Shown here in pieces: positions 1-64,000 of a DNA stretch of 64,000 nucleotides. Positions within the stretch are counted from its first letter, which is position 1. Every line of letters begins with the position of its first letter. The notes under the pieces were generated by a model. The model was not told the DNA's origin, did not search any database, and saw only the letters and a program-made list of their open reading frames with translations. The position numbers and the translations under genes are program-made. The DNA comes from Lentisphaeria bacterium (lineage in GTDB: Bacteria > Verrucomicrobiota > Lentisphaeria > Victivallales > UBA1829). Location of the stretch: the NCBI GenBank assembly GCA_017541665.1, contig JAFXYP010000069.1:1-64000 (forward strand). Direction: 5' to 3'.

Positions 1-587
1 TCCTTTTCCATGAGGAAACCGGCGACGGAGGTGCCGATGTACTTGGTGATGACGGCGGTGGAGGCGTGGGCGCGGTGGGCGGTGCCGAACGCGTCGTTGC
101 AGTAGATGTCGCCGTAGGAGGCGAGCTTCTGGGCGAGGACTTTCTGCTTTTCCTTGAGTTCGGCCTTCTTCGCCTTGAACTCCTCGTCGCTCTGGCCTTC
201 CTTCTGTTTGAGCTTGCCCTGTTCTTCCTTGTAGAAGCGGGTGTTCTCGAGCATCACGACGTCGCCGGGCTTCATGGCTTTGACGATGTCGTCGGCGTTG
301 GCGCAGTCGGGTGCGAAGGTAACGGGCTTGCCGAGCATCTTGGAGAGGTATTCGGCGACGGGCTTCAGGCTGAAATCGGCCTCGTAACCCTTTTCGGCGG
401 GACGGCCGAGGTGGCTCATGAGGACAAGGCTGCCGCCCTGTTCGAGGACATACTGGATGGAGGGCAGGGCGCCCTTGATGCGGGTGTCGTCTTTGATGAC
501 GCCTTCCTTGATGGGTACGTTGAAGTCGACGTGCATGACAACGCGTTTGCCTTTGAGATCGACGTCGCGCAGGGTTTTCTTATTCAT
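1..587 (-). CDS. pgk: Phosphoglycerate kinase, N-terminal part (cut by window edge)
   Basis: Catalyses 1,3-bisphosphoglycerate + ADP to 3-phosphoglycerate + ATP in cytoplasmic glycolysis. Reading the minus strand from the ATG at 587 gives [20 protein letters not shown] and then the family motifs DFNVP, MSHLGRP and [12 protein letters not shown], which fix the assignment. About 195 N-terminal residues are present; the rest lies left of the window. A lysine/glutamate-rich insert ([17 protein letters not shown]) precedes the DAFGTAH motif. The gene sits 115 bp downstream of gap on the same strand, the usual gap-pgk order, so cotranscription from the gap promoter is likely. Confidence 0.95.
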
Positions 588-702
588 GGAAAAACTCCGT
601 TTGTTGAATGTGAAAAGAAAAAGTCGGTTTTGGAAAGAAAGCGGGACGGGCGGAATGCCGCCCGCCCCGCGGGATTTCAAGCAAGAATACCTTGAAAACA
701 GC

Positions 703-1800
<1,098 letters not shown>

Positions 1801-1980
1801 GGAAAGAACGCGAGATTCGATAAAAAAATATCGGATTGTGCCTCGCGCGTCTGATAAAATGAGGGAAAGCCGCCGCCGGACGATCCGAAATTGTCCCGAT
1901 TCGGGACCCGCGGAACGCACCGCCGGACCATCCGTTTTTGTCCGCCGACTCAGCACCCTGCCACCTTCGCCGTCTCCTCC

Positions 1981-2125
1981 GTGCTTGAGCGTAGCCAAGC
2001 ACAACCGCCGTGGAGGCCCTGCTTCCCGCGTCACGCGGTTATTAAAACTTGTCGGGCGCAAGCGGGTTTACCGATGCTCGCAAATGCGAGCCCCAAGCGA
2101 AGCGTGGACGCATAGCGTCCTTTTT
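1981..2125 (+). repeat. Palindromic repeat cluster, copy 1
   Basis: In the gap between gap and the repeat protein (1801-2124, no gene seen). First hairpin 1981-2002: 7-bp stem GTGCTTG/CAAGCAC around loop AGCGTAGC. A linker AACCGCCGT leads to a second hairpin (2012-2026, GGAGGC/GCTTCC) and a third (2026-2038, CCGCG-TCA-CGCGG). Further hairpins are at 2075-2090 (GCTCGCA/TGCGAGC) and 2106-2120 (GGACGC-ATA-GCGTCC followed by TTTTT, which would look like a terminator for plus-strand transcription). The order hairpin A, linker, hairpin B, hairpin C recurs at 6630-6688 in reverse orientation, and A-linker-B recurs at 39386. Confidence 0.75.
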
Positions 2126-5100
2126 CACAAGCTCGCGAGCATGCCCTTGCCGGATTCCTCGAAGATGCGCTCCGTGGTGGCGTCGAGGAACGCACCTGCG
2201 GCGGTCAGTTCGGCGAACCGGTCGGAACCGTCAGCGCCGAACTTGAGCGTGACCTGTTCGGCTGTGACGCCGGAGACCTTGACGCTGTTTTCGCCGTCCG
2301 TGTAGGTCAGCGTTTCGGCGTCCCAGTTCGATTCACTGCCGCTGGCGAACCACAGCGTGACGGAACCGCCCGCGAGCTGTTCCACATTGTCCACGCCCCA
2401 GTTGTCGCAGAACGTGAACACGTCGTCGCCTCCTCCTCCGTGCATGTTGTCGTCTCCGATGCCGCCGGCGATCACGTCGTCGCCGGACGCGCCGACGATG
2501 CGGTCGTTTCCGGCGTCGCCGAAGAGCATGTTGTTGCCCTTGTTCGCCCAGATGACGTCGTCGCCCGCGCCGCCGCGGATCGTGAGGCCGTCGCCGATGT
2601 ATTCGAACTGCTGGCTGGTCATGTCCACGATGTCGTCGCCCGCGCCCGCACGGATTTCCTGAATCCTGTACAGTCTGGCGGTCTGTTCCTCGATCTCTTT
2701 CGGCAGTTCGGTATAGACATCGTCCACGAAGATCGCGTCGCCGTTCTCGCCGTCGGTCAGGCACAACACATTCGGGTCGGCGGAACCGAAGAAAAGATTT
2801 TGAATCCTTCCTTTTCCCTTTGCGGAAATGATATCATTTGTTCCGGTCCAGTCGTTGATGGAGCCGACGTGCTGCGCGCAATAGAACCGGCTCCATGTTC
2901 CGTTCGGCATGGCGAAGAACAGGTCGTCGCTGCCGTCCTCGACTGCCTGCACGACCTTCGGCACGGCTTCTTCGGGGGCAGCCTCGGATACGATCGGTTC
3001 CCCGACCGCCCAATCGCTGTTGGCGTCCGCCTTCACACGCCACTGGTATGTCTCTCCTGGCAAATCCGGCATATCGACAGCGCCGCCCATCGTGACAACC
3101 CGGACAACATGCTCGAAATTGTCCGTCGAGTATTCCACGATATATCCGTTTGCTCCGGTCGTCTCCCACGACACCTGCTCCGCCGTTCCGGTCGGCCCTG
3201 TCGGCGTCATGTCCGGCACCTCGACCGTCACGGACAATATGCCGTCCGCCAGGTTCAGCGTGTAGTCGTCGTATCCGACCTTGACCGTTTCCCCGACCGT
3301 GAGCGCACCAAGCTCATTTCCGGCATTGTTCACCACGGAGATCGTGCCGGCGAACTCCGTCGCACCGTTCGCGAGAGCATAGACAAAGCTTCCCGGCTTC
3401 CATTCATCATCCACAGTGAGCGTGTACAGCGGCGTCCCCTGAATAACAGACAAATCATTGATCAGAGCTTCCGCTCCCGCTTCCGTCTGCCTCAGGTCGA
3501 AGTCAAGGATCCCGCCGTTACTGACAAAAACGTCCACCCCGCTTTCGAACACCATCTTCCCCGTGACCGTGCCCCCGGAGCGAACATAGAGCACACCGCC
3601 TCTATTGACCGTCATGTGGTTCGCCACGCCGCCGGAGCTGACAAAGCCGCCGCCGGAGTTGAGTGTGGTATTGTTCGCCACGCCGCCGGAGCTGATATAA
3701 AAGATACCTCCGGAGTTGACCGTCGTGCTATTCGCCGTGCCGCCGGAGGAGACGTACATGCTGCCTCCGTTGACCGTGTTACTGTCCGCCATACAGCCGC
3801 TGGAAACATAGAGCCTGCCTCCGGAGTTGACCGTCGTGCTATTCGTCGTACCGCCGGAGGAGACGTGCATGCTGCCTTCGGAGTTGACCGTGGTATTGTC
3901 CGCCATGCCACCGGAGGAGACGTGCATGCTGCCTCCGGAGTTTATCATCGTGCTGTCCACGGAACCGCCGATCACATACATCTCGCAGTAATTGTTGACC
4001 GTGGTGCCATTCGCCGTGCCGCCGGAGGAGACATACATTTTTGTTCCTTCATAAAGGATGTTGTTGTCCGCCGTGCCGCCGGAGGAAACTTTGAGGTTGC
4101 CCATGTAAACCAATGTGTCATGGAAGAACTCGCCGTTTTTCACATCGGCAGTACCGCTGCTGACGACAAGCCCGTCGGATGTGTAGGGTGACGGGGTGTC
4201 CCCTTCTCCGATCTTTAGAGACAGTACGCTGTCCACCAGGTTAAGCGTATAGGCTGTATCCGAAATCGTAACAGTTTCGCCGATTGAAAGTGTGCCGAGT
4301 TCTTTTCCTGCCATATCTGCGACCGTAATCGTCTTGTTGAAACTGTCTGCTTTTTCTGCAAGTGTGTAGGTTCCCTCCGCCTGATTCGCATTGACCGTAA
4401 TGGTGTAAAGAGGAGAACCGGAAATACGGGAGAAGTCGTTGATTCTTGCTGCGGTGCCCGGCAGGATATTTGTCAGATCGAAATCCACGATCGCACCGCT
4501 GAGCAGAGTGATTATGGTGTTCAGACAAGCCGTTCTTCCGGTCAGCTTTCCACCAGAGCTAACTATGAGATTGAGATTGTCCCCAATGATTGTAGTGCTG
4601 TTCGCCACGCCGCCGCTGATTCTGAGCTTGCCGCCGCGGTTGACCGTGGTGTCATTCGCGGTGCCACCGGAATACACGATTGCACTGTAACCGGATTCAA
4701 TGCTCATGGATTCCATGATGTCGGTTTTCCCGATCAATCTGCTGCCGTTTCCGTATCCGTAATAGACATTTGCGTCCCGCTCAAGAAATATGATTTCAGC
4801 GCCTGCATCGGCATAATAGCTTCCCTGCCATGGATTGAAGGCGATCGTCGCCGTTCCGCCGCTGGAGACAACGACCGTGCTCCAGCCGTTGATCGTGGTG
4901 ACGTTCGCCGTTCCGCCGCTGTAAACATAAAGACAGCCGCGGCTGTTGACCATGGTGTTGTTTGCCGTTCCGCCGCTGTAGACATAGAATTCGCCGCCAT
5001 TGACCGTGGTGCCGGTCGCCGTGCCGCCGTCGAGGATTTTGAGCTGACCTCCGCCATTGACCGTGGTGCCGGTCGCCGTGCCGCCGTCGAGGATTTTGAG

Positions 5101-6381
5101 CTGACCTACGACGTTGACATTGACATCGACCGCAGACCATTCGGAGGAGATGTCTTTCGTTTCATTCGTCAGGTCACCGGAAAATATATTCTTCTTGATG
5201 GAAACCGTAACGGTGAGGCTGGAACCGTCCAGAGACAGCAGGTAGTTGGTCTTGTCAACGGTGAGCGCGTTGCCGACCGTGAGCGTGCCGAGCTTCCAGC
5301 CGGAGGTGTTCTGTACCGTGATCGTGCCGTTGAATCCCGCCGCCCCTTCCGCGAGCGCATAGACGCCAATCGTCTGCGTGTCGGACACCGTGAGCGTGTA
5401 AGTCGGCGTCCCCTGGATGATCGACAGATCATTGACCAGAGCCGCCCCTCCCGCCTCCGCCTGCCTCAGGTCGAAGTCAAGGATCCCGCCGTTACTGACG
5501 AAAACGTCCGCCCCGCTATCGAACACCAACTTTCCCGTGACCGTGCCCCCGGAGCGAACATGGAGATCGCCGCCATTGTTGACCGTGGTGTCGATCACCG
5601 TTCCGCCGGAGCTGACATCAATGCCGCCGCCGGAATTGAGCGTGGTTTCGTTTGCCACGCCGCCAGAGCTGACACGAAAGATGCCGCCGGATTCGACCGT
5701 AGTGTTGTTCGCCGTTCCGCCGCTGCGAACATAAAGATAGCCGCGGCTGTTGACCATGGTGTTGTTTGCCGTTCCGCCGCTGAAGATTATGATTCTGCCG
5801 TCATCAGAGACTGTCATGCTGTTCGCCGTGCCCCCGAAATCGACAACGAGACGGCCGTTGGAGTTGACTGCGGTACTGTTTGCCACGCCGCCGCCTGAAA
5901 TGATGAGACCACCATTAGTGCTGACCGTAGTGTTGTCCGCAATGCCTCCGCTGAAGACATGGAGAGAACCATGGGATTCGACAGTCGTTTTGTTGGCGGT
6001 TCCATCAGCCATCACAAACATGGAACCGTCAGTACCGGAAATGCTCTTCGAAGACATTTCCTGTGCATGCGACAGAAGCTGATCGTTGGCTCCGTAATAC
6101 ACCCCGGAATACTGACTGACAAATGTTACATTCGCTCCAGTAACGATATCGACATATCCGACACACGGAGTCCAATCCACATCCGTTGCCGTGCCCCCGA
6201 ACCGGACTTGGAGAGATCCGCCGGAATTGACCGTAATGCCGTTCGCCGTGCCGCCGGAGGAGACAACGAGATTGCCGTTGGCTTTGACCGTGGTGTCGAT
6301 CGCCGTGCCGCCGCCGGAGATAATGAGTGTGTCGCGTAAAATGATATTGTTCGCAATGTCGCCGCTGGATAAGTCGTCCAT
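2125..6381 (-). CDS. Giant repeat surface protein with RTX C-terminus (adhesin-like)
   Basis: Probable secreted or surface-attached protein of 1418 residues. It consists mainly of tens of degenerate 16-19-residue beta-type repeats of the form SSGGTANNTTVNSGG, as in AIDA-like passenger domains. Three copies of a roughly 115-residue module (DFDLRQ.., YTLTV.., YALAEGA.., LGTLTVG) lie near residues 275-400, 610-725 and 940-1055. Then come a fibronectin-III-like segment (about 1060-1130) and RTX calcium-binding nonapeptides (GGAGDDVI, GNDRIVG, GGGGDDVF) around 1240-1330. There is no N-terminal signal peptide and no autotransporter barrel, so type I secretion through the C-terminus is inferred; no transporter is in the window. 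ATG 6381 is preferred over GTG 6390 because GAAAGG is correctly spaced from it. Exact adhesive role unknown. Confidence 0.85.
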   Translation of the reverse strand: MDDLSSGDIANNIILRDTLIISGGGTAIDTTVKANGNLVVSSGGTANGITVNSGGSLQVRFGGTATDVDWTPCVGYVDIVTGANVTFVSQYSGVYYGANDQLLSHAQEMSSKSISGTDGSMFVMADGTANKTTVESHGSLHVFSGGIADNTTVSTNGGLIISGGGVANSTAVNSNGRLVVDFGGTANSMTVSDDGRIIIFSGGTANNTMVNSRGYLYVRSGGTANNTTVESGGIFRVSSGGVANETTLNSGGGIDVSSGGTVIDTTVNNGGDLHVRSGGTVTGKLVFDSGADVFVSNGGILDFDLRQAEAGGAALVNDLSIIQGTPTYTLTVSDTQTIGVYALAEGAAGFNGTITVQNTSGWKLGTLTVGNALTVDKTNYLLSLDGSSLTVTVSIKKNIFSGDLTNETKDISSEWSAVDVNVNVVGQLKILDGGTATGTTVNGGGQLKILDGGTATGTTVNGGEFYVYSGGTANNTMVNSRGCLYVYSGGTANVTTINGWSTVVVSSGGTATIAFNPWQGSYYADAGAEIIFLERDANVYYGYGNGSRLIGKTDIMESMSIESGYSAIVYSGGTANDTTVNRGGKLRISGGVANSTTIIGDNLNLIVSSGGKLTGRTACLNTIITLLSGAIVDFDLTNILPGTAARINDFSRISGSPLYTITVNANQAEGTYTLAEKADSFNKTITVADMAGKELGTLSIGETVTISDTAYTLNLVDSVLSLKIGEGDTPSPYTSDGLVVSSGTADVKNGEFFHDTLVYMGNLKVSSGGTADNNILYEGTKMYVSSGGTANGTTVNNYCEMYVIGGSVDSTMINSGGSMHVSSGGMADNTTVNSEGSMHVSSGGTTNSTTVNSGGRLYVSSGCMADSNTVNGGSMYVSSGGTANSTTVNSGGIFYISSGGVANNTTLNSGGGFVSSGGVANHMTVNRGGVLYVRSGGTVTGKMVFESGVDVFVSNGGILDFDLRQTEAGAEALINDLSVIQGTPLYTLTVDDEWKPGSFVYALANGATEFAGTISVVNNAGNELGALTVGETVKVGYDDYTLNLADGILSVTVEVPDMTPTGPTGTAEQVSWETTGANGYIVEYSTDNFEHVVRVVTMGGAVDMPDLPGETYQWRVKADANSDWAVGEPIVSEAAPEEAVPKVVQAVEDGSDDLFFAMPNGTWSRFYCAQHVGSINDWTGTNDIISAKGKGRIQNLFFGSADPNVLCLTDGENGDAIFVDDVYTELPKEIEEQTARLYRIQEIRAGAGDDIVDMTSQQFEYIGDGLTIRGGAGDDVIWANKGNNMLFGDAGNDRIVGASGDDVIAGGIGDDNMHGGGGDDVFTFCDNWGVDNVEQLAGGSVTLWFASGSESNWDAETLTYTDGENSVKVSGVTAEQVTLKFGADGSDRFAELTAAGAFLDATTERIFEESGKGMLASL
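4994..5107 (-). repeat. Exact 57-bp tandem duplication inside the repeat protein
   Basis: 4994-5050 and 5051-5107 are identical and encode two consecutive copies of the 19-residue unit GQLKILDGGTATGTTVNGG. Other units of the protein are diverged, so this is a recent unit duplication. It preserves the frame. Confidence 0.9.
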
Positions 6382-6433
6382 TTCGAGCACGCCTTTCGTT
6401 GTTCGTGTTATGATTCATTGTGATTCATTCATT

Positions 6434-6461
6434 ACTATAGCCGTTAAAAGGAAAATATCAA
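6434..6461 (-). promoter_or_regulatory. Sigma70-type promoter of the repeat-protein gene
   Basis: Minus strand: -35 TTGATA (6456-6461), 16-bp spacer, -10 TATAGT (6434-6439), about 55 bp upstream of the ATG at 6381. Between it and the start there is a tandem GATTCATT repeat. Confidence 0.6.
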
Positions 6462-6542
6462 ACACTTTTTTGAAACAAATCTCTTTGGGGAAAAAAATGA
6501 AAAAACACGCTGCGTCATGCTGTGCCGGTGGAAAAACCGGGG

Positions 6543-6579
6543 TCTCCGCTGCGGCAGTGCGCGGCTTTCGCTCGTGCAC
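6543..6579 (-). repeat. Palindromic repeat, copy 2 (reverse orientation)
   Basis: Minus strand: hairpin GTGCACG/CGCGCAC with one mismatch around loop AGCGAAAGC (6557-6579), followed by TGCCGCAGCGGAGACC, which matches the linker and start of the second hairpin at 39408-39422. The region 6391-7055 between two genes holds only the promoter above and these repeats. Confidence 0.6.
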
Positions 6580-6629
6580 ATCGCGCCGCCTCGGCTTCCT
6601 CGTTCATGCCCGGCGATCTTTTTCGTTTG

Positions 6630-6688
6630 CCGCGAGACGCGGGAGGCAGGGTCTCCACTGATACGGTGCGCGACTAACGTTCGCGCAC
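6630..6688 (-). repeat. Palindromic repeat, copy 3 (reverse orientation)
   Basis: Read on the minus strand it has hairpin GTGCGCG/CGCGCAC (6666-6688, loop AACGTTAGT), a 9-base linker, GGAGACCCTGCCTCC, then CCGCG-TCT-CGCGG (6630-6642). The last two hairpins align closely with 2012-2038. Confidence 0.7.
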
Positions 6689-6771
6689 GATAAAATAAAA
6701 TAGGGCAAATAGGGCAAAATGAGGCGGACAGGGGAGATACGCCTTATCCGCCTAATAATCTTTACCACTCC

Positions 6772-6858
6772 GTGTCGTCGCGGAGCACGGCAAAACCGCA
6801 GTCGAGGCTCCGCCTCGTGCTCAAGCGAAGCTGAGAGCACTACTCGACACCGCTCGCG
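6772..6858 (+). repeat. Palindromic repeat, copies 4 and 5
   Basis: Hairpin 6772-6793 (GTGTCGT/ACGGCAA, loop CGCGGAGC), linker AACCGCAGT, hairpin 6803-6817 (CGAGGC-TCC-GCCTCG), hairpin 6817-6840 (GTGCTCA/TGAGAGCAC, loop AGCGAAGC) and hairpin CACCGC-TC-GCGGTG just after. Same order and linker as copy 1. Confidence 0.65.
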
Positions 6859-6904
6859 GTGGGGTTTACTTCGCGGTCAGGAAGGAAACACCACCACAAA
6901 AAAA

Positions 6905-6996
6905 CTCTGCCATGCGCGTCTCGCGGCAAATCAAATGTGTGCGAGCACGGGCGAGCTTTCCGAGGCGGCGCAGCCGCCCCCAGCAAAGCGGGGGCG
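6905..6996 (+). repeat. Palindromic repeat, copy 6
   Basis: Starts with CTCTGCCATG and the hairpin CGCG-TCT-CGCG (6915-6925) shared with copy 3, and ends with a perfect 7-bp stem CGCCCCC/GGGGGCG around loop AGCAAAGC (6975-6996). Confidence 0.6.
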
Positions 6997-7055
6997 CGAA
7001 TGCGTCCAATACTTCAAATCCTCGGAAAGCCCGTTATTCTCTTGCGGCGGGATCG

Positions 7056-9839
7056 TCAGAAGAAGTCGAGGAAGCCTTTCTCCTTTTCCGGCTCTGCGCC
7101 GAGGACTTTCAACACCTCGGGATCGAAACTGAAATGCTCCTCCAGCGTGACTTCTTTCTCGACCCTTTTCTTTGCGGAGCTGTCCCAGACTTTATCTTTC
7201 ATCGTCAGGTCCGTGCGTGCGCCGTATTTCAGGAGGACCTTCGCCGTCTCGTAATTCTTGTAGCTCAAAGCCATATACAGGCCGGACGATTCGTACGGAT
7301 GTTTGGTGTCTCCGGGCGTTTTGGGGAAATCCGGCACGAACCCGTGCTTCAGGAGCAACTCCATGATTTTGGTTTGGCCTCCGTGGGCGGCGATTTCAAC
7401 AGGATAATGCTCGCCCGCACGGCGGTAATCGTCAGGCGAAACCTTCACTCCGTGTTCGAGCAGCAGTTCCGCCATTTCCAGATGACTGTCCGACAGGGCA
7501 TGCATGATCGGCTTGCTGCGGGAGACTTTGTCCGCCTCGTTGACGTCCGCTCCTGCGTCGAGATATTCCTTCACCAACTCAAGGTCGTTCCACATGATCG
7601 CCGCCCAGAACGGCTTTTTGAATCCGCGCGCTTCCAGCATGTCCACCATTTCCTGCGTTCCCTGCAGGTACGCATTGAACCTGGGGGTGCGGGTGGAAAC
7701 CGAGTTTTCAGGTTTCTCCGGGTCCAGCCCTTTTTCCAGGAAGAACTTGAACGCGTCGGTGTTCCGGTACAGCGCGGCATAGTTGAAACACTTGTCCCAG
7801 TCTTCCCCGGACATCCGATCGCGGTATTCCCAGAAAAGAGGAAGGAGATGTTCCTGTTTGGACAGCATCAGACCGCTGATGTTCTTCTCCTTGAATGTCG
7901 CACCGGCGGCGAGCAGCGTCTTCACCGTCTCCGTGTGGGGGAAGCCATCTTTAGGGGAGAGCGCGTATTCCAGCAGGGTTTTCCCTGCAACACCCCCGCC
8001 GGTCGGCTCGATCGGCGTGTTGACGGCCGCCAGATTTTCCTCGTTCTCCAACGCCTTCTTCAGCCCGTCGGCATTGCCTTCCCGGACCAGCGTGAACAGC
8101 GACGGTCTGGTTCCAGCCTGGATCCTGCCCATGATCTCGGGATCGACCTTGAAGTTCTGCTCCAGAAGATACTCCAGAACGGTCTTTCCATTCGGGATTT
8201 TCTGATTGAAGTCGAAGCCGTTCTTCACAAGCAGATCGAAAGCTTTTTTGTTATTTGTCCTCGCGGCTTCCGCGACGCAGGCCGCCCCCATTTCCGTGGG
8301 GATCAACGCGGCTCCGCCGTGGTTCAGCACGAACTCGAAGATTTTGTTTTTCCGTTCAAGAAAATACTGGTCCCGGTATTGGGGAGACTGCTCAATCGCG
8401 CGAGACAACAGAGGCACCTGCACCTTGCTGGTTCCCATTGTTGCGTTCACGTTGAAATCGAGGTCCTTCCCCTCGCACAGCTTAAGCAGTTCGTCATACT
8501 TCGCGCCGACGATCAGGTCTTGCGCCAGCTTGATCTCCTCCTCCGTCTTCGGGAACGTGTCGCCGGACTGCTGTTTCACATCCTCAATTCGCTTGTCCAG
8601 CGCATCCTGTCTGGCCTGTTCTTCCGCTTGTTTTCGCTCGGCTTCCCTCCTGTCCGCTGCCTGGACCATCCGCCGCATCGTCATATCGGCGTCCATTTTC
8701 TTTTTCTGAAGGGGCCGGTATTCGCGGATCGCATTCGCCTGTTCCTTCGAAATGCCGCCGCGCGGGATTTCCAGATATGTAGTCTTCCTTCGGGGCGAAA
8801 TATCGAGCCCGACAATCAGGAAGAGCTTTTTCGCGGATGTTTCCAGCAGGACCATCGGCTGTTCGGCGGCGGTGATGTCCATCGGGACGCCATAGTAGTC
8901 GCCCACGAGCTTCGCGGGCTCACTGCACAGGGATTCGATCTTGTCGTCAGGGATCGCCGCGCAGCGCTTGTTGAGGCTCAGCAGCAGGGTGTCGCCTTCC
9001 CCGGGATACGCGTCAACGCCGTCGAAATAATCGCACCCGGCATTGACCAGCTCCTTTTTGAAGGGAGTCCCGCGGGGCCGTATCGGAGACTTTCCCTGGG
9101 AGAAGAAAACGAAGTCGCCGACCTTCGCGGCGGCGGGGTAGTACACTTTCAGGTCATTCTGGGCCGCCGCGACTTCCTTCATCTTTCCTTCCGCGAGGTT
9201 CGGAACGCCCGAACCCGATATGGTGATGGATTTCAGGCCGTCGATCGCCGGCGGCATGTTCAGCAGCGCGGTCAGATCGGGATTCTTTTTCCACGACGTT
9301 CCGTCCGGGATGCGGACGTATGCGAGCTGCTGCCACACGTATCCGGGAGAATGGTCCTTGAGCTTGAAAACATAAGTCGACTGGTCCGTTTCATCTTTCA
9401 GGAGATAATAGGAATCCGTTTTCATGCCCTGCGACTTTGTCGTCGGTTTTTTTTCCGGGAGAACACCCGTCGACAGGATCGACTTGATTTCGTCTTCCGA
9501 GAGAATCATGATCGGCGTTTTCCGCATGTCGATCTCGCCCCGGATGCTGAAATCGAGTCCCGCGGGGCCTTTTTCCGGATTCCGCTCCCGCATGGCAAGC
9601 TCGGCCAGCTCCTGAATGTTCGCGGGCTTTCTGAACGGGACCCACTCCGTTTTGCCCGTTGCGAAGGAGAAATGAAAGATTCCTCCGCCCGTGACGGCAT
9701 CGAACGTCTCCGCAGGCGGATTCAGTTCGAACTCCGCCGTTTTGACGCCGCTTTGAGCGAACGCCGTCAGGGGGGCGGCGAATAAAAGAATGCTGCCGCA
9801 GAGGATCGCGGCGATGGTGCTGACCGTTTTGGATTTCAT
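7056..9839 (-). CDS. Secreted ankyrin-repeat-like protein
   Basis: A 927-residue protein of unknown function. The first about 29 residues (MKSKTVSTIAAILCG... ending AFAQ) form a Sec signal peptide, so it is exported. The middle has a charged, probably helical stretch (AADRREAERKQAEEQARQ, near residue 390). The C-terminal half carries ankyrin-like helix pairs, for example LLLEHGVKVSPDD, EIAAHGGQTKIMELLLKHGF and AKVLLKYGARTDL, a fold used for protein-protein contacts. The ATG at 9839 has GGAGG 8 bases upstream; an apparent N-terminal extension to 10328 is antisense to mtaD and is discarded. It lies 77 bp after mtaD, so it could be the last gene of the cysS transcript or have its own promoter. 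Confidence 0.8.
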   Translation of the reverse strand: MKSKTVSTIAAILCGSILLFAAPLTAFAQSGVKTAEFELNPPAETFDAVTGGGIFHFSFATGKTEWVPFRKPANIQELAELAMRERNPEKGPAGLDFSIRGEIDMRKTPIMILSEDEIKSILSTGVLPEKKPTTKSQGMKTDSYYLLKDETDQSTYVFKLKDHSPGYVWQQLAYVRIPDGTSWKKNPDLTALLNMPPAIDGLKSITISGSGVPNLAEGKMKEVAAAQNDLKVYYPAAAKVGDFVFFSQGKSPIRPRGTPFKKELVNAGCDYFDGVDAYPGEGDTLLLSLNKRCAAIPDDKIESLCSEPAKLVGDYYGVPMDITAAEQPMVLLETSAKKLFLIVGLDISPRRKTTYLEIPRGGISKEQANAIREYRPLQKKKMDADMTMRRMVQAADRREAERKQAEEQARQDALDKRIEDVKQQSGDTFPKTEEEIKLAQDLIVGAKYDELLKLCEGKDLDFNVNATMGTSKVQVPLLSRAIEQSPQYRDQYFLERKNKIFEFVLNHGGAALIPTEMGAACVAEAARTNNKKAFDLLVKNGFDFNQKIPNGKTVLEYLLEQNFKVDPEIMGRIQAGTRPSLFTLVREGNADGLKKALENEENLAAVNTPIEPTGGGVAGKTLLEYALSPKDGFPHTETVKTLLAAGATFKEKNISGLMLSKQEHLLPLFWEYRDRMSGEDWDKCFNYAALYRNTDAFKFFLEKGLDPEKPENSVSTRTPRFNAYLQGTQEMVDMLEARGFKKPFWAAIMWNDLELVKEYLDAGADVNEADKVSRSKPIMHALSDSHLEMAELLLEHGVKVSPDDYRRAGEHYPVEIAAHGGQTKIMELLLKHGFVPDFPKTPGDTKHPYESSGLYMALSYKNYETAKVLLKYGARTDLTMKDKVWDSSAKKRVEKEVTLEEHFSFDPEVLKVLGAEPEKEKGFLDFF

Positions 9840-9916
9840 GTCAGGTCCTCCGGTGTTTCTGGTTGGGGGGCATGCTGGACAGTTGTCAACGTTGGAACAG
9901 TATTTTGCCGGGCGGC

Positions 9917-11176
9917 TTATTTCGCGGTCAGGCGTTTCGCGGCTTCGCGCGCTTCGGAGACGATCTCCTCCTCGCCGTCGACGTGGCCGCCGCGCATCAG
10001 GATGCGGCCGTCGCAGACGACCGTGTCGATGCAGGAGCTGTCCGCCGCGTACACCATGTCGGAGATCAGGTTGAACCCGGGCACGAGGTTGTGGTTGTTC
10101 AGGTCGACGAGCATGCAGTCGGCGAGCCGGCCGGGTTCGATCACGCCCGCGTCGATGCCGAACGCCTCGGCTCCGGAACGCGTGGCGGCGCGGAAGACGT
10201 CCGCGGCCTTCATGGCCTTCGGGTCGCCGGTGAGGTCCTTGCCGCGCAGTGCGGCGGTCTTCATTTCTCCGAGCATGGAGAGGGAGTTGTTGGAGGACGC
10301 GCCGTCGGTACCGATGACCCAGCGGCATTTATTGAAGAGCGCGGCGCTGTCGTAGCGGAAATGGCCGGAGACGAGCTTCATGTTCGAAACAGGCATGTGG
10401 ACGAGCACGGAACGGCGTTCGGCGAGGAGTTCGATGTCCTCGTCCGTGAGCGCGACGGAGTGCGCGAGGATGGTCCTGTCCGTGAGGATGCCGCAGCGGT
10501 CGACGTAGGCGGTCGGGCTCATGCCGTGCTGCGCCATGCAGTCGTCGAATTCCTTCTTCGTCTCGGCGAGGTGGGTGTGGATGATGAGCCCGTATTTCTC
10601 CGCCGTGTCGGCTACGTCGCGCAGGATCTCCTCGGTGGTCGTGTAGATCGCGTGCGGCGCGACGGAGATCATGATGCGGGACGAAACGTTCCCGCGGTTT
10701 TCCAGAAGCCAGTCGTTGTCCAGCATGGGGAGGAAAGCCGGGTTGCCCATGGTCTGGCGCAGCATGCCGACGCAGGCGCGCACGCCCATATCCTCCGCGG
10801 CGCGGACGGCCTGGCGGCCCCGCCAGTACATGTCGTTGAAGAAGACGGTGCCGGACTTGATCATTTCGAGGATGGCGAGGCGTGTGCCGGCGTAGACGTC
10901 CTCGTTGGTGAGGCGCGCCTCGACGGGCCAGATGTGGTTGCTTAGCCAGTCGAAGAGGTCGAGGTCGTCGGCGAATCCGCGGAGCAGGGACATGGCAGCG
11001 TGGGTGTGGGCGTTGTAGAACGCGGGGAGGATGGCGAGGGAGCCGTGTGCGTCGATCGTTTCGTCGGCGGGTTCGGTCGGGAGGGCCTGTGAAATGGACT
11101 GGAACCGGTTTCCCTCGATGCGGACGTTGACCGTGGAACCGTTGAGGACGACATTGCGGATGAGGATGCTTGACAT
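9917..11176 (-). CDS. mtaD: 5-methylthioadenosine/S-adenosylhomocysteine deaminase-type amidohydrolase
   Basis: Predicted to deaminate S-adenosylhomocysteine or methylthioadenosine to the inosyl forms, part of SAH/MTA disposal. The 419-residue protein has the amidohydrolase layout: metal histidines H57 and H59 in NAHTHAAMS, HTHLAETKKE, LAHSVALTDED and the metal aspartate in GTDGASSNNSLSM, and ends with the small composite domain (GRLADCMLVDLNNHNLVPG). It lies 49 bp after the SAH-hydrolase-like gene, which supports a common role in SAH turnover. Related guanine or TRZ/ATZ hydrolases share these motifs, so the substrate is inferred from overall similarity and context. Confidence 0.85.
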   Translation of the reverse strand: MSSILIRNVVLNGSTVNVRIEGNRFQSISQALPTEPADETIDAHGSLAILPAFYNAHTHAAMSLLRGFADDLDLFDWLSNHIWPVEARLTNEDVYAGTRLAILEMIKSGTVFFNDMYWRGRQAVRAAEDMGVRACVGMLRQTMGNPAFLPMLDNDWLLENRGNVSSRIMISVAPHAIYTTTEEILRDVADTAEKYGLIIHTHLAETKKEFDDCMAQHGMSPTAYVDRCGILTDRTILAHSVALTDEDIELLAERRSVLVHMPVSNMKLVSGHFRYDSAALFNKCRWVIGTDGASSNNSLSMLGEMKTAALRGKDLTGDPKAMKAADVFRAATRSGAEAFGIDAGVIEPGRLADCMLVDLNNHNLVPGFNLISDMVYAADSSCIDTVVCDGRILMRGGHVDGEEEIVSEAREAAKRLTAK

Positions 11177-11225
11177 GATCTGAGACCTGCTTTGGAGTTA
11201 TGGTTTTCGTTGAGGTGCGGCGGAT

Positions 11226-12263
11226 TCAGAGCCCCATGGCCTCGATTTCTGCGTTGATGATGCCTGCGGCGCGGACGTCGGCGAGGATGGAGTCTTCGAG
11301 TTTGGCGGGTGGTGTGAGGATGCCGGATTCGCCTGAACTGCGCATGAGCTCGAGGATCCCCTCGTTGTGGAGCGACAGAGTCGGGTCGATGTAGCGCGTG
11401 GAGGTCGGCTCGGGAAGCATGAAGTTGACCGGGAGCTTGCGGTTGACGGCGCGGTCCGGCGGGATGCCGGGGCCGAACTCGTCGTCCGCGCCCATGTTCA
11501 CCAGCAGTGCGCCACTGTCGAGCAGGAGCGGAGCGAACGGTGCGAGCGCGTCGCGAATGCCCGTGGCCGTGACCACGAGGTCCGTGCCGTTCAGCAGCGC
11601 CGGCGTGAAGACGAGTCCCTGCGCCGGATCGACGACGCGGACGGATGCGCCCGCTCCCGTCAGGGCGTGTTCGATGCCGCGGCCGACGCGCCCGTGTCCG
11701 AAGAGCAGGACGGTCTTCCCGACGGGATCGAATCCGATGTGGCGGAGTCCGCGCAGGCAGCCGTCGCCGGTGCCGAGCACGGTCTCAATCGATTTGATGC
11801 GCCCGGAGTCCGCCGCGAAAACGGGTTTTTGGGGCGGTTCTTCCCTGTAAATGCGGACGCCGGACCGCGTGAGTTCGCAATAGCCGAACCGGGATGGGAC
11901 ACGGCGGTTCAGCGCGCTGCAATCCAGTACGGCATCGAATTGTTCCTTTGCCGCCTCTTCCGCGCCATGGAAGGTCTGAAGCCCGATCCCGGCGAGAAAA
12001 CCCGGGATCGCCGGGTCGTATCCGAGCTCGTCGGAATACACGACCGCAAGGTCGGCGCCGCCCTCGAGCAACGCGGCGAATTGTGCCAGAGTGTTCAGGA
12101 AAAGCGGCGTCCCGCAGAGGATGCGGAGCCCGTTCAGCGGACGCGTCTCACGCCAGCGATCCGCCTGCGCGGCGAGCGCGGGATAGTCGCGCGCCGCATC
12201 GAGCTCCGGCGCCAGCGTCGCGGCGATCGCCTGAAGTTGTGCGGTGGAGCGGTCCGGGGTCAT
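11226..12263 (-). CDS. Divergent S-adenosylhomocysteine hydrolase-like NAD-binding protein
   Basis: 345 residues, against about 430-470 for normal AhcY. Similarity to AhcY is visible in RPLNGLRILCGTPLFLNTLA, in KPVFAADSGRIKSIET (residues 147-161) and in the NAD site LLFGHGRVGRG (187-196, normally GYGDVGKG). The catalytic AhcY signature TKSKFDN is not conserved: the aligned residues read RIKSIET, so the catalytic lysine and aspartate appear replaced. The start ATG overlaps the cysS stop by 4 bases, giving translational coupling, and mtaD follows. It may be a regulatory or repurposed paralogue, or an enzyme with another substrate; function not assignable. Confidence 0.7.
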   Translation of the reverse strand: MTPDRSTAQLQAIAATLAPELDAARDYPALAAQADRWRETRPLNGLRILCGTPLFLNTLAQFAALLEGGADLAVVYSDELGYDPAIPGFLAGIGLQTFHGAEEAAKEQFDAVLDCSALNRRVPSRFGYCELTRSGVRIYREEPPQKPVFAADSGRIKSIETVLGTGDGCLRGLRHIGFDPVGKTVLLFGHGRVGRGIEHALTGAGASVRVVDPAQGLVFTPALLNGTDLVVTATGIRDALAPFAPLLLDSGALLVNMGADDEFGPGIPPDRAVNRKLPVNFMLPEPTSTRYIDPTLSLHNEGILELMRSSGESGILTPPAKLEDSILADVRAAGIINAEIEAMGL

Positions 12264-13681
12264 AATTTGGAGAATTCCGGTCCGGCGGGGGTGTCCTTCA
12301 CGGCCCAGCCGGCGGCGTTGATCTGCGCGCGGATGGCGTCGGCGGCGGCGAAATCCTTCGCCTTCTTCGCCTCGGCGCGTTTCTGCGCGAGCTCCAGAAT
12401 TTCCGCCGGGACGTCCTGCTTCGGCGCTTCGGCGGCCTTCAGCGAGGCGTCGACGTCCAGGAACGCCAGCACGCGGTCGAAATCGCGGTACTGGTCGAGC
12501 AGGACGGCGGCGGCATCATGGCCCGCGCCCTTCGCGAGGAGGCCGTTGACTTCCTTCGTGAACTTGTGGACGGATGCGAGCGCCTCGGCGATGTTCAGGT
12601 CGTCGGCGAGCCCGTCCGCGAACTTCGCGCGGGCGGCCTCCGCGGCGGCTTTCGCCTCGGCCAGGAGCGCATCCCCGGCGGGGGCGGCGTTCAGCCGTGC
12701 GAAGAGCGTATGGAATTTCTTCAGCGCGGTCCGTGCCTGTCCGAGGGCGTCCGGGTCGAAGTTGAGCTTGGAGCGGTAATGCGTCCCGAGCAGGAGATAA
12801 CGGATCTCCGCACCGGACCAGCCTTTTGCCGTGAGGTCGCGGAGCGTGTAGAAGTTGCCGAGCGACTTCGACATCTTCTGTCCCCTGATCGTGAGGTGTT
12901 CGCAGTGGAGCCAGCAGTTTACGAACTTGCAGCCGTTGGCGGACTCGCTCTGCGCGATCTCGTCCTCGTGATGCGGGAACATGTTGTCGACGCCGCCGGT
13001 GTGGATGTCGAACGTGAGGCCGAGGTATTTGCGGCTCATGGCGGAGCATTCGAGGTGCCAGCCGGGGCGGCCGGGTCCCCACGGGCTGTCCCACTTCACG
13101 TCGCCGTCGTTCTCGTCCCAGGCTTTCCAGAGGGCGAAGTCGGCGACGGAGTCCTTGGCGTATTCGTCGCTGCGCACGCGGTCTCCGATGCGCTGGTTTT
13201 CGAAATCGAGCTTGACGAGCTGCCCGTAGTTTTTGCATTTCGCGATGGAGAAATAGATGGAGCCGTCGTCGGACTGGTATGCGTATCCCTTGTCCATGAG
13301 TTGCCGGATCATATCGAGCATTTCCGGGATGTGTGCCGTGGCCTCGGGATAGTGTTCCGCCGGTTCGACGCGGAGCGTGCGGAGGTCTTCGAAGAATGCA
13401 TCCTTGTATTTGCGCGTGAAGGTCTGGAGCGGCAGCCCCGCCGCGCGCGAATCGCGGATGGTCTTGTCGTCGACGTCGGTCAGGTTCATGACCTGCGTGA
13501 CCTTGTATCCGTGGTATTCGAGCGTGCGCCGGAGGAGGTCCTCGAAAAGGTAGGCGCGGAAATTGCCGATGTGGGCATAGTTGTAGACCGTGGGGCCGCA
13601 GGTGTACATGCCGGCGTATCCTTCGCGGATCGGGGTGAATTCGGTCATGCGGCGTCCGAGGGTATTGAAAAAACGGATCAT
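12260..13681 (-). CDS. cysS: Cysteine--tRNA ligase
   Basis: Charges tRNA-Cys with cysteine. The 473-residue product contains the class I signatures [17 protein letters not shown] (HIGH region), [10 protein letters not shown], zinc/active-site WHLECSAM, the [18 protein letters not shown] block and KMSKSLGN (KMSKS loop), and it has a DALR-type helical C-terminus. ATG 13681 is preferred to ATG 13702 because CAGGAG is correctly placed before the former and the protein then begins [12 protein letters not shown] like relatives. It is the first gene of the unit cysS, SAH-hydrolase-like, mtaD, driven by a promoter at 13730-13758. Confidence 0.97.
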
Positions 13682-13729
13682 GGTTGTTTTCTCCTGATTC
13701 ATTATGTCCGACGAAACTTTTTATCTTTT

Positions 13730-13758
13730 AATATACTACATGCCGGGGAAGATTGCAA
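13730..13758 (-). promoter_or_regulatory. Sigma70-type promoter of cysS
   Basis: Minus strand: -35 TTGCAA (13753-13758), 17-bp spacer, -10 TATATT (13730-13735), 49 bases before the cysS start. The intergenic stretch 13759-13946 holds nothing else recognisable; the nagB promoter begins at 13947. Confidence 0.65.
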
Positions 13759-13946
13759 GGCGGGATGCCGCGGAAGATCGCAGGGCGGACGGGGGCGGGA
13801 TGGACAAGTCTTTTCGACGTTTCACCCGGATTCAGGAAAAGCGGAGTTCCGGGGCGGTCCCGGTGTACGCCGCATGTCCCCGTATGCCTGCTCAATGCCA
13901 TTTTCCTTTCCCGTTTCCGACTTCCGCTTTTTTTCCTGCTTGAAAT

Positions 13947-13975
13947 TTGCATTTTATTAAAAAGAGTGCTATAGT
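13947..13975 (+). promoter_or_regulatory. Sigma70-type promoter of nagB
   Basis: -35 TTGCAT (13947-13952), 17-bp spacer, -10 TATAGT (13970-13975). The -35 continues as TTGCATTTT, a string also found at the promoters of tRNA-Asp and the PTS EIIA-like gene. It leaves an untranslated leader of about 80 nt before the nagB start. Confidence 0.7.
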
Positions 13976-14064
13976 ATATGGATTGCGCAGTGAAGGTGCG
14001 AAGCTTTTTCGAGCCTTCTTCCCCATCAAAAAAACAAAAAAACACGTTAGGGATCCAAAAGAGT

Positions 14065-14901
14065 ATGGATATCATCGTCATGCCGACCGCCGCGGAAGCG
14101 GAACTCCTCACCGCCCGCATCATCGCCGACGCCATCAACGCCAAGCCGTTCTACAAGCTGGGCCTCGCCACCGGCCGCACCATGGAAAATGTGTATGCCA
14201 ATCTGGTAAAAATGAACAAGGCCGGGAAAGTCGATTTCTCCCGCGTGATCTCGTTCAACCTGGACGAATACGTCGGCCTGAAGGGCACCGCCGAGAAGAA
14301 CAAGGATTCCTACCGTTACTTCATGAACTACCACCTCTTCAACCACGTGAACATCGACAAGCGCAACACGCATGTGCCGAACGGCTTTGCCCCCGAGGAC
14401 GAGCTTGAGGCCGCCGCAGCCGCATACGAAGAGGAAATGGAAGACGCCGGCGGCGTGGACATGCAGCTCCTCGGCATCGGACGCAGCGGACATATCGGGT
14501 TCAACGAGCCGATGTCCTCCTTTGCCAGCCGCACCCGCGTCGTGACGCTCACCAAGACCACCTACGAGCAGAACTCCCCGCTCTTCACCAAGCCGGAAGA
14601 CATGCCGATGCGCGCCATGACCATGGGCGTGGGCACCTGCCTCGACGCCAAGCGCCTCCTGCTCCTCGCTACCCACAAGGAGAAAGCCAACATCGTGGCG
14701 GCCGCTCTCGAAGGTCCCGTCACCGGCATGATCTCCGCCACGGCCCTGCAGCTCCACGACAACGCGGTCGTCGTGCTGGATGCCGACGCCGCCTCCAAGC
14801 TCAAATACAGGGATGAGTACGCGTTCCAGTTCACCCACGACCCGAAGTGGGCCGCCTACCAGCCCGCTTCCCGCAAGTCCTCCCGCCGCAAAGCGAAATA
14901 A
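14065..14901 (+). CDS. nagB: Glucosamine-6-phosphate deaminase
   Basis: Converts glucosamine-6-phosphate to fructose-6-phosphate and ammonia, linking amino-sugar use to glycolysis. The 278-residue product shows GLATGRTM (phosphate loop), SFNLDEYVGL (the Asp of the family's FNMDEYVGL), LLGIGRSGHIGFNEP (catalytic His and Glu present; a Ser stands where E. coli has Asp141 and many Gram-positive enzymes have Asn) and MGVGTCLDA. ATG 14065 is chosen since the protein then begins MDIIVMPTAAEAE like the family; an upstream in-frame ATG at 13978 falls at the transcription start. The NagA-like gene is 10 kb away, not in this unit. Confidence 0.93.
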   Translation: MDIIVMPTAAEAELLTARIIADAINAKPFYKLGLATGRTMENVYANLVKMNKAGKVDFSRVISFNLDEYVGLKGTAEKNKDSYRYFMNYHLFNHVNIDKRNTHVPNGFAPEDELEAAAAAYEEEMEDAGGVDMQLLGIGRSGHIGFNEPMSSFASRTRVVTLTKTTYEQNSPLFTKPEDMPMRAMTMGVGTCLDAKRLLLLATHKEKANIVAAALEGPVTGMISATALQLHDNAVVVLDADAASKLKYRDEYAFQFTHDPKWAAYQPASRKSSRRKAK

Positions 14902-14917
14902 AACACCAGACCCTCCT

Positions 14918-15373
14918 ATGAAAATCCTCGTCATCAACGGGCCGAACATGCAGCTGCTTGGGCGGCGGAAAGCCGAATTCTACGGGACGAAAACGCTTCC
15001 GGAAATCGAGGCGGACCTCCGCACGGCAGCCGATTCGCTCGGCGTGACGATCGAATTCTTCCAGAGCAACCACGAAGGCGCGATCTGCGACAGGATCGCC
15101 GAGGCGATCGCGGACGGGGTCGACGGAATCGTCATCAATCCTGCTGCCTACACCCATACGAGCATCGCGATCCACGATGCTCTGGAAGCCGCCGCGATCC
15201 CCGCGGTCGAGGTGCACATGAGCAACATTCAGGCGCGGGACGATTTCCGCAGGACGTCGCTCACCGCGCCCGCCTGCATCGCACAGATCGCCGGACTTGG
15301 CGCGGACGGCTACGAGTTCGCCCTCAGGGCTCTCGTCCGCCGCCTTTCCGCCGATTCCGGTCAAACATGCTAA
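14918..15373 (+). CDS. aroQ: 3-dehydroquinate dehydratase, type II
   Basis: Third step of the shikimate pathway, 3-dehydroquinate to 3-dehydroshikimate. The 151-residue length is typical. Motifs: MKILVINGPNMQLLGRR, where the family has LNGPNLNLLG; the catalytic tyrosine in EFYG; FQSNHEGAICDRI; NPAAYTHTSIAI; and EVHMSNIQARDDFR. It lies 16 bp after nagB and 33 bp before accB, the common bacterial order aroQ-accB-accC. An apparent longer reading frame beginning at 14780 overlaps nagB and is rejected. Confidence 0.95.
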   Translation: MKILVINGPNMQLLGRRKAEFYGTKTLPEIEADLRTAADSLGVTIEFFQSNHEGAICDRIAEAIADGVDGIVINPAAYTHTSIAIHDALEAAAIPAVEVHMSNIQARDDFRRTSLTAPACIAQIAGLGADGYEFALRALVRRLSADSGQTC

Positions 15374-15406
15374 CAACCCCTATCCAATGAAAACCACGGG
15401 TGCCCT

Positions 15407-15895
15407 ATGAAAATCGACGAAATCAAAACGATCGTGAAGCTCATGTCGGACAACGATCTGACCGAGTTCAAAATCGAATCGGAAGAAATGACGCTCTGCC
15501 TCCGCAGAGCCGCGCGCCAGCAGGCTGCGCCCGCACCTTTGTTTGTCCCGGCCGCCGTCCCGGCCGCAGCTCCCGCCGTTCCCGTTCCCGCAGCCGTTCC
15601 CGTTCCGGAACCGGCCAAGGCAGTTGTGCCGGCGGATGCCGGACGTTCCGCGCTGAACCCTGACAAAGTCATCGAATCGCCCACCGTCGGCACCTTCTAC
15701 CGTTCGAGCGCCCCGGGCGCCGAACCGTTCGTGAAGGTCGGCAGCCATGTCGAGGCGGATACGACCGTGGCCGTCGTGGAGGCGATGAAGGTCATGAACG
15801 AGATCAAGGCCGAAAAGAGCGGCGTGATCAAGGAAATCCTGCTGGAGAACGGTCAGCCGGTGGAATACGGCCAGCCGCTTTTCGTGCTTGAGTAA
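15407..15895 (+). CDS. accB: Biotin carboxyl carrier protein of acetyl-CoA carboxylase
   Basis: Carries biotin between the carboxylase and carboxyltransferase sites of acetyl-CoA carboxylase for malonyl-CoA formation. The 162-residue layout is standard: a short N-terminal helical part ([19 protein letters not shown]), a Pro/Ala/Val-rich linker (about 40-75), then the biotinyl domain with EAMKVMNEI, where K128 is the biotinylation site, and the C-terminal [14 protein letters not shown]. accC follows after 23 bp. Confidence 0.96.
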
Positions 15896-15918
15896 TCACC
15901 CCAGAGACAGGTCCCCGC

Positions 15919-17304
<1,386 letters not shown>

Positions 17305-17331
17305 CCATATCAACCCAAGGAGGCATGGACA

Positions 17332-17778
17332 ATGAGCAATACGCAGCAGACGCACGCCGCGTCCGAGTCCGTTTCCACTGTCCCCGGCGCCTACGAGTTC
17401 AACGGCGCCGCAGTCGGCACGATCCGGATCCTCGACGGAGCCATTTCCACAATCGTCAAACGCACCGTTCTCGGGATCGAGGGCGTGGCCCGCCTGTCCG
17501 GCAGTTCGCTGATCGACGACTTCGCCGACCTCGTCCGCAGCAAGCGCATGCAGGACCGCTCCATCCAGATCGATCACAAGGACCAGGCGGTCGCGATCAC
17601 GGTCGCGGTCAACCCCTACTACGGGTACAAATTTCCCGCCCTGATCGCGGATATCCAGCGGAAGGTCGCGGACGCAGTCCTCGACATGACCGGCATCACC
17701 GTCAGTTCCGTCAGCGTGGACATCAAGGGCATCGAAGAGCCTCCGGCGGACAAGGAAACCGACAGGGAAACGGAGTAA
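17332..17778 (+). CDS. Asp23/Gls24 family envelope protein, first copy
   Basis: 148 residues with the Asp23 (DUF322) pattern: TIRILDGAISTIVKRTVLGI near the start, then VAITVAVNPYYGYKFP and IQRKVADAVLDMTGITVSSV. In Firmicutes Asp23 is a cytoplasmic protein tethered to the membrane by AmaP and linked to envelope stress. A second Asp23 homologue and a membrane protein resembling AmaP follow directly, so a small envelope module is likely. It is preceded by the Shine-Dalgarno sequence AAGGAGG. The role outside Firmicutes is not established. Confidence 0.85.
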   Translation: MSNTQQTHAASESVSTVPGAYEFNGAAVGTIRILDGAISTIVKRTVLGIEGVARLSGSSLIDDFADLVRSKRMQDRSIQIDHKDQAVAITVAVNPYYGYKFPALIADIQRKVADAVLDMTGITVSSVSVDIKGIEEPPADKETDRETE

Positions 17779-17790
17779 AGGAGAAACATC

Positions 17791-18216
17791 ATGGCAGCAA
17801 AAGACACCAGCAGGCAGAACGCCGCGGAATCCACCTACACGGTCCACGAGAGCGTCATCATCTCCCTTGCCCGAAAGGCCGTCGCCGGCATTCCCGGCTT
17901 TATCCGGTTCTCCGGCTCCTCCATCGTCTCCGACCTCGCCGATCTCGTCGGCAGCAGGCGCCGCTTCGACAAGTCCATCGTCGTGACCGAATCCGGCAAT
18001 GACGTCAGCCTGGAGATCCTCATTGTCGCCGCTTACGGGTCCAAACTCGGGGAAGTCGCGGCCGCTGTTCAGAAGGCGGTCTATCATCAGATCGTCGATT
18101 TCACCGGCATGAACGTGAAGAGCATCGACGTGGTGATCACCGATACCGAGGATGTCCCCGAGACGGAAAAATCGGACGGCGACGAAGATGTCGTCGAAGG
18201 TGAACTCATTCAGTAA
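17791..18216 (+). CDS. Asp23/Gls24 family envelope protein, second copy
   Basis: 141 residues, paralogous to the preceding gene: YTVHESVIISLARKAVAGIP, RFSGSSIVSDLADLVGSRRR, LEILIVAAYGSKLGEVAAAV, DFTGMNVKSIDVVI. It starts 12 bp after the first copy with AAAGGAG upstream. The two proteins differ in their N-terminal and C-terminal tails, so they may form a hetero-oligomer rather than being redundant. Confidence 0.85.
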   Translation: MAAKDTSRQNAAESTYTVHESVIISLARKAVAGIPGFIRFSGSSIVSDLADLVGSRRRFDKSIVVTESGNDVSLEILIVAAYGSKLGEVAAAVQKAVYHQIVDFTGMNVKSIDVVITDTEDVPETEKSDGDEDVVEGELIQ

Positions 18217-18261
18217 TTCATTGTGTGGGAGGTCGTTTCCTCCCGGAAAGGCGGATGCGGC

Positions 18262-18789
18262 ATGCTCCAGTCGATTCAAAAACTGGCGGAAAGGATCAGC
18301 TCCCTGATTGCGGAAAGGCCCTTTTTCTGCGGACTCCTGACGGGACTCGCCGTTGCGTTCGTGGTGCTCCTTTTTCTGCTTCTGCTCTTCCTGATCTTCC
18401 GTCCCCGCAAGCTCCGCTGCATCGTGATCCCGCTCGAGGGAGGCGATCTCCGCATCAACGCGAAGGCGGTGCAGGGCGCGGTCCGGTCCGTCGCGGAAAA
18501 GTTTCCCGTGTTCGATGTCCGGCGCGTCGGCATGTACGGCAAGCGGAATGCGATCCGGCTGGAGGTCGCAATGGACTTCAATGGCGGGGACAATGTTTCC
18601 GTCTCGGATTCCGCCGCACAGTTCCGCGATGCGGTCGCGCACATGATGACGGGGACGTTCGGCATGGACCGGCCGGCCCGGATCGAACTTGAGATCCTGC
18701 GCTCCGGGGCCGAAATCGATGTCCCGGCCGCGGACCCGTCCTTTGCCGCCGGTGCTTCGGCCGAGTCCGGTTCCGGGCAGTCATGCTGA
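18262..18789 (+). CDS. AmaP-like membrane-anchored protein
   Basis: 175 residues with one or two hydrophobic segments near residues 19-44 (PFFCGLLTGLAVAFVVLLFL...), a basic stop (RPRKLR) and a soluble C-terminal domain (DLRINAKAVQGAVRSVAEKF). This resembles AmaP, which anchors Asp23 at the membrane; its position directly after two Asp23 genes supports that. Sequence similarity to AmaP is weak by eye. ATG 18262 is chosen because GGAAAGGCGG precedes it; an in-frame GTG at 18223 lacks a ribosome site. The 3' end overlaps the ABC transporter gene by 7 bases. Confidence 0.65.
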   Translation: MLQSIQKLAERISSLIAERPFFCGLLTGLAVAFVVLLFLLLLFLIFRPRKLRCIVIPLEGGDLRINAKAVQGAVRSVAEKFPVFDVRRVGMYGKRNAIRLEVAMDFNGGDNVSVSDSAAQFRDAVAHMMTGTFGMDRPARIELEILRSGAEIDVPAADPSFAAGASAESGSGQSC

Positions 18790-20483
18790 AGTTTCTGCGC
18801 GAGATCCGGCAGGCTCTTCCGCCCGGCTACCGGTATGCGGCCGCCGGGCTGGCGGCGCTGATGGTCGCATCGGCGCTGCTGGAGCTGGCGGCGCTCGCCC
18901 TGGTGATGCCCGTTGCTTCGGCGCTGGCCGCGCCGGAGCTCCTGGAGTCCAACCGCTGGCTCCGTGCCTTTTACGAACTCGCCGCGCCGCCGTCCCGCGA
19001 GGCGTTCATCCTGGAATCCGTTGCGGCCCTCACAGCATTCTTCATCGTCAAGAACGCCTTCGCGTTTGCGCTGACGAAATGCCAGAACCGGTTCTGCCGC
19101 GATCTCTCCGTGAATCTGGCGGGGCGGCTTTACCGCACGTACATGCGCGCGGACTACACGTTTCATCTGGAGCACGGGGCGTCGGAGCTGATCGGCCGCA
19201 TCATGCAGATGCGCGAGGTGGCGGAGATCCTGCTGATGCCGTTCCTGCTGGCGCTTTCGGAGTCGGTCGTTTTCCTGTCGATCCTGGCGGTGATCTTCGC
19301 GCTTGTGCCGAAGGTCGCGCTGACCGCGTTTCTCGTTTGCGGCACGGTCGTGCTGGCGTTCCACAGGATCTTCAAGCGCATCCTGGACGCGGCCTCGCAG
19401 AAGCTGTTTGCCGCGAACGGCGAATCGACGCGGACCATGAACCAGAGCTTTGCCGCGATCCGCGAGGTGAAGCTGACCGGGAGCGAGTCGTATTTCAGCC
19501 GACGTCTGGAGCAGGCGCAGTTCAATATTGTGAACGCGGTCAAGATCCGCCACGACCTGGGGCAGCTCCCGCGTTTTTCCCTGGAGGTCTTTGTGGTCGC
19601 GGCCGCCGGCGGACTGATTGCCGTCCTCACCTGGATGGGCATGCCGTCGTCCCGCCTGATCCTGTATGCGGCGTTTTTCCTGGCGGCGATGTTCCGCCTG
19701 ATCCCGTCGCTCTCGCGCATGCAGTACAACCTTGTGTTGGTGCGGGGGATGCTGTACGTATTCGACCGCCTCAGCAGCGACCTGGCTTCGATCCCCGCGG
19801 AGAACATCCTGCCCGCGCCGGATGCCCCGGAACTGCATTTCGAACGCGAGCTTGCCGTCGAGCATGTTACGTTCCGCTACGGGCCGGACCGCCCGGCGGT
19901 GTTCGAGGATTTCAGCATGTCCGTAAAGCGTCTGGAGTGCGTGGCGGTCGTCGGGCCCACGGGCAGCGGGAAATCGACGCTGATCGACCTCGTGATGGGG
20001 TTCCTGAAGCCCGAATCCGGCCGCGTGGCGGTCGACGGCGCCGACATTCGCGGGAACCTGCGTTCCTGGCGCGGCCGCATCGGCTATGTGCCGCAGGATA
20101 TCTGTCTCTTCGACGACACGATCCGCGCGAACGTGGCGTTCGGCGTGGAGCCGGACGCGATCGACGATGCCCGCGTCATGAAGGCGCTGGAACTGGCGCA
20201 GATCGCGGATTTTGTCGAGACCCTCCCCGATAAGCTGAATGCGCGGCTGGGCGAATTCGGCGCGCGAATCTCCGGCGGGCAGAAACAGCGCATCGCAATC
20301 GCCCGCGCGCTGTATTCCGAACCGGAGCTCCTGATTCTCGACGAGGCGACGAGCGCGCTCGACGACGACACGGAGGCGGCCCTGATCGATGCGTTGAATT
20401 CCCTGAAGGGCAAGCTCACGATCCTGATGATCGCGCACCGTGCCGGGAGCATCCGGCATTGCGACCGCCGCATTGAGATTTGA
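18783..20483 (+). CDS. ABC transporter, fused permease/ATPase (lipid-linked or envelope exporter type)
   Basis: 566 residues. The N-terminal about 300 form an exporter-type transmembrane domain with hydrophobic helices (AAAGLAALMVASALLELAAL, ESVAALTAFFIVKNAFAFAL, VVFLSILAVIFALVP). The ATPase domain has Walker A VVGPTGSGKST, Q-loop YVPQD, signature ISGGQKQR and Walker B LLILDEATSALDDD. The layout matches the MsbA/PglK group that flips lipids or lipid-linked glycans across the inner membrane. It overlaps the AmaP-like gene, so it belongs to the acc-Asp23 transcript, and ends 28 bp from the convergent WaaG-like gene. Substrate unknown. Confidence 0.85.
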   Translation: MLKFLREIRQALPPGYRYAAAGLAALMVASALLELAALALVMPVASALAAPELLESNRWLRAFYELAAPPSREAFILESVAALTAFFIVKNAFAFALTKCQNRFCRDLSVNLAGRLYRTYMRADYTFHLEHGASELIGRIMQMREVAEILLMPFLLALSESVVFLSILAVIFALVPKVALTAFLVCGTVVLAFHRIFKRILDAASQKLFAANGESTRTMNQSFAAIREVKLTGSESYFSRRLEQAQFNIVNAVKIRHDLGQLPRFSLEVFVVAAAGGLIAVLTWMGMPSSRLILYAAFFLAAMFRLIPSLSRMQYNLVLVRGMLYVFDRLSSDLASIPAENILPAPDAPELHFERELAVEHVTFRYGPDRPAVFEDFSMSVKRLECVAVVGPTGSGKSTLIDLVMGFLKPESGRVAVDGADIRGNLRSWRGRIGYVPQDICLFDDTIRANVAFGVEPDAIDDARVMKALELAQIADFVETLPDKLNARLGEFGARISGGQKQRIAIARALYSEPELLILDEATSALDDDTEAALIDALNSLKGKLTILMIAHRAGSIRHCDRRIEI

Positions 20484-20511
20484 GGCCGCCTCTTTTTGTT
20501 GGCGCCGCCGG

Positions 20512-21627
20512 TCAACGTTTCTCCAGAATGTCCGCGAAGACTTTCGCGCGCGAACAGAAATCTTCTTTGACGGCATATTCGAGCGTCCGGCGTTTCAGTT
20601 CGTCCAGGCGCGGGATCATGTCCGACAGCATTTCGGCCAGCTTGTCCTGCCGGAACGGGCTTTCCAGCACGGTTCCCGTGGCTTTCTGCACGTATGGCGC
20701 GAATCCGCAGATGTCCGTGGTAAGGACGGGCAGCCCCGCTGCCAGCGCCTCGATCAGCGCCGAACCCGCGGACTCGTTGCGGGCAGGGTGCAGGAAGAGG
20801 TCGGCGCCGAGCATGTGATCGCGTACGCCGTCGGTCTGTCCGAAGAGGATCGACTGTTCGGCGAGGCCGGCTTCGGCGAGGCTTGTCCGGATCTCGTCCG
20901 GGAGCCTGCCGACGAACCAGAGACGGAGTTTTTTCTTCCGTTCGTCGGGCAGGGCGGCGACGGCGGTGATGGCGCGGTCGGTCCCCTTGTTGTAGATGCT
21001 GTTCGAAACGATGAGGATGACCGTGTGCTCCGGCAGGGCCTGGTTCGAACTGCGGATGCCGGCGCGGATGGCCTCCGCTTCCGGCTCCGGCGGACGCCTG
21101 CATGCCGGATCCATGCCCGGCGGCAGCAGGAACATCCGGTCCGGCTCCGTGCCGTATGCGGCGGCGTAGTCGTCCATCTGGGCCCGGGCGATGCATGCGA
21201 TGCGCGTGCGGGACGGCGGCGCTACGACGGCCTGTTCCTGCCGCAGGAACGCGGCGTAGCGGGGGTTGAACCGCAGGGCGAACGCCGAGTGAATTTTTGA
21301 CCAGTAGACCTTCATGCAGACGTCGGCGGCGAAATAGAAATCCGCGCCCGGAATGCGGCTCATCGCCACAGAGACGTCGAAGTCGTGCCGTTCCAGGCGG
21401 GCGCGGAATGCCGCGGCGAATTTCGCCATGTTCGCATGGTTGGAACGCAGTTTCGAAGCGGGGACGAGCTCGAGCGAGGTCCCGGCGGGCGGTTCCGGGC
21501 CGTCCCAGGCTGTCGTGAAGACAACGACCCCGTGTCCGCGTCCGGCGAGCTCCTGAATGAGGCGCAGCGTGTCGCGCTGCAGGCCTCCGAACGGATTGTA
21601 TTTGTAGATCGCGAGCAGGAATTTCAT
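20512..21627 (-). CDS. GT4 glycosyltransferase, WaaG-like (LPS core)
   Basis: 371 residues beginning MKFLLAIYKYNPFGGLQRD, the start pattern of WaaG (LPS core glucosyltransferase I). It has a GT-B fold, with VILIVSNSIYNKGTDRAI at the domain junction and the donor-site motif ARNESAGSALIEALAAGLPVL. A role in adding a hexose to an inner-core or other surface acceptor is inferred. The start overlaps the mutY stop by 4 bases; a longer frame to 22152 is antisense to mutY and rejected. Last gene of the minus-strand set 26.0-20.5 kb. Confidence 0.85.
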   Translation of the reverse strand: MKFLLAIYKYNPFGGLQRDTLRLIQELAGRGHGVVVFTTAWDGPEPPAGTSLELVPASKLRSNHANMAKFAAAFRARLERHDFDVSVAMSRIPGADFYFAADVCMKVYWSKIHSAFALRFNPRYAAFLRQEQAVVAPPSRTRIACIARAQMDDYAAAYGTEPDRMFLLPPGMDPACRRPPEPEAEAIRAGIRSSNQALPEHTVILIVSNSIYNKGTDRAITAVAALPDERKKKLRLWFVGRLPDEIRTSLAEAGLAEQSILFGQTDGVRDHMLGADLFLHPARNESAGSALIEALAAGLPVLTTDICGFAPYVQKATGTVLESPFRQDKLAEMLSDMIPRLDELKRRTLEYAVKEDFCSRAKVFADILEKR

Positions 21628-22697
21628 GGTTTGCCTCCGTGGAAGGGATCGGGGTCGAGGGCGAGTTCGAGCGCGGCTTTGAACGCGCTGGGAATGGCGG
21701 TCTTCGAGCGGAGGTCGGCGCGGGTGACCCATTCGAATCCGTCCGGCGGGCCGTCGGTTTCGGCGCAGTACAGCGTCATGTCCCATTCCACATGGCTGAA
21801 GACATGTCGCGCAGTGCCGGATTTTCGGATCCTGACGGCCCGGAAGGCTGTTTTCAGCGCGTTTGCGCCGGGACGCCCCTCCAGGTTGGGAAACTCGTAA
21901 AGCCCCGCCAGGAGCCCCGTTTCCGGCCTCCGTCGCACCGCGAAGCGTCCGGCCGCGTCCCGCAGGACGACCACCGCGAACTCCTTCACGGGCCGGGTCG
22001 CCTTTGCCTTGCGGACGGGGATCTCGTCCGTGAAGCCGTTCCGCGATGCCAGGCAGATGCCCGCGAGCGGACACTCCGAGCAGAGCGGTGCGCCGTTCGG
22101 CAGGCAGACCGTCGCGCCGAGTTCCATCAGGCTTTGCGTAAATTCGCTGCAATGTCCGGCGGGGTACACCTCCGCGAGTGCCGCGGTCAGCTCCTTGCGG
22201 AGTTTCGGCGCGTCGATATCCTCGCGGCTGGCGGCCAGGCGCGCCACGACGCGCAGGACGTTGCCGTCGACCGCCGGGAACGGCTTCCCGAACGCGATGG
22301 AGAGGATGGCGCCCGCGGTGTAGTCGCCGATGCCGGGCAGGGCGCGCACGGCGTCATAGCCGGACGGGAAGACGCCGCCGTGGTCCCGCATGATCTTCTT
22401 TGCCGCGGCCTGAAGGTTCCGGACGCGCCGGTAGTAGCCGAGCCCTTCCCAGAGCTTGAGCAGGTGCGCCTCGTCGACCTCCGCGAGCGCCGCGACGTCC
22501 GGGAGTTCGGACAGGAATCTGTCGTAATACGGCTTGACCGCCTCGACACGCGTCTGCTGGAGCATGATCTCGGAGATCCACACGCGGTAAGGCGTCGGGT
22601 CGTTGCGCCATTCCAGGTCGCGTTTCGCGCGGAGGAACCACGGCACGAGGAGCCCGGGCAGCTTTGCGAGGAGATCGGCGGGGAAGTGCTCGCTCAT
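21624..22697 (-). CDS. mutY: Adenine DNA glycosylase
   Basis: Removes adenine mispaired with 8-oxoguanine. The 357-residue protein has the catalytic glutamate in ISEIMLQQTR (E43), helix-hairpin-helix LPGIGDYTAGAI, catalytic aspartate in AVDGNVLRV, and a 4Fe-4S set written C-x7-C-x2-C-x5-C (CLPNGAPLCSECPLAGIC). The first spacing is one residue longer than in E. coli. A NUDIX-like C-terminal domain follows (FAVVVLRDAAGRFAVRRRPE). It overlaps the downstream and upstream genes by 4 bases each, suggesting tight coupling. Confidence 0.95.
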   Translation of the reverse strand: MSEHFPADLLAKLPGLLVPWFLRAKRDLEWRNDPTPYRVWISEIMLQQTRVEAVKPYYDRFLSELPDVAALAEVDEAHLLKLWEGLGYYRRVRNLQAAAKKIMRDHGGVFPSGYDAVRALPGIGDYTAGAILSIAFGKPFPAVDGNVLRVVARLAASREDIDAPKLRKELTAALAEVYPAGHCSEFTQSLMELGATVCLPNGAPLCSECPLAGICLASRNGFTDEIPVRKAKATRPVKEFAVVVLRDAAGRFAVRRRPETGLLAGLYEFPNLEGRPGANALKTAFRAVRIRKSGTARHVFSHVEWDMTLYCAETDGPPDGFEWVTRADLRSKTAIPSAFKAALELALDPDPFHGGKP

Positions 22698-23947
22698 GGC
22701 AGTTTCTCCGCGTAAAGGCATTTCAGGTAGTGCGACTCGGGAAACAGCGCGGGATGGTCGGGAGCATGTCCGGTGCGTGCAAGTTCGCGGACGTGCGCGT
22801 GGGCGAGGATGGCCGGGAAGAAATCGTCGGCGGAGACCCGGCTGGAGCACGACGCGAAAACGAGCGTGCCGCCCGGTTTGAGCAGGGAATCGGCAAGTCC
22901 GGCCAGCCGGGCGTAGGAATGCAGCGCGCGGTCGTGTTCGGCGGCGGATTTCGCGAAAGACGGCGGGTCCACGATCACGAGCCCGAAGCGGCGTTTCGCC
23001 CGCGCAAGGTCGCGCATGACCTCGAACGCGTCCCCGACGATGCCCTCGCGCGTGCAGCGGCGGACGTTCGGATGAGAACCGTTGAGCTCGAAATGGCGCG
23101 AGCATGCCGCGATGGCATGCTTGTCGGCGTCCACGTTGCACACGCTCGCCGCGCCGCCGCGCGCCGCATACAGCGAAAACCCGCCGGAAAACGAAAAGAC
23201 GTTCAGCACGTCGCGTCCGGCGGCCATCGTGCCGACGCGGGCGCGGTTGTCGCGCTGGTCGAGGAAGAACCCGGTCTTCTGCCCGCGGATTGCGTCCGCC
23301 TCGAATGTCAGGCCGTTTTCCTGAAAACGAACGGGATTGGAGAACGCCTCGGGTTTCGAGGTGAAAACGACCGCGGGTTCCGGGAAAAAGCGGCGGACGA
23401 ACGGGCTGTCCTCCAGCGTGCGGGAGAGGCGGACCACGCAGTGGATCAGCTCGGGATTTGCCGCGAAAAAGGCGTCGGCGATATTGCCCGTCCACGGCGC
23501 GAACGCCTCCGTGTAGAGCTTCACGACGAGCGTGTCGGCGTAGCGGTCCGCGACCAGACCGGGGAAGCCGTCGCTTTCGCCGTTTGCCAGGCGGAACGCC
23601 GTGGTCTCCGTGGAAATCGCGCCGGAACGGACGGCGGCGGCATCGCGGGCGAGTTCCGCGAAGAGTGCGGGACCGACCGGGGGCTGCGAGGCGTTTTTCT
23701 GCAGGATGCGCACGCGAAGCTGGGAATTCGGGTCGTAGAGGCCCGCGCCGAGGATCTTCTTCCCCTCGGGATCGTACAGCACGGCGACGTCGCCGGGCGC
23801 GGCGTCGGGCGGGGCTTTCTTCACGGAGTCCTCGAACAGCCACGGATGTCCTGCACGGACCGCGGGCACGGCCTTCTGCTTCACGCGCACGGCGATGCGG
23901 CGCGGCGCGGCCTGGCGGGGGAGTTCATCTGGAGAGCGGATGAGCAT
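22694..23947 (-). CDS. rlmI: 23S rRNA (cytosine-C5)-methyltransferase, RlmI-like
   Basis: 417 residues with an N-terminal PUA-like domain (RVKQKAVPAVRAGHPWLFED), a middle EEHEE-type region and a C-terminal Rossmann methyltransferase: VLNVFSFSGGFSLYAARGGA, SAM acidic residue in CNVDADKHAI, VIVDPPSFAKSAAE and the catalytic cysteine motif VFASCSSRV. This is the RlmI/COG1092 pattern for m5C modification of 23S rRNA (C1962 in E. coli). Overlaps mutY by 4 bases and lies 15 bp after another COG1092-type gene. Confidence 0.88.
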   Translation of the reverse strand: MLIRSPDELPRQAAPRRIAVRVKQKAVPAVRAGHPWLFEDSVKKAPPDAAPGDVAVLYDPEGKKILGAGLYDPNSQLRVRILQKNASQPPVGPALFAELARDAAAVRSGAISTETTAFRLANGESDGFPGLVADRYADTLVVKLYTEAFAPWTGNIADAFFAANPELIHCVVRLSRTLEDSPFVRRFFPEPAVVFTSKPEAFSNPVRFQENGLTFEADAIRGQKTGFFLDQRDNRARVGTMAAGRDVLNVFSFSGGFSLYAARGGAASVCNVDADKHAIAACSRHFELNGSHPNVRRCTREGIVGDAFEVMRDLARAKRRFGLVIVDPPSFAKSAAEHDRALHSYARLAGLADSLLKPGGTLVFASCSSRVSADDFFPAILAHAHVRELARTGHAPDHPALFPESHYLKCLYAEKLP

Positions 23948-23962
23948 GGCGGAAAAGGCGGT

Positions 23963-24838
23963 TCAGCTGCGGAGCCGCGCGTAGAGTCCGGCGGGGAGTG
24001 CACGGTCCGGTGCGGAGGTCTCGGGAATGAGCATTTCGCCGGATTCGACCTGTCCGGCGAAGTCCGGGAACGCCTGTTTCAGCATGCGTCCGAGGGAGAA
24101 CGCGGAGAATCCGGGGGAGTGGCACGTGAGGAGGATGAAGAACCGTCCCGAGGTGTCGAGGATGGCGCGGACGGACGCGAGCAGGTCGGCGATGTCGGAT
24201 TCGATCTTCCACACCTGGCCCTGCGCGCCGCGCCCGAACGACGGCGGGTCGAGCACGATGCCGCGGTATTTGTGCCCGCGGCGCTGTTCGCGCGCGACGA
24301 ACTTCATGGCGTCGTCGCAGATCCAGCGGATCTTCCCCTTGAGGTCGGCGTTGAGCGCCTGGTTCCTGTTCGCCCAGTCGATGATGCCGCGCGAGGCGTC
24401 CAGGTGGCAGGCGTTGGCGCCGCCCTGCGCCATGGCGAACGTGGCGCCGCCGGAATAGGCGAAGAGGTTGAGCGTGTCGGAGCCCGCGGGCAGGAGCGCG
24501 GCGGATTCGCGGAGCCACGCCCAGTTCCCGATTTGCTCGGCGAAGAACCCGAGGTGGCCGAAATGGGTCGGCTTGACAAGAAAATTCACCTCGCCCCAGC
24601 GTACGATCCACTTGCCTTCATCCGGTTGTTTCTGACCGCGTTTCCAGGTCCACACACCGCCGCCCGCGCTCTGGCGTTCGAACACGGCGTCCGCGGCGTT
24701 CCATTCCTTTTCTGGCAGCGTGGGCCGCCAGAAGGCGTTGAGCGCGGGGCGAATGATGCGGTACGGGCCGACCTGTTCGAGTTTGCGGCATGAGCCGGTG
24801 TCGAGGAGGAGATAGGGGAGGATCTTGGGATTGTTCAT
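23963..24838 (-). CDS. COG1092-type SAM-dependent methyltransferase
   Basis: 291 residues with a single Rossmann domain: FGHLGFFAEQIGNWAWLRE, LNLFAYSGGATFAMAQGGA (SAM loop), CHLDASRGIIDWANRN, IVLDPPSFGRGAQG and FFILLTCHSPGF. It lacks the PUA domain of its neighbour and has CHS rather than CSS in the last motif. Likely an RNA methyltransferase; target unknown. ATG 24838 is chosen since the frame upstream is antisense to the NagA-like gene. Located 14 bp after that gene. Confidence 0.8.
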   Translation of the reverse strand: MNNPKILPYLLLDTGSCRKLEQVGPYRIIRPALNAFWRPTLPEKEWNAADAVFERQSAGGGVWTWKRGQKQPDEGKWIVRWGEVNFLVKPTHFGHLGFFAEQIGNWAWLRESAALLPAGSDTLNLFAYSGGATFAMAQGGANACHLDASRGIIDWANRNQALNADLKGKIRWICDDAMKFVAREQRRGHKYRGIVLDPPSFGRGAQGQVWKIESDIADLLASVRAILDTSGRFFILLTCHSPGFSAFSLGRMLKQAFPDFAGQVESGEMLIPETSAPDRALPAGLYARLRS

Positions 24839-24852
24839 GGGGGCGTGCGAGT

Positions 24853-26022
24853 TCAGATGCCGGGGTTTTCGGAGTCGTAGATGATGTTGCCGCGCGAGAT
24901 GGTCATGCGGACGCGGTTGGTCCTGGAGTCGAGGATGGTGATGTCGGCGCGCTTGCCGGGCCGGAGTTCGCCGCGCATGATGAGGCCGAGGTCCTTGGCG
25001 GGGTTGGTGGAGATGCAGGCTGCGGCGAGGGATTCGTCCATGTTGCCGTAGCTGAGGAGGTGGAGCCAGGAGTTTTCGAGGGTCATGGTGGAGCCGGAGA
25101 TCACGCCGTCGCCCGTGCGGATGATCTCGGGCTGGGCGTCGGGTTCGCGGTTGTGCTCCAGGATGACGGCGTTGCTGATGACGACGATCTTGTCCGCGGG
25201 CTTGCAGCGGACGATCATGTTCACGATGGTCGGGTGGAGGTGGAGCCCGTCGACGATGATCTCGATGGTGACGCGGTCGTCGGTGAGCGCGATCGCGGTG
25301 AGCGAGGACGATCTGTGGTAGATGGCGGGCATGGCGTTGAAGATGTAGGTGCAGCGGTGCGCCCCGGCGTCGATGGCCTTCAGGGTCTCGGACTCGGTCG
25401 CGAGGCTGTGCCCCATGGACGGGATCACGCCGTATTCCAGCATGAGCTCGACCAGCTTCACCGCGTTCGGCATTTCGGGCGCGAACGTCATGACCTTGAT
25501 GCGGCCGCGCCCCGCCTCGAAAAGCTCCCGGGCGAACCCGAGGTCGACGGGCGAGATGTTCGAGGCGATCTGGTCGCCGCGTTTCTGCGGGTTGATGAAC
25601 GGCCCTTCGAGGTGCATGGCCTGCGGTTCGGCGTACCGGTAGCCGTGCTGGATGGAGGAGCAGATGGCGTCGACCTGGGCGATCATGGTCTCGCGGGGGA
25701 GCGAGACGATCGTGGGGAAGAACGTGGTGACGCCGTGGCGGGCGAGGATCCTGCTCATTTCCCGGATGGGGTCCTGTCCGTCGCTGAAATCGGGCATCAC
25801 GTTCGCCCCGAGGCCGTGGATGTGCGTGTCGATGAATCCGGGCAGGCCGTAGGTGTCCTTCAGCTTCACGACCTCGAGCCCGGGCTCGTCCAGCGAGAAT
25901 GCCGTTTCGCCGCCGATGGCGATGATGGTGTCCTTTTCGCACAGGATGCCGCAGCTTTCGATCCGCTCGTACGGGGTCAGGCAGTGGTCCAGCAGGAACA
26001 GGATTCGACGTTTTTTCTCCAT
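24853..26022 (-). CDS. NagA-like amidohydrolase with substituted active-site residues
   Basis: 389 residues, related throughout to N-acetylglucosamine-6-phosphate deacetylase: GFIDTHIHG (H67, H69), HLEGPFIN (E139), SMGHSLAT (H205), DGLHLHP (H261) and GVISGSTMT. Two positions that are essential in E. coli NagA differ: the metal ligand of THLYNAM is Tyr (TYIFNAM, Y226) and the catalytic Asp of VTDAT is Asn (VISNAV, N284). Normal deacetylase activity is therefore doubtful. ATG 26022 has GGAG 9 bases before it; the upstream in-frame ATG at 26064 lies within the promoter region. First gene of the minus-strand run down to 20.5 kb. Confidence 0.8.
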   Translation of the reverse strand: MEKKRRILFLLDHCLTPYERIESCGILCEKDTIIAIGGETAFSLDEPGLEVVKLKDTYGLPGFIDTHIHGLGANVMPDFSDGQDPIREMSRILARHGVTTFFPTIVSLPRETMIAQVDAICSSIQHGYRYAEPQAMHLEGPFINPQKRGDQIASNISPVDLGFARELFEAGRGRIKVMTFAPEMPNAVKLVELMLEYGVIPSMGHSLATESETLKAIDAGAHRCTYIFNAMPAIYHRSSSLTAIALTDDRVTIEIIVDGLHLHPTIVNMIVRCKPADKIVVISNAVILEHNREPDAQPEIIRTGDGVISGSTMTLENSWLHLLSYGNMDESLAAACISTNPAKDLGLIMRGELRPGKRADITILDSRTNRVRMTISRGNIIYDSENPGI

Positions 26023-26053
26023 AATAAAATACTCCGTGAAAAAAAGTGATACC

Positions 26054-26083
26054 ATAATATGCACCCGAAAAAATTTTTTTCAA
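26054..26083 (-). promoter_or_regulatory. Probable promoter of the NagA-like gene
   Basis: Minus strand: -35 TTGAAA (26078-26083), 18-bp spacer, -10 TATTAT (26054-26059), about 30 bases before the start codon. Confidence 0.5.
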
Positions 26084-26324
26084 CATGAAATCAACAGGAT
26101 ACGGCAAAAGTCCGAAAAATCCTTCGTTTTCGACTTGCTAAATCGGAAAAATGGTGCAAATTAAAGATAGCGTTCTTCGCGATTCCGGCTCCCGCAGCCC
26201 TCCAATCCCCCCGCATCGCTCCGGCGCGCATCCGCATGATGCCGCGCGGCGGTTCGGTATGGCTGGATGGTACGGCCGTCGGATCCGGGAAGGATGCCCG
26301 CACTGCGTTTCCGGCGCGGATGTC

Positions 26325-26640
26325 GACAGCGGATGTCAATAACTTGTCAACAACTTGTCAAGAGACTTGTATGTTGTTGATTTTCGCAGGGTTGTCAGGG
26401 CTTGAAAAATAGTGCGGAAAATTCGGAAAAACGGCTTGATTTTTCAAAAAGTCATGCTGCGATTCCGAATCATTGGAACGATACATCGCGCAAGCTCGAA
26501 ACGAGGTGCAAAATGATGCCGCGGTTTTCCCGCGGAACCCCTTTTGCGCCCGTGATTTGCGGGTTGTATTTCGTTCGGTCCGGACAGGTCTCCGGACGGC
26601 CTCCCGCAAAGGCTGTCCCCGGCATTGTCAACAAGTTTTG
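26325..26640. other. Gene-free region before dnaA with TTGTCAA-type repeats (possible origin or dnaA control region)
   Basis: 26084-26686 has no convincing gene. Between 26330 and 26395 the string TTGTCAACA or a close relative (GTCAATAAC, TTGTCAACAAC, TTGTCAAGAG, TTGTCAGGG) occurs four times, and TTGTCAACA occurs again near 26627. These differ from the DnaA-box consensus TTATNCACA at two or three places, but TTGTCMACA-like boxes occur in GC-rich genomes. The location beside dnaA and the AT-rich run 26060-26170 make an origin or autoregulatory region plausible, not proven. Confidence 0.35.
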
Positions 26641-26686
26641 AAAAAACAACCTTAAACGATACGACGAGAACGAATAGAGGAAGAAA

Positions 26687-28051
26687 ATGTCGAACGGAGA
26701 AAGCAACGCCTCCGAAGTATGGCAGTCAGTCGCAGGATATATCAGAACCAAGTCCGAGGACGTTTACAAGCAATGGTTCAAAAAGATGGTTCCGATCTCG
26801 GTCGATGAGAAGCAGATCGTGCTCGGCACGTCCGACAGCTTCTTCGCCACCTGGGTGCTGAACAACTGCGGGGACCTGCTCAACGAAGCGCTCGCCTCCG
26901 CCGGGTGCGCGGGACTCGAGGTCAAATTCGAGTACGGCTACGGCATCGATGAGACCGGCCTGGACGATGTCGATTCCCACACCCCGCCCGAGATCGACGA
27001 CGGCGGCAGCGATACGGTCAGCCCCGAGCTCGCCGACCTGATCCGCAAGCATTCGTTCGACAACTTCGTGGTCGGCGAGGAGAACCGCTACGCGTATTCC
27101 GCCGCGCTCGCCGCCGCCCAGAAGCCGGGCACGATCAACCCCCTGTACATCTACGGCGGATCCGGGATGGGCAAGACCCATCTTCTGCTCGCCGTGGCGC
27201 ACGAGGTGCAGGCCCACAATCCGAAGGCGCGCGTCCGCTACACTTCCTGCGAAAACTTCCTCAACGCGTTCCTCGATTCCCTCCGCACCAAGACCATGTA
27301 CGAGTTCCGCGAGACCTTCCGCAACGTGGATTACCTGCTCGTCGACGACGTCCACACGCTCGGCAACAAGACCAGCCTGCAGGAGGAGTTCTTCAACACG
27401 TTCAACACCCTCTACGGCCTCGGAAAGCAGATCATCCTCACCTCCGACAAACAGCCGTCCGAGATCCCCGGGCTTGAGGCGCGCCTCGTGTCCCGGTTCG
27501 TCTCCGGCGTGACCACGCAGATTACGCAGTCGTCGTTCGAGACGCGCCTCGCCATCCTGAAGCAGGAGCAGCAGTGCCTGCGCCTGAAGCTCAGCGACGA
27601 GGTCCTGACCTTCATCGCCGAACGCATCTCCTCGAACATCCGCCCGCTGAAGGGCGCCCTGATGAGCCTTTCCATGTACGCCGCCGCGATGAAGAAGGAG
27701 ATCGACCTGGAGACCGCGAAGGGCATCCTGTCCGACCAGCTCGAAAAGGAAGCCGAGTCCCGCACGATTTCCATCGAGGAGATCCAGAAGGCCGTCGCCG
27801 AGGTGTTTGGGATCCAGGTCTACGACCTCACGGGCCCGAAGAAGCCGAAAAACATCGCCGAGCCGCGCATGATCGCCATGTACCTGTCCCGCAAGCTCAC
27901 GTCCAAGTCGCACCAGGAGATCGGCCGCGCATTCGGCGGTCGCTCCCACGGCACCGTGATCCATGCGGTGAAGCAGGTCGAGGAGAATTCGCTGAAGGAC
28001 GAGGACCTGAAACGCGTCCTGAACCAGCTTCAGCGGAAGCTCCGCGGCTGA
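26687..28051 (+). CDS. dnaA: Chromosomal replication initiator protein DnaA
   Basis: Binds origin DnaA boxes and opens DNA for replication start. The 454-residue protein has an N-terminal domain I (WQSVAGYIRTKSEDVYKQWF), an acidic linker (near 90-115), the AAA+ domain with Walker A YGGSGMGKTHLL and Walker B YLLVDDVHTL, and the C-terminal DNA-binding domain ending in GGRSHGTVIHAVKQVE, where the family signature is GGRDHTTVLHA. AGAGGAAG precedes the ATG. dnaN does not follow; an Mrp-type ATPase gene does. Confidence 0.96.
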   Translation: MSNGESNASEVWQSVAGYIRTKSEDVYKQWFKKMVPISVDEKQIVLGTSDSFFATWVLNNCGDLLNEALASAGCAGLEVKFEYGYGIDETGLDDVDSHTPPEIDDGGSDTVSPELADLIRKHSFDNFVVGEENRYAYSAALAAAQKPGTINPLYIYGGSGMGKTHLLLAVAHEVQAHNPKARVRYTSCENFLNAFLDSLRTKTMYEFRETFRNVDYLLVDDVHTLGNKTSLQEEFFNTFNTLYGLGKQIILTSDKQPSEIPGLEARLVSRFVSGVTTQITQSSFETRLAILKQEQQCLRLKLSDEVLTFIAERISSNIRPLKGALMSLSMYAAAMKKEIDLETAKGILSDQLEKEAESRTISIEEIQKAVAEVFGIQVYDLTGPKKPKNIAEPRMIAMYLSRKLTSKSHQEIGRAFGGRSHGTVIHAVKQVEENSLKDEDLKRVLNQLQRKLRG

Positions 28052-28137
28052 CCTGCGGCGCATCGTCTTCCCGGTTCCGTCCGGCATACTTTTTCCCACT
28101 GCATAAAAACACTCTCAAAATCGGAAGGATTTTACCC

Positions 28138-28977
28138 ATGTCCGAAAACTGTTCCGGTTCCTGTTCCACCTGCGCCTCCGCGGGCTCCTGCGGCGAACGC
28201 AAACCCTCCCGTCTCGACAAGATCAAACACAAGATCATGGTGCTGTCCGGCAAGGGCGGCGTCGGCAAGAGCACGGTCGCGGCGTGCCTCGCGGTCGCAC
28301 TGGCGCGCGAAGGCATGAAAGTCGCCCTGCTCGATGTTGATTTCCACGGACCGAGCCAGCCGACGCTGTTCGGTGCGGCGGACCAGCGCATGGGCGGCAC
28401 CGATGCCGGACTCCAGCCGATGTCCATCGCGGGCGTCAAGCTCGTGTCCATCGGGTTCCTGCTCGAAAACCCGGATGACGCGGTCATCCTGCGCGGCCCG
28501 GCGAAGATCGGACTGCTCGGGCAGCTCTTCGAAGAAGTGGACTGGGGCGACGACCTGGACTACCTCATCCTCGACTTCCCGCCCGGAACCGGCGACGAAT
28601 CGCTTTCCGCCTGCCAGATGATCCAGGGCGACAAGGCCGCGATCGTGGTCACCACCCCGCAGGAAGTCTCCCTGGCGGACTGCCGCAAATGCATCAGCTT
28701 CTGCAACCGCCTGGACGTCCGCATCCTCGGCATCGTGGAGAACATGAGCGCCTACGTCTGCCCGGACTGCTCCGCGAAGCATGCGCTCTTCTCCTCCGGC
28801 GGCGGCGAAAAGCTCGCCGATCAGGAAGGTCTCGCACTTCTGGCGCAGATCCCGCTCGATCCGAAATTCCTGGCCGCCTGCGACGCCGGACGCCTCCCGC
28901 AGGGCTTCCTGGACTCCGAACCGGTTTCCTCCGAAGTCGCCGGCATCACGAAGGCCGCGCTGGCGATGAACAGCTGA
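28138..28977 (+). CDS. Mrp/NBP35-type P-loop ATPase (Fe-S cluster carrier)
   Basis: 279 residues: a cysteine-rich N-terminus (CSGSCSTCASAGSC), deviant Walker A LSGKGGVGKSTVA, DVDFHGPSQP, LDFPPGTGDE and a C-terminal CPDC pair. This is the Mrp/ApbC/NBP35 family that holds and transfers 4Fe-4S clusters. It lacks the N-terminal DUF59 domain of many bacterial Mrp proteins and instead has the NBP35-like cysteine leader. GGAAGGA precedes the ATG, 86 bp after dnaA. Confidence 0.88.
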   Translation: MSENCSGSCSTCASAGSCGERKPSRLDKIKHKIMVLSGKGGVGKSTVAACLAVALAREGMKVALLDVDFHGPSQPTLFGAADQRMGGTDAGLQPMSIAGVKLVSIGFLLENPDDAVILRGPAKIGLLGQLFEEVDWGDDLDYLILDFPPGTGDESLSACQMIQGDKAAIVVTTPQEVSLADCRKCISFCNRLDVRILGIVENMSAYVCPDCSAKHALFSSGGGEKLADQEGLALLAQIPLDPKFLAACDAGRLPQGFLDSEPVSSEVAGITKAALAMNS

Positions 28978-28994
28978 CGCGTTTCCGCGGTCCC

Positions 28995-29050
28995 GCTGCC
29001 GGAGGGGCAAAGCTTTTTGCTCGGACCGGCAGCGCCGCCTGTGCTTTTTT
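28995..29050 (+). terminator. Possible terminator after the Mrp gene
   Basis: 8-bp stem GCTGCCGG (28995-29002) / CCGGCAGC (29026-29033), with a T-run at 29045-29050. The spacing between stem and T-run is longer than usual. The rest of 28978-29206 shows no gene. Confidence 0.35.
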
Positions 29051-29206
29051 CATGCGGATGCACCGGTGCCCGGCCTTTTTTCACCGGCCTTTTTCCCGCA
29101 TGTCCGGCGTCCCCGGAAAAACGCCCGGAATACGCCAAAAACGCCCTGAAACGCTTTAAAAGGGCGGTAAAAGGCAAAAAAAATGCGGGTTTTTCGCGAT
29201 ACCGGC

Positions 29207-29235
29207 TTGCATTTTCATGGAATTGAGGATATTTT
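29207..29235 (+). promoter_or_regulatory. Sigma70-type promoter of the PTS EIIA-like gene
   Basis: -35 TTGCAT (29207-29212), 17-bp spacer, -10 TATTTT (29230-29235), 48 bases before the start codon. Shares the extended TTGCATTTT with two other promoters here. Confidence 0.65.
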
Positions 29236-29283
29236 ATCCCGTTATCGGAATACACACCAATCTTTTATAGAAAGGCAAAAACT

Positions 29284-29739
29284 ATGAAACCGGAATTCGT
29301 AAAGTACCTCCAGCAGGACTCCATCCTGATCGTGGACGGCGAGACGAAAAAGAAAGTGCTTGACGCCATTATCGCCCATGCCACCAGCCGCTGCACTCTG
29401 GACGAAGACCAGATCCGCGAAGCGATCTGGAAGCGTGAACGCATGATGACCACCGGCGTCGGAAAGGGACTCGCTCTTCCTCATATCCGCATCAGCGGTT
29501 TCCCGTCCCCGCTCGTGATCGTGGCCGTCTGCCGTGAAGCGGTCAAGGACTACAAGACGCTCGACGAAGAACCCGTGACGCTCGCCGTCTTCTTTGCCGC
29601 GGACGAACGCGACCCCGAAGCTTATCTGAAGCTCCTGGGCAGCATCTCCTCCCGCCTCAAAGAGGACAATGTCATCGCCAATATCCATGCGGCCGGCGAT
29701 GACCGCAAGAAAATCTACGACATCCTCGCCGCGGAGTGA
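29284..29739 (+). CDS. Orphan PTS EIIA-like (PtsN/fructose-type) protein
   Basis: 151 residues of the EIIA-fructose/PtsN fold. The phosphorylatable histidine H67 lies in TTGVGKGLALPHIRI, matching the family pattern. Others: REAIWKRERMMTTG before it and PVTLAVFFAADERDPEAYLKLLGSISSRL after it. No permease, HPr or EI gene is in the window, so it is more likely regulatory, like PtsN, than a sugar transporter part. AAAGG precedes the ATG. The 216-bp gap after it contains a 9-bp-stem hairpin at 29831-29859 (CCGCCGGAC/GTCCGGCGG). Confidence 0.85.
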   Translation: MKPEFVKYLQQDSILIVDGETKKKVLDAIIAHATSRCTLDEDQIREAIWKRERMMTTGVGKGLALPHIRISGFPSPLVIVAVCREAVKDYKTLDEEPVTLAVFFAADERDPEAYLKLLGSISSRLKEDNVIANIHAAGDDRKKIYDILAAE

Positions 29740-29955
29740 CCGCCCCGGACCGGATTTCCGGTTCGAAAACGGTCATTTCGACGGATTCTTTTCAGGCTCC
29801 TTGCGCGTTTCGGGGCGTTTGCCCGGTTCGCCGCCGGACGGTTTCCCCGGGTCCGGCGGTGACGTCGTTCTCCGGGCGCCGGATTTGCGGTCCGGTCCGA
29901 AACCGTGCGGGAGACAACAGCCGGAGCGATCCGGCAAGCAGGAAAACAGGTCATT

Positions 29956-30618
29956 ATGGGCAGAAAACATTTATTCAGTCTGATTGAAATCGCGGTGGCT
30001 CTGGCCGTCGCGGCGATCGGTGTGGCCTCCATCATGGCGCTCCTGCCGATTGCCGTCAAGGCAACCTCCGATTCCGTCGGCGACACGCTCGCCGCCGATG
30101 TCGCCAATACCGTGATCGCCCAGCTCGACAGGATCGTCTGGGAGGAAGGTGGTTTTGAATATTTACGGAAGAATACGGATTTTCCCGAAAACAAGCCGAC
30201 CAGCGCATTTGGTACTACCGTAGTCGACGGTTATCTCAAGCAGTTCGGCGAAAAGAGTACCGAGGATTCCTACCTGATCCTGCCGAAAGACGGCCTCAAA
30301 AAAGGACATTTCGTGTTCATGTTCGGTCCGAAGTCGGGCGCGCCCGATTTCTCTGCGGAAGTGTACTGCTGGAGGGATTCTTCCAGCTCCAATCTGCCGT
30401 TGACCCGGAGAAACGGGGATACGGGGGAGGTCGGAAAGATCAATTCGCATACTATCAACCATAATGGATATTCGCCGCTTGTCCGCATTTACGTCGAGAT
30501 CACCTGGCCGCTTACCAAGAAATACGGGACCAGTTCGAACCGCAGATATGTACGCCAGTCCCGCACGTTCGTCCGCGAGTATGTCGACCCGACCTACTAC
30601 AAGGGTGTGGAGAACTGA
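29956..30618 (+). CDS. Pseudopilin-like protein (cassette gene 1)
   Basis: 220 residues. The N-terminus MGRKHLFSLIEIAVALAVAA is a type IV prepilin-like signal and hydrophobic helix with the conserved Glu at +5 (FSLIE), but Leu rather than Gly stands before the predicted cleavage site. The remainder is a globular domain rich in Asp, Ser and Tyr. ATG 29956 is chosen so that the leader is short, as in prepilins. First of five genes that run to 35629 with small gaps or overlaps. Size and place fit the B-type protein of the cassette described as Verru_Chthon in Verrucomicrobia, which is a recollection to be checked by HMM. Confidence 0.8.
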   Translation: MGRKHLFSLIEIAVALAVAAIGVASIMALLPIAVKATSDSVGDTLAADVANTVIAQLDRIVWEEGGFEYLRKNTDFPENKPTSAFGTTVVDGYLKQFGEKSTEDSYLILPKDGLKKGHFVFMFGPKSGAPDFSAEVYCWRDSSSSNLPLTRRNGDTGEVGKINSHTINHNGYSPLVRIYVEITWPLTKKYGTSSNRRYVRQSRTFVREYVDPTYYKGVEN

Positions 30619-30630
30619 GGAGGATTTCCG

Positions 30631-31296
30631 ATGAAAAAGCCTTTTACCCTGATTGAAATCCTGGTCGCGATGAGCATCCTGTCCGTCTTCCTGCTCGGGC
30701 TGATGCAGTTCTATTCCACCACCGAAAGCGTGCTGAGTTCCGGCGTCGACCGCTCGGAGATGTTCGAACGCGCCCGCGTCGCCATGGACATGATGGCGAA
30801 CGACCTCACGTGCATCTATTATTCGCAGAGCGAGGGAGCCCAGGCGTTCCGGAGCAGCTCCGCCGGCAGCGACAACGGCTATTTCGAGGCGGTTACGGTC
30901 CGTCCGGAGAAACTGAACCCGGATGCGAAGACCTCCATCGTGGCGGTCAAGTATGAAGTGGGATCGTCGTCCGGCGGCGGAAACAGCCTTTATTATTCCT
31001 ATGATTCCAAAGGCGACAACTTCAGCGTGTCCGGCGCATCGTTCGGCAACAAGACCGAACTCGTCGAAGGTGTGACCCGTTTCAGTGTCAGGACGATCAG
31101 CGAAGGAAACTCCCTGCCCGCGCTCGTCGTCATCCGGCTGGAGCTCCTCGATTCCAAGTCCCTGAAGCGAATCAAAGCAAATTCCGCCCTGAAGGATACC
31201 ATTACCAAGAATCCGGCAAACGTGCGCGAGTTCCGCCGCATGATCGTCATCGACCGCGGCCAGCCGAAACCGCCGGCATCGAAAACGGGGTCATGA
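30631..31296 (+). CDS. Pseudopilin-like protein, GspJ-like (cassette gene 2)
   Basis: 221 residues beginning MKKPFTLIEILVAMSILSVF: prepilin motif with Pro before FTLIE. The following ARVAMDMMANDLTCIYYSQS resembles the helix after the membrane segment in GspJ/minor pseudopilins. The gene is 12 bp downstream of cassette gene 1 with GAGGA before the ATG. Likely a minor component of a type II secretion-like or type IV pilus-like fibre. Confidence 0.82.
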   Translation: MKKPFTLIEILVAMSILSVFLLGLMQFYSTTESVLSSGVDRSEMFERARVAMDMMANDLTCIYYSQSEGAQAFRSSSAGSDNGYFEAVTVRPEKLNPDAKTSIVAVKYEVGSSSGGGNSLYYSYDSKGDNFSVSGASFGNKTELVEGVTRFSVRTISEGNSLPALVVIRLELLDSKSLKRIKANSALKDTITKNPANVREFRRMIVIDRGQPKPPASKTGS

Positions 31297-31317
31297 CCGG
31301 AAAGGAGCTGCTGAACG

Positions 31318-34245
31318 ATGAAAACGCATAAAAAGAATGAAATGATACGGATGCTGAAACGGTCCGTCCGCGCACGCCGCGAACACGGGCTTGCGCTCCT
31401 CTTTACGCTCTGCATCCTTTCCATGGCGCTCATCACTGCCATGATCTTCTCGTCGAACTCGTCGACCGACCGCAAGGTCGCCAGCGCCTATGTCGACACC
31501 TCCGCGGCCCGGATCCTCGCCGACGGCGTCGTCAACCGCGCCATCCTGTCCCTGCTCCAGTCCGACAACGCCGCCTATGTCTGCTCCAACTACGGGACCG
31601 CCAAGCCGAAGAACTTCGACGCGAACGAATACGCCTCCGACTGGATCTGGAAACTGGAGAAGGACGGCATCTTCTCCTTCGACGCAGGCCCGCTCCGTTT
31701 CAACAGCTCCGTCTACTACGACCCCAACGACGCCCGCTGCCCGTCCTGGGAATATGTGTTCGGCCCGGTCTACGGCGACCCGGACAACGAACATATCCTC
31801 GGCCGCTACGCCTATGTTGCCATCGGACAGAACGACCAGCTGAACCCGAACGCTCTCGGCAGGCGCGACTATCCCGATTTCGACCTCACGAGATTCCAGA
31901 AGCGTCTCGGACGCTGGACCTGCGAGCCGGAGTTCATCTTCAAGAGCACCCGGAACAACTGGGACTACACCGCCAATTCCCCCCAGAGGGGCGCACCGGT
32001 CATCTCCCGGGAGACCATCCGCAGCAAGTATTCCTCCCCCGGCTGGGAAGATATAGACGTCTTCTTCACCGATATCGCCGGGAATTCCGGCGAGGACAAC
32101 CAGCAGCTCAAGATGATGATCGACCAGTATTTCGACGCCACCGTGCAGGGCGAATACAACCGGTACCGCCTCGACGGAAAGCCGTCCGGCGACCTCACGA
32201 AATACAATGACGTTCCGAGCGAGGAGCACTACCGCTTCCCGCTGATCCGCACCGACTGGGATTCCATCCGCCATCAAACGGTGAAGGATGCGATCCCGTG
32301 GTTCCAGAACTCTTCGGAGGGCAATGTGGACCAGGTCGTCGCCAACCTCATCAACTTCAACGCGTCCGCCAGCCGCCCGCCCGTGGACGACGGGCAGAGC
32401 TGGTTTACCGGCGAACCTAAATTCACCGGCAACAAGCGCACCCCGTACATCAACGAAGTGCTGGCCGAGGTCTCCGTCAGCGGCTACCTCGGAATGCGCA
32501 AGATGGAACGTTACCTGAAACCCGAGGGGGATTCCCAGGTCCCGAAATGGCGCCTGTGGTACCAGGGATGCACGTATTCGCCCGAGATTACGATCAGCGT
32601 CGAGACCGTGAACATGTATCCTTCCAGCGGCGAAAACGCCGCGATCTCCGTCCGGAATCCCATCCTGATCGGCGAGGTCAGCTTCGATTACTGGAATGAC
32701 AACGGCGACATGCCCGGATTCTGGGCCACGGAGACTCTCCGGTTCGACGCCAACAACCAGCCGTGGACCGATGATGTCCGCCCCATCCCCGGCGACGATG
32801 CCGGCTATATGAAATACATTTATTTCCTTGATGGTGATGCGCTCGGGAACATGACCACGCGGAAACGCGATGACTACGATATGCCCATCGGGCACGAAGC
32901 CGATTTCATGCCGTATGTCAGGGTCAAGAACGTCAGGGTCAAGGTCGACCGCGTTGTCCTGCTGGATAATTCCGGGCGGAATGCCGACCTCTCCCTGATG
33001 CCGATGCCGCTTTCGGGCAGCGGGATCGTTTTTGAACAGTCCGGCGATCCTTCTGAAAACGCCGGCATAGGCGTCGCAGGCGCCGGCGACGACCTCAAGA
33101 AATATTGTGTCGATACGCAGGCGAACGATCCGCGCCAGAACCTCAGCCGCAACGACTGGAGCACCCCGTTGTACGGAACCACCGCCAAGTCGGACATCGG
33201 AAAGAAAAACGGAGTCGGGATCAAGGTCGGCACCTATCATGACACCGAGCAGAATAACAATAATCCCAACCCCGCCTACGTCAACGACTCCACGCATATC
33301 TCCACGGCATACATCCGGCATGCGCCGATGCAGTCCCTGTGGGAGCTCGGCGCCATCCACCGCGGCGCTCCGTGGCAGACGATCAACCTGAAATGCGGAT
33401 CCAAGAACGGCGTCGCGATGGGCAGCTACGAAACCGGCGACGGCCATCTGCTGGACCAGGTCGCGCTCGCCCGCAGCACGGAGAAGGCCGACGATGCCGT
33501 GGTCGGCATGATCAACCTGAACTGCGTGGCGACGTTCGGCGGCGGCAAGGCCCCGTTCTCATTCAAGTCCCTGTTTACCAATTTCCCCGTCTACCAGACC
33601 TTCGAGAATATGAACAAGTCCGGCCGCAGCGGGGCCGTCTACACGATCCGCGGCGACTCCGTCGATTCCGACAAGACCGGCACGACGGATGCCGACCTTT
33701 ATGCCAAGGAGCTTTCCGAGGCTGTCACCTATGCGCTTTCGAACGGGTATTACCTGCGCCGCACGGCGGTCTTCCCCACCATGGAGCATGCCCAGATGGA
33801 GCACATCATCCCGCTGGGGAACAATGTGCCGGATGCGCAGTCCGAAGAGATCTTCGCCCGCGTGGTCAATCTGCTGAAGTGGAACCGCCAGCCGGTCAAA
33901 CGCGCGACCGTGCTGGTGCTCGCGCAGACCATTCAGGACGTCGGCGGCGATGTTCCCCTTGAGAAGACCGAGCCGAGCAACTCCAACGTCCGCCTGCGCG
34001 ATGCCGGGTTCATGGCTTTCAGCTCCACGAGCAAGAGGGTCCTCGGTCCGAACTCCGGCAATTCGCCCCCGACGATCAAGTTCGCGCGGACCTCGCCTTC
34101 GGACAGAGTAAAATTCCGATATTACGAACCCCTTTTCGACCAGATCACGGGCGAGGCGAAGCTCATCGTCCGCCTGGAATGGGACGATTCGGCCTACGAT
34201 AACCACGGAGCATGGAAAGTAACGAGGAAAGAATATGCGGAATAA
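31318..34245 (+). CDS. Large PilX/GspK-like cassette protein (cassette gene 3)
   Basis: 975 residues. The N-terminal region RREHGLALLFTLCILSMALI then FSSNSSTDRKVASAYVDT resembles the hydrophobic helix of PilX/GspK minor pilins (GxALLxxL...), with Gly before the segment and no TLIE. The long remainder has no motif I recognise; it is rich in Asp, Asn, Tyr and Trp and may be an extracellular head domain. GspK proteins are about 300-350 residues, so this is about three times longer. Size and gene order fit the A-type protein of the Verru_Chthon cassette. Overlaps the next gene by 11 bases. Confidence 0.72.
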   Translation: MKTHKKNEMIRMLKRSVRARREHGLALLFTLCILSMALITAMIFSSNSSTDRKVASAYVDTSAARILADGVVNRAILSLLQSDNAAYVCSNYGTAKPKNFDANEYASDWIWKLEKDGIFSFDAGPLRFNSSVYYDPNDARCPSWEYVFGPVYGDPDNEHILGRYAYVAIGQNDQLNPNALGRRDYPDFDLTRFQKRLGRWTCEPEFIFKSTRNNWDYTANSPQRGAPVISRETIRSKYSSPGWEDIDVFFTDIAGNSGEDNQQLKMMIDQYFDATVQGEYNRYRLDGKPSGDLTKYNDVPSEEHYRFPLIRTDWDSIRHQTVKDAIPWFQNSSEGNVDQVVANLINFNASASRPPVDDGQSWFTGEPKFTGNKRTPYINEVLAEVSVSGYLGMRKMERYLKPEGDSQVPKWRLWYQGCTYSPEITISVETVNMYPSSGENAAISVRNPILIGEVSFDYWNDNGDMPGFWATETLRFDANNQPWTDDVRPIPGDDAGYMKYIYFLDGDALGNMTTRKRDDYDMPIGHEADFMPYVRVKNVRVKVDRVVLLDNSGRNADLSLMPMPLSGSGIVFEQSGDPSENAGIGVAGAGDDLKKYCVDTQANDPRQNLSRNDWSTPLYGTTAKSDIGKKNGVGIKVGTYHDTEQNNNNPNPAYVNDSTHISTAYIRHAPMQSLWELGAIHRGAPWQTINLKCGSKNGVAMGSYETGDGHLLDQVALARSTEKADDAVVGMINLNCVATFGGGKAPFSFKSLFTNFPVYQTFENMNKSGRSGAVYTIRGDSVDSDKTGTTDADLYAKELSEAVTYALSNGYYLRRTAVFPTMEHAQMEHIIPLGNNVPDAQSEEIFARVVNLLKWNRQPVKRATVLVLAQTIQDVGGDVPLEKTEPSNSNVRLRDAGFMAFSSTSKRVLGPNSGNSPPTIKFARTSPSDRVKFRYYEPLFDQITGEAKLIVRLEWDDSAYDNHGAWKVTRKEYAE

Positions 34246-34972
34246 TCATTTCATCAAAACACAGATCGTGCTGGCCGCCCTGGTCGCGACTGTGATCGCG
34301 CCGATCAGCGTATTCGCCCAGCAGAGAACCGCCGCCCGGACCGCCGCGTCCATCAAGGACAGTGACATTTACGTCCCGGACAAAGTCCTGGAACCCTCCC
34401 TCACCAGGAAGGAAGCCTCCGATCTCCTGAAGGACTACATCGCCGCGTTCGGCGACTCGGACATGCCGAAGTCCTATGCCGCCTTCGCCAGGGAGCCCGA
34501 GAAGTACAAACGCATCGGGAGCCGCCAGCTCAAGTCGTGCCTGGGCAACCTCTTCAACTACATCTTCGACACCACCATCAAGCCGGACAGCTCCGGCCGC
34601 AACGCGGTCAACCCCGAACTCATGGAGGTGACCGAGGCCACCGACGCATGGTTCCGGGCGCTCTACAACAAGGCGCTCGAACTGAACGACCCCGCCGCCA
34701 TGATGGACAAGGCCATCCGCACGCAGAACGCCAACCTGTACACGCAGGCGAAGAAGGCCTACGACGATAAGGTCGAGGAGCTGAACAAGTTCGCCAAGAA
34801 ACCGGAACGCCTCGACGCCGCGGCGCTCAAAAGGCTTGCGGAGACAAACAGGGCCAGGCGCAAAAAGGAATACATCGCCCTGCGCAAACAGCAGATCATC
34901 GAGGAGGAAGCCGCCGCGAAACAGGCTCTCGACGAGGAACTGAAAAAGGCCGCTTCCTCCAAAAACAAATAA
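34235..34972 (+). CDS. Secreted helical protein of unknown function (cassette gene 4)
   Basis: 245 residues. Signal peptide MRNNHFIKTQIVLAALVATV ending near VFAQ; then a mainly helical protein with a strongly charged C-terminal third (AAALKRLAETNRARRKKEYI, EEEAAAKQALDEELKKAA), predicted coiled coil. No family recognised. Its start overlaps the large cassette protein and a pseudopilin follows after 24 bp, so it is probably a periplasmic assembly or partner protein of the fibre. Confidence 0.7.
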   Translation: MRNNHFIKTQIVLAALVATVIAPISVFAQQRTAARTAASIKDSDIYVPDKVLEPSLTRKEASDLLKDYIAAFGDSDMPKSYAAFAREPEKYKRIGSRQLKSCLGNLFNYIFDTTIKPDSSGRNAVNPELMEVTEATDAWFRALYNKALELNDPAAMMDKAIRTQNANLYTQAKKAYDDKVEELNKFAKKPERLDAAALKRLAETNRARRKKEYIALRKQQIIEEEAAAKQALDEELKKAASSKNK

Positions 34973-34996
34973 CCCCATCCCACCGGGAGACACGAT

Positions 34997-35629
34997 ATGA
35001 GAAAACATGCAGCCAGGCCGTTTACGCTGATCGAACTGATCGTGGTCATGGGAGTGATGATCCTCATCGCCGCGATCGCGGTTCCCGCGTACAGTTCGCT
35101 TTTCTCGGGCCGCAAGACCACGCTCGCCGCAAATAAGCTGAACGGCGCGGTCATGGAGGCGCGCGCCCACGCCGTGACCTCCAAGCAGTACAGCGCGCTG
35201 ATCTTCGGGAAGGAAGGGAACGGCTACACGAATTTCCGCCTGGCCGAGGTCTATTACAGCCCCAGCAAAAACACTTACGCCTGGCGCCGCTGGGTCCCGG
35301 GCGCTTCCATCGTGCTCCTCCCCGAGAACACCATGATCCCCACGGGAAATGAAAACCTCGGCACGACTGCCAAGGGCGTGTCCGGGACCATGGGGTCGGC
35401 CGACCTGCCGGAAGTCACCCTGTCCACCAATTCCGGCATGTCCGAATCCGAAGCTCCCGCCATCGTGTTCAAGCCGAACGGCCAGCTGGCCGGGACGCGG
35501 GAAAAGAACGTGGTGGTGCGGTTCGTGGAGACCAACCGGTACGAGGCGAACAGAAGCGTGACACCGAAACTCCCGCTGAACATCAACTGGCTGACCTGCA
35601 AGACCAAGTTCCTGGACCCCGTGCAGTGA
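34997..35629 (+). CDS. Pseudopilin-like protein, GspH-like (cassette gene 5)
   Basis: 210 residues beginning MRKHAARPFTLIELIVVMGV, with Pro before FTLIE, and AAIAVPAYSSLFSGRKTTLAANKLNGAVMEARAHAV, which follows the GspH/FimT pattern (helix then ..L...l..AR..A). CCGGGAG is upstream of the ATG. It ends 27 bp before the Ser/Thr kinase gene, so cassette and kinase are probably one transcript. Confidence 0.82.
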   Translation: MRKHAARPFTLIELIVVMGVMILIAAIAVPAYSSLFSGRKTTLAANKLNGAVMEARAHAVTSKQYSALIFGKEGNGYTNFRLAEVYYSPSKNTYAWRRWVPGASIVLLPENTMIPTGNENLGTTAKGVSGTMGSADLPEVTLSTNSGMSESEAPAIVFKPNGQLAGTREKNVVVRFVETNRYEANRSVTPKLPLNINWLTCKTKFLDPVQ

Positions 35630-35656
35630 CCCCATATCTCCGGAGATAGACACAGT

Positions 35657-37951
35657 ATGCGTTTTCAATGTTCATCCTGCGGCAGGATCGTAGCTGTCGA
35701 CGACGTTGACGCCGGCATCATGGTGCAGTGCGGCCACTGCGGCAGCGTGGTGCAGGTCCCCCCGACGCGCCTTTCCCGCGGCTCCGTGATCGCGGATTTC
35801 ATCATCCGCCGCGCCATCGGGCAGGGCGGAATGGGCACGGTGTACCTGTCCCACCAGATCACGCTCGACCGGCCCGCCGCGCTGAAGATCCTGGCGGAAT
35901 CCTACGCGAACAACGCCGAATTCGTGGCGCTCTTCATCAAGGAGGCCCGTGCCGCCGCCAAGCTGAACCATCCGCATATCGTCCAGGCCTATGCCGTGGG
36001 CGAGGACGACGGACTGCTGTATTTCGCCATGGAGAACATCGACGGCGAGACCATGAAGGACGTGCTGGATCGCGAGGGCGCGATCCCCGTGGACCAGGCG
36101 CTGAACGTGATCCAGCAGATCGCCGAGGCGCTGAACTACGCCTGGATCGAACAGAAACTCATCCACTGCGACATCAAGCCCGACAACATCATGCTCACTT
36201 CCACCGGACGCGCCAAGCTCGCCGACCTCGGTCTCGCACGCGTGACCGGAGACATGAGCGATTCGGACGACGACGAAGTCATGGGCACGCCGCAGTATAT
36301 CAGCCCCGAAGCCCTCACCGGAGCCCCGATGGATACCCGCAGCGATATCTACAGCCTCGGCGCCACGTTCTACCAGTTCGTGACCGGACGCCTGGCATTC
36401 GACGGCGCCACCGCCGCCGAGATCGCGAAGAAGCACCTCACCGAGCCGCTGATCCCGCCGCGTTCCGTGAACAAAGATATCCCGGAGAGCGTTTCCCGCA
36501 TCATCATGAAGATGATGGCGAAGAACCCCTCCATGCGTTATCAGGACGCTTCCGAGCTCATCGACGACCTCCGCAACGCACGCCGCGGCAAGCTCGCCGG
36601 CCCGGCCACCGATTCCGAAATCCTTGCCGGCGGCGCGAAACAGGCTGCACGTGTGGCGCGCCCGGTCGGCGGCGGGACGGTCCTCGCTTCCGGCGCGGAT
36701 CATCAGAACGACCGCGCACGCAATATCTATAACCTGAAAAAACGCCAGCAGGACGAGGCCCGCAAGACGAGGATCGTGGTTATGATCGCATGCCTCGTGC
36801 TCCTTGTTTCCCTCGTTGCGGCGGGCATCCTCTTCTATTTCAACAACGCCAAGGCGCGCGAGGAACGCGCCCGCAAGGAGGCCGCCGAGGCTGCCGAACG
36901 CGAACTCCAGCGCGACACCCCGATGACGCTGGAAGTCGACGAGATCCTGGCGTTTTCCCGCGCGAATCCCTCGGACAAGCGCGGCCTGCTTGAGAAGTGC
37001 GAGGCTTTCATCGCCAAGAACTACCAGCCCTCGAAACCTAAAGAGGACCAGGCGCTGATGACGTTCCGCGCAGTCTTCCAGGAGGTCGACGAAAGCATGA
37101 TGGCGTCCACGCGCGACCTGGAGGCCAGAAAACTCCGTAAGCTGATCGCCCAGCGCAGGGACGACGCCGAGGCCGCCGAGGAGGCGCGCCGCCGTGCGCA
37201 GCAGGCCGCCGAGGATAAGCGCAAGGCCGACGAATACGCCCAGCAGGCCGATCAGCTCCGCAAGGAGCAGAGCGCCCGCACCGCCATGGAGCTTGCCGAA
37301 CGCCTGGTTACGGACAAGGAGTATTTCGCGGGGCACATGATCGAGCAGACCCGCCACGACCATCTGGACCGCGCGGAAAAGGATTACGCCGACTGGTTCC
37401 AGACTCTCGACCGCCATGCGCAGGATTCCGACGAGGCCGTCGCCGAGGTCGCACGCCCGTACCGCGACTGGGCACGGATCGTGCTCGACAATATTGCAGG
37501 CGCGAAGGCCATCCGCGAGAACACTTACAACGGCAATACCATCCTCGCCGAAACCCAGGTCGGCTACGGCCCGTCCGGCATCTGCCGCGTGAAGTCCATC
37601 AACAACGGCGTCGTGAAGGCTGTCATGGTCGACGGCAAACAGTTCCAGTTCAATTTCGACGACCTTCCGCTCAAGCAGCGCCTGGTGCTCCTGAAGAAGG
37701 GCGCGGGTGAGGCCGGGCATTCCGACGCGCTGTATTTCTATCTGCTTCTCTACGGCGATTTCGCCGGCGCGAAGGAGATCGTCGCGGACGACGACAACGC
37801 GAAGGAGATCGCCAACTACATTCTCGCCAGCTATTTCAAATACGTGGTCAAGAACTCCGATGAGAAGACGCTCGAGGAACTCAAGGCCAAATACGGCACG
37901 ATGCGCGAATTCCGTAACGCCATGTCCACGTACAAGCAGAACAATCCCTGA
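35657..37951 (+). CDS. Membrane-anchored Ser/Thr protein kinase with N-terminal zinc ribbon
   Basis: 764 residues. N-terminal zinc ribbon with C5, C8, C25 and C28; PknB-type kinase domain from about 48 to 310 with glycine loop IGQGGMGTVY, lysine K77, catalytic loop HCDIKPDN (170-177, Cys instead of Arg, so non-RD), DLG (190-192) instead of DFG, and GTPQYISPEAL. One transmembrane helix lies near 374-395. The outer part has a charged coiled-coil stretch (EEARRRAQQAAEDKRKADEY) and a C-terminal domain without known motif. Its position after the pseudopilin cassette suggests it senses or regulates that system; this is inference. Confidence 0.9.
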   Translation: MRFQCSSCGRIVAVDDVDAGIMVQCGHCGSVVQVPPTRLSRGSVIADFIIRRAIGQGGMGTVYLSHQITLDRPAALKILAESYANNAEFVALFIKEARAAAKLNHPHIVQAYAVGEDDGLLYFAMENIDGETMKDVLDREGAIPVDQALNVIQQIAEALNYAWIEQKLIHCDIKPDNIMLTSTGRAKLADLGLARVTGDMSDSDDDEVMGTPQYISPEALTGAPMDTRSDIYSLGATFYQFVTGRLAFDGATAAEIAKKHLTEPLIPPRSVNKDIPESVSRIIMKMMAKNPSMRYQDASELIDDLRNARRGKLAGPATDSEILAGGAKQAARVARPVGGGTVLASGADHQNDRARNIYNLKKRQQDEARKTRIVVMIACLVLLVSLVAAGILFYFNNAKAREERARKEAAEAAERELQRDTPMTLEVDEILAFSRANPSDKRGLLEKCEAFIAKNYQPSKPKEDQALMTFRAVFQEVDESMMASTRDLEARKLRKLIAQRRDDAEAAEEARRRAQQAAEDKRKADEYAQQADQLRKEQSARTAMELAERLVTDKEYFAGHMIEQTRHDHLDRAEKDYADWFQTLDRHAQDSDEAVAEVARPYRDWARIVLDNIAGAKAIRENTYNGNTILAETQVGYGPSGICRVKSINNGVVKAVMVDGKQFQFNFDDLPLKQRLVLLKKGAGEAGHSDALYFYLLLYGDFAGAKEIVADDDNAKEIANYILASYFKYVVKNSDEKTLEELKAKYGTMREFRNAMSTYKQNNP

Positions 37952-37975
37952 AACGACTTGGGGAGCAACGATACC

Positions 37976-38341
37976 ATGAAGATCACAGAAGACATTGTCA
38001 AAGCGCTGCACGCCTGCATCGCGGACGGGTATGACTCCGTCACCGATTTCGCAAACTGCGCCAACGTCAGCGCGAACACCATTTCCAAGTACATGCGGCG
38101 CGAGACCGAGGTCATGCAGAAGGATACCTGGGAGAAGCTCCAGCCGCTCCTCACGGCCTACCTGCCCAAGGACGGCGACAAGGTCAAGTACGAGATCGAG
38201 ATGACCGCCGACCAGAAGATTCTGCTGGATGCGTTCGACAGCCTGCCGCCGGACGTCCAGAGCCAGAAGCTCATGGAGATCATCCAGCTCGCCAAAAAGC
38301 ATCTGGCCGCCGTCGAGGCTGCGAAAAACGCCGCCGAATGA
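37976..38341 (+). CDS. Small helix-turn-helix DNA-binding protein
   Basis: 121 residues. SVTDFANCANVSANTISKYM looks like a Cro/XRE-type helix-turn-helix (residues about 21-40); the C-terminal half is helical and charged (QKLMEIIQLAKKHLAAVEAA). TTGGGGAG precedes the ATG. It follows the kinase by 24 bp and could be a transcriptional regulator of, or a substrate in, the same system. Target unknown. Confidence 0.65.
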   Translation: MKITEDIVKALHACIADGYDSVTDFANCANVSANTISKYMRRETEVMQKDTWEKLQPLLTAYLPKDGDKVKYEIEMTADQKILLDAFDSLPPDVQSQKLMEIIQLAKKHLAAVEAAKNAAE

Positions 38342-38348
38342 TCGTTTG

Positions 38349-39095
38349 ATGCCGGAGTCCGACCCTAACCTCACGAAGTTCCTGGCGGCTTCCGGCGCCG
38401 CTTCCAGACGGCATTCCGCCGAGCTCATCAAGACCGGCCATGTGTCCGTGAACGGCGCCGTCTGCATCGATCCCTCCGTCCGCATCGGCCCCGGGGACCG
38501 CGTGTCGCTGGACGGACGGGACATCGAACCCGTCCGCGCCTTCGTCTATGTCATGCTCCACAAGCCGCGCGGCTACGTATGCACCTCCGACGACCCACAC
38601 GCCCCGAAGAAAGCCCTGGACCTGATCGACATCCCGGACGTCCGCCTCGTTTCCGCGGGGCGCCTCGACAAGAACAGCGAAGGGCTCATCCTCTTCTCCA
38701 ACGACGGTGCGTGGATCGAACAGCTCACGCATCCCCGCCACGGCACGCGGAAGACCTACCAGGTCACCACCGACCGGCCGCTTACCTCCGCCGATATCCG
38801 GCTTCTCACCACCTCCGGCGTGCAGAACGACGGCGAGACGCTCCGGGCGCTCTCCATTCGCGCGCAGGCTCCCGGCCGTTATATCTTCATCCTCGGCGAA
38901 GGCAGGAACCGCGAGATCCGCCGCATGATGGAATCGCTCGGCAACCGCACGCGCAGGCTCAAACGCATCGCGGTCGGCGGTCTCCGGCTTGGCGGACTTC
39001 CCATGGGACAGTGGCGCAAGCTCACACCCGCCGAAGCGCAGCTCGCCCTGGGCGGCCTGAAACCTGTTCGCGGCAAATCGGGATCGCCGGACTGA
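38349..39095 (+). CDS. RsuA/RluB-type rRNA pseudouridine synthase
   Basis: 248 residues with an N-terminal S4 RNA-binding domain (LTKFLAASGAASRRHSAELI ... GHVSVNGAV) and the catalytic domain: YVMLHKPRGYVCTSDD, SAGRLDKNSEGLILFSNDG, where the aspartate of GRLD is catalytic, and LGEGRNREIRRMMESLG. This pattern is shared by RsuA, RluB, RluE and RluF, so the exact site (16S or 23S) cannot be told. It starts 7 bp after the helix-turn-helix gene. Confidence 0.9.
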   Translation: MPESDPNLTKFLAASGAASRRHSAELIKTGHVSVNGAVCIDPSVRIGPGDRVSLDGRDIEPVRAFVYVMLHKPRGYVCTSDDPHAPKKALDLIDIPDVRLVSAGRLDKNSEGLILFSNDGAWIEQLTHPRHGTRKTYQVTTDRPLTSADIRLLTTSGVQNDGETLRALSIRAQAPGRYIFILGEGRNREIRRMMESLGNRTRRLKRIAVGGLRLGGLPMGQWRKLTPAEAQLALGGLKPVRGKSGSPD

Positions 39096-39209
39096 TCCGG
39101 TTTCTTTTTGTGGCATTCCGGAACCGTCCCGAATGTCTTTCAGCATCTTTATGCAGGCGTCCTTGCAGGCTTGAGCTCGTTTTTTTTTATACTTTTTTCC
39201 GGTTTCGGT

Positions 39210-39238
39210 TTGCATTTTCCAAACCCGGGGTGTATATT
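39210..39238 (+). promoter_or_regulatory. Sigma70-type promoter of tRNA-Asp
   Basis: -35 TTGCAT (39210-39215), 17-bp spacer, -10 TATATT (39233-39238) preceded by TG, 21 bases before the mature tRNA 5' end. Confidence 0.75.
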
Positions 39239-39259
39239 AAATCTCATGCAAGAAATTGC

Positions 39260-39336
39260 GGGGGCGTAGCTCAACTGGTTAGAGTGCCACCCTGTCACGG
39301 TGGATGTTGCGGGTTCGAATCCCGTCGCTCTCGCCA
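39260..39336 (+). tRNA. tRNA-Asp (anticodon GTC)
   Basis: 77 nt with encoded CCA. Acceptor GGGGGCG pairs with CGCTCTC (two G-T wobbles); anticodon stem CCACC/GGTGG (39287-39291 / 39299-39303) encloses loop CTGTCAC with anticodon GTC at 39294-39296; T-arm GCGGG-TTCGAAT-CCCGT is present. Confidence 0.96.
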
Positions 39337-39372
39337 TTTTTGTATCTGCACAGTACAAAATGGCGTTTTTTT
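39332..39372 (+). terminator. Rho-independent terminator of tRNA-Asp
   Basis: The 12-bp stem begins with the last five bases of the tRNA (CGCCA) and continues TTTTTGTA, pairing with TACAAAATGGCG (one bulged T), followed by TTTTTTT at 39366-39372. The terminator arm therefore overlaps the tRNA 3' end. Confidence 0.9.
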
Positions 39373-39385
39373 ATGTCTTGAATCC

Positions 39386-39431
39386 GTGCCGTCGCGAAGC
39401 ACGGCACAACCGCAGCGGAGGCCATGCCTCC
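39386..39431 (+). repeat. Palindromic repeat, copy 7
   Basis: Perfect 7-bp stem GTGCCGT/ACGGCAC around loop CGCGAAGC (39386-39407), linker AACCGCAGC, then hairpin GGAGGC-CAT-GCCTCC (39417-39431). Same order as the copies at 2 kb and 6.7 kb. It lies in the 70-bp space between the tRNA terminator and xerD. Confidence 0.75.
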
Positions 39432-39442
39432 CCGGGGGGCGC

Positions 39443-40339
39443 ATGGAAAGGATCCTTCAACATTTCATCGGCTATCTGACGGCCGAACGCGGCCTCGCAC
39501 GGAATTCCACCGCCGCCTATTCCTCCGACCTCGAAGACTTCGTCCAATGGCTCCATGCGCAGGGCATCGAGTCGTTCGACGCTGCCGGACGCGACGCCAT
39601 CATCGACTACCTGGAATACTGCCGCGACGAACGCGGCCTGGAGACGGTCAGCATCGCGCGCCGCCTGGTGGCGATCAAGATCCTCTACCGGTACCTTTTC
39701 CGCGAACGCCTGATCGCCGCGGATGTCACGGACGTGATGGATTCGCCGAAATTCTGGCGCATCCTGCCGGATTTCCTGAACGTTGCCGAAGTCGATGCCC
39801 TGCTCAACGCTTACCCCGTGAAATCGCAGGACCCGCTCGTCATCCGCAACCGCTGCATCCTGGAGCTGCTGTATTCCTGCGGGCTTCGCGTCAGCGAATG
39901 CGTGAACCTCCGGTTCGGCTCCGTCCGGTTCGACGAATGCACCATCCGCGTGCTCGGCAAGGGCTCCAAGGAACGCATCGTGCCGATGGGCGACGCCGCG
40001 ATCCGCCAGCTGAAACGCTATCTGGAGAAAGCCCGGCCGGAACTCGCCGGCGACGGTGCCGCGCCACAGCTCTTCCTCTCCAACCACGGTCGCAAGCTCG
40101 ACCGCGAACGCGTCTGGATGGTCGTGAAAGAGGCCGCCCGCATCGCCGGGATCGCCAAGAACATCCATCCCCACACGCTCCGCCATTCCTTCGCCAGCCA
40201 TCTGCTCGAAAACGGCGCCGACCTGCGCGTGATCCAGGAGATGCTCGGACACGCCGACATCAGCACCACACAGATTTACACGCACGTCGACGAGAACCGC
40301 CTGCTCGGCGTCTTCAATAAATTCCATCCGAGAGCCTGA
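39443..40339 (+). CDS. xerD: XerD/XerC-type tyrosine recombinase
   Basis: 298 residues, the usual size of chromosome-dimer-resolving Xer proteins. N-terminal SAM-like core-binding domain (LQHFIGYLTAERGLARNSTA), catalytic Arg in YSCGLRVSECVNL, HPHTLRHSFASHLL, LGHADISTTQIYTHV with the nucleophilic Tyr. Sequence is closest by eye to XerD; no dif site was recognised. The ATG follows a palindromic repeat and a G-rich string; the larger frame to 38579 is out of register with the upstream gene and is rejected. apbE-like gene follows by 6 bp. Confidence 0.9.
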   Translation: MERILQHFIGYLTAERGLARNSTAAYSSDLEDFVQWLHAQGIESFDAAGRDAIIDYLEYCRDERGLETVSIARRLVAIKILYRYLFRERLIAADVTDVMDSPKFWRILPDFLNVAEVDALLNAYPVKSQDPLVIRNRCILELLYSCGLRVSECVNLRFGSVRFDECTIRVLGKGSKERIVPMGDAAIRQLKRYLEKARPELAGDGAAPQLFLSNHGRKLDRERVWMVVKEAARIAGIAKNIHPHTLRHSFASHLLENGADLRVIQEMLGHADISTTQIYTHVDENRLLGVFNKFHPRA

Positions 40340-40345
40340 CCGCCC

Positions 40346-41437
40346 ATGAAATTGAAGGAATTCCTCAACACGCCCATTCGCCGCATGGTCGCACGCAACA
40401 TCGCTCTGTCGCTCGTCGTCGGCATCTGTCTGCTGTACGTGGCGCTGCACGATTCCCGCCGGATGCACAGCGAGACCATCATGTTCTCCACCATGAGCAC
40501 ATTCGGGACGGTCAGCCTGGCGCACAAGGAGAAAATGGTGCTGAGCAATGCCCTGACGGCGGCGCACGAGGCGGTGCGCGAGGTGGAGAAGACCTGCAAT
40601 ATCTTCGACCCGGAAAGCGAGCTTTCCAAACTCAACGCGACCGCGGCGGACGAATCCTTCGCGTGCGGCGACCTGCTGTGGGACGTGCTCACGCAGGCGC
40701 GCGCGTTTTACCGCGATTCCGGCGGGCTCTTCGACGTGACCATCGACCCGCTGATGAAGCTCTGGGGATTCCACAGCAAACGCGAGACGCTGCCCTCCGC
40801 AGAGGAAATCGCCGAGGCAAAACGGTGCACCGGGCTCGACAAGGTCGTGTTCGACGACGAAAAGCATACCGTGAAATTCACCGTGCCCGGCATGTCGATC
40901 AACCTCGGCGGCATCGCCAAGGGCTATGCGCTCGACCGTGCCGCCGACGCCGTCCGCGCGCTCGGCGTCACGACCGGCTGGATTGAGATCGGCGGCAATA
41001 TCCTGGCGCTCCCGAAGAAATCCGGCGGCGGCAAATACGCCGCAGGCATCCGCGATCCGTTCCGCAAGGATGATCTCCTCGGACGCACCTCGCTCAGCGA
41101 CGCCGCGATCAGCACCAGCGGCAATTACGAACGTTACGTGCTCATCGACGGCAGGCAGTACACGCACATCATCGATCCCTCGACCGGGTTGCCCGTGGCC
41201 GATATGGATTCCGTCTCCGTGATCGTGCCCGCGGGGAAGGCCGCCCCGCCGGGAGTCGCCTCGGACGCCCTCTCCACGTCCATTTTCATTGCCGGGCCGG
41301 ACGCCGTGGCGGGTTGGACGAAGAAGTTCCCCGGATTGCGCGTGCTGATCGTGCGAGGGCCCGCCGACAAGCCGGAGATCCTGAAATTCGGCAGGGGCTG
41401 GGGCGAGATCCCTTCCGAACTCCCGCCGCGGCAGTGA
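40346..41437 (+). CDS. apbE: FAD:protein FMN transferase (ApbE-like), membrane-anchored
   Basis: 363 residues. One N-terminal transmembrane segment (NIALSLVVGICLLYVALH), then the ApbE domain: MSTFGTVSLAH, EVEKTCNIFDPESELSKLN, DVTIDPLMKLWGF, INLGGIAKGYALDRAAD, GGNILALPK and YTHIIDPSTGLPVAD, the last containing the metal-binding aspartate. Such enzymes attach FMN covalently to Thr of flavoproteins such as Nqr/Rnf subunits; no target gene is in the window. Confidence 0.92.
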   Translation: MKLKEFLNTPIRRMVARNIALSLVVGICLLYVALHDSRRMHSETIMFSTMSTFGTVSLAHKEKMVLSNALTAAHEAVREVEKTCNIFDPESELSKLNATAADESFACGDLLWDVLTQARAFYRDSGGLFDVTIDPLMKLWGFHSKRETLPSAEEIAEAKRCTGLDKVVFDDEKHTVKFTVPGMSINLGGIAKGYALDRAADAVRALGVTTGWIEIGGNILALPKKSGGGKYAAGIRDPFRKDDLLGRTSLSDAAISTSGNYERYVLIDGRQYTHIIDPSTGLPVADMDSVSVIVPAGKAAPPGVASDALSTSIFIAGPDAVAGWTKKFPGLRVLIVRGPADKPEILKFGRGWGEIPSELPPRQ

Positions 41438-41548
41438 TGGGGCCCGGTATTCCTCCGTTCGATCAGGACGAAGAAGCCTGTCGGCCCGATCGCGTTGGAG
41501 ACAACAGGCGATTCCGCTTTTTTGCCTGTTTCCGGTGTTTTTAAAAAC

Positions 41549-41582
41549 AAAAAACCGGAACGGGGCAAATGCACCATTCCGG
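41549..41582 (-). terminator. Terminator for the rml transcript (first hairpin downstream of the second)
   Basis: On the minus strand the stem CCGGAA (41577-41582) / TTCCGG (41555-41560) is followed by TTTTTTG. It lies beyond the hairpin at 41583-41616. Confidence 0.5.
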
Positions 41583-41616
41583 AAAAAAACAGCCCCGGGA
41601 CTTCCGCTCCGGGGGC
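41583..41616 (-). terminator. Terminator for the rml transcript
   Basis: Minus strand GC-rich stem CCCCGG/CCGGGG (41609-41614 with 41593-41598) followed by a run of seven T (41583-41589). 41617-41890 shows no gene. Confidence 0.6.
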
Positions 41617-41890
41617 AAAAACGGGATTCAACGCAGGCGCTGATGAACCGTTCCTTTTTCTGAACCTTCAGATCATGATTTCTTCAAATCAGCTTGTTCC
41701 ACGATTCGAGGGAAACTGCAGAATAACCGAGTGTTGTGTCAATCTCGCACGCAGATTAGGGGCATGACATTCCGTTTTTGAACAATTAATTCAATCGCTG
41801 AAACAGGGACTGCTGCATACATGCCGGATCGCGCAATGCCATGTTCGTTTTTCCGTCGAACAATGCAGGTTCCTTTGCACAAAAGCAAAG

Positions 41891-42124
41891 TTATACCGAA
41901 TAAAAGCCGCGATACCACTTTACGAATTGTTCAACGCCTTCTTCGATGCCGACTTTCGGGCAGTACCCGTAATCTTTTTCCAATGCCGAAGTGTCTGCCC
42001 AGGTCGTCGTAACGTCGCCCTATTTTTCCGGAACAAGATCGACTGCTTTGACCGTGTTGTGCTGAGAAAGCAAAACGGCCATTGAAAGCCCGACATATCC
42101 AGTTCCCGCGATGGCGATTTTCAT
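41891..42124 (-). pseudogene. Fused remnant: start of UDP-glucose dehydrogenase joined to end of UDP-glucuronate epimerase
   Basis: From ATG 42124 the frame reads [20 protein letters not shown] and [14 protein letters not shown], the N-terminal NAD-binding part of UDP-glucose 6-dehydrogenase (Ugd). A TAG stop follows at 42020-42022. In the same frame the next 42 codons read GDVTTTWADTSALEKDYGY and KVGIEEGVEQFVKWYRGFY, the C-terminus of UDP-glucuronate 4-epimerase-type proteins, ending at 41891. A deletion of roughly two gene lengths between ugd and an epimerase gene explains this. It lies 66 bp beyond rmlA on the same strand, inside the glycan locus. Confidence 0.85.
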
Positions 42125-42190
42125 TCTGTAGAATCCTGATGTGTTTTTTGTCGAATCAACTGATTGTTGCAGGAAAACAAAGGAGAAAAA

Positions 42191-43057
42191 CTACTCCTCG
42201 ATCATCCTCAGCAGATATTGTCCGTATTCGGTCTTGAGCATGTCCTGCACGCTGGCGCGGATGTCGGATTTCGTCATCCAGCCGTTCTCGTAGGCGATTT
42301 CCTGCAGGCAGGCGATCTGAAGTCCCTGGCGCGTCTCGACCGTGCGGATGAAATTCGCGGCGTCGAGCATGCTGTCGTGCGTGCCGGTGTCGAGCCAGGC
42401 ATAGCCGCGTTTGAAAAGCTCGACGTGAAGTTGGCCGCGCCGGAGATAGTCGTTGTTGACGGCGGTTATTTCGAGCTCGCCGCGTGCGGACGGTCTGATG
42501 CTTTTCGCGATGTTGATGACATCGTTGTCGTAGAAGTAAAGCCCGGTCACGGCATAGTTCGATTTCGGTTTGGCGGGTTTCTCCTCAATGGAAATGGCAT
42601 TCCCCTCGGGATCGAACTCGACCACGCCGAAGCGTTCCGGGTCGCAGACGTGGTAGCCGAACACGGTCGCGCCGACCTCGCGTTCCGCTGCATTTCGCAA
42701 CAGCTTGCCGAGCTTCGCGCCGTAGAAGATGTTGTCGCCGAGCACGAGCGCCACGCGGTCGGGTCCGATGAACTCCTCGCCGATCAGGAACGCCTGCGCG
42801 AGCCCTTCGGGCTTCGGCTGGACGGCATAAGTGAAACTCACGCCGAACCGCGAACCGTTGCCGAGCAGGCGTTTGAAGCTGGGTTGGTCTTCCGGCGTGG
42901 TGATGATGAGGATGTCGCGGATGCCCGCCAGCATGAGCGTGCTGATCGGGTAGTAGACCATCGGTTTGTCGTACACGCCGAGGAGCTGTTTGGACACGCC
43001 GCGGGTGATCGGGTGAAGGCGCGTTCCCGCGCCGCCTGCCAAAACAATGCCTTTCAT
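42191..43057 (-). CDS. rmlA: Glucose-1-phosphate thymidylyltransferase
   Basis: Makes dTDP-glucose from glucose-1-phosphate and dTTP, first step to dTDP-rhamnose. The 288-residue protein starts [20 protein letters not shown] (nucleotide-binding signature) and has [54 protein letters not shown] and [14 protein letters not shown] 43057 is chosen to give the standard start. It begins 2 bp after rmlB; rmlC and rmlD are not in the window. Confidence 0.96.
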
Positions 43058-43059
43058 GT

Positions 43060-44124
43060 TCAATCTCCTGTTCCGAGGCGTTCCATTTTGTACGAGCCGC
43101 TGAGCACGTGCGCGCACCAGTCGTCCTTGTGTTCGAGGTACCAGAGCACCGTCTTGCGGATGCCGCTTTCGAATGTCTCCTGCGGCTTCCAGCCGAGTTC
43201 GCGCGCGATCTTCGACGGGTCGATGGCATAACGCAGGTCGTGGCCGGGGCGGTCCTTCACGTGGACGATCTGTTCGGCGTAGGATTTGCCGTCGGCGCGC
43301 GGCCTGAGCTCGTCGAGCAGGGTGCAGATCGTCTTCACGACCTCGATGTTCTTCTTCTCGTTGTGCCCGCCGATGTTGTACGTCTCGCCGGGGACGCCCT
43401 TTGTTGCGACGAGGTACAGCGCCCGGGCGTGGTCTTCGACGTACAGCCAGTCGCGAATCTGCAGGCCCTTGCCGTAGACCGGCAGTTCCTTACCGTCCAA
43501 AGCGTGCAGGATCACCAGCGGGATGAGCTTCTCCGGGAAGTGGTACGGCCCGTAGTTGTTCGAGCAGTTCGTGACCACCGTCGGCAGCCCGAACGTGCGT
43601 TTCCACGCCCGGACCAGGTGGTCGCTCGACGCCTTGCTGGCGCTGTATGGCGAACTTGGCGCGTACGGCGTGGTTTCGCGGAAGAAATCCCCCGGTCTGT
43701 TCAGGTCGCCGTAGACCTCATCCGTCGAAATGTGGTGGAACTTGAACGCGGCCCTCCCGGCATCGTCGAGCGCATGGTAGTATTTCCGCGCCGCTTCAAG
43801 GAGCGTGTACGTGCCCACGATGTTCGTCCGGATGAACTCGCCCGGACCGTCGATGGAACGGTCCACGTGGCTTTCCGCGGCGAGGTGCATCACGTGCGTC
43901 GGCTTGAACTCGGAGAATACGCGGTCCAGCTCGTCCTTGTCGCAAATGTCGACCTTCTCGAACTTGAAACGGTCGGATTGTGCGATCGGAGCCAGATTTT
44001 CCAGATTGCCGGCATAGGTGAGCTTGTCGACCACGCACACGGCATCCGGTGTGTCGTTGATGATGTGCCGGGCAACAGCCGACCCGATGAATCCGGCGCC
44101 CCCGGTAACGATGATGCGGTTCAT
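43060..44124 (-). CDS. rmlB: dTDP-glucose 4,6-dehydratase
   Basis: Converts dTDP-glucose to dTDP-4-keto-6-deoxyglucose. 354 residues: [49 protein letters not shown], active site [30 protein letters not shown] and [17 protein letters not shown] 44124 is chosen over the in-frame upstream ATG at 44169 because it gives the standard start. It follows the antiterminator gene by 115 bp. Confidence 0.96.
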
Positions 44125-44239
44125 GAAAGCGAGTGTTCTCTTTGGCAATGTTTTGGTTGCAGTGCTCAAAACAACGGTTTTTTTTGCTTGAAGAAAAAGT
44201 GATAATCTTTCCCGTCGAATCCCTGAGGATCGGGATGAA

Positions 44240-44797
44240 TCATGCTATGGCCTTGCACCAGGCTGCCGGGTATTGAATGCGAACGGACGATTCGACCGAA
44301 GTGACATTGATGTATACATGCCCGTTTTCCTGCGGTGCATCCAGAATTACGCCATGTTCGCCCTTAAACGGCCCTTCCGTAAAAACAACGTGAATTCCCT
44401 TTTTCAGCCCCTCGCTGACATCCATGTCTTCCGAGCGGGAAACGTTTTCAAGCTTCCTGATGATTTCAAGTTCGTGGAGAAGGGTATCTTCCGTTGCTTC
44501 ATCAACCGGGAGTATCCGAATGACTTCTCTTTTCCTCATCAACTCGGATTTGAAATCGGGCGGGATGCAGGCGAAGAGATAGTTTGAAAACATCGGAAGG
44601 ATGAATTCGCGCTTATAACAGTAGGAACGGCCTTTGCTGATGACGGGATGAACCTTTATGATTCGTTTCATCGGCAGATAAACAGGAAAACCCTCCTGGT
44701 CGATCAGGGAAAAAACCTTCTTCTCATTCCTGCAAAGAGTGTAAACCGGCTGCCAAAGCAGCCCTTCATGCTTCTCAAAAAGAACTTGTTCTGTCAT
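44240..44797 (-). CDS. NusG-like antiterminator (UpxY/RfaH type)
   Basis: 185 residues. N-terminal NGN-type domain ([20 protein letters not shown], then [13 protein letters not shown]...[20 protein letters not shown]) and C-terminal KOW domain ([19 protein letters not shown]...HVYINVTS). Such NusG paralogues load on RNA polymerase in the leader of long polysaccharide operons and suppress termination. Here it is transcribed from its own strong promoter with an about 420-nt leader and is followed by rmlBA. There is no strong ribosome site before the ATG. Confidence 0.88.
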
Positions 44798-45220
44798 AAA
44801 GTGAACTCACGAACTGAAAAGCCGGGCATCCGCAGGCATTTCGGGGGAAAACGATCCCCTGCAATGCGGAACCGGTCTTGCTCCGGCTGAAAAAGAAGAA
44901 CCGTTTTATTTCGACTCAGACGAGGGAAACAAAACGGGGTATGTGTCTGGGGCGAAAAACGGCATGGGCCATGAGATGTCCATGTCGACGTAAAGGTTTC
45001 CGACTCCTTTGGGCGGGGGAATCAGGAGATGAGGAAGCGCTCACGATGAGAGGGCGGGAAATCCAGGCGCCAACGCCGTTCAACGTCTGGCAGAGATGTG
45101 TCGTGTGTGCTTCGAACATGTCCGGTTTGTACTTAAATTGTTTTAGACCCGCGACGAACATGCGAGTTCCGTATTTTGGTTCTGCGTCGTGCCCGGATCG
45201 CTCCGGACAGAACACTTTAT
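44798..45220 (-). other. Long untranslated leader of the antiterminator-rmlBA unit
   Basis: About 420 nt between the promoter at 45227-45255 and the antiterminator start. No reading frame on either strand resembles a protein I know. It may carry sequences recognised by the UpxY-like protein; no specific motif could be identified. Confidence 0.5.
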
Positions 45221-45226
45221 TCTCCA

Positions 45227-45255
45227 AATATAATGCTTTTTTTCAGCAAAGTCAA
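45227..45255 (-). promoter_or_regulatory. Strong sigma70-type promoter inside the glycan locus
   Basis: Minus strand: -35 TTGACT (45250-45255), 17-bp spacer, -10 TATATT (45227-45232). The closest match to consensus found in the window. Confidence 0.75.
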
Positions 45256-45410
45256 GTTCACAAATTGAAAAATGGGCTTTTTTCTGACGATACGGACATT
45301 GCTTGCGGACATGCCGTTTCTTCCTGTTTTTCCAGTGTCGCCGCGGGGTGTCCGGCCGTTTTCGTAAAGCTTCTGAATGAATGTCAGGGCATTCTGCAGA
45401 CCGGCCCGTT

Positions 45411-46376
45411 TTATACTGCCGACCTGCTTTTGATCCAATCCAGGGTGATCTTTGTGCCTTCCGCCCTTGAATAGGGGGGATTCGGTGCGACGGAATACGT
45501 CGATTCCACATCGTTTTCGAACGAAGTCGTCATGTTCGTCAGGCGATAGCTTGTCATCGGGAACGGTATGTGGAAAAGCCTGAGGAAATCGCCGGCCAGG
45601 GCGGCAGTCTTGAATACGAAGAAAGGAATGGTCGGGATGCGGATCCCGACTTCTGCCGCAATCTCATTGGCCCACTGCCGGATCGAGACTGCCGGGCGGT
45701 CTCCGAGGTAGAAGATCTTCCCCTCTATTTGCCCGCGGGGAGCGTCCAACAGGATCGTCTCCATTTGATAGATCAGGTTCCCGACGAAACCGAACGTCCT
45801 GTTCGCATCTTTTCCGCTCATGTGGAAATAATGCCCGTTTATCACCATATAAAAGAAGTGGCAGTACGGTTCCTCGAACCATGGCCCCCAGATGGACGTC
45901 GGGCGCACGATCGCATATTCGAACGGAAGGTCCTTGCTCGATCGCAGGAACAATTCCCCCTGTTTCTTGCTTTCGCCGTAGAAATTGATGGTTTCGAAGT
46001 CGTTTTCGTCTTTCGGGTTCCGTCTCGCGCAGACCAGCTGGGTCGAGGTGAAAATGACACGTTTGACGGACGGTGTCTCCCGGAGGGCGCGGACCATGTT
46101 TTCGACTCCCCTGGTGTTCTGGGCGTAATCGTCCAGCGACTTCCCGTTGAGGTCGGTCCGTGCGGCGAGGTGGATCACATAGTCCGGGGCGAACTCCCGG
46201 ATCGTCTGCGTCAGCTTGTCCCCGTTCAGAATATCGAGGTCGCACCAGTATTGTTGATGCTCCTTTTTCTTAGGGGGCTTCCAGTCGATGTTCAGGACCT
46301 CGAATCCTTTCGAAAGGTAGTGGTCTACGGTGTTGGTGCCGATAAAACCGGAACCGCCTGTGATGAGGATTTTCAT
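45411..46376 (-). CDS. NAD-dependent sugar epimerase/dehydratase (extended SDR)
   Basis: 321 residues: MKILITGGSGFIGTNTVDHY (NAD site), VIHLAARTDLNG, TSTQLVCARRNPKDENDF, active-site Tyr-Lys in FYGESKKQGE, RPTSIWGPW. It acts on a nucleotide-sugar, but the exact 4-epimerase, reductase or dehydratase activity cannot be deduced. Last gene of the upstream part of the locus before the internal promoter; 21 bp after the Fe-S protein gene. Confidence 0.85.
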   Translation of the reverse strand: MKILITGGSGFIGTNTVDHYLSKGFEVLNIDWKPPKKKEHQQYWCDLDILNGDKLTQTIREFAPDYVIHLAARTDLNGKSLDDYAQNTRGVENMVRALRETPSVKRVIFTSTQLVCARRNPKDENDFETINFYGESKKQGELFLRSSKDLPFEYAIVRPTSIWGPWFEEPYCHFFYMVINGHYFHMSGKDANRTFGFVGNLIYQMETILLDAPRGQIEGKIFYLGDRPAVSIRQWANEIAAEVGIRIPTIPFFVFKTAALAGDFLRLFHIPFPMTSYRLTNMTTSFENDVESTYSVAPNPPYSRAEGTKITLDWIKSRSAV

Positions 46377-46397
46377 AAAAAGTATTTCCGAATCGGA

Positions 46398-47561
46398 TTA
46401 AAAGTCTTTGGAGGATTTCCAGAGGTTTTTATAGAAAAAATAGAGCGGCTGTTTGATGCGGTATTTCAGAAGGTTCTTCCTGCATGTTTCCGTGATGCCC
46501 GTTTCCTTCAGGGCCGCATAGAAGCCTTTTTGGCGATAGCTGTCGAGGAACGGTCCGCGCAGGGCATGGCGGGGTGTCGGCTGCCTCAGCTGGGCGTTTC
46601 CGGCGACCGCCTCGGAAACATCCCGTTCGATCAGCACCAGCTCGTTTTGCAGCACATCGAGGATCTTCCTGCCGGATTGCGTGTTGACCAGGATCATGGA
46701 CGGGAAAAAGGGGACTCTCTCCAGACCTTTCCGGTCCAATCCCCAGAAATCCCCCAGGGTCAGGTCCGCAATGCGTTCCGCGGATGCGAACGGACAGGAA
46801 TAACAGGATTCATTCAGGTCGATCCCGTACATGAACGCATAGAAATACGGATCGCTTTTCCAGTCCCGCTTCAGGAGAAGCTTTTTCCCGGAACGGACGA
46901 ACATGCAATAGCCGTTCGTGTTGTCCCGGAAAGAGCAGGTGATTCCCCGATGCCCGGAAACCAGATGGTCAAGATACTCTCTCCAATACCGGGCGGGCGG
47001 CGCTCCGTGGCAGATCAGGTCGACCGTCAGGAGATTGCCGTACCGTTTGCCGAGGCAACCGTAGAGTCCCGCGATCTGGCACGGCGTCCCGATCCAGAGG
47101 ACCTTGCGCCCTTTTTCCAGGAAAGCCTTTGTCCGGCGGTATGTGTCCTTCGCAGCGCTTTTGAGATATTTCGATCCCCGGGCGGCTTCGAGCTCGTCCA
47201 GGGTCTCGATACATGTTTGTTCCACTTCCCCGTCGGAGGTGTAACGGCAGGCGAAAACGACTCCGCCGTCATGGATCGTCTTTTTCGAAATCGCGTAAGC
47301 GATCCCGCCGGAAGACGACCCTCTCCGTTCCTGCCTGTTCGCGGTCCATCCGGCATAGCACGCGAGGATGTCATGTGCATCGGGGGGGGTAAGGACAGGG
47401 CAGATTTTCCGGCATGCTCCGCACGAGACGCATTTGCCGGGGTCGATTTGAGGGGAGAGGAAACCCGAGGAGTCTTCCCGCAGCCGGATCGCGTCCCGCG
47501 GGCATATCTGCTCGCACGCGCCGCATGCGACACATCGTGCCGTGTCACACAGTGCGATCAT
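46398..47561 (-). CDS. FrhB/F420-hydrogenase beta-like Fe-S protein, copy 1
   Basis: 387 residues. N-terminal two-cluster ferredoxin domain (CVACGACEQICP at 10-21 and CVSCGACRKICP), then the coenzyme F420 hydrogenase beta-subunit fold (SSSGGIAYAISK, GTPCQIAGLYGCL, LICHGAPPARYWREYL, SCYSCPFASAERIADLTLGDFWG). Homologues recur in polysaccharide loci next to polysaccharide pyruvyl transferases, where the redox reaction is not well established. Overlaps the adjacent pyruvyl transferase gene by 17 bases. Confidence 0.85.
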   Translation of the reverse strand: MIALCDTARCVACGACEQICPRDAIRLREDSSGFLSPQIDPGKCVSCGACRKICPVLTPPDAHDILACYAGWTANRQERRGSSSGGIAYAISKKTIHDGGVVFACRYTSDGEVEQTCIETLDELEAARGSKYLKSAAKDTYRRTKAFLEKGRKVLWIGTPCQIAGLYGCLGKRYGNLLTVDLICHGAPPARYWREYLDHLVSGHRGITCSFRDNTNGYCMFVRSGKKLLLKRDWKSDPYFYAFMYGIDLNESCYSCPFASAERIADLTLGDFWGLDRKGLERVPFFPSMILVNTQSGRKILDVLQNELVLIERDVSEAVAGNAQLRQPTPRHALRGPFLDSYRQKGFYAALKETGITETCRKNLLKYRIKQPLYFFYKNLWKSSKDF

Positions 47562-48738
47562 TCCGCAGTCCCGTGCATTTCCGCAGTTCGTTCGAAAGGA
47601 AGGACAGCGATTCCTGCCGCAGGTCGGAAATGCATTTTTCCGCTTGTGCGGAATAATCGGTCTTGTGTTTCAGGACCTCGCTCACCGACCCGCCCAGGAG
47701 CACGCCCCGGTCGCTCATGCCCGTCGCTTTCAGGATGTTTGCGACACGGTCGTCCAGGGACTGGTTCGGATTCAGGATTGCCAGGAAATCCTTTCGGAAA
47801 TTGATCGAGAATGCGGTGCCGTGGAACGAGGTCGTGACGACAAAGGCCGCCTTCGAGACCAGGTCCAGGAAATCTTCGGGGCCGACGTCCATGAGGGTCC
47901 TGACATTTGACCGGGCAGGATACAGATTCTTCCCGATAAAGACGAGGGGGAGGCCATAGGCTTTCCGCACCTCCTCGATCATCGCGTTGATCGCCGGATA
48001 GACGTTGAAGACATAGTCGAGGATGTAGCATAAGATATACTTCCCCTTGACCTGGATCGTGTTCGATTTGATTGCATTGAGCCAGTCGTTTCCGTCCAGG
48101 AGAAAGGTCGGGTCCAGGACGTATCTGGCGTCTTTTCTGCCGGTCAGATCCTCGATCAGCGAACAGCCGGACCGTTCCCGGACCGACAGGGCGTTGTAGC
48201 GCAGCAGATAGTGGCGGTATTCCTCGCGGAACTCCGGCCCCAGCTCGGAACATCCGAAGCTGGATGCGTAGGCGATCTTCGGGGCGGAATCCGGTGCGAA
48301 ATTCAGGAGCATGGAGTGGTCGTGGTGCATGTACCGCGGATTCCAGCACTGATCGCTGCCGGTCAGGTAAATGTCGAACTGCGGCGGATCCTTTTCGATG
48401 CCCGCCATGTCGTATTCCTTCGTGTGCGGGATCCTGTCCAGGAAAGCCCTGAATTTGTCCTTCTGCCTGCGTGTCTCCCAAAACTCTCCGGTCATCAGCC
48501 GTTTGATCGTCCTTGCGACGGAGAAGACCAGGGGGAACCTTTCCAAAAACGAAAAACGTTTCCGGTTCTCGTCCCGGGCCGCTTTCGACAAATGGTATTT
48601 CGCAGGATATTGATAGTCGATCAGCGTGGCGGAATATCCAAGCCGTTCCAGAGCCGTGTGCATTGCGAAGGTCTGCAGCGCGGTCCCGAAGTTGATCCCC
48701 CTGTGTATGGTGATGAACCCGACTCTGATCCCGTTCAT
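47545..48738 (-). CDS. Polysaccharide pyruvyl transferase family protein, copy 1
   Basis: 397 residues: RVGFITIHRGINFGTALQTF (NYGxxLQxxA pattern with Phe for Tyr), DIYLTGSDQCWNP, KIAYASSFGCSELG, SVRERSGCSLIEDLTG, VLDPTFLL, VTTSFHGTAFSINF. The family adds pyruvate ketals from phosphoenolpyruvate to sugar hydroxyls. Coupled to the Fe-S gene; the same pairing is at the right end of the window. Confidence 0.88.
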   Translation of the reverse strand: MNGIRVGFITIHRGINFGTALQTFAMHTALERLGYSATLIDYQYPAKYHLSKAARDENRKRFSFLERFPLVFSVARTIKRLMTGEFWETRRQKDKFRAFLDRIPHTKEYDMAGIEKDPPQFDIYLTGSDQCWNPRYMHHDHSMLLNFAPDSAPKIAYASSFGCSELGPEFREEYRHYLLRYNALSVRERSGCSLIEDLTGRKDARYVLDPTFLLDGNDWLNAIKSNTIQVKGKYILCYILDYVFNVYPAINAMIEEVRKAYGLPLVFIGKNLYPARSNVRTLMDVGPEDFLDLVSKAAFVVTTSFHGTAFSINFRKDFLAILNPNQSLDDRVANILKATGMSDRGVLLGGSVSEVLKHKTDYSAQAEKCISDLRQESLSFLSNELRKCTGLRNDRTV

Positions 48739-48760
48739 GGAAAAGGTTCCCGGATCTTTT

Positions 48761-49603
48761 TCACACGTTTTGTTCTTTGGGAAGCATGGACCCCATTAAC
48801 CGGAAATCGAACTCTTCTTCGCACAGCCTGGACACTTTCCGGAAGGTCGTCTTCAGGTTGACATAGCTTTTGAACCTGCGGAACAGAGACATTTTGAGAT
48901 GGGGATGCCCCGGATCGATTTCGCGGGGATGGATGTATACGACGAAGGGCCGATTGTCCTTTTTGAGCTGCCGGATTCCCCACTTGATGATCGGGTAGGG
49001 GTACAGCCTCAAATAGCCGCCTCCGACCATGTTGATCCTGTGCCCGAAGACGGTGACCATGGATTGCGGGATCTCCAGCAGGTCGCCATGCTGCGTGTGG
49101 ATCGTATGGATGTCCAGCGGGGCGGATTTCATGCCGCCGTGGGTCCTGGGACCGGGGAAACAGCTGGAATCATACAGATAACCCGCTTTCCGGATCTCCT
49201 CGAAGACCCAGGGGGAATCCTGCGTCGTGCTGAATCCGGCCGCCCGGAATCCCAGAACAGGTTTCTGAATGATATTTTCCAGGATATCCTTCGTTTTTCC
49301 GATATCTTCCCGGAACTGCTCTTTCGAGCTCTTGTATGCCAGGATATGGGCATACCCGTGCGAGGCGATCTCGTGGCCTTCCTCCGCGCATCTTCGCACC
49401 AGGTCCGGGTATTTCTCGGCGAAATACCCCAGCCAGAAACACGTCGCCCTGATGTTGTACTTTCGCAGAAGGTCGAGGAGGCGTTCCATGTTCGGAACAA
49501 GTCTGTCGGCCTGTTCTCCCCATTTTTCCACGGGGATTTCTCCGGGAACGTCAAGGATGTTGAACCATTCTTCAACATCGATTGTCATAAAACAGGTTTG
49601 CAT
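48761..49603 (-). CDS. Polysaccharide deacetylase, DUF3473/XrtA-associated type
   Basis: 280 residues: FMTIDVEEWFNILDV (catalytic Asp pair region), RATCFWLGYFAEKYPDLV, GHEIASHGYAHILAYK (metal His), LGFRAAGFS, YIHPREIDPGHPH. The N-terminal WF and the C-terminal extension (HLKMSLFRRFKSYVNLKTTF) match the deacetylases associated with XrtA exosortase/EPS loci. It removes acetyl from an N-acetylated sugar in the repeat unit or polymer. No exosortase is visible here. Confidence 0.88.
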   Translation of the reverse strand: MQTCFMTIDVEEWFNILDVPGEIPVEKWGEQADRLVPNMERLLDLLRKYNIRATCFWLGYFAEKYPDLVRRCAEEGHEIASHGYAHILAYKSSKEQFREDIGKTKDILENIIQKPVLGFRAAGFSTTQDSPWVFEEIRKAGYLYDSSCFPGPRTHGGMKSAPLDIHTIHTQHGDLLEIPQSMVTVFGHRINMVGGGYLRLYPYPIIKWGIRQLKKDNRPFVVYIHPREIDPGHPHLKMSLFRRFKSYVNLKTTFRKVSRLCEEEFDFRLMGSMLPKEQNV

Positions 49604-49607
49604 TTTA

Positions 49608-50555
49608 TTATCTCACGTCAAAGTCTGACAGGTTAATTCTCCAGTTGTATAGTTTTCTGCACAATTCCGGCAGTTCGTGTCCGTTCATGCCGCATGCGAC
49701 CAGATGCAGTCTCCTCGGCAGATATCTGCGAAGGGGACGGATGATTCTGCCGAACGGGAGTCTGCTGCTCGGATAGGCAATCATGGCCGCCTGATTCTTC
49801 ACTTCGATCGCGACCGTCAGGAACGCTTCGTAGAAGTTTTTCTCGGAAAGCGGATTGATGTCGATGATATAGGCGACAGGCCCGAACGATTCCTGGTACA
49901 GAGTGTAAACCGCGGTCCCGTTTTTCAGTTTTACGAAATGATGTCTTTTGTCGTACCGACCTTTGCGGAACAGTTCGGTGTCATTTTTCGAGATCGGATA
50001 AGCGACCTCTTTTGAGGAGGAAAACACCTTGCAGAGATACAGGAAGAGGATGATGAAGAACCGGAGGAAATTCAGAATGGATAATCCTTTTTTCAGCTTG
50101 CCGAGCGCGAATGGAACAAGATAGATGTCAAGAACACCGATCCTTTTCCATTCCAGAACGTTAATGCAGTACTCATAAAAATTGTCGTTGGGGAACCCGT
50201 ACACGATACTGCATCCGTCCTCGGCTGCGAGCTTTTCCGTTTCGGCCGCCATGTCTGCCACACCGAAGGGACCGAGTTTTGCCTCCGGGATGACGATCGT
50301 GTCGACGCTCAGGCCGAACAGGACTTTTTCTCCGTTGATGAAATATTCGTATGGAACGATGCAGAACGACGCCAGGATGCGATCATCCTTTTTGTAGATA
50401 CAATGGTACGAATAACCTTTGCATGTATTGGTGAATTCCTGCTCGAAATGCTCGAGAGTTTTTTCGATATGGTAGCCTTCCTGAAACAGGGCGCAAATAC
50501 CCTGCTTCTCACTTTGGGAAAGCTGAGCGGTCGTGCAGGTCTTGAATCCGTCCAT
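49608..50555 (-). CDS. GNAT-fold acyltransferase-like protein
   Basis: 315 residues. SYHCIYKKDDRILASFCIVP, LFGLSVDTIVIPEAKLGPFG and MAAETEKLAAEDGCSIVYGF resemble the acceptor/CoA part of GNAT N-acyltransferases in glycan loci; a hydrophobic stretch (LSILNFLRFFIILFLYLCKV) in the middle suggests membrane association. It lies 17 bp after the ketoreductase gene, so it is a candidate for transferring the acyl group made by the adjacent KAS III/ACP/reductase trio. Assignment by pattern only. Confidence 0.55.
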   Translation of the reverse strand: MDGFKTCTTAQLSQSEKQGICALFQEGYHIEKTLEHFEQEFTNTCKGYSYHCIYKKDDRILASFCIVPYEYFINGEKVLFGLSVDTIVIPEAKLGPFGVADMAAETEKLAAEDGCSIVYGFPNDNFYEYCINVLEWKRIGVLDIYLVPFALGKLKKGLSILNFLRFFIILFLYLCKVFSSSKEVAYPISKNDTELFRKGRYDKRHHFVKLKNGTAVYTLYQESFGPVAYIIDINPLSEKNFYEAFLTVAIEVKNQAAMIAYPSSRLPFGRIIRPLRRYLPRRLHLVACGMNGHELPELCRKLYNWRINLSDFDVR

Positions 50556-50572
50556 TGTCGTAAACTTACATG

Positions 50573-51319
50573 TTAAATGGCCGTGTATCCGCCGTCAACG
50601 GGCAGGAGAGTGCCGGTTATGAATTTTGATGCCGGGCTAAGCAGGAAGGCGACGGCGTTTGCAACGTCTTCCGGGGCTCCGAACCCGAGCGGCTGTTTCT
50701 TTTTCAGTTGTTCGATCTCGTCCTCATTCAGGACCGACGTCATTTCCTTCAGCATGTCCGTGTCGATGTTGGACGGCATGATGGAGTTGACCCGGAATCC
50801 TTTGTCCGCGAGCTCGACTGCCAGGGAGCGGATCGACGCGTTCAGGGCGCCTTTGGTCCCGGCGTATGCGGACAACCCCTGCCACCCGGAGCAGGCCGCA
50901 ACGGAGGAGATCGCGACGATGCTTCCGCCGTCGCTGGCGGTTTTCCGGATGAAATGCCGGACCAGCAGCATGAACGAAAAATAGTTGACGGTGAAGATGT
51001 CCAGCAGTTCCGCCGTTGCGATCATTTTGACCGGGACGACGGGGGCGATCCCGGCGGCATGGACGAGTCCGGTCAGTTTGAGGCCGTCTTCGCAGGCTTT
51101 TTTCAGGATCGCCGGAACGCATTCGTCCGGGTTCCGCAGATCCGCGGAGATGGCGATGTGGCCGTCCCCGGGGAGCGAATCGCGGACTTCGTCAAGCCGT
51201 TCCCGGTTTCTTGCCACGAGGACGACTTTCGCTCCCTCGGATGCGCACCGGCGGGCGCAGGCTTCCCCGATTCCCCGGGATGCGCCCGTTATCAGAACCT
51301 TTTGTCCGGCGAGGATCAT
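50573..51319 (-). CDS. FabG-like 3-oxoacyl-ACP reductase (SDR)
   Basis: 248 residues: VLITGASRGIGEACARR, HAAGIAPVV, SSVAACSGWQGLSAYAGTKGA (Ser, Tyr, Lys of the catalytic set), FRVNSIMPSNIDTDM and SKFITGTLLPVDGGYTA. It overlaps the ACP gene by 4 bases, which points to reduction of an ACP-bound 3-oxoacyl chain dedicated to this locus rather than general fatty acid synthesis. Confidence 0.88.
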   Translation of the reverse strand: MILAGQKVLITGASRGIGEACARRCASEGAKVVLVARNRERLDEVRDSLPGDGHIAISADLRNPDECVPAILKKACEDGLKLTGLVHAAGIAPVVPVKMIATAELLDIFTVNYFSFMLLVRHFIRKTASDGGSIVAISSVAACSGWQGLSAYAGTKGALNASIRSLAVELADKGFRVNSIMPSNIDTDMLKEMTSVLNEDEIEQLKKKQPLGFGAPEDVANAVAFLLSPASKFITGTLLPVDGGYTAI

Positions 51320-51531
51320 TTCATTTCCTCAAGAATGTCGTTGATCGTGGAGAACCCGCGGATCTTTGCGGCGGGAAGCTTGATGTCGAGTTCGGACTTG
51401 AACAATGCGATCAGTCCGAGCATGTTCATGGAGTCCCACTGAAGCTCGGACAGCTTCTTGTCCGGGGTGATTTCCGACGCATCGACTTCAAACAGTTCGG
51501 CGAGCAGTTCGATCTTCTTTTCGTTTGTCAT
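51316..51531 (-). CDS. Dedicated acyl carrier protein
   Basis: 71 residues: LLAELFEVDASEITPDKKLS followed by LQWDSMNMLGLIALF, where S34 is the phosphopantetheine site (DSM in place of the usual DSL). Length is typical. Lies between the KAS III-like gene and its coupled reductase. Not the housekeeping ACP, which normally has DSLDTVELVM. Confidence 0.9.
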   Translation of the reverse strand: MTNEKKIELLAELFEVDASEITPDKKLSELQWDSMNMLGLIALFKSELDIKLPAAKIRGFSTINDILEEMK

Positions 51532-51549
51532 ATTGTTTGCCTTTCCGAG

Positions 51550-52539
51550 TTAAGAAAGCGTTAAGACTGTGGCTCCGTACGAATACCCGACTCCGAATCC
51601 GGCGATCAGAACCTTGTCCCCCTTGTGGATCAGGCCGGAATCGAGCGCGTCCCGGATGGCGACCGGGATCGTCGATGATACCGTATTCCCCGTATTCTTC
51701 ATGTTCAGATAGAACTTTTCCGCCGGGATCCGGCACATCTTCCGCAGGAAATTGAGGATATAGGAGTTTGCCTGATGCAAGATGAAAAGGTCGATGTCCT
51801 CTTTTTCGAGGCGATTCTTCTCCAGCGCCTGCTTTATCAGGGGCGGCACAGCTTCGATCGTGAAATTGAAGATTTCGGGCCCATCCATATAGAGTTCGTT
51901 ATCCGTATAAATGTTCCCCGATCCGTATTCTTTTTCTTCCGCATTTTCCGTGCCGTGGCGCAGGCCGCCGTTTCGGATGATCAGGTTTCCCGCCCCGGAT
52001 CCGTCCGTCCCCAGCACGAATTCCCCGATTCCGCCGGTATCTTCCCGGTTCAGGAACGTCGCCGTGGCGGCATCGCCGAAAATGGAGCGGTTGCCCTTGT
52101 CTTTCGGGTGGATCCTTCTGGTGTATGCTTCCGCCGTGATGAGCAGGACTCCGTTTGCGATCCCGCTTTTCAGGAGCCCTTTGGCGAGGGACAGTCCGTA
52201 AACGTAGCCGGAGCAGCCCAGGTTGTAATCCAATGCCCCGATCGAGGTCGGAAGCCCCAGCCTGTTCTGCAGGATGGAGGAATTGCCCGGCAGGATGTGG
52301 TCGGGATTCTGCGTGCAGAAAAGAAGATAATCGACGGAATCTTTAAGCTCGGGATTCTTTTGGAAAAGCGCGCGGCACGCCTGTTCCGCCATGTCGAGCG
52401 GCGTCTCGTCTCCCGATGCGACGTGCCGGGACACGATCCCGACTTTCTGTTCGATCTTGTCCGCGGTCCATTCCGGGAATTCCGATTCGAGGTCGGAATT
52501 GCTCAGGCATTTTTCAGGGAAATATGTCGCAAAGATCAT
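51550..52539 (-). CDS. 3-oxoacyl-ACP synthase III-like enzyme (FabH family)
   Basis: 329 residues: MIFATYFPEKCLSNSDLES, nucleophile C109 in LDYNLGCSGYVYGL, IFGDAATATFL, catalytic His in LFILHQANSYILNFL and Asn in KNTGNTVSSTIP, so the full Cys-His-Asn set is present. Condenses an acyl-CoA with malonyl-ACP. ATG 52539 has GAGG 6 bases upstream; TTG 52551 is the alternative start and would overlap the glycosyltransferase stop. Confidence 0.9.
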   Translation of the reverse strand: MIFATYFPEKCLSNSDLESEFPEWTADKIEQKVGIVSRHVASGDETPLDMAEQACRALFQKNPELKDSVDYLLFCTQNPDHILPGNSSILQNRLGLPTSIGALDYNLGCSGYVYGLSLAKGLLKSGIANGVLLITAEAYTRRIHPKDKGNRSIFGDAATATFLNREDTGGIGEFVLGTDGSGAGNLIIRNGGLRHGTENAEEKEYGSGNIYTDNELYMDGPEIFNFTIEAVPPLIKQALEKNRLEKEDIDLFILHQANSYILNFLRKMCRIPAEKFYLNMKNTGNTVSSTIPVAIRDALDSGLIHKGDKVLIAGFGVGYSYGATVLTLS

Positions 52540-52547
52540 GGCATGCC

Positions 52548-53762
52548 TCAATCGTTAGTCGTTTCTTCGATCAGCTTGATCCAGCGCGTCACGACGACCT
52601 CGCGGGAGAATTCCCCGTGATAGGCGTCCAGCGCGTTCGTCTGGGTCTTCCGGGCGAAATCGGGGTCGTCGAACATCTTTTTCACGAACTGGAACGGCTT
52701 CTCGTATTCGTTCTTTCTGAGCAGGGCGCCGACCTGATACTGTTCGATCCACCGGCCGATGCAGGATTCCGGGCTGACCGCGGCGAGAACGGGGCGTCCG
52801 ACGCCCAGCGCCGCAAAGAATTTCGAGGGGACCGCGCATCCGGTCGCCCGGTCTTCGAACGAGAGCAGGTGGACATCGGCCGCCGACAGCCTCCGGCGCA
52901 GTTCCGTTTCATCGCAGTAGTTCAGGAAAACGACATAGTCGGTGCAGTCGTGGTACTGCTGTTTCAGCTGATCGGCGAAATGGCCGAATCCCGCGATGCA
53001 CAGGGCGACATCCAGGCCGCGTTCCCGGCAATAGCGGACGAATTCGATGAAAACGTCCAGATCCCGTCCGAATGTGATGCTCCCGGAGAAAATGAGGAAA
53101 AACTTGTGTTTCCCGAAGACTTTTTCCTTTTCTTCGAGGCTGACCGGCCTCAGTTCCTTTTCCTCGACCAGCGCCCACGGCGTCATGGTCTCGTTCCTGA
53201 CGGACGTGTAGGCCTGGAGCCGTTTCCGCATGCAGACCCCTAAATCCACCACGGCATCCGCCCGGTTCAGCGCTCTGGAAACGAACGGCCGCATCAGGTG
53301 GAAGAGCTTCCCGATCGCGCCGCCCAGGGTGATGATCGCGTCCGGGTACAGGTCGAAGCACCAGTAGAGGATCTTCATGTTTTTTTGCGTTTTTTTGAAG
53401 AACGGAAAGAGGAAGTAGGAAAAGACGGGATGGGAGCAGACGATCGCGGCATCGAACTGTTTCTGTTCCCGGCGGAATTGCGCGCGGATCCTTTTTTGCA
53501 GACAATAGGACTGGATGAAGCGGGCAACGAACTTTTTTGTGACCTTCGGAATCGGGAATCTGACGATATGAATGCCGTCTTTTTCTTCCGTCAATTCCGG
53601 GATCTCGTCTTCCGAGATATGGCATCTGTTCGACGTATAGACCGTGACGTCGTATCCGTTTTTCACCAGGTCCTGCGCGAGCTCGAAGTACAGTTTGCTC
53701 GCGATGACGGCGGCCGGATAAAAATACTGGGTCAGCAGCAGGATGTTTTTCTTTTCGTTCAT
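52548..53762 (-). CDS. GT4 family glycosyltransferase (WbuB-like)
   Basis: 404 residues: NILLLTQYFYPAAVIASKLY at the start, ILYWCFDLYPDAIITLGG, FFLIFSGSITFGRDLDVFIE and the donor-site region CAVPSKFFAALGVGRPVLAA. This resembles WbuB-type transferases for N-acetyl-fucosamine or related sugars. It lies 29 bp after fcl, so an L-fucose-type donor is plausible but not shown. Confidence 0.85.
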   Translation of the reverse strand: MNEKKNILLLTQYFYPAAVIASKLYFELAQDLVKNGYDVTVYTSNRCHISEDEIPELTEEKDGIHIVRFPIPKVTKKFVARFIQSYCLQKRIRAQFRREQKQFDAAIVCSHPVFSYFLFPFFKKTQKNMKILYWCFDLYPDAIITLGGAIGKLFHLMRPFVSRALNRADAVVDLGVCMRKRLQAYTSVRNETMTPWALVEEKELRPVSLEEKEKVFGKHKFFLIFSGSITFGRDLDVFIEFVRYCRERGLDVALCIAGFGHFADQLKQQYHDCTDYVVFLNYCDETELRRRLSAADVHLLSFEDRATGCAVPSKFFAALGVGRPVLAAVSPESCIGRWIEQYQVGALLRKNEYEKPFQFVKKMFDDPDFARKTQTNALDAYHGEFSREVVVTRWIKLIEETTND

Positions 53763-53791
53763 TGTTTCAACTGTCTTTTTATGCCGGGGAT

Positions 53792-54724
53792 TCAGGCGAT
53801 CATGCCTGCGAATTCCGCTATGGTCTTTCTGATCCCTTCATCGAGCGTGATCTGCGGCGCCCAGCCGAGCGCGCGGGCACGGGAAGAATCCATCAGCTTG
53901 CGGTACATCCCGTCCGGTTTCGAGGCATCCCAGCCGATCTTCCCCCTGAATCCCGCCGCGGCCGCGATCTTTTCGGCGAGCTCTTTGATCGAGATGTCGG
54001 AGCCGTAGCCGATGTTGATGACTTCCGGTTCGCTGCGGTTCTGCATGAAGTAGTAGACGGCGTTCGCCACGTCGTCGACATGGAGGAATTCGCGGAGCGG
54101 CTTGCCCGTGCCCCAGAGGACTTCCTCCGGCCGGTTGTCTTTTGCCGCCTCGACGAAACGCCGGACCAGCGTCGGGAAGACATGCCCGTTCACGAGGTCG
54201 TAGTTGTCGTTTGTGCCGTAGAGGTTGCACGGCATGAGGCTGATCGTGTTCCAGCCGTACTGCCGGCTGAGGTAAAGGCAGAGCTTGTAGCCGGAGATCT
54301 TCGCGAGCGCGTAGCCTTCGTTGGTCGGTTCCAGCGGCCCGGTCAGGAGGTATTCCTCCTTGATCGGCTGCGGCGCCCGGCACGGATAGATGCAGCTGGA
54401 GCCGAGGAAGCAGAACTTTTTGACGTCGTGCAGGAAACTCTGCATGATCACGTTGTTCTGGATTTCGAGGTTTTCCAGCAGGAATTCGGCGCAATGCGTC
54501 TTGTTCGCCATGATCCCGCCGACTTTCGCGCCGGCGAGGATCACGTAATCGGGCCGTTCCGCGTCGAAAAACGCCTTGACGGCCTGCTGATTGCGGAGAT
54601 CGAGCTCGGCATGCGTCCGTTTCAGGATGTTCGCATAGCCTTCCCGTTCGAACTTGCGGACGCAGGCGCTGCCGACCATGCCCCGATGGCCGCAGATGAA
54701 GATCTTTGCGTTTTTGTCGATCAT
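53792..54724 (-). CDS. fcl: GDP-L-fucose synthase
   Basis: Epimerises and reduces GDP-4-keto-6-deoxymannose to GDP-L-fucose with NADPH. 310 residues: IFICGHRGMVGSACVRKFE, AGAKVGGIMANKT, FLGSSCIYP, active-site YALAKISGYKLC, MPCNLYGTNDNYD and REFLHVDDVANAVYYFM. Follows gmd directly (12 bp), completing the GDP-fucose route from GDP-mannose. Confidence 0.96.
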   Translation of the reverse strand: MIDKNAKIFICGHRGMVGSACVRKFEREGYANILKRTHAELDLRNQQAVKAFFDAERPDYVILAGAKVGGIMANKTHCAEFLLENLEIQNNVIMQSFLHDVKKFCFLGSSCIYPCRAPQPIKEEYLLTGPLEPTNEGYALAKISGYKLCLYLSRQYGWNTISLMPCNLYGTNDNYDLVNGHVFPTLVRRFVEAAKDNRPEEVLWGTGKPLREFLHVDDVANAVYYFMQNRSEPEVINIGYGSDISIKELAEKIAAAAGFRGKIGWDASKPDGMYRKLMDSSRARALGWAPQITLDEGIRKTIAEFAGMIA

Positions 54725-54736
54725 GATTCGATACTT

Positions 54737-55789
54737 TCAAAAACCGATTTCGTAGTTCGGCTTGTCGAGCAGCCGGATGTCGCCCTCGATCATGAGCCTG
54801 ACGAGTTCTTCGAATTTGACTTCCGGCTCCCAACCGAGGACGCGTTTCGCCTTCGACGGGTCGCCGAGCAGCTGGTCCACCTCGGACGGGCGGAAATAGC
54901 GGGGGTCGATCTTCACGACGACTTTATTGGAATCCCTGTCGATCCCGACCTCGTCGACGCCCTTGCCCTTCCAGACGATGGTATGGCCGAGATATCCGAA
55001 CGACTTTTCGATGAACTCGCGGACGGAGTGCATTTCGCCGGTCGCGACCACGTAATCGTCGGGCTGTTCCTGCTGGAGCATCAGCCACATCACCTTCACG
55101 AAGTCTTTTGCATAGCCCCAGTCGCGCATGGCGTCGAGGTTGCCCATGTACAGGCAGTCCTGCATGCCGCGGTGAATGCGCGCCGCGGCCATCGTGATCT
55201 TCCTCGTGACGAAGGTCTCGCCGCGGCGGGGCGATTCGTGGTTGAACAGGATACCGTTGCTGGCATGGAGTCCGTAGGCTTCGCGGTAGTTTTTCGTGAT
55301 CCAGAATCCGTACTGTTTCGCGACGCCGTACGGGCTGCGCGGATAGAACGGAGTCGTCTCGGACTGGGGGACCTCCTGGACTTTTCCGAAGAGCTCGGAT
55401 GTCGACGCCTGATAGAAACGCGTCCTGACTCTCGTGTCCTTGATCGCATCCAGCAGGCGGAGGACGCCCAGCGCGTCCGTGTCGGCGGTGTATTCCGGCG
55501 CTTCGAAGCTGACCTGGACATGGCTCTGCGCGCCGAGATTGTAGATCTCCTCCGGCTGGTACTTTTCGATGATCCGCGCGATGTTCGTGCCGTCGGTCAG
55601 GTCGCCGTAATGGAGAAACAACCGGACATTGTCCAGGTGCGGATCGTTGTAGAGATGGTCGATTCGTTTTGTATTGAAAGTGCTCGCACGGCGGATGATG
55701 CCGTGGACTTCATAACCTTTTTCGAGAAGGAGTTCGGCCAAATAGGAACCGTCCTGTCCGGTAATCCCGGTGATGATTGCACGTTTCAT
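54737..55789 (-). CDS. gmd: GDP-mannose 4,6-dehydratase
   Basis: 350 residues: [48 protein letters not shown], active site [14 protein letters not shown] and [35 protein letters not shown]. Makes GDP-4-keto-6-deoxy-D-mannose for fcl. ATG 55789 gives the usual start; the longer frame to 55849 is discarded. Confidence 0.96.
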
Positions 55790-55811
55790 GTCAGTCTCTT
55801 GTATTTGAGGG

Positions 55812-56963
55812 TTAATTGTCCAAATGGCACGGCACGACTTTGATCGCATTGGGGATCGGCTTCTTTGCGATCAGGGTCATGTAACCGCCTCCCCCTGCGC
55901 CCGAAAGCTTCCATCCGCATGCCTGGCCGCGATATTTCCCGATGGCTTCCTGCACGTCCGGAGTCGACATCGCGGGATACATTTCCAGCTGGGCTTCGAA
56001 GCATTCGGTCATGGATTTCCCGAAAATGTCCGCGTCATGCGCTTTGATCGCCGCCCAGCAGCGTTCCGTGGCGTCCGCAAGTTTTTTCGCGCTTGCGCGG
56101 TTGATATTGGTCTTGTCAAGCACGTCGTAGTCCTGTTTGCGCTGCGGCAGCTGGATCAGATAGAGATGCTCCGCGACGAAATTCAGCGTCTCGTCGTCCG
56201 TGACGCTTTCGATGGAAACGGGCCAGAATCCGTTGTCGTAGTTGAGCTTGTTCAAGCCCGGCAGAAGGATCCCGAGCTGGTCCTGCGACCCGCTGACGGC
56301 TTTCGTGCCCGGGGGGTTCTCGATGCAGAAGATCAGTTTCGCAAGCTCTTCGCGGTTGCCCGCCGGTATCTGCGTCTGCCAGAGTTCCACCGCTTTCTTC
56401 CGCGAACTCGTCGCCATGCCGCTTTTGTCGTTGAACTCGATCGTCGGTTCGATCGACATGACGATGACGGAGCCCGGAACGAGCGAATTCACGCTCGGCT
56501 GGTCCAGCCACCCGCCGCACAGTTCCACGCGGTACGGGATGCGGCATTCCTGCCGGAGCGCGGTCGTGGACCTGGCGGGCATCCCCTTGCCGGGGATGCG
56601 CCTGCTGACGATGAGCTCGATGCCGAGTTCCCTGCAGAACGCCTCTTTCGCAGGCGTGTACCCGTCGGAATTGACGAAGAAGATGTCGGGTTTCAGCGCC
56701 CGGACCTCCCGCTCGAAATCCATGATCCCGCTGCCGGAGTTGATCCACGCTTCCTTCACATGGCGGATCGATTTCACCATGTAAAGGCGTTCCTGCTCGC
56801 TGTTGATCGTCCTGCGTCCCTTGAGCTCGAATACCGTCCGGTCCGACCCGAGCCCGACATAAAGGTCGCCGTAGGATGCCGCTTCCTCGAAGAAAGCCAC
56901 ATGCCCGCTGTGGAGCATGTCGTAGCAGCCGGAGACGAAAACGATTTTATTTCTGGTTGACAT
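55812..56963 (-). CDS. Fused sugar nucleotidyltransferase / GHMP-type sugar kinase
   Basis: 383 residues with two parts. Residues 1-135 are a RfaE/TagD-type nucleotidyltransferase ([20 protein letters not shown] with the HxGH-like [21 protein letters not shown]). Residues about 141-383 resemble GHMP kinases such as Hdd[18 protein letters not shown], the ATP loop [11 protein letters not shown] (181-191) and C-terminal [13 protein letters not shown]. The protein could phosphorylate a sugar at C1 and activate it to an NDP-sugar in one polypeptide. In known heptose pathways HddA and the nucleotidyltransferase are separate, or the kinase is of PfkB type (HldE). Substrate unknown; sits before gmd-fcl. 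Confidence 0.82.
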
Positions 56964-57004
56964 GGTTCAGTGGAGAGAGAATAACAGCATAAATTCAGGT
57001 CGCA

Positions 57005-58123
57005 TCATGAATACCTGTTGTAAAGATCCAGGTAGGATTGAGACATCTTCTGCGCGGTGTAATGGGCGCATACCAGATCGCGGGCGGATTCCCGGTTCAA
57101 TGTTATGCTCCCGTTGACGATTTTTTCGAAAATGGAAGAGAGCTCAGCCGTGTCGTTCAGGGAAAAGAATGCGGAGGAGAACCGAGATTCCTCTGTTTCC
57201 TTCAGAATGCTGTGCGAAGGGATGGTTGAAAGGATCACCGGGGTCCCGCATGCCATTGCCTCCAGGACCGAACAGGAAAAACCTTCCAGGCGGGAAGCCG
57301 AAATGAAGTAGTCCGCGGACTGCAAATACGGGCGGACATCTTCGCAGAAGCCGCGAAATTCTATGATTCCTTTTTGATTGTATTGCCGGAAGAGCTCGAA
57401 CTGGTCTCCTTTTCCGAGCACGATGAGATGGATCCTGTCGCCGAATCCCTGCAGTGCCTTCAGGAGAAAGGAAAAGTTCTTCTGTCTGGTGATCCTGGAC
57501 GATGCGATGAGATGGATCTTTCCCGGAGCCCAGTCCAGCTTTGAGATTAAGTCGTTGCGTTCGGATTCGGATGCAGGTTTGAAAAAGGCGACGTCGATAC
57601 CGTTGGTGATATGGGTCAAATGATCCGGCCGAATATAAGAGCCGAGCCTTTTCTCAATATACGAGGCGCATCCGACGATACATGCCATAAACCGAAGCGA
57701 CAGCAGCAGGACAAGAATGAAAAACCAGGAAAACGGAAACGGCAGAAGAAATCTGTATTCACAAAAAGGGTCGCTGTGGGCCGTGTGGATCGAGGTGTAT
57801 TTGCCGGAAAACAGCGCGTTGTAGGCGCAGCTTCGGAGACAGTGCGAATGCAGGATCGTTACCGGATTGTCAAGGAGTATCTTTTTGAGCTTGCGATATC
57901 CGGACAGGAGATTGAATGTGCTCAGCCTGGCATGGATCACCCGGACGCCGAGGTCGAGAAAATCCCGTTCGCGCGATTTTTCTTCGGGTATGTCCTTCAA
58001 GGTTATGATGATGAGGTTCCCTCGGTCGCATTCGAGGTGGCGTATGATCCCGTAGAGGATGTTCACCGGCCCGGATTTGTCAAGCGCGGAGATCAGATAT
58101 GCGACTTTGGGCGGATTGGACAT
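57005..58123 (-). CDS. GT4 family glycosyltransferase
   Basis: 372 residues: KVAYLISALDKSGPVNILYG (acceptor-side start), ITNGIDVAFFKP, IASSRITRQKNFSFLLKAL and donor site SASRLEGFSCSVLEAMACGTPVI. A hydrophobic stretch (FPFSWFFILVLLLSLRFM) may contact the membrane. Adds one sugar of the repeat unit; specificity unknown. Gap of 33 bp to the upstream transferase gene. Confidence 0.88.
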   Translation of the reverse strand: MSNPPKVAYLISALDKSGPVNILYGIIRHLECDRGNLIIITLKDIPEEKSRERDFLDLGVRVIHARLSTFNLLSGYRKLKKILLDNPVTILHSHCLRSCAYNALFSGKYTSIHTAHSDPFCEYRFLLPFPFSWFFILVLLLSLRFMACIVGCASYIEKRLGSYIRPDHLTHITNGIDVAFFKPASESERNDLISKLDWAPGKIHLIASSRITRQKNFSFLLKALQGFGDRIHLIVLGKGDQFELFRQYNQKGIIEFRGFCEDVRPYLQSADYFISASRLEGFSCSVLEAMACGTPVILSTIPSHSILKETEESRFSSAFFSLNDTAELSSIFEKIVNGSITLNRESARDLVCAHYTAQKMSQSYLDLYNRYS

Positions 58124-58156
58124 GATAAGAACGGGCGGGGAAAAACGAGGCGGACC

Positions 58157-59377
58157 TCAGGCGTGACGATGCGGTTGAAACTGCGTATTGATGTAATCCA
58201 TGTATTCTTTTTCGAAATGCTTCTGGTCCTGGTCCCTGACCGACTCGACGCATCTGGCTTTGAACGTTTCTTTCTGACTTGCGACACGGCGGATGAAATC
58301 GCACAAGGCCGGTATTTCGTCCTTTCGCGGCGTGACGTCCGACAGGATGAAACCGTTGTAATCGTGCCGGACGACGGATTCGATGTCGCCCGAATACCTC
58401 GTGCCGATGACGGGGATCCCAAGAGCCAGCGACTCCCGGATCTTGGTCGGGGACGAGACCTGGTTCAACGGCCTGTCGTCGCGCAGCAGGAACGACACAT
58501 CGACATGGGAGAAATAGGTCTGCACTTCCGATTTGCCCAGGCTCTTTATGAAATAATTGTCAGTGCCGATCCTGTCCAGTCTTTCCCGATAGGGGTTCGG
58601 ATCGTGCGGCGTGAACAAGGCGAAGAAGATTCTTTTGTCAATCTTTCCAAGTTCGATTACGATATCGAGGATCCTGTCGACGTTCTGCCACGGTTGAAGC
58701 CCGCCCAGATAGCTCAGGACGATCCTGTCCCGAATCCGGCTCCTGAATTCCGGGCATTCCCCCGAAACCGGCCGGCTTTCCTCGGCGACGCACGGGAAGA
58801 TCACATTGTTTCCGAGGTCGACTCCGGTCTGCTTGAGAATCAGCTCCTGCATTTTCGCGGAGACGAAAACGGCGTGGTCGCACTTTGCCGCAGTCTTCCT
58901 TATGACGTCCAGGACCGTTTTGTACTTCCAGGATGATGGACCGAGGGTCGGATCGACGCAGAGCGTTTCATCCAGGATGTCTCCATGGTAGTCGACCAGG
59001 ACCGGGGTGCCGTTCCCGTTTCCGGCAAGATATCCTCCCGCGGTCGTTTCCGCCTGGATGTACGCAAACCTGTTTTTCCGGCAAAGGCTGCTGATTGCCG
59101 CCCGGAAAAGGAGCCGGGTGATCCTGTGAAACAACGCATTTCGGAACAAACCGAAGAAGGGAAGGATCGTCCAGGAATACTTCTGATCGAAAACTTCTTT
59201 ATGTTTGATTGCCTTTCGATAGATGGAAGCATGCACTCCGGCGATCGCATAGACCTCGAACCCGTTTCTCGAAGCGATCTCCATGAACATGAGCATTCTT
59301 TTTTTCGCCCCTTCGTCCTTGAACGGATCATAGTACGGAAGGACGAACAGAACTTTGTTGACGGGATCGTTATTCAC
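58157..59377 (-). CDS. GT4-like glycosyltransferase
   Basis: 406 residues: KVLFVLPYYDPFKDEGAKKR, LVDYHGDILDE, AVFVSAKMQELIL, VLSYLGGLQPWQNVDRILDI and SPTKIRESLALGIPVIGTRY, a donor-site variant where Lys-Ile-Arg-Glu replaces the usual E-x7-E start. Start is GTG 59377, supported by the standard N-terminal strand following it. Part of the run of transferases assembling the repeat unit. Confidence 0.8.
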   Translation of the reverse strand: MNNDPVNKVLFVLPYYDPFKDEGAKKRMLMFMEIASRNGFEVYAIAGVHASIYRKAIKHKEVFDQKYSWTILPFFGLFRNALFHRITRLLFRAAISSLCRKNRFAYIQAETTAGGYLAGNGNGTPVLVDYHGDILDETLCVDPTLGPSSWKYKTVLDVIRKTAAKCDHAVFVSAKMQELILKQTGVDLGNNVIFPCVAEESRPVSGECPEFRSRIRDRIVLSYLGGLQPWQNVDRILDIVIELGKIDKRIFFALFTPHDPNPYRERLDRIGTDNYFIKSLGKSEVQTYFSHVDVSFLLRDDRPLNQVSSPTKIRESLALGIPVIGTRYSGDIESVVRHDYNGFILSDVTPRKDEIPALCDFIRRVASQKETFKARCVESVRDQDQKHFEKEYMDYINTQFQPHRHA

Positions 59378-59426
59378 GGCTTGATCTGTATTCCGCTGAT
59401 TTCTTGTTGCAACCGCGAGGAAATCT

Positions 59427-60311
59427 TTATCTGCAGAAAAGATTTTTCAGGAAGGAATAGAGGAGAAACTCACAGGAAAAAGACTGGAATGTGAGGAACA
59501 GAAGAAACGCCTTGATCCGTCCGAGTGACCTGTGTTTGACGGTATAATTGATCCTTTCCCTGTTGATCATCCTGAGCTGGGCGAGCTGGCTGTATGAACC
59601 GGAGATGCTCTTCGAATGCAGATGCCGGTAGCTCAGGGTGTTGATGATATAGTTCCTGTACTTCCGTTTCCTTGTCTTGTTGGCGAGGAAGCGTTCCTCG
59701 CAATACAGAAATGTCGAGTCGTCGAAGAAGTCCAATCCCTGGAAGAGGCTGTAGTTGACAAAAAGCAGGGAACCGGGGACGATCTCGGTCTCGTCATAGT
59801 CTGCGGAGCTTGCCGCGGTCGACGGCCTTTTGCTTTTGAGTTTGCGTAAAAGGATCGTGTTGTCCGTCAGGTCGTCCAGAAAGGATGGTATCTTCCTGCT
59901 GAAGAGGTATTCGTTTCCGGAACAATCCAGCTGTTTCGGAGCCGTGACGGCCTTGTCCGACGGAAGCTTCTCGTATTCCGCGACCAGTTTGTCAAAAAAG
60001 CATTCGTCATCCAGGTAGATATCGTTGTTCGCGATCATGACATAATCGGGCGGCTGACTGCTCAGATACCGGAGCCCGTAGTTGTTCCCGCGGGCATAGC
60101 CTTCATTTCCCGGCGACAGGATGACCGTTACATCATCATATTTCGACAGTTCCTTTTTCAGGATCGCATAGGAATCGTTCGGAGAGGCATTGTCCACGAC
60201 CAGACAGCTGACCGAGACCGTCGTATTCTGCTGCCGGTGCAGTTCGTCGCACAAATGGATCGTCGCATCATAGGTTTTATAGTTCAGGATGATGACCGCA
60301 ATGCTTTTCAT
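59427..60311 (-). CDS. GT2 family glycosyltransferase
   Basis: 294 residues: IAVIILNYKTYDATIHLCDE, CLVVDNASPNDSY (first Asp), GYARGNNYGLRY, DYVMIANNDIYLDDECFF (DxD-like) and FLYCEERFLANKTRKRKYR. Resembles rhamnosyltransferase-like members (COG1216), which fits the rmlAB genes in the same locus. Four bases after the flippase stop. Confidence 0.9.
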   Translation of the reverse strand: MKSIAVIILNYKTYDATIHLCDELHRQQNTTVSVSCLVVDNASPNDSYAILKKELSKYDDVTVILSPGNEGYARGNNYGLRYLSSQPPDYVMIANNDIYLDDECFFDKLVAEYEKLPSDKAVTAPKQLDCSGNEYLFSRKIPSFLDDLTDNTILLRKLKSKRPSTAASSADYDETEIVPGSLLFVNYSLFQGLDFFDDSTFLYCEERFLANKTRKRKYRNYIINTLSYRHLHSKSISGSYSQLAQLRMINRERINYTVKHRSLGRIKAFLLFLTFQSFSCEFLLYSFLKNLFCR

Positions 60312-60315
60312 GGCT

Positions 60316-61806
60316 CTATTTTTTCAAAACCTGTCTTGCCTCGTTGATGGAGATCTGTCTGGCAAGGGCGAGGATGCAGATGTATGCTCCGCCCCACACC
60401 AGCAGGATCAGCATTCGCCGGAACAGCGCCTGCCATCCGGCATCCATCCTGATGAGGAAGAGCGGGATCAGGGTCGCCCCACCAAGGAGGATCGGGACAA
60501 ATATGCTTTTGAACACCGCGAAGCTGTTGATGCGCAAGACATTCGGGACGTAGTAGAAATAATATGCGGCCAATTGTATGAAGATGTAGACGGAGTATCC
60601 CACGATGGCGGACCCCAGCCCGATGACGTTACACAGCATGATGTTGATCAGGATCGAAATGACGCATCCCGTCGCGGAGGACAGGATCAGCGGTTTGAGG
60701 TTTCCCGAGGCCAGCGTGAGGCTCGTGATCGGCGCATTGGGCAGCGTGACCAGCAGGATCAGGGTCCAGAAGATCATCCATTTGCTCAGATAGATATATT
60801 CCTTTCCGACATAAATCGTCAGAAGATCGGCGGCCGAATAGCAGATCGCGCCGCAGATCAAAGTCATGATGACGCAGGAGTATTTGGTCCCCTTGTATGC
60901 CATTTCCCGGACGGCGTCCGTGTTGTTCTCGCTCAGATACTGGGAGGCTTTCGGCAGGAACATCGGAACAAGGATCGAGCCGATGGACAGGACGAAGACC
61001 ATGAAGACTTCGATGAAACGGTATTCCGCGATCTCGCTTGTCGAGTTTTTGCAGAATATTCCCAGGATGATCGGCCTCGAGTGTGTCGCGAAGAGCTGGA
61101 TGAACGACAGAACGAAAACATAGATGCTGTAGGTGAAGACGATCTTGAACTGCTTGAAGAAAAAACCCGGGAGGATCAGTTTGGAAATGGAGTATTTATA
61201 GCAGGAAGCAAGATAGATCAGGAACGGCACGCAATAGGAGAGGGCATACAGGGCGAAATAGGTTTTGATGCTTGCGTTTGACAGGTAAGCTATGCCGAGC
61301 GCCAGCAGCTGGAATGCTGCTTTCGGGATTTCGGCGATCTGGATGATGTATATTTTCTCGGCGGCGATGAGGTGTTGCTGGTATACGGCTCCGATCCAGA
61401 CGAAATAGATCGGAACGATCATGGTCGCCAGGAAGCATCTCAGCAAAGCGAAGTCGGCATCCGTGATCCTGAAAAAATGCCTTCCGAAGAAGATGATGAC
61501 CACATAGACCAGGACATTGACCGTGGCGATGCACAAATAAAACGTGACGTTGGTCCGGGAGACCTGGTCCAGCAGCGTGAAATCCCGTTCTTTCCTCCAT
61601 TGTGCGAAAAACTTGATGCTTCCGGTATTCAACCCGAGGTCCATCATGTGCAGGAAGGCATTGATGCTCATGACCAGGGTTATGATGCCGTAATCATTCT
61701 TCCCGTACAGGTCCAAAATGACCGGAGTCGCAAGAAAGGCGATCGCGGAGTTGACGACTTTCCCGACGATGCTCCAGAAAACTGACCAGAAATAATAGGA
61801 CTTCAT
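60316..61806 (-). CDS. Wzx-type polysaccharide flippase
   Basis: 496 residues with about 12-14 hydrophobic helices from residue 10 to 490 (for example AIAFLATPVILDLYGKNDYG, LLALGIAYLSNASIKTYFAL, FMVFVLSIGSILVPMFLPKA). Layout and GKNDYGIITL near the start match the MOP-superfamily O-antigen/EPS flippases that move undecaprenyl-linked repeat units across the inner membrane. A Wzy polymerase was not seen in the window. Confidence 0.9.
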   Translation of the reverse strand: MKSYYFWSVFWSIVGKVVNSAIAFLATPVILDLYGKNDYGIITLVMSINAFLHMMDLGLNTGSIKFFAQWRKERDFTLLDQVSRTNVTFYLCIATVNVLVYVVIIFFGRHFFRITDADFALLRCFLATMIVPIYFVWIGAVYQQHLIAAEKIYIIQIAEIPKAAFQLLALGIAYLSNASIKTYFALYALSYCVPFLIYLASCYKYSISKLILPGFFFKQFKIVFTYSIYVFVLSFIQLFATHSRPIILGIFCKNSTSEIAEYRFIEVFMVFVLSIGSILVPMFLPKASQYLSENNTDAVREMAYKGTKYSCVIMTLICGAICYSAADLLTIYVGKEYIYLSKWMIFWTLILLVTLPNAPITSLTLASGNLKPLILSSATGCVISILINIMLCNVIGLGSAIVGYSVYIFIQLAAYYFYYVPNVLRINSFAVFKSIFVPILLGGATLIPLFLIRMDAGWQALFRRMLILLVWGGAYICILALARQISINEARQVLKK

Positions 61807-61889
61807 GAACTTGTTCTTTTCGATCGGGCCCGGCCGTGCGTCTCATCGCGCGGAGGCTGCCGGTCTTTGGTCCGGGGGGCGGTCCCCTG

Positions 61890-63086
61890 TCATTCGAACA
61901 GCCGGCGGTATCTGGCGATGCAGCCGAAGGTGTTTTTCAATCCCTTGGCCGGATTGTAGTGCATCATCAGCCGGAAGAGGTGCATCTTTCTTATCCTGAA
62001 TAAACCGAAGGTCATAAGCTGGATCCCCAGAATCCGGTATCCCACGGCGCATCTTCTCCGGTGCTGTGTCGGCTGTATCTTCGACAGGCTGTCGATGTCC
62101 AGGTTTTCCGTCACGATCGCGTTCTGTTCGACGGCTTCGCGGATCAGCCTGTCCGCCGTTTCCGTCCTGACGAGGACAAAACTCTTGCCCGGCCGTTCCG
62201 TGAAATCGGGATAGCCGTTTGCCGTTTGCCAGGCGTCTCCGACCGCGATGTCGCCATGCAGTCCCACCCCGTCCGGGCAGATCTTGCATCTGAAATGGAT
62301 GTGCCTTCCCAGGACTTTGCCCCAGCTTGTCGCGTAATCCATTTTGATCGTTTTGTCGTTTCGGAACGATGCGGCGAAATATCCCGGCCAGCCGTTCCCC
62401 CTGTATTTCAGGGAGACCAGATCCGCCTCGGAGCAGTCATGCCGTGCGAAGATCTCCTTTGTCGCGTTGTAGCTGGGCATTCCCGCGCAGAAAATGGAAA
62501 TGAAGAACCTGATCTTTCCGCCGTATTCCGGGTGCCCGTCCAGATATCGTTTCATCACGAAGACATCGCATGGTTTCCCCACGAAGCAGAACGTGTCATC
62601 CGAATCGAGAAAATCCCTGATGTCGTGGAATGTCCTGGACGGAGCATATCTTGACGAACATCTTGACAACAGTTCCTGACGATTTCTTGACAGGACAAGT
62701 TTGTTCGACAGTGGATTGCCTTCCTCCTGCGCGACGTGCAGAACCGCGCTCACATGTCCGGTTTTCAGCAGAAAAAGACAGAGCGATGTGACAACGCCGC
62801 CGGAGCTTGCGGCATGGCGGATTTCAGGATCCGTGGAATACGCGTTGAACGCTTTGATCCGTCTGCCCCAGATCGAACCGGAGCCGTCTCCTGAAAGATT
62901 GACGGACGGGCAGCAGTTCAGAATTTCCTTTTCGATTTGCGGATCGCGTTCCCGGGGCAGGGACAGAGCGTAAAAACCGGTCTCCTCGGACAACGCCACC
63001 CTGTAGCCTTTCTCCTTTCCGATGGTTTCACATAAGCCGCAGCCCAGGCACAGCCGTTTTTCAGAAACTATGTTGAGTCTGTCCAT
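61890..63086 (-). CDS. FrhB/F420-hydrogenase beta-like Fe-S protein, copy 2
   Basis: 398 residues: one N-terminal cluster motif CLGCGLCETIG (fewer cysteines than copy 1), AASSGGVVTSLCLFLLKTGH, FVGKPCDVFVMKRYLDG, FCAGMPSYNATKEIF and FRCKICPDGVGLHGDIAVGDAW. ATG 63086 is preferred to an upstream in-frame start at 63134 because it gives the family-like MDRLNIVSEKRLC. It overlaps the pyruvyl transferase 3' end by 26 bases, repeating the gene pair at 46.4-48.7 kb. Confidence 0.82.
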   Translation of the reverse strand: MDRLNIVSEKRLCLGCGLCETIGKEKGYRVALSEETGFYALSLPRERDPQIEKEILNCCPSVNLSGDGSGSIWGRRIKAFNAYSTDPEIRHAASSGGVVTSLCLFLLKTGHVSAVLHVAQEEGNPLSNKLVLSRNRQELLSRCSSRYAPSRTFHDIRDFLDSDDTFCFVGKPCDVFVMKRYLDGHPEYGGKIRFFISIFCAGMPSYNATKEIFARHDCSEADLVSLKYRGNGWPGYFAASFRNDKTIKMDYATSWGKVLGRHIHFRCKICPDGVGLHGDIAVGDAWQTANGYPDFTERPGKSFVLVRTETADRLIREAVEQNAIVTENLDIDSLSKIQPTQHRRRCAVGYRILGIQLMTFGLFRIRKMHLFRLMMHYNPAKGLKNTFGCIARYRRLFE

Positions 63087-64000
63087 GTCCGGTTTCCAGG
63101 TGCAGGGTGTCGCGCAGCAGTTCCGCCAGCGCATTCCGGATCGCGGTCCTGTTGTCCTTGACGATCCCGCCGTTCGTTTTCGCGATCTCGGATTTGATGG
63201 CGTCCCTGTTGAAGAAGCTGTCTCTGATTGTGCTCAGGATCTCTCCGGCCGAATCCGCCTTGAGGTCCGCAAAATGCTTTTTGCCGTAGCTCAGGGTGTC
63301 CAGAAACAGTCCGTTGAACTTTCTGCTGTACGACATCGGGACGACCGGCACGCCGCTTGAAAACGCCGCGATGCACGCGTGCATCCTGGCGCCGGTGAAG
63401 AAATCCAGTCCCGAGATGAAACTCTTTGCTTCCGTCGCCGTCTCGAAATATGGAGCGACGAAAACTGCTTTGCCTTGATAGGCGACCGCGATCTCCTGTG
63501 CGACAAAATAATCGTTGTCCTGCGTTTTTTTCTTCCCGGGGACATGCGCGACCAGATGGACGCTGACATCCTGCATTCCGGCAAAAAAGTCCATCACCTG
63601 TTTGATCGTCTCGCGATAATCGCTTTTCAGGGAAAACGACTCCTGCGGGCTGTTCCACAAAAGACCGGAAACGTTGATGCCGACATGAATCTTGTCGTGC
63701 GGGAAAACGTGCTGTGTGTATCCCAGGAAGAACGCGAGGTCGATGAAGCTTTCGATCCGTTTTGTCGGCGCCAGTTCGTGTGCGACATCGCGGCTTTGCC
63801 GGTCCCGCACCATGACCGAGCAGGCGTTCTCCAGCGTTTTTTGCGCGGATGCCCTGATTCGCGGATCGTCGAACGGTCCGATCGTCTGCGGCAGGAAAAC
63901 GTACGGTTTCCCGATCGAACGGAAAAAACGGATCGGTTCGTTGACGATCTTGTACCGGAACGCGCCGTAAATGTCGCTGAAGCTGTCTCCGGCTCCGATG
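63061..64000 (-). CDS. Polysaccharide pyruvyl transferase family protein, copy 2 (cut by window edge)
   Basis: The frame is open to the right end, giving at least 312 residues. GAGDSFSDIYGAFRY and PYVFLPQTIGPFDDPRIRAS are the usual family motifs near the start; IHVGINVSGLLW, FFTGARMHACIAAFSSGVPV and PMSYSRKFNGLF mark the C-terminal half. The start codon is outside the window. First visible gene of the glycan locus. Confidence 0.88.
   Translation of the reverse strand, partial: IGAGDSFSDIYGAFRYKIVNEPIRFFRSIGKPYVFLPQTIGPFDDPRIRASAQKTLENACSVMVRDRQSRDVAHELAPTKRIESFIDLAFFLGYTQHVFPHDKIHVGINVSGLLWNSPQESFSLKSDYRETIKQVMDFFAGMQDVSVHLVAHVPGKKKTQDNDYFVAQEIAVAYQGKAVFVAPYFETATEAKSFISGLDFFTGARMHACIAAFSSGVPVVPMSYSRKFNGLFLDTLSYGKKHFADLKADSAGEILSTIRDSFFNRDAIKSEIAKTNGGIVKDNRTAIRNALAELLRDTLHLETGHGQTQHSF

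Follow-up and report, generated by a model that had tools for sequence, protein, structure and literature searches.

The gene block and its surroundings

Seven open reading frames, all on the forward strand, span positions 29956–38341 of the window (the whole 64,000-nucleotide stretch of DNA that was analysed), in the order B, C, A, cc, D, kinase and HTH (Table 1). Gaps inside the block range from −11 to 27 nt, the spacing between D and the kinase gene being 27 nt. The original prediction of a five-gene pseudopilin set followed by a transmembrane kinase and a helix-turn-helix (HTH) gene was correct as to gene content, with all seven frames present as described and tightly packed. Upstream of the cassette lie ptsN and genes that we take, from reading of their translations, to be dnaA and a gene for an Mrp-like ATPase; downstream are a tRNA-Asp gene and, presumably and on the same basis, genes for a pseudouridine synthase, a XerC-like recombinase and an ApbE-like protein. 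The source assembly is fragmented (2.6 Mb, 77% complete), and most of the congeners' named records are from the guts of ruminants; several carry the label Lentisphaeria or Victivallales. A promoter and terminator scan of the locus gave counts similar to those for shuffled sequence, and so was uninformative on positions 35630–35656.

Table 1. Features of the pilin–kinase block, with the evidence for each assignment.
Feature	Position	Strand	Basis
B: prepilin-like, position I (GspI/PilV-like)	29956..30618	+	Verru_Chthon B as top NCBIfam hit; Glu5 in 32 of 32 matched sequences
C: prepilin-like, position J (GspJ/PilW-like)	30631..31296	+	best NCBIfam match Verru_Chthon C; relatives and profile-profile comparison
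A: 975-aa position-K protein (GspK/PilX-like)	31318..34245	+	TIGR02600 and GspK matches; AlphaFold2; without Glu5
cc: small secreted coiled-coil protein	34235..34972	+	recurs directly behind A; 11-nt overlap with the end of A
D: minor pseudopilin, position H (GspH/FimU)	34997..35629	+	predicted fold, relatives' matches, profile-profile comparison
Kinase: zinc ribbon, Hanks-type Ser/Thr kinase domain, one transmembrane helix, coiled C-terminal part	35657..37951	+	Pkinase 5.3e-49, motifs
HTH: small helix-turn-helix protein	37976..38341	+	cassette linkage in the window's genus only

Conservation in the genus and order

The order dnaA-ptsN-B-C-A-cc-D-kinase-HTH-rsuA was common to 10 congeneric genomes, in which the block proteins were 35–98% identical to those of the window. 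Nine of these (G043, G044, G045, G047, G048, G051, G052, G053 and G054) carried the complete block from dnaA to rsuA on a single contig, and in G050 the same order was divided at the A gene across two contigs. Because both the order and the proteins have been kept in these 10 congeners, the seven frames are real genes. An eleventh congener, G046, has B-C-A on a record that stops inside A, with HTH and kinase together on a different contig. The assembly of one further congener, G049, contained no orthologue of the cassette, HTH or kinase genes; however, with a best ptsN match of just 33%, that assembly probably lacks the region, and we rejected G049 as a natural knock-out.

In a survey of the order comprising 137 genomes, the window's own included, A or a relative was found in 121. 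As a query for related loci, the single A protein returned no relatives; a 39-row alignment (alignment A1) recovered 143 loci, from which 78 distinct loci were kept. The commonest order among these 78 named loci was D-B-C-A (17 loci), which is also that of the cultured Victivallis vadensis DSM 14823, while D-B-C-A-cc occurred in 7 and B-C-A-cc-D-kinase in 12. At several loci (L181, L183, L184, L186 and L064), additional D-like (H-type) pilin genes stand in tandem ahead of D. The position of ptsN also varies, since in G027 (genus g4, L062 5172–6855) it follows cc, on the opposite side of the cassette from its place before B in the window's genus.

Kinship with the Verru_Chthon cassette

The first part of the block had been noted as fitting the Verru_Chthon cassette. 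The best NCBIfam matches of B, C and A were TIGR02598, TIGR02599 and TIGR02600, respectively, and D matched ComGD best and TIGR02596 second. None of the scores reached the curated cut-off (B 28.3 against 51.4 bits, C 38 against 256.5, A 19.5 against 332.3, D 25.9 against 70), and the matches of the window pilins to Verru_Chthon and H-I-J-K models were likewise below cut-off and mostly limited to the pilin helix. With scores so far under the cut-offs, strict membership fails. Each protein of this one cluster nevertheless matches its own Verru_Chthon slot model (for D, second to ComGD), and the same holds among relatives, where the slot's own model matched 34 of 34 C, 22 of 22 D, 24 of 39 A and 24 of 32 B proteins. 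As a control, the H, I, J and K proteins of the type II secretion system (T2SS) of the same genome matched none of the four Verru_Chthon models; the GspG of that system gave a weak match to the D model (1.3e-3). Only 4 of 195 genomes in a sample of the phylum exceeded the TIGR02600 cut-off.

We used cassettes with an over-cut-off Verru_Chthon A protein (L169–L176) as authentic references. In profile-profile comparisons with their authentic counterparts, C aligned over 265 columns (E 2.8e-20) and D over 199 columns (4.1e-22), while B (1.4e-11 over 61 columns) and A (1.4e-10 over 70 columns) aligned in N-terminal columns only; crossed-slot comparisons were far weaker (1.8e-6 and 2.2e-4). Single-sequence comparisons gave a similar picture, in that D matched the T2SS protein at 5.7e-7 over 39 columns as against 1e-14 over 194 columns for the authentic cassette protein, and C matched at 5.2e-5 and 3e-11, respectively. 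Homology beyond the pilin helix thus extends from end to end of C and D and is confined to the N-terminus of A and B, which suggests that B-C-A-cc-D belongs to a sister lineage of the Verru_Chthon cassette that has diverged from it, and is not a curated member. The assignment therefore stands as to slot-specific best or second-best matches and profile-level kinship, but not as to the curated cut-offs, which all four proteins miss.

Both cassettes comprise the same four kinds of protein, encoded by adjacent genes and without motor genes; homology runs through the whole of C and D and is limited to the pilin helix in A and B. They differ in that the scores here lie under the cut-offs, the body of A is unalignable, there is a fifth gene, cc, and a kinase gene follows in some genera. 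Moreover, the glycine at position −1 of B, C and D has nearly always been lost here, whereas Gly or Ala occupies that site in authentic Verru_Chthon proteins. No paper on the Verru_Chthon name or its model numbers was found in the open-access literature that we searched.

Assignment of minor-pilin positions

Classical models pointed to a distinct position for each protein among the relatives, with GspJ matching 26 of 34 C proteins, GspH 19 of 22 D, GspK 22 of 39 A and PilV 24 of 32 B. The AlphaFold2 model of D (pLDDT 88.1) returned only FimU, EpsH or XcpH in the first ten Foldseek rows. VIA-align ranked FimU (4ipu, Z 12.0) and EpsH (4dq9, Z 11.6) highest, followed by XcpH (10.9), GspH (10.2) and FimT (7.4), with the major pilin PilA (5.3) and Streptococcus sanguinis PilB (3.8) lower and non-pilin rows at or below 3.3. 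From this model, D is predicted to be an H-type minor pilin with the GspH/FimU fold. A sequence search of solved structures matched D mainly to major pilins at the helix, and also to FimU (9.4e-4), and gave one match for B (E 0.29) and three for C (E 0.047–0.14).

The fifth residue of the mature pilin was glutamate in all matched B (32), C (33) and D (22) proteins, and in none of 38 matched A proteins, where another residue, mostly Phe, takes its place and Gly(−1) is kept; this is the pattern of H, I and J with, and K without, Glu5. PilX in Myxococcus also lacks Glu5 (PMC7541494). The glycine before the cleavage site was present in 1 of 33 C, 1 of 32 B and 0 of 22 D matched proteins (alignments A2, A3 and A4), and always in A. 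Of the four T2SS pilins of the genome that have FTL-type sites (L096 5785–7858), three were also without it. The prepilin peptidase may, judging from these sites, have relaxed specificity.

The D-B-C-A order of the relatives equals gspHIJK and fimU-pilV-pilW-pilX, and we therefore take the position of D behind cc in the window's family, unlike the relatives' commonest order, to be probably derived. The assignment of D to H, B to I, C to J and A to K is well supported. The cassette resembles the fimU-pilV-pilW-pilX(-pilY1) clusters of type IVa pili in Pseudomonas and Myxococcus (PMC5979040, PMC7541494) in the slot order of its relatives, its want of motor genes, the H-type fold predicted for D and a K-position protein without Glu5, but its K-position protein is far larger and it includes a secreted coiled-coil protein. 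Its neighbour is moreover a Ser/Thr kinase, whereas in Pseudomonas it is the FimS-AlgR two-component system on which the minor pilins act. It likewise resembles GspH-I-J-K of the T2SS in slot assignment, in the GspH fold predicted for D and in a K-position protein without Glu5; it differs in that genes for a secretin, an ATPase or a platform protein are absent from its neighbourhood, and the genome's own T2SS HIJK genes are separate, on another contig (C31).

The linked kinase and HTH genes

The kinase has an N-terminal zinc ribbon, a Hanks-type domain with the motifs GQGGMGTV, ALKIL, HCDIKPDN (Cys replacing the usual Arg) and ADLGLAR, and a hydrophobic, transmembrane stretch at about residues 373–391, and is by these motifs and its one transmembrane helix a Hanks-type receptor kinase. 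Its C-terminal coiled part is probably extracytoplasmic. The best NCBIfam match was NF033483 (PASTA kinase), at 334.8 bits against a cut-off of 450. A kinase domain and one transmembrane helix are common to this protein and the PknB-like Ser/Thr receptor kinases of NF033483; unlike them, it scores under the cut-off, has no PASTA domain matched by Pfam and bears the zinc ribbon.

The kinase gene follows D on the same strand, at a gap of 12–62 nt, in 15 genomes; these belong to three genera (g1, g5 and g6, the window's and two others), and the order B-C-A-cc-D-kinase is identical across the linked genomes. In a genome of another family (f3, G004; L064, named record L220), a related kinase gene divergently flanks the pilin cluster. 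The linkage recurs in other genera and in another family, and so passes the survey of other genomes that the original prediction had proposed. It is not universal, for the orthologue lies away from the cassette in genera g4, g8, g9 and g10, and across the wider phylum only 1 of 20 cassette-like loci had a kinase close by. A tree of the kinase domains placed these proteins in one orthologous group, with deep branches poorly resolved. The unlinked kinase gene of genus g9 (L145–L148) adjoins a gene for a small secreted protein and a presumably Memo-like gene, so named from a LEST.AGSWY-like motif read in its translation.

This pattern can be read in two ways. The kinase may be a conserved kinase of the family that happens to sit behind the cassette in some genera, with no functional tie to it, and we give this possibility a little less than even odds. 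It accounts for the four genera in which the same-group kinase is encoded elsewhere, and for the finding that, outside the window's genus, the kinase domain is kept (63–80% identical) and the C-terminal part is only about 14–26% identical to that of the window, in linked and unlinked genomes alike. It does not readily account for the close same-strand adjacency and identical gene order in three genera, or for the related kinase beside the pilin cluster of another family. These latter observations suggest that the cell monitors or controls the pilus tip via the kinase, and we regard coupling of kinase and cassette as about an even bet. A precedent of a kind exists in Pseudomonas, where minor pilins and PilY1 modulate the sensor FimS, which contacts pilins in a two-hybrid assay (PMC5979040). 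However, FimS is a predicted histidine kinase, acting with AlgR in a two-component system, and its likeness to the Ser/Thr kinase here is therefore one of analogy only. By that analogy, it is conceivable, though rather doubtful, that the kinase is a dedicated sensor of the minor-pilin tip complex, and that cassette proteins or cc would touch its extracytoplasmic part so that it reports fibre assembly or surface contact.

The HTH protein, which had been read as part of the unit, does not appear to belong to it. Matches to its gene occurred in 105 of the 137 genomes. Outside the window's genus its relatives sit away from the cassette, and in several genera and families (L137, L138, L139, L142 and L143) the gene precedes others that we take, from their translations, to be Skp/OmpH-like and LpxD-like. 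We therefore rejected a role for HTH as cassette regulator, and the gene is probably incidental.

Which motor serves the cassette

The statement that no secretion ATPase lies nearby proved accurate for the whole of the window's contig. The genome has 12 PF00437 matches, 11 of them above cut-off, and 13 secretin matches, 12 above cut-off, and all are on other contigs. C31 carries a T2SS with the secretin GspD, GspE, GspF, GspG and H-, I-, J- and K-like genes, and on a second contig, C63, PilC is encoded together with three ATPases, two of them PilB-like and one PilT-like, with no adjoining pilin genes. PilT was above cut-off in all 36 genomes of the family, and the window's genome has one prepilin peptidase match. 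A 744-aa frame with two tandem PilT-family matches was also seen (G000:C35:4674–6839, L103), and many of the family's genomes have frames of about 720–820 aa that match PilT twice. In Myxococcus, three motor-less FimU-PilV-PilW-PilX-PilY1 clusters are thought to serve one type IVa pilus machine (PMC7541494), and a motor-less minor-pilin cluster is therefore not odd.

One possibility is that the cassette is not part of a type IV pilus, and instead provides a second pseudopilus tip set for the T2SS, serving as an alternative substrate adaptor. The T2SS on C31 is complete, the matches include models of H, J and K, and the slot model cannot separate T2SS from type IV pilus. We nevertheless consider this unlikely, in view of the H-I-J-K genes that the T2SS already has of its own, the lack of a pilin gene adjoining the ATPase and platform genes of C63, the preference of the B matches for PilV over GspI, and the nearest fold of D, which is FimU, albeit tied with EpsH. 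The type IV pilus machine on C63 is the more likely motor of the cassette, a preference reached by elimination only, because the T2SS has its own G-H-I-J-K. The "surface fibre" of the original prediction is accordingly better described as the tip or priming complex of a fibre that depends on a motor from another part of the genome.

Protein A and the coiled-coil protein

The AlphaFold2 model of A (pLDDT 76.9, pTM 0.75) shows a helix at residues 8–81 followed by a large mixed part; the extracytoplasmic portion is very large and has a beta-rich region at about 372–580. Foldseek found no significant match to this fold, and a sequence search of solved structures found none to A. The best VIA-align rows, mostly immunoglobulin-like and located at about 372–580, reached a Z of 4.3, which is not above background, and we set these matches aside as evidence of function. 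Relatives of A extend to about 1200 aa and share the motif ISTAYIRxAPMxSLWELGAIHRGAxWQTINL, for which we know of no role. The size of A, mostly outside known folds, and the several loci, many on cut-off records, that show A without a detected B, C or D could indicate that A is a large adhesin acting alone at the surface, that B, C and D are helpers of unrelated function and that there is no H-I-J-K complex, but the four proteins travel together in most loci and fill distinct slots with the H-I-J-K pattern of Glu5, making this very improbable.

The cc protein begins with a hydrophobic, signal-like N-terminus ending in VFAQQ. Its gene stands directly behind A in the window's family (f1) wherever the record covers that side, as well as in family f3 and at some further loci, and weakly in f4 (alignment A9 comprises cc from 18 loci). 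The suggestion that the coiled-coil gene is an extra is contradicted by this recurrence, and cc is a recurrent fifth component of the cassette.

A proposed motor-less tip complex

We propose, with a probability of roughly 0.8, that B-C-A-cc-D encodes an engine-less minor-pilin priming or tip complex of the H-I-J-K type, and is a divergent sister lineage to the Verru_Chthon cassette. In this reading, D would act as GspH/FimU, B as GspI/PilV, C as GspJ/PilW, and A as GspK/PilX with a very large extra part. The genome's prepilin peptidase would process all four, which would then assemble in the inner membrane and start a pilus or pseudopilus built by the motor encoded elsewhere. The four proteins would ride at the tip of the fibre with the large part of A exposed, and cc may serve as a periplasmic accessory. 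Where the kinase gene directly follows the cassette, in the window's genus and two more, its product would be an inner-membrane protein whose catalytic domain faces the cytoplasm and whose C-terminal part lies on the far side of the membrane, and it could sense or control the cassette.

As we read it, this gene set is ordinary in kind and unusual in dress: a diverged tip complex of minor pilins that lacks a motor of its own, carries a recurrent fifth gene and is followed in some genera by a kinase gene. If D is read as GspH/FimU, and A, B and C as K, I and J, such cassettes acquire a role that can be tested, that of tip complexes without their own motor, and the kind is no longer confined to the few genomes that exceed the cut-off but takes in nearly all of the order, including Victivallis. 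It also makes testable the question of whether a Ser/Thr kinase is able to read a pilus tip; if so, this eukaryotic-like Ser/Thr kinase would play a part comparable to that of FimS-AlgR in the minor-pilin signalling of Pseudomonas.
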